Shown one piece after another: positions 1-31,169 of a stretch of DNA of 31,169 nucleotides. A program made the translations under genes and the position numbers. The notes beneath the pieces are model-generated. The model did no database searches and was not told the DNA's origin. It saw nothing but the letters and a program-made list of their open reading frames with translations. This DNA comes from Spirogloea muscicola (Eukaryota > Streptophyta > Zygnematophyceae > Spirogloeales > Spirogloeaceae): assembly GCA_009602725.1 (NCBI GenBank), contig WELB01000414.1:11098-42266 (forward strand). The letters run 5' to 3'. Each line of letters opens with the position of its first letter. Within the stretch, counting starts at the first letter, position 1.

Positions 1-3000
1 TGCCCGAGCTCGCCGCCCTCGCCCTGCTCGCGCTCGCCGCGCACGCCTGCGAGGCCTGGCGCCCCGCGCTGGCCTCGCGCACCTTCGCGCCCAGGTGCGC
101 CCTGCGCCCGCCCATGCACTCGACGCAGCTCACGGGCTGGGCACCGGTGAGCTGAGCCAAGAGCTCTGCCTGGCCCCTGCTTCCGCAGGCCCGGCGCCTC
201 TCCCGGCCTCCTCCTGGGAGCCACCACTCTTCCCCTCGTCGCCCTGGCCTGCGTCCTGCAGGAGCACGGCAGCTCCACTGCCTGTACGCCCTCCGCTGCC
301 GATGCAGAGGCCGACTCACTCCAGCGCCTCTGCCCAACCCGGTCGCTGTCTGCCGGCCTGCATACAGGACCAGCTCATAGGACAACCGGCACACTGGCTC
401 ACCGCTTGGGCAGCTCGGCCTCGTCCCGTGAGCTCCCTGCAGATGTGCTCACGAGGCCTGCTCTGCTCTGGGCTGTGCTGCATCTACGCAGCTGCCGCGG
501 TACCCGCGAAGCTTCTGCTTTGGGCAGGGCTGCTCTCTGGAGCGGGGCTGCTCGGAGCCCTCAAGTTCCCCAGCAGAGCGGGACAGCAGGAGCAGCAACA
601 GCACAACAAGGTCGCTGCCGTGTTGCAGCGCAACGAAAGCAATAATCATCCCTACGTTGGCAACGGCAGTGACGACCACAGGGCGGGCCAGAGCCCTGGA
701 GCTCCTACCCATCAGATGGTCGGACGGTCTACTCTAAGAGACGAGAGTGGACGATCCTTTGCACGACAATGGCTCCTGGCAGCCCTTCCTTTTGCCATCG
801 CTGCTGTTGTGGGCAGTGATTGGACAGGTGATTTTTGCCTGTGCTGGGATGAGTTGCTGATGACGAAATGGTGAATACTTGGTGTGCTTGCCGTCAGTCT
901 GCCCTGGGTGCAGGAGCTGATCGAGACCGTCCAGGAGTGTGCAGGGGTTGGGGGAAGAGCAGCGGTAGCCGTGTGGCTGGTCACACATGCCATTGCTTGC
1001 GGCCTTGTCCTCTGTCGCTTCAAGGACGCCTTTCCCGCCAGCACTTCTGCAGGTTGGTCCTTGGCACTGCCTGCAGGTCTGCAGCTTCTTGACAATTTGC
1101 TCCTTTTGCGGGACCTCACTGCTCAGGGCACTTCATTGCCACCTTCTTCTGATTGTTGCTAGTTTGAGGAGATGGCATGTGATGGCACAGTACTGAAGCC
1201 TCCTGGGGCTTGCAGGGGAAAGCCTCCTGATCTGTGAGGGTTTCACACTGTACGCGTTAGATGCAGTATTTCGCACGTTTGCTAAGGTACTGCCACTCGG
1301 AGAGCCGTTATGCAAGTTGAGGTGATTTTGCCAAGGTACTGCTTGTGGCAATCTGCAGTGTGTGCTAAAACAGGTTCATCATCTCCGCATGAGGTCGTTC
1401 AGGTCCTCAAGTGCCAGTCTGTTGTGCACCTTCAGGACTAGATTAGAATAGCGGCAAAGGCTGACAATACCCTGCCATTTGCGAGTAGTAACAGGTGCTA
1501 CCGGCTGGATCGCTGCCAAGGCACTGCTACAGGAGTTTGAGCGGGGCCGCCAGCGACATTGATGCCATTGTTCAGGTCAGAGAAAGCTTCTCTCAGGCCC
1601 AGCTAGAATCAGGTGGCATGCAGGGGCGGCTTGTCACCTCATTATAGCCACTGGAATGACTGCAGGGATTCGTACTCGGGGTTCTGCTCATCCCAGTCAT
1701 CTCCAGTACCTTGGAAAGCTTGTTGAGACTATTGAAGTGCAAAGAGAAGATGTCGACAACAACCAAAGCAACTGGCAACATCTCACCCTGGTCCTTCTAC
1801 ACAGTAGCAGCATTCATTGTACTGGCACTTGTGCCTCTTTGGCTGAAGTATGTGGTTGGACTTCAGCAGCATCCGTTTACATGGTAAATTTACCAGCTCT
1901 GCTGAAGCTATTGGCATACTCCAAAACATGGCTTGGCACTTGAGTTTGGAGCTTAATGACTGGCTCTTGAGGAGTCGCGAGGACATGGATGGACACCATG
2001 TCATTCAGTCCATTCTCGTTTGCTAGGACGGTGGTCCACATTCTTGAGAGCGCCCAGGCACGGCTGGCGCTTTGCATTTACTGGCTTGTTGTAATGCTGG
2101 CCCCACTGAAACGACTTCGACAAATGGCCACCAAGCAGAATGTGGCGCATATTCTTGTCCGCAAGTACTATCATCTGATGGCTGTTGCCATGTTCGTGCC
2201 TGCACTTATTGTCCAAGTACGTTATTCTGGATGCCCTGTATGTACTTACTTGTGCAAGCAATCTATGCAGTCTATGAAGCACGCTGCAGCAGACCACCTG
2301 TGAGTCTTAACCCCTTGAGTACACTGCATCTCTCACAGGCTGGATTCTTGCGATACGCACTTGGTTTGGCACTTGTAGCCTTTCTTTTGCTGGAGATTAT
2401 AAGAGTGAGTTGCAGACCCTGGCTCCTGGCAATTGAGGACACTTTCGATCTCTCGGGCTAGTGTCAAGAAGCTTCTTCACTGCTAATCAAAGGCTGAAGG
2501 GGGGGTGGGGGGGGGGGCCCGCTTCGCTTGCTTAAATGCCTATGTTCTTGTCCTGTCCAATGTCGACCATGCCAAGAAGCGCTGTCGCTTAACGTTGACT
2601 GGCAAAATGGTCGTGCTTGTGGTCTGTCGCTGTTCTGCAGGTACAAAGGGTACCCCCATTTGGTGATGCGTTGAACAGCTTCATGACAGCGTTTGTTGAC
2701 AGCCGTGATTCTGGGAGTCTTATTATCAGGTATGTGCAAATTGTCTCGCAAATATACGCAAAATATGTTGCCACTATGCTCCTGTTCTGTGCCATTCCAT
2801 AGGGGCCTAGGGGTGTTTTACGCTGCAGAGACAGAGTAGACTGCATGATTAATACCTCGGTTGACCAAATGTAAGCCCATCCTGTGGGGCTGTTGCTGCA
2901 GTCATTTTTCTTTGTTACTGGGATGTGCTCTGCCTGTCTGGTTGAGCGGGCCTTTGAGCGATCGGACTCTGCCAGCGTTTGCGGGCATCATCAGCATTGG

Positions 3001-3707
3001 CATTGGGGACACTTTTGTGCGTCATCGGTACCAAGTCAGGCTTAGCCACTATTAGCCAGCAAGTTGCTTGTCAGTGAGTCAGTGACTGCTCAATTGAGCA
3101 CCATCTGAGAAGATTTTACAAATTCACACAGTCATCTTAAAGAATCGTGGTAAAGCACATTGACTTTTGCTGCTGGCATGTGGCAGGCGTCTGCTGTGGG
3201 TTATAAGTTTGGCCGTCTGCGCGTGAGCAGAGAGAACGGTAAGCAAGCCTCACATTGCATGCATTTGGTCTTCTGGTGGAAAATGTGAAATGTATGCGCC
3301 ACCTTGTTAGTAATGAAATCCCTTCTGCGATCCTTGACATGAACAGGCAAGACATGGGAAGGTACAGGAGCTGGAATCGCATCCATGGTGGTTGCTTGCA
3401 GGCTTCTCTGCCTGCTTTTATCTGTGCCAACTGCTCAAGTCAGGGTAAAAACAGCACTCTTTGGTTATCTGCTTGTCCTCTAGTCCTGGCTTCATTGTAG
3501 GCGGCCTCCCATCAGGTGAATATCATATGCTGCATGTGTCTGTGCCTTATCATTAACACGACACTAATCAGCGTGAGTACTGTACTGGCATGGCAGTGGG
3601 AGTCGGTAGTTGGTGCTACGGTCGCAGCAGGTCTGTTAGAAGCTTACACCACTCAGTTGGACAACCTTTTTGTGCCCTTGATATACTACACAGCATTGAC
3701 TCTCTGA
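1..3707 (+). CDS. DOLK: Dolichol kinase (multi-exon, 5' end at window edge)
   Basis: Probable CTP-dependent dolichol kinase of the ER membrane, which makes dolichyl phosphate for N-glycosylation, O-mannosylation and GPI anchors. Exons whose phases I checked: 2027-2216, 2339-2404, 2641-2729, 2902-3016, 3187-3238, 3347-3444 and 3597-3707 (TGA). They join in frame and encode the conserved C-terminal half: RKYYHLMAVAMFVPAL, SHFSLLLGCALPVW, then the CTP-binding segment GDTFASAVGYKFG followed by GKTWEGTGAG, and the closing LLEAYTTQLDN with a final hydrophobic segment. An earlier exon ending at 1883 carries one membrane span and LQQHPFTW. Exon 1 (to 94) joins exon 2 (from 189) to give RPGASPGLLLGATTLP, which resembles the plant enzyme. 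The window opens with TGCCCGAG, so the start ATG may lie one base upstream. Exons between about 250 and 1680 are not resolved. No frameshift is seen in the verified part. Confidence 0.93.
2499..2517 (+). repeat. G-rich tract in dolichol kinase intron
   Basis: A run of 7 G, one T, then about 11 G lies inside the intron between the exons ending at 2404 and starting at 2641. It has quadruplex-forming potential and is also a place where length errors are likely in the assembly. Confidence 0.7.
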
Positions 3708-4690
3708 GTATTGCTCCCTATTTGATTGTATTCTTTTTGGGCAAATTCGCCCAATGCCCCCAATAAGGCATGCATGTGATCACGAACAGAGGCTTCTAAT
3801 ACCATGGTATTTGGACATGGCTTAGTTTCAAGAACAGCATGAGGTTGCAGCTACAGCACACATTACGTGCATGGATTGTCAAGTTGTGATCGACCACTTC
3901 CAAGACAGAACAATCGTGTGACGCAAGAAAGTGTGCGAGTATGGCCCGCGAGCTTGCACGGGAGACAGAGGCTGGTGGGAGAGCTCACCGGTGTAGGATT
4001 TGGCCAGGAGTCGATGCAATGTGCTAGTTTGCCCTCTCAAAGTCACGGCCTGCCTATGAGCAGGCACGTGAGGTCCGAAGACTTGAAGTCCCTTGGTCGA
4101 CATGGTCCTGGGTGCCAATAAGTGGGTCGATGGGTGGCATGCCAAAGCTCCGCATAAAGTGCTGCTCTGCTTTGACACCGGAGCACAAGATCGCTTCACA
4201 TACACCGCCATCGAGCAGGCCGTGACTCTTCTGAAAGAAGTATGTTGGGACTATGGCGTGGTCTCTCTCGCCTCCACTTCCTCGGCATCCGGGGGCATTT
4301 GAGTGGCTGAACGCTCTTCTCATGGACAAAAGTCCCTTCAGCTCCCCAATGACTTCTTCCGGTTGAGTATCCACCACAGTCTCGGCCTCCCCCCCCCCTA
4401 TGTTGGCGGGCTTTCAGCAGTGCGAGTGTATTCTGCTGATGAAATTCCATTGACCGCCCACATGCTTAGATGTATTGAGGAAGGTGAGCACAGTGCTTCC
4501 CAACATCTACTAAGAAGAAGCTATGTCAAGTTTAGTTCACGAGGCTGGGCACAATCTGGTGATGGAGGTGTCGGGCATCATACCCATCATTCAGAAACAC
4601 GGAAACCGTACACGAGGCGTCTGGATTGTTGTCGCCACTTCCCGGAGCGGCAGGCCTCGCCACCTCCTCGACGTCGTTCTGAGTGACGCA
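3708..4690. other. Intergenic stretch, no recognised gene
   Basis: About 1 kb follows the dolichol kinase stop. Two open segments on the + strand (4093-4302 and 4303-4686) lie in the same frame and are separated only by one TGA. I do not recognise the product, and the opposite strand is also open for much of it. A run of C (about 4390-4399) interrupts it. It may be a decayed mobile-element ORF, but no catalytic motif is visible. Confidence 0.4.
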
Positions 4691-4815
4691 TTCTGATCGG
4701 GGGCATCACGCTGACTGTGCCTGGCTGGGCGACATATCATGCTGGAAATGGAGCAGCGGCACTACAAGAAAGGCGCGCGGTGCGCATGAAATGAGTGGGC
4801 GGCCAAATTTGAAGC
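4690..4815 (-). mobile_element. LINE ORF C-terminal fragment, degenerate
   Basis: Minus-strand remnant centred on a box with CGCGCGGTGCGC on the + strand (about 4772-4783). A very similar stretch of about 40 nt recurs near 30852-30895. Its translation resembles the Arg/Ala-rich tail (HFMRTAR...AAA) of the retroelement fragments elsewhere in the window. It follows the stop codon of the next fragment (4862) head-to-tail, suggesting two successive insertions in one orientation. Confidence 0.45.
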
Positions 4816-4861
4816 CTTACAAAGTACTGGTAGCTGGGCAATAAGCTGGCTAAGGGGGTCT

Positions 4862-5390
4862 TCAGTACCCACGAGTGAGCACATATACATCTGACAAGCT
4901 AGTGAGGAGCCAGAGCACCACCACGCAAGCCATGAGCTTGGCCTGATGCGCGCCCAGCACGCTTGTGGATCGCGAGTGCCTGGGAGCGCTGCAGACTCGA
5001 CGAAAGCGGCACTCTATCGCAAGGACCATCCCCAAGGGGACCACTTTGATTTGTGTGCCATATTAATGGCCATGCTCCCCCAACCCCACCAGATCTTGGA
5101 CGATTGCAAGGCACGCGGTTAGAAAGGCTGCTAGCTGAAAATCGCGCAAATATGCGGATCACCCTGCCTGTGGGGAATTTGTCGTCGCGCTGCTTATGGA
5201 TGTGCACGGGGCGTTTGCGCTTGGCAGTCGGTAGCTGGACTGGCGTAGATTTGTAGCTGCGACAGCAAGCAGATCCGTTCCTTTTGGTCTGGCCTTCCAC
5301 ACCCATCTCCGCGTAGGAAGAGCGACGTCTTCTACCTTTCATTTGGGCAGGCCTTCCACAGACAATGGCCGCTTGAGGCTCATCCAAAGG
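4862..5390 (-). mobile_element. Truncated non-LTR retrotransposon ORF tail
   Basis: The minus strand ends in LTSLSDVYVLTRGY and a stop at 4862-4864, matching the C-terminus shared by fragments at 16415, 17704, 18284, 27750 and 30301. The upstream part reads with frame changes and is only loosely similar to the better copies, so this is a decayed copy. Identification as a LINE rests on the intact copies at 16603-17123 and 29196-30301. Confidence 0.5.
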
Positions 5391-5590
5391 GGTCGAGGGC
5401 TGTGAGAAACCAGCCCGAAGCCCGAAGCCCGAAGCCAGCCCAAGGGGCGAAGGGGCCAAAAGCACTAACATACAGATAAGCCAAGTACCACGAAGGATGG
5501 TCACTTTGAAGGAGCTTCATTTCTTTCATTGGCGTGGGACGAGCTCCTCTCACAGCCATCACCCCGTTTGGAAGGGCTACTTCTTCAAGG
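5275..5590. repeat. Diverged array of hairpin modules
   Basis: At least four degenerate copies of the roughly 70-bp module lie here: two in + orientation (about 5278-5330 and 5337-5380, each with CTGGCCTTCCACA or GCAGGCCTTCCACA), one inverted (about 5395-5440, GGGCTGTGAGAAACCAGCCC) and one more in + orientation (about 5519-5590). The inverted copy contains three tandem CCCGAAG units at 5414-5434. A weaker possible copy lies near 5660-5710. The array lies about 510-830 bp beyond the 3' end of the CYP38-like gene. Confidence 0.6.
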
Positions 5591-6102
5591 GAGCATGTCA
5601 CTTGCAACCACTTGCCTTTCTAAGTGCTTCGCCAATTCATGTTGAGGATTCCCCGTTAACCTTGTGTCCCTTCTGTTGGGGTAGCCCTTCCTACACCAGC
5701 TGTGGAAGTTTCGGTCCATACTCTAAAGCCTAGCTGCAACTGCGACTGCAACTGCACGCCTCACAGCGTATGCCTCACTCTCCTCACCTTCTCCAGCTCT
5801 TAGGGCAGTTGCCTTAGTTGCTTACAAGTTCCAAAGCAAAATCATTGATTGATTCATGTGTACACTTGAATGTGCGCACTGCCAGAGGAGTGAGCTTGGT
5901 CTTAGACATTCTGGAGCAAGCCAGGGAACAAGGATGACATTGTGCACGCAGATGACCTCGAGGCTGCTTCAAACGAGCTAGCCTATGTCACGTACATGCG
6001 AAGCACCACATGTGTCACATGAAAACCAAGAAGTGTAGCACGCGGAGTAATACGAGGTGGAAAAGAAACCTGCGAAATTGTGAAGATTTGTTGCAAAACT
6101 TC

Positions 6103-9100
6103 TCAGCCCTGGGGCTGGAAGTTCTCTGCCCCCGACAAAATACGGATGCTCTCGATGGTGTCCCCCTCGTGGATCTCATCTAGCAGTCTCTGCAGGCAGG
6201 ATCCAGGGCAAGGAGAGAGGACTGCAACTTCTGAGCAATCTGCGACATGCACTGATGACTTTAAAGGGCAGAACGACCTGAAGCAAATCAGGCAGCAGGC
6301 CCAGCCGGTGTTTAAGGGCTGGAAGAGACCTGGCCCTTAATAGCATAGCCGAAGACACTGTAGTTCCCATCATATAGGTTCAAGCCCGCTGGAGTGGAGG
6401 CCGGGTCAAATCTGGTAGTGATTCAGAGGTTCCTCAGTGTAAGGAGGACGGGTGATGCCAAGGCAAGCAGGCTTTTGCAACGTACTCCAAGGTCAGGAGA
6501 AGTACAGAAGTGGCCACTGCAGCTGTAGAAGGTTGCAATTATTGGGCAAAATAGTGCCCACTTCAGAAAGAAGAATTGAGATGACGCTCCATTTGGTTCA
6601 TCGCTGGGGCGCCCCATGGCCAAGGTCCCATAACTGGAAGACCAACCAATCACATTTTAGCTCAGCCCAGGATCCAGAGTAGGCGGATAACCAGAAGAGA
6701 TGAATCTCACGTGCAACTGCTAGCAGGGGTAGGCACATTGCTCGACTGCCTCTAGAAGTTGAACGTGGTGAATGCTCTCTGGGCAGCTGATTTGCCAGCG
6801 ACCTTACGCGCTAAATGGGAGCACAGGCTTGGAGCGGAAGAGGCCAGCTTCTTCCAATGTCTCACCATAGACTGGAGTTGGCTCCTCAGCAATCTGCCTC
6901 ACTCAGATGATAGAGTTACTGGGTGATATACGATGTACACAGACAGTGTGTCAAACAACAATGCAGCACCTATTGACCATTTCAATTACATTGCTGGTTT
7001 TGGCTAATCCATGCAGACCTTGATTTCAAGAGGGATGGTGCGCTCCGTCCCACTGGCATCCACATAACCCTGAGCATCGCCTGCGGGATCTCCTGCCTGA
7101 TTTGAAATTCATGTGAGTGGGAGTGATACCTGTCAGCTATGGCTTCAATCTGCCAATTCAGATTGAAGCCATTGGAGAACGCTGCATTGGAGAAAGCTAG
7201 CTGGAATTGAGCACAACACTGCAGGAGAGTGTGGTGGTGCTGTTGGAAGGAGTCTACTGCTGACCCAGACTGAGACATGCTTTGGACACATCCAGTGTGA
7301 CCTGAAGGAAGAGACCGTCTGCATCATCGGAATCGAAGGGAATGCCGTCATAGAAACCCCGCTGCCATGGTTGCATGCAACAATGGTCAGAGAAATTGGC
7401 AGGGAGCTGACAAGAGTGTGTTTGCTTGTAGGAGAGAGCTACTATTTGAGTTGAAGAGACCGGCACGAGGCACAAGATTGTTACATGGCAGCGATGGAGC
7501 ACACTGAGAAGGTAATAATAAAGTGCAAGACTGAGCTCACATTGACAAGGTCAACAAAATTCCCGGCAGTGATTGGCGCGTTGAAACCATCGAGCTCCAA
7601 AAGCAAGCTTCCCTTCTGCACTTTGCGAGAAGGCCCGCACTTCATCAAAGTCACAGCTGAGCAACTGCACTTAAGCTGAGGCATACACCAAGCTGGCTCT
7701 GTTCTCAGCAAGTCGGGTTGCCTTTATGCAAGCGCAGGCGACAGCAAGCAACCACAAGCCAGGTGCAGCACATATAGCAAGCCAGCAGGAAGGAATTGCA
7801 ACCTTCATATCGCCCCCGTCAGTCTTGTACTTGACATTCATCTCCAGCACTGCCCTACCCTGCACCAGTCCCTCACAAATTGTTGTTCGTGGCCACACTG
7901 TGGCTCGACAGACCACAGAGAGGTGTCCAAATTACAGAAGTATGCACAACAAATGCACAGCAAGAAGGTGTAGGTCGGCACCATTAGTCTTGCCAAGCTG
8001 GAGTACTCCTGGGGGATGTTGTAGGGGAACTTGCGAACAGTTGCACTGTCAAGGCAGGATAAGAAGAATGACTGTGCGGGAGAAGTCGATCCAAGTACCC
8101 AATCCCAAATCTCCAGGCATACAAGCAGGCCGCTCCAAGACAGATGCTGGAAAGGGGGCAGCTACCTCCCGAGAGCGTCAAGGGCGAGAAGAGCATCCTG
8201 CTGAGCTTCGATTGCGACCAAGCTGTCCTGCCTGCACCAGAACAGCAGCCACAATCCTGGCCCGACATCAAGCTCTGAGCAGACTGAGCAGGCCACAGGC
8301 AGGGCAGTAAAGCAGGGGCAATGCAGGGGTCCCAAATTGCAGCCAGCATCTGGCAGACTGACTGCACTGGCCTGATGCATCAAGAGGAGGAGGTGACAGC
8401 TCTCACGACTGGGCCGCAGACGCTAGGCGGCCGAGCGCCTCCTTGAGCTCCCCGGCCGCCGAAGCTGCCGCAGCCTTCTTGGGAGAGGCAGCAGTGTTGA
8501 GGAGCTCACGAAAGGCTGAGCCCTGCACCACCCCAGTGGCCTTGCTCGTGCTCACCTGCACAACCTGAGGTGCTACAGCAGACATGCAGCCTGCAGTTGG
8601 CCTGAGAGTCGTCAGCGCGCCAGCGAGCACAGAAGCAGTGGGAGGACACACAGAAGCAAGGCAGGTGTGACGGCGGAGCAGCTCGCCTGCCATGGCCGGA
8701 TGCCCTTGGTGCCCTTCTTGTCGCCAGCTGACCGGATGTTCCCGGAGCTCTCGGTGGTGATCTCCCGGAGCGCAGCTTCCACAGCAGCTATGGGGCTGCT
8801 CCTCTCCGGTAACGCGTCCAGCAGGAGGACCTGCCCGAGGCCTTGGCCGCTGGCTTAGGCTGCAGCGAGACCCCCAGTTGGCCATTCCACGGCGGACACA
8901 ATGCTGGTAAGGCTCAGTTGCACTGCATTGCCAGAACACTGGCAATGCACTGCGAGAAAGTGCACGTCACTGCAGGCAGGAGCGGCGCCGCACCTGGGCG
9001 TTGAGCACAGGAGGTGCTTGGGGCAGGGCGGCCGCTTCCTGCGCCCCCACGCCAGAGAACGACAGCGCCCCCGCCAAAGCGGCCGTCGCAGCAGCTCGGA

Positions 9101-9356
9101 GCAGCAGACCATCCCAACGCCTGGCTGAGCCGCTGGGGTCGTCCGCAGGGGCTCCTGCTGGCAACAGGTGCGTCTGCGACGAACTCCGACAAGCCAAGGC
9201 CCTCCTCGTCGCCGCACCTTGTGCTGCGGTGCACGCTCGTCTGGCGAGCAACTTGCTTGTCCGGTGCACGACCAAGCGTCGTGGACCAGCCTTCCTGTCA
9301 AAGTGCTCAGGAGCTGCCTGCAGCTGGCGGAGGCCCACATTGCAGCTTGAGGCCAT
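6103..9356 (-). CDS. CYP38: Thylakoid-lumen cyclophilin, CYP38/TLP40 type (multi-exon)
   Basis: Lumenal immunophilin-like protein; in plants CYP38 assists photosystem II assembly and repair. The first exon, 9356-8994, starts at the only suitable ATG. It gives a basic transit peptide, then SARRWDGLLLRAAATAALAG and an Ala-rich end (GVGAQEAAA), a twin-arginine-like lumen signal. Helical-region exons follow (ALPERSSPIAAVEAALREI near 8830; KFPYNIPQEYSSLARLM ending at 7982). The cyclophilin-like domain is covered by phase-consistent exons 7859-7803, 7615-7541, 7361-7302, 7096-7019, 6893-6808, 6633-6562, 6411-6330 and 6189-6103. Motifs include DGFNAPITAGNFVDLVN, FYDGIPF, AGDPAGDAQGYVD, SSQFFFLK, NLYDGNYSVFGY and GDTIESIRILSG. 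Exon borders between 8830 and 8000 are not all resolved. The Arg expected just before the DGF(V)VQ segment is absent, so isomerase activity is doubtful. Confidence 0.93.
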
Positions 9357-10416
9357 TGTGGTCGCTGAGGTGCCGACGTGAGCTCGCAGCCTCGGTGGTG
9401 GCTGAGGTTTGTACTGACTAGGTACCCGTATCTGTAGCTTGCCTGCAGTTGCAGGACGCTGGGCCCAGTGCTCAGAGCTCCTGATCCACCACAACGCAAC
9501 CTGGGCAGCACTTGTGCCTGTTGCAGGCTCAGGTCCAGCCACTCCTGTTTGTACTCATTATTGCACCTCTATTAGCGGCCTGCAGGTGCTTTCTTCGATC
9601 TGACGTGCTTACAGGCTTCATCCAGAGCCCCAAGCCTACTGCTCGCACACCATCATTCCACTGACCGTTTCTGCTGATGTACTCCTCAGGCTCAAACGAG
9701 CCACAATTCGCTAGCTGGCAGGCTGGCAGGCTGCCGTACAGTGTGAATGTTTGACCGCAAGCTCAGCACGTTCTGCATGTAACCTCCACTTGACGTACCG
9801 CACTCTCGCAAGAGGTTATCTGCAGCCCCGGGCCAAGCAGTTGCTTGCAGACTATAATTGGCTGTCATCTGATCACTTACTGCTCAAGGTCGGACGAATA
9901 TATATAGGCTACTGGCAGGCTGCCAACCAGTGTGGAAGTGATGAGCACAAGAGCAGAACATTCTGTATTTGCTATCTACTAGACATGCCGCGCCTTTGCA
10001 AGAATCAAGAGGCCTGCTGAATTGCAGGAGGCCTCAAGTGGCACGACACGTGCATCCCTCTTCACAGGGATGCACTTCCAGCATCAGCGTCCCTCATCAG
10101 GTATGAGGAGGAAGGTAACGGCATAATCGCCAAACAGAAGAGGGCTACCTCCTCACTCTCCTGCCACCACGCACAGGGTGCAGTGCTCAGTCAGAGCATT
10201 GCTTTCACTCCAGATGAGTTCACTTGGTCAGGCAGTACCATGTACAGCAGGGCAGACAAGTTTCTTTGCAGGTTTCTTGCAGCTTCATGATGGTCACAAC
10301 AAGCTTGACACTACCTGCGAGGTGGAGGGTGGTCATCCTTGGGCCAGAGAAACCACAGTCCCACCAGGACTGCCACTCCACCAAGAAGCTGCAAGAAACA
10401 GAGAAGAAGATTGGCA
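9357..10416. other. Intergenic region between CYP38-like and C2 genes
   Basis: About 1.06 kb holds the 5' flank of the CYP38-like gene and the 3' flank of the C2 gene; both are on the minus strand. No conserved coding segment is recognised. It contains three overlapping GGCAGGCT-type repeats (about 9714-9733), a second GGCAGGCTGCC palindrome near 9913-9923, and a TATA-like AATATATATAGG at 9897-9908 that is too far from the CYP38 ATG (about 540 bp) to assign. Confidence 0.5.
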
Positions 10417-13162
10417 TCAGCCCCTTGATTGGCTGATTGCATAGACCAGTTGGCGGGCTGGATTGACAAAAGTATGAACAAGTGCCGCTAGACCACCCAC
10501 ACAGTGCAGTGGCTTGACCTGAATGACTTTCCCACCGCCACCACCGGTGCGCTCCTTCTTGCCCTCCTCCTCCTCCTCCTCCTCAGGAATGGTGGAGTCA
10601 GCAACCACCACGGCCTTGTCCACCACCTGGATGGCACCGCCTGATAACTGCCTGACCACTTCTTTGACTCGTCCTGGCTCCAGCCCCCTCTCTGCTGGTT
10701 CGTCAGTGCTCACACTCTCCGGCGGCTGCACAGGCATGGAGGCAGAGAAGCTGACTCCTAGCTTGTCCACTATGCCCGTGCAATATGCAGCCTCGACAGG
10801 AACTCCTATGAGTCAATGAGTGGCATGAGCGAAAAATCTGTGTCTGATCATCCTCGAACAGGTGCCCGCTCCCCAAAGCAGGCACGAGCACGTGGATGAC
10901 GACGGCAGAACAGCATCCTGTGCCCACCTCAAGTTTGGCTGCAGGTCCAGTGTCTGTTTGCACAGGCTGTGCCTTTGCAGCAGCCTCCACGGACTTTCTC
11001 CTCTCCTCCTCTGCAGCACGAAAGGTCCTCGGTGTCTCGGCTTTTCTCCCGGGCGGAGAGTACATGCTCTCCTCAGCAGCTGCAACATTCTGCACAAGCA
11101 CTCTCTCGCAGCTCCATTTTGGTGGACTGCAAACATCATGCCATCTCTACATAGCAGTCGGACTGGCTGAGCCTTGATGACATTGCTTCCACTTGATATC
11201 AAGTAAGGCTGGGAATTTTTGGCACACTCCATTGTGGTCCCAGCTACTTCACCTTCTCAACATCTGTGGCAAGACAAGAATGTGCCAATGGCAGCCGCCA
11301 CAGTCTACCAAAGAGTCAGGAAAGGACCCCAAAAGTCTAAGTTTTCTTCTACCCGGGCCTGAGCTATACCACTTCACCTCTCGGACGAGCTGCTCATATG
11401 CTTGTGCTCGTGACTTGACAGAGTCTTTCTTCTCCAACTTGGGCGTGCTCCCGCCCGAGTCTGCGGCAGGGGCGTCAGACCCCTCCATCTTCGGGGACGG
11501 GGTCTCAATCTCCGAGGCCGGCTTGTTGAGGAAGCCCGCAACCAGGCCGGATGGCACTGACGTGGGAGCTGCTTTTGCAGCATCGCCGTGCTCATTGGCC
11601 ACAGGCCCGGAGACCCGCTCAGCAGCCTCAGCTTTCTCCTTCTGGGATCTCTGGCGCTGTCACGACTTGAGAACTAGCTGTCAGCGGCAGCATATACGGA
11701 GTGGGAGTTCCTCACATGAACATCTCCCGTGCATGTCTCAAAATTCAGCCAAACTGCGGTATACAGATTCTGAAGAATCTGCACGGCCTGGGATCTCAAA
11801 GTCGGAGTCGTTCAAGGCATGCTTGTGGAAGTCAGCATGTATGCTGGACAAGGGTTTCTCCTTTCTGATGCAGGCACCGCTGCAGAGCTCAAACGCTAGC
11901 TTGCTGGCTTGTCCTAATAGACGCACAAGTGCAAGCATTCACTCGTGGCCAGGCTGAGTACCATCAGCTGGATCTTCTCGCGCTCGTCTTGGCTAAGGAT
12001 GAAGCTCAGCTTCAAATGCAGCCTTCCTCCGCCGTCGAGCTCAAAGAAGTCATCCACAATTCCCTTCTGCATAATGGTGGGCGTCGTGATGCCTGTACGG
12101 GTATGGCGAGCAACGTCTCTGTCAGGGGAGCAATGGGACAAGCAGCCACTGTTGCAGGCCGAAGTAGATACATGTGCCTGCCAAGCAGCCACATTTTTGG
12201 CCGTGGCGATGGCCACTCACTAGCAGTCGAGACTTTTGCCCCATTGTTGCCGCTGTCAATCAACGTCACGACCAGCGGCTCTTGCAGGTTGGGAACAGGG
12301 CTGCAAGGTCCAGGTTCAGGGGGGTGGCTGGTCAGCTCGTCGCCTGCAAGCCACGCGAGTGCATGGACACAGAGCTTCTGGCACTGCAGCTGGTGGTGGC
12401 GACTTGTGGTTCCCATTCTCGGCGAGCACAAGGAAGAACCTCACAAGTCATAGTCGAAGTTCCAGGGCTGCGTGTAGCTGCCATTCGTGGACTGCGGCGC
12501 TGTCTTCTGCTCCTCTTGACCCAGAGCCACTGCAACACAGGCACCGGCAGCCTGTCACCAGCCACTTTCATGAAGCTGCGACCTGGTCGGAAAGAGGCGT
12601 CGCATCGTCAGCCAGGTGCTAGCTCGAGCTCTCGGCCGGGTCCGCCGCCTCCGAAGCTCGCTGTGCAGGCTTCAGCAGCAGCGGCTCTTAGATACCTGCT
12701 CCGTCCAGCTGCTGTGAGAGCGGATGGCTAGGAGCTGCGAGAGCTCCATTCCTGCTGCTCCCTGGCTGCTACCAGCGGCTGCGACGGAGGCCCGCCCTCC
12801 GGGGCTCGCGGGTCTACAGCCTGCAGGCGAGGCAGAGTGATCCTGGTGGAGAGCGGCACACGAGCGACACAAGTGCGGCCGGGCGTGAGGGTACCTTTGA
12901 CGGCGTACTCCTTGCCTGCAGCACCGGGGGCAGGAGGAGCTCGAGTCAGGCGCAGAAAGGGCCCAATGTGGGAGGGTCGCGACGGCTGCCAGCCCCGTCT
13001 GCACTGTGGGCAGAGCGGGCAGGCAGAGACGGTGGCGGGCCCTCGGCGGCAGGCAGAGCAAGAGCAGGCCCGCGAGCGGCGCCGCCGGCGGGGAGGCGGA
13101 GAGAGCGGGGGGGGCGGCAGGCAGCTCACCGTCTCGCTGCGGCAGGTCGACGGCCTCCAGCA
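10417..13162 (-). CDS. Probable C2-domain protein (5' end missing)
   Basis: Probably a calcium- or lipid-binding C2 protein, inferred from short blocks only. The 33-nt exon 13162-13130 encodes LEAVDLPQRD, a typical first C2 strand. Later exons give GKEYAVKG (near 12930), NGSYTQPWNFDYDL (near 12450), LVVTLIDSG (near 12260) and DDFFELDGGGRLHLKLSFILS followed by QDEREKIQLM (near 12060-11990), which looks like the last C2 strand plus a helix. The C-terminal part is low-complexity: a Ser/Pro/Lys-rich exon starting at 11656 (RQRSQKEKAEAAE), exon 11089-10928 (ESMYSPPGRKAETPRTFRAA), then a final exon with a seven-Glu run from CTC repeats, ending at TGA 10417-10419. No ATG or first exon is visible; it may lie in 13165-13248 or in the assembly gap. 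Borders are approximate and the subfamily is unknown. Confidence 0.55.
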
Positions 13163-13248
13163 CTGCAGCGCGGCGAGAGGAACAAGGGAGGGGCAGTTAG
13201 GGGAAGACGGGCGGAGCGCCGCGGCGGCGGGCGGGGAGAGCGGGGGGG

Positions 13249-13294
13249 NNNNNNNNNNNNNNNNNNNNNNNNNNNNNNNNNNNNNNNNNNNNNN
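13249..13294. other. Assembly gap (46 N)
   Basis: A run of N sits between a G-rich flank and a GGCCGGCC plus C-run flank. Its true length is unknown. It lies where the first exon and promoter of the C2 gene would be expected. Confidence 0.99.
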
Positions 13295-13428
13295 GGCCGG
13301 CCCCGCCACGCCCCCCCCCCCTTATCCTTGCTTTCTCGTGAGCACCGAAAAGCTTGCGCCCCTCCAAGCTGTCGTCTCGTGTGCAGCTGCCTGGTTGTCG
13401 TTCTCGGCACCCTCTGGCTCTTTGGACC

Positions 13429-13640
13429 TTGCCCATCCGTTTCGGGCTGGCCTTTCCCAGCCCCTACTCTCTACGGCCGCGCACTTTCCCAGCCAAGGTC
13501 TTTGCTTGACGTATCCCCATCCTATGCACCGCTGTGTCGCCTGAACCACTGTTCTTGCACGGCTGTGTGGCATCAGCGGCCTTTCGGCCATTCTGACCTT
13601 GTCCACTTCTCCTGGGCTGGCTTTCCACAGCCCCTCGGCC
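13429..13640 (+). repeat. Two hairpin modules between C2 and TDP2 genes
   Basis: Two + oriented copies. The stems are GGGCTGGCCTTTCCCAGCCC at 13444-13463 and GGGCTGGCTTTCCACAGCCC at 13614-13633. Each is preceded by ACCTTG(T/C)CCA(T/C) and a pyrimidine stretch. The second ends about 120 bp below the stop codon of the TDP2-like gene, so it could lie in that gene's 3' UTR or downstream flank on the opposite strand. Confidence 0.75.
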
Positions 13641-13763
13641 CCTCTGGATGAGCTCACCTTTCACCACCTCTGGCTTGCTGCGCCCGGCTATCTTCAAGGG
13701 GACTGCTTTCCAGCGGCTTTTCTTTCTGACGCCGGCGCTCGTTGCCCTCTCGCAGCGGGCCCT

Positions 13764-16050
13764 TCACGCACCCCCGGCATCCTCTCGCTTCCGGATCCTC
13801 ACCAGCAGTCCGTAGTGGTCGCTGGGCAGCACTGGCAGCTGCACCAGTGCCCGCACTCTCTTCACGGTCCTCTCCTTCTCAAAGACTGCGCCCTCGATCG
13901 CCTCCTGCCCCACCGTCTCGATCGTCTCCAGCTCATAGTCCGCCAAGCGACAGAACACACGGTCCAACCTCTTGCGCAGTCGGCCCGTAAGCATCGGGTT
14001 GGTCTTGGAGTCGTATGTGTGCCCCGCCTGGCAGCGATGTGAGCAACACCAGCCACTGATTAGCGGAGGGCATGCGCTTGCCACACTCAGTCCACACAAT
14101 ACATCAGGGTCACGCTCAGTAGCTTCGGCTTACGTGACAGCAAGCTTGGCTTTGCCAGCCCTCATATTGCTTGCTTGGCGACCACGTCTCACCTCGCCGG
14201 GCCGGAGCTTGCACCACGCGTCAAGCCAACCAGGAGGCAAGGGCGGGGGTCCATCTAAATCATCGCTCCAATTCATGTCGCCGCAGAAGACCATGTTCCT
14301 TGCGTCACCAAGCAGACGGAATGCCTCCTTTGCCTGGGCAACCCTTTCAGCGCTGAACATTTGGTTCCACAAAGGTGGTGCGGGACAAGGGCTCTCCAGA
14401 TGCGTAGTCGCGACCACTAGGTCCGTCTTGGGTACCGTGGCGATGCATAATTCCCGGCTCATGCAGGTGGTGGAGTAAGGATGCCGTTGAAATTGAATGT
14501 CAGGAATGCGACTCAGCTGCAAACGGCCAACTTCAGATCCGGATCAGCATGATATTACCCAATCTGCAAGGTGCAACGGAGTGGCGTCACGCTGACTTAG
14601 TGCAAGGAAGGGGGAGGATGGGCAGGACATGTGGTCCAGAAGCTGGACCCGATGATACTGCAGGCTCTTGCAGACTGCACATAGTCAGCGAAAGTTGGAA
14701 GCTCGGGAGCTGCCAGAGGAAAAGCAACCTGCATCGTGTAGTAGTCTCGGTCGGCAGCGGCGGGAGTCAGGGAGCATCGATAAAGGCTCCACCACCCAGA
14801 CTGGCAGAAAATGCGATAGATGTTGGGGGTCACTTCCTGAGAACACGTCAAGATGCCCCCTTAGCTCCTCAGGAGTGAGTCACTCGCTAGTGGTGGCTCG
14901 CCACCGGGCGCAACGGTGCAAACAGCAAGTGCAAATGCTAGCTCAGGCACTCCCACCACCCAGGTGGCAACATGTGCTCGGGGGTTACCATTGGGAAGTT
15001 CGTCAAGCTCTGTCTCAGAGGTGGCTGAAGAGCAGGTGGTGCTCAGGACCTGTAAGCAGACCACTTGGGGTCGATGTTGCAGGATGATGTTGCCAATGCC
15101 CTGCATTCTGCTCTTAAGAGCAACGTCTTCTCGGAACCACACGTTGTATGTGAGGATGCTGATGGAAGCACCGTCACCTGCGTAGCCTGCTCCGATGGTG
15201 CCAGCAGATGCACTGCAGACTGCCAACATAGCAATGTTTCTCACGCTAGGACGAAGACCGACTGCAAACTACATCATAGTGATACACATTATATTGATAT
15301 GATATGATATGATTCACTAGCAAGAGCCCCACCGCACAGCTGGCAGCACTGCGGGCTGGCGTCGGAGCTGGTCATTTTGGAGGCACCTGAGGCAGCTGCG
15401 CCAGGGAGGGCTGCCAGCCTTGCCATGCGTTGGGCGTGTAAGCTGGCCAGCAGGGACTGCGCTGCTGGGGGAGAGCCTGACGTCTGCCTGCCGTCGGCGG
15501 CCTCGGTCACCCGGGCCACCGGCACAGTTTTGAGCCGGGTTGAGCGGTCGCCCTCTGCCGAGGTGTTCAGGCGCGCAGCTGGCGGCTCTGTGTCGGAGCC
15601 CTCCAGTGGCCTCTTCTCCCGACCGGCTGGTCGCCTGCCTGGCCGCGCGCTCGCGGCTGCGGCGCCGCCTGCCGCCAAGCGGTCAGCGCCAGCCCCTGCG
15701 AGCGTTTCGGCGTGAAACGCGCCGTCCGAGTCGCAAGCCTGCGTGCCGCCGCCGCCGGGCAGGCCAGACCGGGCGGCACCGCACAGGGCGCAGCGCGGGT
15801 CGGCGGCGCGGTTGAGGAGGGTGCAGGCGGGGCAGGGCCAGGAGGGCGCGCCGGAGGGGGCATGGAGGCGGGCGGCGGCGGGGGCCGGCGGGAGTGGCAG
15901 AGCGCCGGTGTGGAGGGCGGCGCCGGGGGCGCGGGGGGTCAGGGTGGAGCTCGCGTCGGCGGCGCAGGGCTGCCAAGGGGAGTGGCGTGAGGTGCGGCGG
16001 GACAGCGGCGGCCCGCCCTCGGCCCTTGACGAGGCACGGCGGCGGAAGGA
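13764..16050 (-). CDS. TDP2: TDP2-like tyrosyl-DNA phosphodiesterase with RanBP2 zinc finger
   Basis: Probable 5'-tyrosyl-DNA phosphodiesterase that releases trapped topoisomerase II from DNA ends. Exons with consistent phases: about 16050-15318, 15186-15050, 14836-14729, 14516-14193 and 14027-13764. The exon 1 end (phase 1, AGC across the junction) and all later joins are in frame. Exon 1 carries a RanBP2-type finger (WPCPACTLLNRAADPRCALC, 15840-15781), a long Ala/Pro/Arg-rich linker and an unpaired CQLC near its end. The catalytic domain keeps the four expected motifs: TYNVWF, CLQEVT, GDMNWSDDLDG and LPSDHYGL, with THLESPCPAPPLWNQMFS between them. Product identity is strong. The 5' end is uncertain: no in-frame ATG precedes the finger within its open frame, which runs on into repeat sequence at 16236. 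The upper coordinate is therefore approximate. Confidence 0.92.
15295..15313. repeat. TGATA microsatellite in TDP2 intron 1
   Basis: Nearly four tandem TGATA units lie just inside the first intron of the TDP2-like gene, immediately downstream of its donor. Confidence 0.8.
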
Positions 16051-16079
16051 AGGGCGGGGCCCGGGGGGGGGAGGAGAAG

Positions 16080-16300
16080 CTGCAGCTTTTCGAACGGGTG
16101 CTAACGGCTGTGGAAGGAAGTGAGCTCTTCCGAAGGAAGAGTCCGAGGGCAGTCGGCAAAATGGAGAAGAAAGATAGAAGTGGCTCTCCCAATGGAGGCA
16201 AGGGCTGTGAGAAGCCAGCCCGAAAAGAATTGACAAGGTTCGAAGGGGCCAAACTACGAGCTAAGCAGCGACTGCGGGTCCTGAAGAGGCTATGGCAGAA
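16080..16300 (-). repeat. Hairpin modules abutting TDP2 5' end
   Basis: The best copy has its stem at 16202-16221 (GGGCTGTGAGAAGCCAGCCC) with flanks CTCTCCCAATGG and AAGAATTGACAAGG. It is nearly identical in the same orientation to 31090-31169, and inverted to about 29770-29905. A weaker half-module (GGCTGTGGAAGG) lies near 16110. A degenerate one with a deleted right arm (GAGCTGGCAAAG) lies at about 16333-16347, 75-85 nt past the stop of the retroelement tail at 16415. Confidence 0.75.
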
Positions 16301-16414
16301 CGGGAGAAGAAAGTGCTCGCCCAGAGAGAAGAGGAGCTGGCAAAGAGTGGACAATGTCCAAAGCCAGAAGAACAAGGACTACACTACAAACCACAAGACG
16401 ATGCAGAGGGAAGC

Positions 16415-16570
16415 TCAAGACCCGCGAGTGAGTAACATCAAGTCCGAGTAGCTCGCTGCAGGGAAAGAGGCACTGCGCCGAGAGCCAGAGGCAGCAGCCA
16501 TAGCACGGCCTGCTCGCGTGTGGACGGCGTAGGCTAAAATGAACAAAAAGCGCTCAAACACACAGGTAAG
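16415..16570 (-). mobile_element. Truncated LINE ORF C-terminus
   Basis: The minus strand reads VHTRAGRAMAAASGSR, then AASYSDLMLLTRGS and a stop at 16415-16417. It matches the tails at 27830-28053 and 29949-30301. Its 3' flank shares a near-identical stretch (16310-16430) with 29540-29690, including ACAATGTCCAAAGCCA and GACTACACTACAA. It is strongly 5'-truncated. Confidence 0.7.
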
Positions 16571-16602
16571 CAAGCTCCATGGGGGATGATCACGTGGAAT
16601 CC

Positions 16603-17123
16603 TCAAGTCAGCAGCCACAAGTCAGAAAGACTAGCCGCCGGAAACCAGACCCCTTGATGAAAGCCAGAGGCTGCAGAAAGAAAGAGAAAGCACGGCCAGC
16701 ACGCAGATGCAAGGCGTGGGCCATGGACCGTTGGATGATTATGGACAGGCGCATGCGACACTCCTGCGCGAAGCAGCCAGTGGCGTTGAAGTCGGCCTGC
16801 TCGCCCTGCCTGCGGGACACAGCTCGTCGCGCAAGCTGGGCCAACAGGTCTAGCCACCGAGACCCAAAACCCCAATGCACACGACGGGCCAGTGTGACGA
16901 ACTCGTCCCTCTCCCAATTGGTCGCGTACTTAGGCTCTTTGCCACGAGCCGCGTTTGCTGCTGCATGCCAAGCCTGTGCATGGCCTAGATTGGCAAGTTC
17001 CTCGAGGAAATTGTGGAACCGAGCACCTGCACAGCCAACGACATCGACTGCAGCTGGCAGGAGCTGATCGCAGTGGGAGTAGTCGACGTAGTACTGCAGC
17101 TTTCGTATTTCTGCACTGCCCAC
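16603..17123 (-). mobile_element. LINE ORF C-terminal domain, longest intact-frame copy
   Basis: A single frame of about 170 codons. From the middle it reads GKEPKYATNWERDEFVTLAR, VHWGFGSRWLDLLAQLARRA, then CRMRLSIIIQRSMAHALHLR and AGRA. This is the usual tail of L1-like reverse-transcriptase ORFs from protists and plants: a (K)KY stretch, a V-x-G-x-(F/W)-G block, then an R-(I/L)-S-x-x-(L/I)-Q-R helix. It aligns block by block with 29949-30301. The end has lost the typical SDLLLLTRGY form (it reads RRLVFLTCGC). No reverse-transcriptase domain lies upstream; a hairpin module (17138-17190) abuts it instead. Confidence 0.7.
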
Positions 17124-17137
17124 TGCGTGGTCAAAGG

Positions 17138-17190
17138 GGGCGAGGGCTGCAAAAAGCCAGCCCGGAAAAGTTCGACAAGGTCCAAGGGCC
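17138..17190 (-). repeat. Hairpin module upstream of LINE tail
   Basis: The stem is at 17144-17163 (GGGCTGCAAAAAGCCAGCCC on the + strand), followed by GTTCGACAAGGTCC. It is oriented as in 16202-16221 and sits directly at the 5' truncation of the 16603-17123 fragment. Confidence 0.75.
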
Positions 17191-17312
17191 GAAATGCGCT
17201 AAGTTCCACACAGCTATGTAAGTGGCTGTGTCGAGTGCGAGCTTAGTAACGCCGAATCAGCAGCCGCAGTGGGATTTAGATACAGCTTGAAAAGAGTCAC
17301 CCCCGACATCAC

Positions 17313-17425
17313 TTACAAGTAGCAGCCAAAGTAGCCCGCAAAGCCAGAAGCTTTTCCACGTCGAAAACCAGAAGCAGCAGAGAGAAGGGGCAAGGTGTGC
17401 AGTGCGCATGGATGCATGGGAGTCA
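17313..17425 (-). mobile_element. Short LINE tail remnant
   Basis: The minus strand reads CALHTLPLLSAASGFRRGKA, resembling the HLRAGRA...AAASG segment of the other fragments with changes, then a divergent end. A low-confidence remnant between better copies. Confidence 0.4.
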
Positions 17426-17452
17426 AGCCAAATCGAGTCGACACTGTGTTCT

Positions 17453-17500
17453 TTGCACTAGCAGAAGCTAGTGCAATTGCACTAGCAGAAGCTAATGCAA
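17453..17500. repeat. Tandem pair of 24-bp palindromes
   Basis: Two adjacent 24-bp copies (17453-17476 and 17477-17500) differ at one base. Each is nearly self-complementary: TTGCACTAGC, a four-base loop AGAA, GCTAGTGCAA. The first copy is a perfect 10-bp stem. Confidence 0.9.
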
Positions 17501-17659
17501 AGAAAGGGGCACACAAATAATAGCCTTATGCCAAGGGGGACTGAGGTAGCAGCGCTCTTAGCCGGCTGAAGGGGGAGTGAGGGAGCGCAAGTCCAGTCGA
17601 CTGACTTGGCGGGAGCACTGCCACGCAAGCCCGTGGCCTAAAACATAATAAAACAAATA

Positions 17660-17790
17660 ACAAATATAAAAGTCATGAAGTCCTTCCTGACTAGGGGTTA
17701 CTGAGCAGGCACCCTTGGTTTTCTCTACGCTTTCCAGCGCCTGTGGACCCTTGTTCGTGCTTTCGTGGGCTGGCCTTCCACAGCCCTCGC
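17660..17790 (+). mobile_element. LINE 3' end with 3'-UTR hairpin
   Basis: The + strand ends in SFLTRGY and a stop at 17702-17704. After 62 nt comes the stem GGGCTGGCCTTCCACAGCCC (17767-17786), preceded by TGTGGACCCTTGTTCGTGC. Orientation of the tail and hairpin agree, supporting the hairpin as part of the element's 3' UTR. Confidence 0.6.
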
Positions 17791-17859
17791 CCCCTTCCTT
17801 CCTGAAGATAGCTTGGAAGAGCTTCCTTCCGTGTCTTGAAAGAGCTGCCTCTTCTTCCA

Positions 17860-18150
17860 AAATGGGGCAATGGCTGTGAGAAGGAAGACTCTTCCAGTAG
17901 AAGAAAGAAACAGCGCTTCCAAATGGACTGGTTGCTGTGAGAGGCCAGCCCAAACGAATGGACAAGGTCGGAAAAGAAGAAAGTGCTCGCCCATAGAGAA
18001 GAGGGGCTGGCAAAGCCAGCCCTAGAAAGAATGGACAATGTCCGGTTGGCGCAAAGAGCAAGTAGAGGGCGATGGCTGTGAGAAGCGAAAGGAGAAGCAG
18101 CTTCTCCTTTCGCTCTTCCCAAGAGGAGGGCGAGGGCTATGAACAGCCAC
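17860..18150 (-). repeat. Tandem array of about five hairpin modules
   Basis: Successive modules of roughly 70-80 bp, all reading on the minus strand: half-copies at about 17869 and 18073; stems near 17934-17951 (GCTGTGAGAGGCCAGCC), 18004-18022 (GGGCTGGCAAAGCCAGCCC, a perfect 8-bp stem) and 18135-18148 (GGCTATGAACAGCC). Flanks repeat the CCCATAGAGAAGAGG and AGAATGGACAATGTCC elements seen at 29540-29600 and 30375-30440. Confidence 0.75.
18085..18115. repeat. Perfect 15-bp inverted repeat, one-base spacer
   Basis: The arms are AGCGAAAGGAGAAGC (18085-18099) and its exact complement (18101-18115), with a single A between. It sits inside a hairpin module and about 490 bp upstream of the TWD40-2 start. 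Confidence 0.95.
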
Positions 18151-18283
18151 CGCGTGGAGATGCAGGGCGTGAGCCGGAGCACTGCAGGAATGGAGTGTGT
18201 ACTACTGATGGAGGGCCTGTGCGGCCAAGTGCGAAGGCACGCACATCGACAGGTGTACATCACCTGCTGCTAAGCTGACCCGC

Positions 18284-18390
18284 TCAGTAACCACGAGTCA
18301 GCACATAGAGGTCGCTAATTGATGCCCGAATACCGGACGGCAAGCGACAAGCTCTTGTGCCACCAGCTAAGGCTCGACCAGCTTTCGGAT
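18284..18390 (-). mobile_element. LINE tail close to TWD40-2 promoter
   Basis: The minus strand reads CRLPSGIRASISDLYVLTRGY with a stop at 18284-18286. The conserved end is clear, but upstream similarity fades quickly. It lies 215-320 bp upstream of the TWD40-2 ATG, in opposite orientation. A weaker stem (18135-18148) follows about 135 nt past the stop. Confidence 0.55.
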
Positions 18391-18604
18391 GCAACGCGTG
18401 AGCGTGAAGGGAAAAAGCGGAGAGTTCGCATGCGGCGCATCCGTGGTGTGCCGTCTCACAGGCCCCCGCCCCCAGTGGAAGTCGTTCATCGTTTGGGAGT
18501 GCTCACGTTCTGGTGGAGCAACGAGGAGGCCGCCGCGAGGCGCGAGGGCGGCAGAGAGCGAGGGCGCCGCGGGGCGGGGGCCGCGGGCGACCCCGGGCGC
18601 CGCC

Positions 18605-21600
18605 ATGGAGTGGCTTCCCCGCGCGCACCTGGCGCTGNTTGCCCCGCCGAGCAGAGTTCGATGTGCTCACGGGATGCAAGCTGTCGACGATCGACATGGG
18701 AGGCGTGATTGTCCAGGTCGCCTACTCGCCGGCAGGCGGTCACGTCCTGGTGGCCATCCTGGACGTGAGCTCCTCCCCACCCCCCCAGCCCCCTGCCAGA
18801 TGCTCAGCCCGCTCTGCACGCACATCCTGGCAGCTGCCGGGGCTGGCCTGGGGCTTGGGAGCTCAACCCGGCAGCTCCGAGCTGCCAGGAGAGGCCGTGC
18901 AGTTGTGGGCGGGGCCTGACGGCAGCTGAGGTGGCTCTGCGCCGACGCCGCAGGACTGGACGATCCGGGCGTGGGACGTGGACGCGGAGCTGGTCAGCCT
19001 GCTCTACGCCCCTGCGGACAAGAGGACCGAGAAGCTGGCCGTCGGCTCCCTGGAAGTGCACATTGCTCTTACCCCGCTCCGACCGCTCCTCTTCTTTGGC
19101 GCGTACAGACGCACTAGCGTCAGTGGTGAGATGACCGTGGCAAGGCGCAAGCTGACTGCATCACTGTGGACACCGTTGCGCACCTTGGTGGCACACCTCT
19201 TGTGCTGCAACTGACCCCGTCAGTCCACCTTGTGGGAGCTGCAGTGGTTGGGATCGGCGATGGCGTACGCCCCTCAATGAGAATAAAGACGGACATCAAG
19301 AAGCCTGTCACGGGGCTGGCGTGCCACCCTCGCCAGCCCATCCTTGTGAGCTCACACACAGCTGCAGCAAGCAACTATGACTAGGCATTTGCTTTGACTT
19401 TACATTAAGTCCAGCGCAAGCAAATTGCTCGACCCTGAGTCCAAGCAGCTTTTCTGAGGGTTTAGACTCGCCCCTTCTGCTAATTGTACTGTGCTTGCAG
19501 TATGTTGCCTATGCTGAGGGCGTCATTCGGGCATACAACATTCTTTCGTTTGCAGTACTATACACACTAGCTGGTAAGACTGTCCATGCGGCTTCGGCAA
19601 CTGCACTGGAAAGTGTCTGCACTGAGCCAGCTTGTTGAGCAAGAGCTCAGCTGTTGGCTTCTAGGATCAATAGTAATCCGTTGCTGAAGCCCGCTGCTTT
19701 GATGATCAGGGCTCCTTCATGGCCACCTGACCATTCCCTGATGTTCACCGCGTGTGGTCTCTTTCTTTCCTGCTCGTGCCCGGTGAACAGCAGAACCGAG
19801 TGTTAAGCTTCTTGGAGCTGGTGCGATTGCTTTCCATGCCACGTTGGATCACATCTTTGTGGGTGATCGTGGCGGTGCCATCTTGGCTTGGGATGTGTCC
19901 ATCCAATCACGGCCCAACCTGGTCGGCTTGTGAGTTGTGCTGATTGACCTCTGCTGCCTCTGCTAAGCATCTACGTACGCTTGTGTGGTCACCTGTACAC
20001 TGCTCGCCTTCTTTGAATCTCAAGAGGTTCAGCATCTTGCTCTTTGTACCCAGGTCCCAGGTCTAGGGCAGTGCCTCCTGATGGAGTTTTGTGTGGAGAG
20101 CATGAGAGAGCATGAAAGCATGGTCAGTAGCAGAAGCGAGCTGGATCATAGCACACGGTTGCACGGAGAAACTTGATCTGACCATCTGTCTGTAAGGTGA
20201 TGTCAGGACCATGGCAAGCACCACTCCGCTGGTCCACGTGGCGTGGCATTCTTCGCTGCAGCTGTTACTCTCACTTACACGGGACGGAGCAGTGAAGGCT
20301 TGGCGAGTCCGGATTTTCCAGAATCCTAATCACCCTGTGCAACGGTCCAACTTTCTCGAGCCCGCAGGTCCGCTGCGGATTAGCACAGCACCATCGAGGA
20401 TGTTTAAGTTATCTGCCATTCATTTCTTGCTAGCTGACCTCTGCCTTCTGCTTACAGACATGCTGTTTAATTTGCAAAAGAGGGTTTGCCAGGCAGACGC
20501 TCTGGCTGTGTGGGTTGATTTAGAGTATTTACTTGGACCACAATTCTGCAGGAGTAGGCGCGCTAGACATCAGCTATGTGTACGCACGCGGTGGCAGACA
20601 ACTCCCGCACCCTGTACCTGTGCTACGTGGCCTGTTTGTTCACCCCAGACTGAATGCCCTCACTGTGCTACTGGCAGTAAGCAACCTTCATCCAACTATT
20701 CGCCGCTTGCTGGGGGAAAGTGCTGTGTGTTAGCTCTCTGTAAGCGGATGCTTGCAAATCCCATGCAAGATGCTGCTTACATTGACAAGCTTTCAGCTGA
20801 ACAAGGTCAAGCTTCTTTGGCACAGAAAGACACGGAGGAAGATCAGGAGGTGAAGAAGAAGCTCATTGATATGAGCTATGAGTCCAGGAAGCATCTCTTG
20901 GCTGTTCTTCAAAGTGCCAGAGGGTCTCCAGGTTCTTTGCATCCGCTCCTCATTCTGAGCAGCAATATTGCATCTTCTCTTGCTGATTCTGATGATGTGG
21001 TCTTGCTTGCCATCCTTTATATATTCTGCATTGTCCAGCACACTGAGGTTCTGACTGCATGATCAGATGGCGTGATGAGAGAGAAGTTAGCTGCCCTTGG
21101 AGCTGCTGGCTTGTCAGAGCAAAACCTACAGCAGCAGCTCATACTGTCACGTGGTCAGTCCAAGTGAGCATTCGAGCAGATAACATGTCTTGGTCGAGCT
21201 TGTGTGTGGCTGCCCATGTATGGCAATGAATAGTGATAAGAGACTGATTGCAACTTCTCACTTTGCTCTGGCACTCAGAATCATGCAGCCAACTTTGGTC
21301 GATCTCGCCCGCAAAGTGGGACTCCATGGGGTGCGTCTGTTGCTCACCAACCATTGAGCTTAGAGCTGCGATGTTGGGACTACGAGATTAATCACCTCCT
21401 TGTCACTGTTGCTGACAAGATCAGTGCCGAAGCGTGCAGGCTATGAGAGACACAGCTTCTGAGGCAGGGCCACTTCACGGGCTTCCGCTCTTAAGCATTG
21501 CAGATGTCAGTTTTCCCCTTCGAGATGCCCCGGTCTGTCAGGTGATTAGCATCTCACTCTGTTGCTGGTAACGCCTCTGACCACAGATTCTTCACGAGGG

Positions 21601-24600
21601 ACAGGACAAGCAGATTACCAACGACCAGCAAAGTGAAATGGAGCCAACATGCCTGTGCTTGAGCACACTGTAATGATCTCGTGTTCTGGCGGGGTGCAGC
21701 CATTCCATCAGCACTTGGCGTTCTTCAACTCCAAGCAGCCAATATTTCAGTATCCTTCTCGCACAATCTTCATGGATGGGTGCAACTTGCTGGCCTACAG
21801 CCTCGTGACGGGTGATTATTACCTCATGAAGAAGCTCTCTCCTGCTGTGAGTATCCCATGCTTGGAAGTTGCTGCAGAATGATGGTTAAGCGCCCATTTG
21901 TGCAAGCGAGGAGGCTTTGGGCAACTGCTTACCTCGTCGCGTCTCCTGCAGGCCATGTCAGGAGGTGAAAGGCTGGCCAGGCACATTGTGCACAGCCCGT
22001 TGCAGAGTGCTTGGCTCATATTCTTTGAGTGTCGCGGAACTCCAAGTGAGGTGGTGCTATATTGTGCGATTGATTCTGCCTCGACCACCAGCGACACTGT
22101 CACAACCTTTGCTGGTCAGCAGATCTAGTAGCTTGCCACTCTGCCCATATTTCTTTTGGCAAGCCATCACTTTGACGTGCTACAGAGGGGTATTTGCAAC
22201 GCGGCTGATGCACTGCTCCACGTCAATAGTGTGTTTGGCTAACAAGATTAGAGATAAGCAATAAACGATAAACGATAGAAAAGCATCCACTCTGCGCAGG
22301 TAGGGATGGTTGTTGGACAGGCCATCACGACAACCACTATGCAATTCTTGAAGAGGATGGCTTTGGCCTGACGCTATACCCACTGGAGAACGCTGTGGTC
22401 CCTCCCGCACTTGACGTCGCCCAGGTTGCTCATAAGCCTGTGGAAGCTGATGGCGCCCTGGATGCCAGCATATTCTCTGATGCCAGTGCATTTTCAGCCA
22501 ATACATTTGATAGGCAAGCTGGGCTGGTGGCTCCACTTCAGGAGCCCGCCCAACTGACGTTCGAAACACCAGTCCAGCGCATCTTCTGCACCCCCTTAGG
22601 TGGGCACCTCAACTCCAGGGGCCCGGCCTACTCCTTGTCAAGCTTGCTAGCCCGCCTAAAATTGTCTGCTCTTGCACTAACGACTTTCCTGCTGCATGAT
22701 GCCAGAATATGTAATTGCATATGTCATTATTGGGAGCCACATGGGCCTAGCATATGTCAACCCCGACGTCCATCACGGTGGGAGTGTTGACTTTGTGGAT
22801 AGCAACCAGAGTGGGGCCACATTAGCTACACGGCCAGATCTGAGCAGAAGTCTCAAGCTTTGCCCTCTGGAAGCTGTCCTTCAGGCAAGGGTGCAATCCA
22901 AATGACTGCCCCGTACTTGCACGCGGGCTTAGATGTGAATAGTCCAATCAACTTGCTTGCTCATGAGCGAGTGGCATCTTCAGACCGGGCCCTCGTCCGT
23001 CCAGCTTACACCATGAAGTTGTGAGTGGCAGGTGGAGTGGCAGGAGACGGCCACTGGCTTTGTGGCAGGCATCATCACACCTCTTCGTGTGCTGATTGTA
23101 GACAGCAATCTCCAGATATTGTCCTCCACTAGTACAACATATGACTGCGACTCTCCTGCCATATCCTTACACACACCTGCACAGCTGGCAAATATGGGGA
23201 GGGTGTTGTGTTGCATGTTCTGGTGGTTCTTGGACTATTGCCGTGCCTCTGCTTTTGCGCTGCAACTCCATTGATTAAGCGGGTCGTGATCCTTGACGGA
23301 CAGTTGCACTTTCTCTCTCTTGTCTGGTCGGGCCCGGCTCTGCTCTTCTCAACGTCGACAGTAGTTGCCATGCTTGGTTGGGACAATGTCGCACATCCTT
23401 TGCTCACACTCGACAGCCCTTCTTCTGGTGAATGCTGCTGAAAGCTACTACCCGTGACGTCCTACGAAGCCCTCAACATGAGCAACTTACATTGAATCTC
23501 TTTGATAGTAGTGTGTGGTCTTGAGAGGTGGGCTGAAAGAGACTGATCTGCGGTGCCGAAGTGCATTGCAGTGCTATTGGGCGTGTTGAATGACCGTGTC
23601 CTACTGGCAAGTCCAGGAGAGGGACAGAGACAAAATGCTGTTGGCACTGTGTATGTCGATGTTCGTACGCGGTTGCTTGGTCTTTTGGAACCACTCCTGG
23701 TAGGTTGGGTAACTATGCTCAACGTCATGGACCCCCATGTGGATCTTGCGGAGGTCCTTTATCAACTTACATCTCGGTGAGGGCTGGCCATTCCCATTTT
23801 AGTCATCTTGTATTACCATATCTCCATTGGTGATCAGATCGATGAACCAGCTGGTCTTGACATTGGCATCAGCTACATTGCACACTGGTGAGAGTTGCTG
23901 CTACCGTTTGCAGTTTTGACAGCGTAAGAATCTCTCCACGGGTACTCAGTGTGCTCAGCAAAGGTCCTCCCATTTGTGCCAGTCTTGCCGTCGAGCTTGC
24001 TCAGAGTGGCCCCCAGTTTCCACCTGTAAGCTCGTACAATCCTCAATAATAATGATCTGCATTCTGACAATCAATCCTATGCATCTAGGACCAATGCAGG
24101 AGTTTGTGAAACTTCTAGATGCTTCGCTTCTAGTCTGACAGGTGGTGTCTTGTCTGCAACTCTGCTAATCACAGTGCTAAAAGTAGGACTGAGGCCAGGA
24201 CCTCTTCCCACTATCCTGGTGCCGCAGGAACTGCGATGCTCATACGCTGCAAAAGCCAGACAATTTACGGCAGCTTTGGCTATTCTTCGAGATGAATTCC
24301 TCAGATCCAAGGATTACCCAAAGTGCCCTCGCACGTCCCGACTCTTCCAGCGGTTTAGAGAACTTGGTCGGACATGCATCATGTAAGCTGCCACTAGAGC
24401 TGCTACTGTTGACCCTGCTACACCTGAATAGCATGTGCACTTGCCTGACTTCCTCCAGGTTTTGCAGATTGTCATCTCATGCTCGTGTGTGCGTTGAATC
24501 TGGCTGTCCTCCAGGCATGGACAGTTTGATCTTGCAAAGGAGGCCTATGAGATGGCTGGTGATTACGAGAGTCAGCTTGACCTGTACCTGGCGCACTTGA

Positions 24601-27419
24601 ATCCTAGCGCTCTAAGACGCCTCTCTCAGAAGCTGGACGAAACCCCCAGCGTGGCTTCGGGAGACTTGAAGAGGCAAGTGGAAAGAGTCCTGTTGGTGCG
24701 CTCGGCGGGCTGGAGCAAGGGGGGCGCCTTCACGTCTGCCCAGGGGGAGAGCATGGCTCCTCGAGAGGCGAGCTGGGCTGGGGGGAACTGGACGCTGACC
24801 ACGACAAATGCAGCGGACGACCCCAAGAAGCCTCGCCCCAAGTGGGGCTTGGCAGCAGAGGTCACAGCCTACATGAAGGCGCCCGGAGGCGCCATTCCTG
24901 TTGTAGACGCAGACTCATTAGGGGTTTACTTGGGCATTCAGAAGGGCAGGGGATCCGTGGTCGAAGTGCCAGAGATGCTCCCCAAAGGTGCAGCTTCTGG
25001 AACTGGCCTCCTCCTTGGGGGTGCAGCTGCATCAGGGCCCAGCATGACACGGTCCTCATCGACATCCTCATCTATCAGGGCTGACAAGGCATTTGGAGCC
25101 TTGGGGGTGATGAGTGCCTTCCAAGATGCAGGCGATGACACAGAAAGTGAGGCTCAATCGCAGGCAGCTGCAGACTTCAAGTCAGGAATGCTTTCCATGG
25201 GTGACATGACTTCCAGCGACGATGAGAGCACCGGGGGTTCAACGCCCTCCTCCAGGAAGCGAGCCATCAAGGTGCGGATCAGAGACAAGCCGGTGGGAGC
25301 GGGCCTTGGCAAGGAAGCTGTGGACGTCAACAAGGTCAAGGAAGCCACCCGGCAGTTCACTCTTGGGGAAATCCCAAGATCTGGACGGCTTGTTCCACCA
25401 ACTGGGCCTCAGGCTGCCACCGGAATGCTTGGTCTGGGTGGCCAAGCAGATGCCAGCGGCTCAGGCCAGCCTCTGGGTACCTTCACTCCGCCTCCTCTGT
25501 TCTTCGGTGGCCCTGGTCCTGTGCCTAAGCAAGCACCAGGCTACTCAGGCCAGGCTAGCCAACTCCCCCCTCAATCTCCTCCGCCGCCCCAAGCACTGCA
25601 GTACCTCCATCCTCCGTTTCCTTCAGCATACCTATCCCCTTCACGGCCGAACGTTGCATCACCTGCCGGCCCTCAGATAGCTCCAGGGCTTGTATATATG
25701 CAGCAGCCTCCTGAGCCTGCTCCAATCGGGAGTTTTCAACCAGCCTATCAGCCTTCCTATGTGGGGCCTGCCGTGGGCAGCGACATGCCGCAGCAAGTTT
25801 CCCCCAACCAAGCGCCAGTGAACTATGTGCAGCAGACTCATCCTGTTCTTCAGGATGGCTCTTTGGGCTTCGCTCCTCCCACTTTTGGGCCCCCACCACC
25901 CGCAACTCACGGGTTGCCACCAGGCGGCGCATTCCTCCAACTGCCTGCCCCACCCCCATCTCAGCAAGGTCCAGAGTTGGATGGCAACACGGAGCTTGCC
26001 ATGTTGGCCGGAATTCCGCCACAAGCACTGCTGCCATCTGCAGCCAGCAGTGACGTACTCGAATCGTCAAGTGCTGTGGCTGACACTGCATCGGCCTCTG
26101 CATCGACAAGTGGAGCAGTGTTGCAGGGTTTACTGGAGGCCTCAACAGGCAAGAGTGAGCAAGTTAAGGTCCCTGAGGTTTCTACAGACAATGTCAAGCC
26201 CGGGCAGGTGAGCTACATTTTCGGGAGCATGGATGGCTGTCATCTGGGGTCAACAGCCTCCATCTTCCTTCACTATTGCATAGCCTTTCATATGTGTGAT
26301 GCTATCGTGACCCAGGTTGTCTCTCATGCTGTTGCTGGTGGCTCAGGTTCCGAGTGGACAATCAGCAGCTGTAGCGTTCAAGACCGGGCTTGTGCACATC
26401 GAAGAGAATCGCTTGCGAGATGCCTTGCGGTGTTTCGATGAGTCATTCTTGGCCCTTGCCAAAGATAGATCGACGGGCAAGGATGTCAGCAGTCAGGCTG
26501 AGATTTGCGCACACTACAAGGTCGCCGTGCTCCTTTTGCAGGTGTGTAGAGCTTGTTCTCTTACCTTGTGGCAGGCCATTTTGTGGTTTCAAGCACTTCC
26601 TGCTCTGCCCTCTTTGGTGCTATCTTACTGACTGGGAGCATTGCGCCTGTTCCACCTCTCTAATAGTACAGTAATCTCGAAGTACTCTTGCATGTTGGTG
26701 GCAGGAAATTGCAGGGTTAGAAAAGGGAGAGGGCCAGGGGATGATTGTGGGTGCAAAGGAGGAGCAGGCTCGACTTGCGCGCCACTTGGCAAGCCTCCCT
26801 CTTCAAGCCAGGCATCGCATCAGCTGTGTGCGTACTGCGATCAAGCGCAACATGGAGGTCCAGAACTATGCCTATGCCAAGCGCTCTTTAGACCTCCTCC
26901 TTTCAAAAGCACCTGCTGCCAAACAGGCAGAGCTCAAGGCCCTTGTCAAGTGAGTACCCACGGCTTCTGCGACGCCAACAGATGGTTTTCTTGTGTCACT
27001 TTAGCCTCCTGATTCATTGTTATGATATTGTCCTTTAATGCCGTCTTGCATATTGTAGGTGGCATCTCATCTGTTCGTGTTATAGCATGACAGCCGTTCT
27101 TTGTCTACTCCTCTCACATCTAGATTCCTTCCGCTTGCACGAGATTGTTGCTCATTTATTGGTTGGTCTACCTGGTATTTTGCACAGCGTCTGTGTGCAG
27201 CGAGGCCTTGTAAACCGCACCATCAGCGGACAGGAGAACCCGTCATCATTCTGCCACTTCACGCTGGGCAGACTTCCGACAATTGGGCATGATATGTGCG
27301 ACACTTGCCATTCCAAGTTTTCCCCCCTCCAATCACCCGGCTGTCCTATATGTGGCATGGGCACAGTGGCTCGAACTGATGCACCCGCTGCTATTGGCGA
27401 CTTTGCTTCACCATTTTGA
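18605..27419 (+). CDS. TWD40-2: TWD40-2-like subunit of the TSET/TPLATE complex (multi-exon)
   Basis: Large WD40 coat-like subunit of the plasma-membrane TSET/TPLATE endocytosis complex. The start ATG begins MEWLPRAHL, as in plant homologues. Beta-propeller exons give FDVLTGCKLSTIDMG (to 18764), DWTIRAWDVD (18954-19125), RIKTDIKKPVTGLACHPRQP (19245-19345), YVAYAEGVIRAYNI (from 19501), HIFVGDRGGAILAWDVS (near 19870) and NPNHPVQRSNFLEPAG (to about 20368). Later blocks are ESRKHLLAVLQSARGSPG, PFHQHLAFFNSKQPIFQYPS, WQETATGFVAG, LLGLLEPLLVGW and DEFLRSKDYPKCPRTS. Exon 24515-26207 (564 codons) starts HGQFDLAKEAYEMAGDYES and contains a long Pro/Gln/Ser-rich linker. The last exons, 26347-26541, 26705-26949 and 27188-27419, encode AFKTGLVHIEENRL, RNMEVQNYAYAKRSLDLLLS and a C-terminal CDTC...CPIC zinc-knuckle. 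About two dozen exons; some middle borders are not resolved. The frame breaks at an N (18638). Confidence 0.95.
18638..18638. other. Single N with frame break in TWD40-2 exon 1
   Basis: The frame from the ATG does not continue into the conserved FDVLTGCK block: reading straight through stops soon after. In plant homologues roughly 35 residues separate these two points, so this N probably stands for missing sequence rather than one base. Confidence 0.85.
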
Positions 27420-27749
27420 GCCCATGGCTCCAGTCAACAGCCTTGCTATCTAGACCTTGCAAAGCGCGTGGGAGTTGGTGGGGTCCAGCCACAGCAATGC
27501 TGCTGCGCTTTGGCAGGTAGGAGCAGCGCACTACCCTTGGCTGAGATTCTTTGAGGAAAAGCGGCAAGTCAGCTGCTAGTCTCTCCTTTGCCCGGCAGTA
27601 CCTGCGATTATTCTTTGCTCCGATGAATTGCCTCTGTGTTGATTCAGTTGGGGACGAAGGAAGGCATTGTGCGTAACATGCATGGAGCCAGCCACCAGAT
27701 TATGTCATAACTTTAAGGCGTGCATACAGGCTAGGCAGACAGGGCGCTC
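27420..27749. other. Downstream flank of TWD40-2
   Basis: The 3' UTR and flank of the TWD40-2 gene. I see no gene, tRNA or clear repeat here, and no convincing TGTAA polyadenylation signal close to the stop. Confidence 0.5.
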
Positions 27750-27830
27750 TTAGCACCCCCGTGTCAGCAGTAGGAAGTCAGATAAGCTGAGGGGAGGAAA
27801 AGGGGGCGAGGGCTGTGGAAGGCCAGCTCT
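27750..27830 (-). mobile_element. LINE tail joined to a hairpin module
   Basis: The minus strand reads LSLSDFLLLTRGC with a stop at 27750-27752. About 30 nt upstream of the SDFLLL block, in the same orientation, lies a hairpin module (GGCTGTGGAAGGCCAGC at 27811-27827). The ORF end is therefore fused directly to repeat sequence, probably by deletion or nested insertion. Confidence 0.6.
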
Positions 27831-28150
27831 TGGAGAACTGGGACAGCAGAGTGAGCAGCCGGGCTTCGATGCCGTCGAGTCGCTTGCTCGGGTGCACAGG
27901 ATGAGCCTTGCCATCTCCCTGCAGCATTCCTTGGCTTCTGCCGTGCACTTTCGGGCAGGCCGCACCTTGGCTGCTGCCCCCGGGCTCCGCCAGGGTGACG
28001 GTTTTCCGCCCTCCAGTCACTCCGAACTGCAGCTGCTGACTAGACGTTGCTGAGCGTTTCTGCACAAGTCACAGATGCTTATGCTTGCACCTTCTGGCCC
28101 TTTCAGACCGCGTTCGTTTCTTTCGGCTGGCCTCTCACAGCCATTGCCTT
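27830..28150 (+). mobile_element. 5'-truncated LINE 3' end with hairpin
   Basis: The + strand reads FDAVESLARVHRMSLAISLQ, then HSLASAVHFRAGRTLAAA and SHSELQLLTRRC with a stop at 28051-28053. The stem GGCTGGCCTCTCACAGCC (28125-28142) begins 71 nt after the stop, preceded by a CGTTCGTTTCTTTC pyrimidine stretch. One of the clearest ORF-end plus hairpin units here. Confidence 0.72.
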
Positions 28151-28776
28151 ACATTGAAGGGGCTGTTTCTCCTTGGCTGCTTTTCTTTTGAGAAGCAGCT
28201 ACTCCGGCAGCGGAGTTCCCATCCCTCCAGAAACTCAGCAGACAAAGTGTAGAGGGCACATCTAAAGGACTGCATCTGCACAACCAGAGGCGCCGCCTTG
28301 GACCAGGAGGCACAGCGAAAGTATCACTACACCAGTACGAGTCGGTGAGGCTGAGGCAAGGCCTACGCATTGCAACTCTCCACACGCTGTTTTGTTACAA
28401 GAGCCTCAGAGCGTACGAGCCCTTTGCGCTTTGATCTTTCTGAGCCATAGCAGATATATCGCCTAATAAGATAGAGACAAGGCTGCAAACGAAGAAGATG
28501 GCTGCTCAACATAGAAGCCATGAAGAAGAATAGGCAACACATTGCAAAAGTGGCAATGTGAGGGACAATGGAAAAGAATGCAGTAAAAGAATAGGGAACC
28601 TTCATACACATCAGGACCATTGCTTCTTATCGAGATTTCCGACATACTCTTGGACAACCTCTTAGAAGACAACGCACTCACACAAATGCTAGGACTTGTC
28701 GTCGTATACGAAGAAAACTATGACTTTCATTGCACACTGCTTGTACATACGTTTCCTATACCAACAGCAGCTCCAG

Positions 28777-28801
28777 CTACTATCGCTTTGCGCGATAGTA
28801 G
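28777..28801. repeat. 10-bp stem hairpin
   Basis: CTACTATCGC (28777-28786), a five-base loop TTTGC, and the exact complement GCGATAGTAG (28792-28801). Both sides are flanked by CAGCTCCAGCT-like direct copies. Confidence 0.95.
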
Positions 28802-29072
28802 CAGCTCCAGCTCCCATGAGTTTGGCACCTTCTAACAAGAATTTGGTTGCTTTATATTTCCAAAACAATGGTCATGAAAGATTAAACACGACGTTTCTAG
28901 GTGGACGACATCCATTGTGTGCTATGCGTGTAATGTCACGCTCTCACTCAGCCGCTCCGTGACGCCTGGACCAAGTGTTCAACAGGACTCTGACCTGCCT
29001 CCACTTGCTAAGCGGATAGATTCCTCTTATTTGCTCCTTGCAAGGCACAAGCAGTGTGCATGCAGATGCAGA

Positions 29073-29106
29073 CATGACAATCCATGACAATCCATGACAA
29101 TCCATG
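29073..29106. repeat. Tandem 10-bp repeat, three units
   Basis: Three perfect CATGACAATC units (29073-29102) followed by a partial CATG. Confidence 0.95.
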
Positions 29107-29195
29107 CAACAGTGTCTCGGTCTACATAACTCCTCCTTTCATTAACTTCCCATTAAACAATCTAGACATTCAGGATTTACTCGCCACCCCTGTCA

Positions 29196-29523
29196 TTGAC
29201 GAGGGCAGTGATCGAGGTTATCAGGACGGCGGTCCACCGGCTCCTGGGCCTCCTCCCTCCCTGCCTCGTCGGGGTCCAACAGTGCGAGTGCGGTGCCCGC
29301 CACGATGACCCTGCGGCGCTGGTTGCCCTTATGCTCCGCTGCACGCACGGGGGCGAGCGGACCGGTTCACACGACCTCCTGCGAGACGCCATGCAGGGTG
29401 TGTTCCCTGGAGGCCGGCTACAAGGTGGCAGTAGAAAACACAACTATGCCCATCCAGCGGGGCGCCGACGGACAGGTTCACACCCGCCGCGCTGACCTAG
29501 TTGCCCGGAGGAGGTCCGCGTAA
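29196..29523 (+). mobile_element. LINE ORF zinc-knuckle region, frameshifted
   Basis: The + strand reads CECGARHDDPAALVALMLRC, then THGGERTGSHDLLRDAMQGV; after a frameshift near 29415 it continues as EAGYKVAVENTTMPIQRGAD and VHTRRADLVARR. This is the C-terminal pattern of L1-like ORF2 proteins: C-x-C-G, a second Cys, GGERT-x-x-H-D-x-x-R-D, then R-A-D-L-V. It directly precedes the tail domain at 29949 in family order, but about 420 bp of repeat sequence separates them. Confidence 0.72.
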
Positions 29524-29539
29524 ATCGAGAGAAAAGCGC

Positions 29540-29950
29540 GCCCATAGAAAAGAGGGGCTGGCCAAGCCAGCCCAAAAAAGAATGGACAATGTCCAAAGCC
29601 AAAGCAAGAGGAGCCGGAGAAAGGACTACACTACAACATACTGCAGAACACAGAAACGATGCAGAGGAAAGCTCAGTACCCACGTAAATCGCAGATGTGG
29701 TGACTGCAGGTTGCGTCGACTCCGCCAACCCCGTCAAGTCGGCGACGCTCGTCGGGCACGCGGGCGTTCTGCCATAGCCTCTTCAGGCCCCGCAGTCGCT
29801 GCTTAGCTCGTAGTTTGGCCCCTTCGAACCTTGTCAATTCTTTTCGGGCTGGCTTCTCACAGCCCTTGCCCTCATTGGGAGAGCCGCTTCTTCTCTTCTT
29901 CTGCTTCTCACAGCCCTTGCCCCCATTGGGAGAGCCACTTCTTCTTCTTT
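29540..29950. mobile_element. Inverted repeat-element insertion splitting the LINE
   Basis: 29540-29690 matches 16310-16430 in the same orientation: hairpin GGGCTGGCCAAGCCAGCCC at 29555-29573, and a minus-strand ORF end reading DLRGY-stop at 29673-29675. 29770-29905 matches 16200-16295 inverted (stem 29846-29865). A partial second module follows at about 29899-29945. The stop-to-hairpin distance of the minus copy is 99 nt, the same as in the + copy at 30301. Confidence 0.65.
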
Positions 29951-30480
29951 GGCGGCTCGTTTAAAGGAGCGCAAGTACGCTGACCACCCCCCAGGCGATG
30001 CCTTCGCGACCCTGGCCGTTGACGTTCACGGGGCCTTCGGCAGCGACTGCTTGGATCTCCTCCAGCGGCTTGGCCGGCAGGCCATCGAGCGGCGGCCGGG
30101 TTTCGCCAGGCTTCAATGCTGCCGGCTTCGTCGCTCAGGTATCCCGAATGAGATTGGCGGTCTCGCTCCAGCGTTCCTTGGCTCATGCGGTCCACACGCG
30201 CGCTGGCCGCGCTATGGCCGCTGCCTCAGAGTCTCCGGCAGTGAGCCGCTTTTCCTGCTTCGGGTTATTCTGATTTGCTGTTGCTCACTCGTGGATACTG
30301 AGCATCCATCTGCATCATCTCGTGTCTTGGTGTGTAGTTGTGTCTTTCCGGGCACTGTTTTGTGGCCTTTAAGGCCTGTGGACATTGTCCATTCTTTTCT
30401 GGGCTGGCTTTGCCAGTCCCTCTTCTCTATGGGCGCGCACTTCTTCTTTTCGGGCTGGCTGTTTCCCGCAGCGAGGGCAC
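29949..30480 (+). mobile_element. LINE ORF tail, stop codon and 3'-UTR hairpin
   Basis: The + strand reads RKYADHPPGDAFATLAVDVH, GAFGSDCLDLLQRLGRQAIE, then (frame changes) GFVAQVSRMRLAVSLQRSLA, HAVHTRAGRAMAAAS and DLLLLTRGY with a stop at 30299-30301. The stem GGGCTGGCTTTGCCAGTCCC (30401-30420) begins 99 nt later, after GGACATTGTCCATTC, and is followed by CTCTTCTCTATGGGCG and a half-module (about 30456). This is the best reference copy of the family's 3' end in the window. Confidence 0.72.
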
Positions 30481-30600
30481 GACCGGCGCGTAGATGCAGC
30501 GCGCGAGCTATGGACCTCGGCAGCGAGACGGACAGGCGCATTCGATACACCAGCGCGAGCGAGCCTGCAGCATGGAAATCCACCGGCTCCCCATGATATG
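30480..30600 (-). mobile_element. Inverted LINE tail fragment
   Basis: The minus strand reads MDFHAAGSLALVYRMRLSVS, LPRSIARALHLRAGRALAAG, matching the tail domain of the other copies. It abuts, in opposite orientation, the 3' end of the + copy ending near 30480. Confidence 0.68.
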
Positions 30601-30890
30601 CTAGGCTAAGGCGTATAAGAAGGCGCCCGGTGCACCTGGAACGAAAGCAAGTGCTCGCCCATAGAAGAAGCTACGAAACACTCAGTAACCCCTACTGAGC
30701 CCCCTTCTCGTACTTTGTTCATTCTTTTTTGGGCTGGCTTTTCAGCCCCTATTCTCAATGGGCGAGTCCTTACTACTAAGCAGCCGCAGGTCGGAGATAC
30801 TAGTCTCCTGGTAGCGAGTCCCCTGTCTAGGGCCAGAGGCTGCAGCTACAGAAGAAGAGGGCGCGCGGTGCGCTTGAAATGAAAGCGTGG
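30600..30890 (-). mobile_element. Further LINE tail fragments and one hairpin module
   Basis: A minus-strand LSRGY-stop occurs at 30682-30684; past it comes CTATGGGCGAGCACTT, the hairpin's usual right flank, with the hairpin itself missing. A second minus tail lies at about 30765-30890 (VAAASGPRQGTRYQET, SISDLRLLSS) and contains the CGCGCGGTGCGC box shared with 4772. Between them is a + oriented module with stem GGGCTGGCTTTTCAGCCC (30731-30748). Confidence 0.55.
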
Positions 30891-31089
30891 CCAATTCAAG
30901 CCAACACATTGTTCAGACAAAAACTAATGCAAAGTCATGGGGGCCTTGTCGACCCGTCCTACGACCACTTCCGGAGCAGCTGGAGGAGTGGGGCAGCAAC
31001 AGTGGCAAGAGGGATGGCAGGGGTGGGAAGGAGGCCGGATCGCCAATGGGGGCCTTGTCGACCTATCCTGCGTCCGCTTCTGGAGCTCC

Positions 31090-31169
31090 TAGAAAGAAGT
31101 GGCTCTCCCAATGGGGGCAAGGGCTGTGAGAAGCTAGCCCGAAAAGAATCGACAAGGTTCGAAGGGGCC
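31090..31169 (-). repeat. Hairpin module cut by window edge
   Basis: The stem GGGCTGTGAGAAGCTAGCCC is at 31121-31140 with flanks CTCTCCCAATGGGGG and ATCGACAAGGTTCGAAGG. It is almost identical to 16168-16248, so the element continues beyond the right edge. Confidence 0.8.

What the first reader, a model, noticed from the sequence alone, without database searches (positions are those of the whole stretch)
17660..30480. A conserved 3'-UTR stem-loop in an apparently undescribed algal LINE family
In at least four fragments the ORF end (variants of LLLTRGY-stop) is followed in the same orientation by a GGGCTGGC...GCCAGCCC-type stem: 62 nt (17704 to 17767), 71 nt (28053 to 28125), 99 nt (30301 to 30401) and 99 nt (29673 to 29573 on the minus strand). 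A weaker case lies about 135 nt past 18284. The loop and lower stem vary while the outer stem is kept, and a TTGTCCATTCTTTTC-like stretch precedes it. Stringent-type LINEs such as eel UnaL2 use a 3'-UTR stem-loop recognised by their own reverse transcriptase. I infer the same role here.
Basis: partly seen in the sequence, partly recalled or inferred. Interest (0 to 1): 0.75.

Follow-up and report, generated by a model that had tools for sequence, protein, structure and literature searches.

The report
Conserved 3' tail of R2-like LINEs

Summary
The hairpins are at the stated places, and there are far more than four: 16 tail matches (E<1e-4) lie in the window, none in the reversed control. In the host genome (153 Mb) four anchored tail patterns with the stem letters left free give 7,246 exact hits, none for the reversed patterns. 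Loci chosen by protein alone carry the tail at one distance: 51 of 80 chosen by the ORF end, 33 of 40 chosen by RT. Between four families the rest of the 3'UTR is at shuffle level and fourfold sites are 43% identical, but the 61-63-nt tail is 73% identical. Copies are 5'-truncated, and 8 of 24 have flanking repeats of 8 nt or more. So this is a conserved 3'-terminal tail, probably recognised in target-primed reverse transcription (inferred). Corrections: the element is not L2-like; its RT and C-terminal domain match R2 best. The stem shows no compensatory change (0 of 8 pairs in 79 tails), so the proposed covariation test neither supports nor refutes the fold. An outer stem exists in two classes only and fails a swap test. 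Some families with the same ORF end lack this tail. RT binding is untested.

The parts
29949..30301 (+). decayed, frameshifted fragment of the LINE ORF C-terminus (DAFATLAVDVHGAFG..., ends LLLTRGY-stop)
   Evidence: 150 scored matches among 3990 first-look candidates genome-wide for this 46-aa stretch
30377..30445 (+). 3' tail, class A; hairpin 30401-30420
   Evidence: profile E 2.8e-16; RNA fold z -2.5
29528..29597 (-). 3' tail, class A; hairpin; downstream of the minus-strand ORF end that stops at 29673
   Evidence: E 2e-15; fold z -2.8
29823..29892 (+). 3' tail, class B (GGGCTGGCTTCTCACAGCCCTTGCCC)
   Evidence: E 2e-17; fold z -0.2
29895..29943 (+). ultra-short class B tail copy, begins inside the hairpin
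   Evidence: E 2.9e-6, model 30-69; 95% direct repeat of 29852-29894
30707..30774 (+). 3' tail, class C (GTTCATTCTTTT..., AATGGGCGAG)
   Evidence: E 8.8e-15
31094..31163 (-). 3' tail, class B
   Evidence: E 1.3e-15; 95% complementary to 29817-29892
17977..18045 (-). 3' tail, class A-like
   Evidence: E 4e-17
17905..17973 (-). 3' tail next to the one above
   Evidence: E 4.9e-12
   Evidence: E 4e-5; fold z -0.2
   Evidence: E 8.2e-5; fold z -0.6
17118..17186 (-). 3' tail
   Evidence: E 7.3e-8
16175..16244 (-). 3' tail
   Evidence: E 2.3e-17
16307..16362 (-). 3' tail
   Evidence: E 6.8e-7
13421..13490 (+). 3' tail, D-like hairpin GGCTGGCCTTTCCCAGCC (13445-13462)
   Evidence: E 7.3e-13
13591..13661 (+). 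3' tail
   Evidence: E 1.2e-7
5374..5420 (-). partial 3' tail
   Evidence: E 3.7e-6
17687..17704 (+). ORF-end relic (LTRGY-stop)
   Evidence: read; 17687-17709 and 18279-18301 form an inverted pair
28036..28053 (+). ORF-end relic (LTRRC-stop)
   Evidence: read
18284..18319 (-). ORF-end relic of another family (ISDLYVLTRGY-stop) without this tail downstream
   Evidence: reverse-strand position 12886; no significant tail

Best explanation
The hairpin is the core of a 3'-terminal tail of about 62-70 nt shared by at least four families of a single-ORF, R2-group (restriction-like endonuclease) LINE. In the element the tail lies 48-88 nt past the stop codon and runs into a TTC-rich end. Most likely the element's own protein binds this tail (TTGTCCATTCTTTT box, GGCUG-loop-CAGCC hairpin, GGGCGAGC box), positions the end at a nicked target and starts target-primed reverse transcription there; incomplete synthesis leaves the many short 5'-truncated copies. 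Shown here: position, copy number, link to the ORF, conservation, 5' truncation, short flanking repeats, and R2-like RT and endonuclease domain. Inferred: binding by the protein, that the hairpin fold (not only its letters) is read, and priming by TTC microhomology.
For: Loci chosen by protein only: 65 of 80 carry a plus-strand tail (59 of 74 without loci used as profile seeds), 51 of 80 within one 60-nt band (band set after seeing the positions), 0 of 80 in reversed controls; RT-chosen 33 of 40 (32 of 35 with under 50 N) at 110-270, 1 of 40 on the minus strand there. Conservation: 23 between-class pairs of 8 elements, mean aa 0.69, fourfold sites 0.43, rest of 3'UTR 0.50 (shuffled 0.48), tail 0.73 (shuffled 0.49); tail above fourfold identity in 23 of 23. 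In these 8 the ORFs group as the tails do. Anchored copies 1,211 + 1,408 + 2,811 + 1,816, reversed controls 0. 17 of 26 tail copies reach the stop codon or beyond, 9 stop inside the UTR or tail (recounted); flanking repeats of 8 nt or more in 8 of 24 against 3.3% of 552 mismatched pairs. R2-like protein. R2 needs 3'-end sequence to bind RNA and start TPRT (PMC3414825, abstract and passages); ZfL2 ORF2 binds its tail stem-loop (PMC4176376, abstract).
Against: No compensatory change in the hairpin: 0 of 8 pairs in 24 tails, covariation score no higher than shuffles, and 0 of 8 pairs in 79 tails, so conservation of letters alone would explain it. The 24 tails were chosen by me from the 79 for diversity, leaving out decayed ones, so '24 of 24 paired' is flattered; in the 79 the five core pairs all stand in 69. 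Fold z-scores are strong in classes A and C (-2.8 to -5.5) but weak in B and D (-0.5, -0.7). Families E, F and G with the same ORF end have other 3' ends, so the tail is not required by every relative. 15 of 80 ORF-chosen loci show no plus-strand tail. Two of the eight long flanking repeats (L156, L157) are TTC runs that could be the tail itself. Tail bounds were set by conserved motifs, which favours the tail.
Confidence: 0.72

Rival explanations
1. The tail is read as sequence, not as a fold: the protein (or the priming step) needs the letters TTGTCCATTCTTTT, GGGCTGG, CCAGCCC and GGGCGAGC, and the complementarity is secondary.
For: Stem letters are almost invariant; one-sided changes only, no two-sided change. 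Linear boxes outside the hairpin hold invariant columns too. B and D fold no better than shuffles.
Against: The five core pairs stay complementary in 69 of 79 ORF-linked tails while the loop changes in length and sequence; in those pairs 37 changed cells keep a G-U pair and 11 break it, but 26 of the 37 are one shared change, too few events for a test.
Confidence: 0.3
2. The tail is mainly an RNA-processing or stability signal (3'-end formation, export), conserved for expression rather than for reverse transcription.
For: It lies at the element's 3' end and no polyA follows in the copies read.
Against: Insertions end right after it and some copies contain almost nothing else (57-91 nt in L153, L154, L160, L163, L164, L166, L171, L175), which ties it to where reverse transcription starts.
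Confidence: 0.12
3. The families share the tail because tails were recently exchanged by template switching or gene conversion, not because of selection.
For: Copies nest and sit side by side, which would favour exchange.
Against: In the 8 elements with full ORFs the tails group as the ORFs do: 82-94% identical within classes, 66-82% between, as in vertical descent.
Confidence: 0.08
4. Many tails belong to a SINE with an independent head that borrows the LINE tail, and the ORF link is secondary.
For: Tail copies outnumber RT candidates (7,246 exact anchored tails, against 1,744 first-look candidates).
Against: 17 of 26 sampled tail copies run back into the LINE ORF end and the other 9 stop in its UTR or tail; no recurrent foreign head was seen by eye (not searched systematically).
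Confidence: 0.05

Closest known systems
R2 (Bombyx, Drosophila, bird and turtle R2) and the RLE group of LINEs
   Same: Single ORF, RT, C-terminal restriction-like endonuclease fold; 5' truncation; 3' end needed to start TPRT in R2 (PMC5678591, PMC7650587, PMC3414825, passages)
   Different: Found dispersed through the genome; tail about 62-70 nt; Cys-His cluster before the endonuclease has another spacing; Myb motif not looked for
HERO clade and non-site-specific R2-like elements of cockroach
   Same: RLE-encoding LINEs without a fixed target are known: HERO (PMC4640811, passages), cockroach R2-like elements (PMC7650587, title and passages)
   Different: Clade not resolved here: no reference RTs outside the PDB were on hand
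Stringent-type LINEs UnaL2 and ZfL2-1/2 (L2 clade)
   Same: 3'-terminal stem-loop; UnaL2 ends in a short repeat, TGTAA (PMC3747384, passages)
   Different: Not R2-like (APE endonuclease, recalled); hairpin binding was shown by experiment for ZfL2 (PMC4176376, abstract), not here
Plant L1 lineage ME1 with conserved 3' hairpin, and Chlamydomonas L1-1_CR with SINEX-3_CR
   Same: Conserved last ~45-80 nt shared between elements (PMC3747384, passages)
   Different: L1 clade; compensatory changes were reported for the plant hairpin, none found here; SINE partners known there, none seen here
Dualen/RandI of green algae
   Same: RLE-bearing LINEs (PMC4640811, passages) present in Chlamydomonas and relatives (PMC8226300, passages)
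   Different: Dualen carries APE and RLE; no APE domain was found in this element

Membership tests
RLE (R2-group) LINE | single ORF without a separate ORF1 | tested here: met
   4,284-bp elements with 5' ends set by two identical copies (C176:82016-86299, C48:26621-30904, to the GAGC of the tail); the open frame covers the 5' end, leaving no room for an ORF1
RLE (R2-group) LINE | RT related to R2 RT | tested here: met
   profile A1 matches 3 distinct PDB sequences at E up to 1, all R2 proteins, E 3e-7 to 4.2e-6; single-sequence search found none; RVT_1 in 10 of 10
RLE (R2-group) LINE | C-terminal restriction-like endonuclease fold (alpha-beta3-alpha-beta) | tested here: met
   model of low to middling confidence (mean pLDDT 52.6, best blocks 60-82); Foldseek ranks 1-7 are R2 chains, E 6.8e-6 to 4.9e-3, but TM-scores only 0.27-0.35; VIA Z 10.4 to 8.3 for ranks 1-5, all R2, next 1y88 (protein of unknown function, not R2) at 8.1; D97, D112, K142 invariant
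RLE (R2-group) LINE | CCHC knuckle CX2-3CX7-8HX4C before the endonuclease | tested here: inconclusive
   an invariant Cys-His cluster is there but reads C-x1-C-x12-H-x3-C
[quoted passage not shown]
   C-x2-C-x12-H-x3-C motifs by eye; Pfam zf-C2H2 below cut-off, E 0.06 and 0.1; Myb not tested
Dualen/RandI | APE endonuclease in addition to RLE | tested here: not met
   no APE domain by Pfam in the 1130-aa frame or in three N-terminal extensions
Stringent-type LINE | conserved 3'-terminal tail with stem-loop | tested here: met
Stringent-type LINE | own protein needs and binds the tail | not testable with these tools
   needs binding or retrotransposition assays
Stringent-type LINE | compensatory changes in the stem | tested here: inconclusive
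   0 of 8 pairs changed on both sides in 24 and in 79 tails; 3 pairs never vary in the 24
L2 clade (UnaL2) | APE endonuclease | tested here: not met
   no APE domain; R2-like RT and endonuclease instead
Rfam RNA family | match at gathering score | tested here: not met
   0 matches in the window and four element 5' regions

The most novel reading that the evidence does not exclude
An R2-group LINE lineage in an alga gave up a fixed target and split into many families that kept one short 3' tail; the tail plus a TTC-rich microhomology lets any copy prime almost anywhere, and because families share the tail they may mobilise each other's RNA, flooding the genome with tail-only insertions of 40-170 nt.
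Probability: 0.25. Interest if true: 0.62.

Novelty: new member of a known kind. Interest (0 to 1): 0.45.

Why it matters
RLE LINEs are described as generally site-specific (PMC5678591, passages), and 3' recognition has been worked out mostly in R2 and L2. A dispersed R2-like group with a compact, nearly invariant 3' tail, and natural families in which that tail is replaced (E, F, G), offers a small RNA with a matching protein for binding and TPRT tests, and may explain part of the short repeats in this genome (share not measured).

Tried and rejected
Covariation as proof of the fold: fails for the hairpin. The 5' palindrome GGACATTGTCC: one pair fails in 12 of 24 tails, no compensation, rejected as a conserved helix. 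Outer stem UGUCCAU/AUGGGCG: 47 of 53 class A and 8 of 8 class C tails have 5 or more outer pairs, but 0 of 4 B and 2 of 6 D (71 of 79 tails used, 8 dropped because the script found no clear hairpin); in the swap test the A and C 3' strands give more outer pairs with every 5' strand than the B and D ones do, the D 5' strand binds A or C far better than its own, and only B is slightly better in energy with its own (-8.3 against -7.2 and -7.1), so there is no clear sign of coevolution. A 3-bp helix at columns 51-53/59-61, proposed by RNAalifold beside the core, is 98.6% paired and its covariation score exceeds all 500 shuffles, with one pair changed on both sides in 4 cells; it is short, has one class-wide event and competes with the outer stem, so it is left open, not claimed. 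Helix 43-46/59-62: no covariation and it competes with the hairpin. First RT hits: those translated with long frames (L002, L007, L011) look like Ty3/gypsy elements, unrelated. Larger model: too poor to use (pLDDT 43.5). A 124-aa translation of the window fragment (a frame that runs past the frameshift) found no relatives in prokaryote contigs. Host species not established: Haematococcus papers were looked at only because of similar size and short nested repeats; nothing ties the window to them. Print status: in the titles and abstracts listed by searches (open-licence library, best rows only; one search returned none) I saw no paper on this element; that does not show that none exists.
Full report
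Observation. The four named hairpins and their distances to the ORF ends are in the sequence as described. The core pattern occurs 11 times in the window against 1.11 expected by shuffling. A profile of 13 tails from other loci finds 16 tails in 31 kb at E<1e-4 and none in the reversed window. The 'weaker case' near 18284 is not significant and belongs to a family with another 3' end.

Genome-wide. The window lies in G000 (153 Mb, 471 contigs). TTGTCCATTCTTTTC with up to 2 mismatches has 7,926 + 8,130 hits, control 109 + 109. Four patterns anchored outside the stem, with the stem letters free, have 1,211 (A), 1,408 (B), 2,811 (C) and 1,816 (D) exact hits and none for reversed patterns (the first 100 places of each were listed). 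The ORF end has 3,990 first-look candidates (150 scored) and the N-terminal-to-RT query 1,744 (84 scored): fewer towards the 5' end, as truncation predicts, though these counts are rough.

Link to the ORF, without choosing by hairpin. Of 80 loci chosen by the ORF end, 65 have a plus-strand tail (59 of 74 without loci that supplied profile seeds), 51 of 80 starting within positions 371-430 of the oriented locus, a band set after seeing the positions; 25 of 80 have a minus-strand tail at scattered places, and reversed sequence gives none. Of 40 loci chosen by RT, 33 have the tail at 110-270 (32 of the 35 with under 50 N); misses among these 35 are L097, L098 and L119.

Conservation. Eight elements with full ORFs fall into four tail classes (A 2, B 1, C 3, D 2). 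For the 23 between-class pairs, means are: protein identity 0.69, fourfold-degenerate sites 0.43, 3'UTR before the tail 0.50 (shuffled 0.48), tail 0.73 (shuffled 0.49); the tail exceeds fourfold identity in 23 of 23. No chance level was computed for fourfold sites. The tail bounds were set by conserved motifs, which favours the tail somewhat. The UTR and tail of A2 come from a sister copy.

Structure. From the 79 ORF-linked tails I chose 24 for diversity, leaving out decayed ones. In these the five core pairs form in 24 of 24; three never vary and two vary to G-U only (2 and 4 tails). The outermost pair fails in 4, the seventh in 4 and the eighth in 14; no pair changes on both sides, and the covariation score is not above shuffles. 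In all 79 the five core pairs stand in 69 by aligned columns and in 68 by a pattern test; again no pair changes on both sides, with 37 one-sided pair-keeping cells (26 in one pair) and 11 broken cells in the core. So the arms are kept, but the data cannot tell fold from letters. Single-sequence folding is better than shuffles in A and C (z -2.8, -4.0, -5.5) but not in B and D (-0.5, -0.7). In A and C an outer stem joins the TTGTCCAT and ATGGGCG boxes; a swap test gives no clear sign that its strands coevolved across classes. A 3-bp helix past the hairpin covaries more than shuffles but is too small to lean on.

Insertion. 26 tail copies were fetched with flanks. For 24 a 5' break could be set within the locus, but L155, L158 and L172 run on into LINE sequence or N, so their ends were not reached; the other 21 copies are 57-444 nt long. 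17 of 26 reach the stop codon or beyond and 9 end in the UTR or tail (recounted). Direct flanking repeats of 8 nt or more occur in 8 of 24 against 3.3% of 552 mismatched flank pairs; two of the eight are TTC runs. Four of the eight begin with CTTC (L150, L153, L159, L167), which suggests priming at TTC; this was not tested further. L160 shows by eye a TGATATTAAA repeat with about 12 extra bases at its 5' side, and L017 shows the same site without it.

Protein. Two identical full-length copies give element ends 4,284 bp apart with one ORF. There is an RT domain; a profile of 10 relatives matches only R2 retrotransposon proteins in the PDB at E up to 1. The C-terminal domain model, of modest confidence, has R2 chains as its best matches in Foldseek and in VIA-align, though with low TM-scores and with a chain that is not R2 only just below in Z. 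No APE domain was found. Of the hallmarks of RLE LINEs given in PMC5678591 (passages), ORF plan, RT and endonuclease fold are met; the zinc knuckle has a different spacing, the N-terminal fingers are seen by eye only, and Myb was not tested.

Limits of the finding. ORF ends of the same kind also occur with other 3' ends: E (SSSDFLLLTRGY) keeps a GGCTG/CAGCC hairpin but not the rest of the tail; F (SDLYVLTRGY) has in some copies a GGCC-N4/5-GGCC inverted repeat; in G (SDLFVLTRGY) I saw neither (by eye). In all DNA held, 104 of 148 recognisable ORF ends have the canonical tail within 190 nt, a biased sample since part of it was fetched by tail.

Verdict. Real, abundant, conserved and at the 3' terminus: most likely the recognition tail of an R2-like LINE. 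The UnaL2 comparison holds for how it may work, not for what it is. Neither binding nor the fold itself is shown. No Rfam family matches the window, and the listings named in Tried and rejected showed no description of this element.

Noticed in passing
29895-29943 and 17905-18045: Tail copies of about 40-70 nt lie side by side; one begins inside the hairpin of the tail type just upstream, as if reverse transcription stopped almost at once.
   Followed up: partly
L094, L095, L100, L017, L179; window 18284-18319 minus: Families E, F and G end their ORF in the same motif but carry other 3' ends with different or no obvious hairpins.
   Followed up: partly
L160 (C1:1555815-1556716) and L017: An insertion with a TGATATTAAA repeat and about 12 extra bases at its 5' junction; L017 shows the same sequence without the insert.
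   Followed up: no
L002, L007, L011: Ty3/gypsy-like retroelements (by eye; LTRs not looked for), two of them nearly identical over 1003 residues.
   Followed up: no
C-terminus of the 8 full ORFs: The ORF tip reads SxSDLxLL(T/S)RGY right up to the stop in 7 of 8 (the B element ends RLLTRNH); such conservation of a C-terminal tip may be functional.
   Followed up: no
window 17453-17500: Near-perfect palindromic tandem of 24 bp (TTGCACTAGCAGAAGCTAGTGCAA).
   Followed up: no
window 24552-26441: 629-aa open frame with a Pro- and Gln-rich stretch and no Pfam hit at E up to 0.01, possibly host exons.
   Followed up: no
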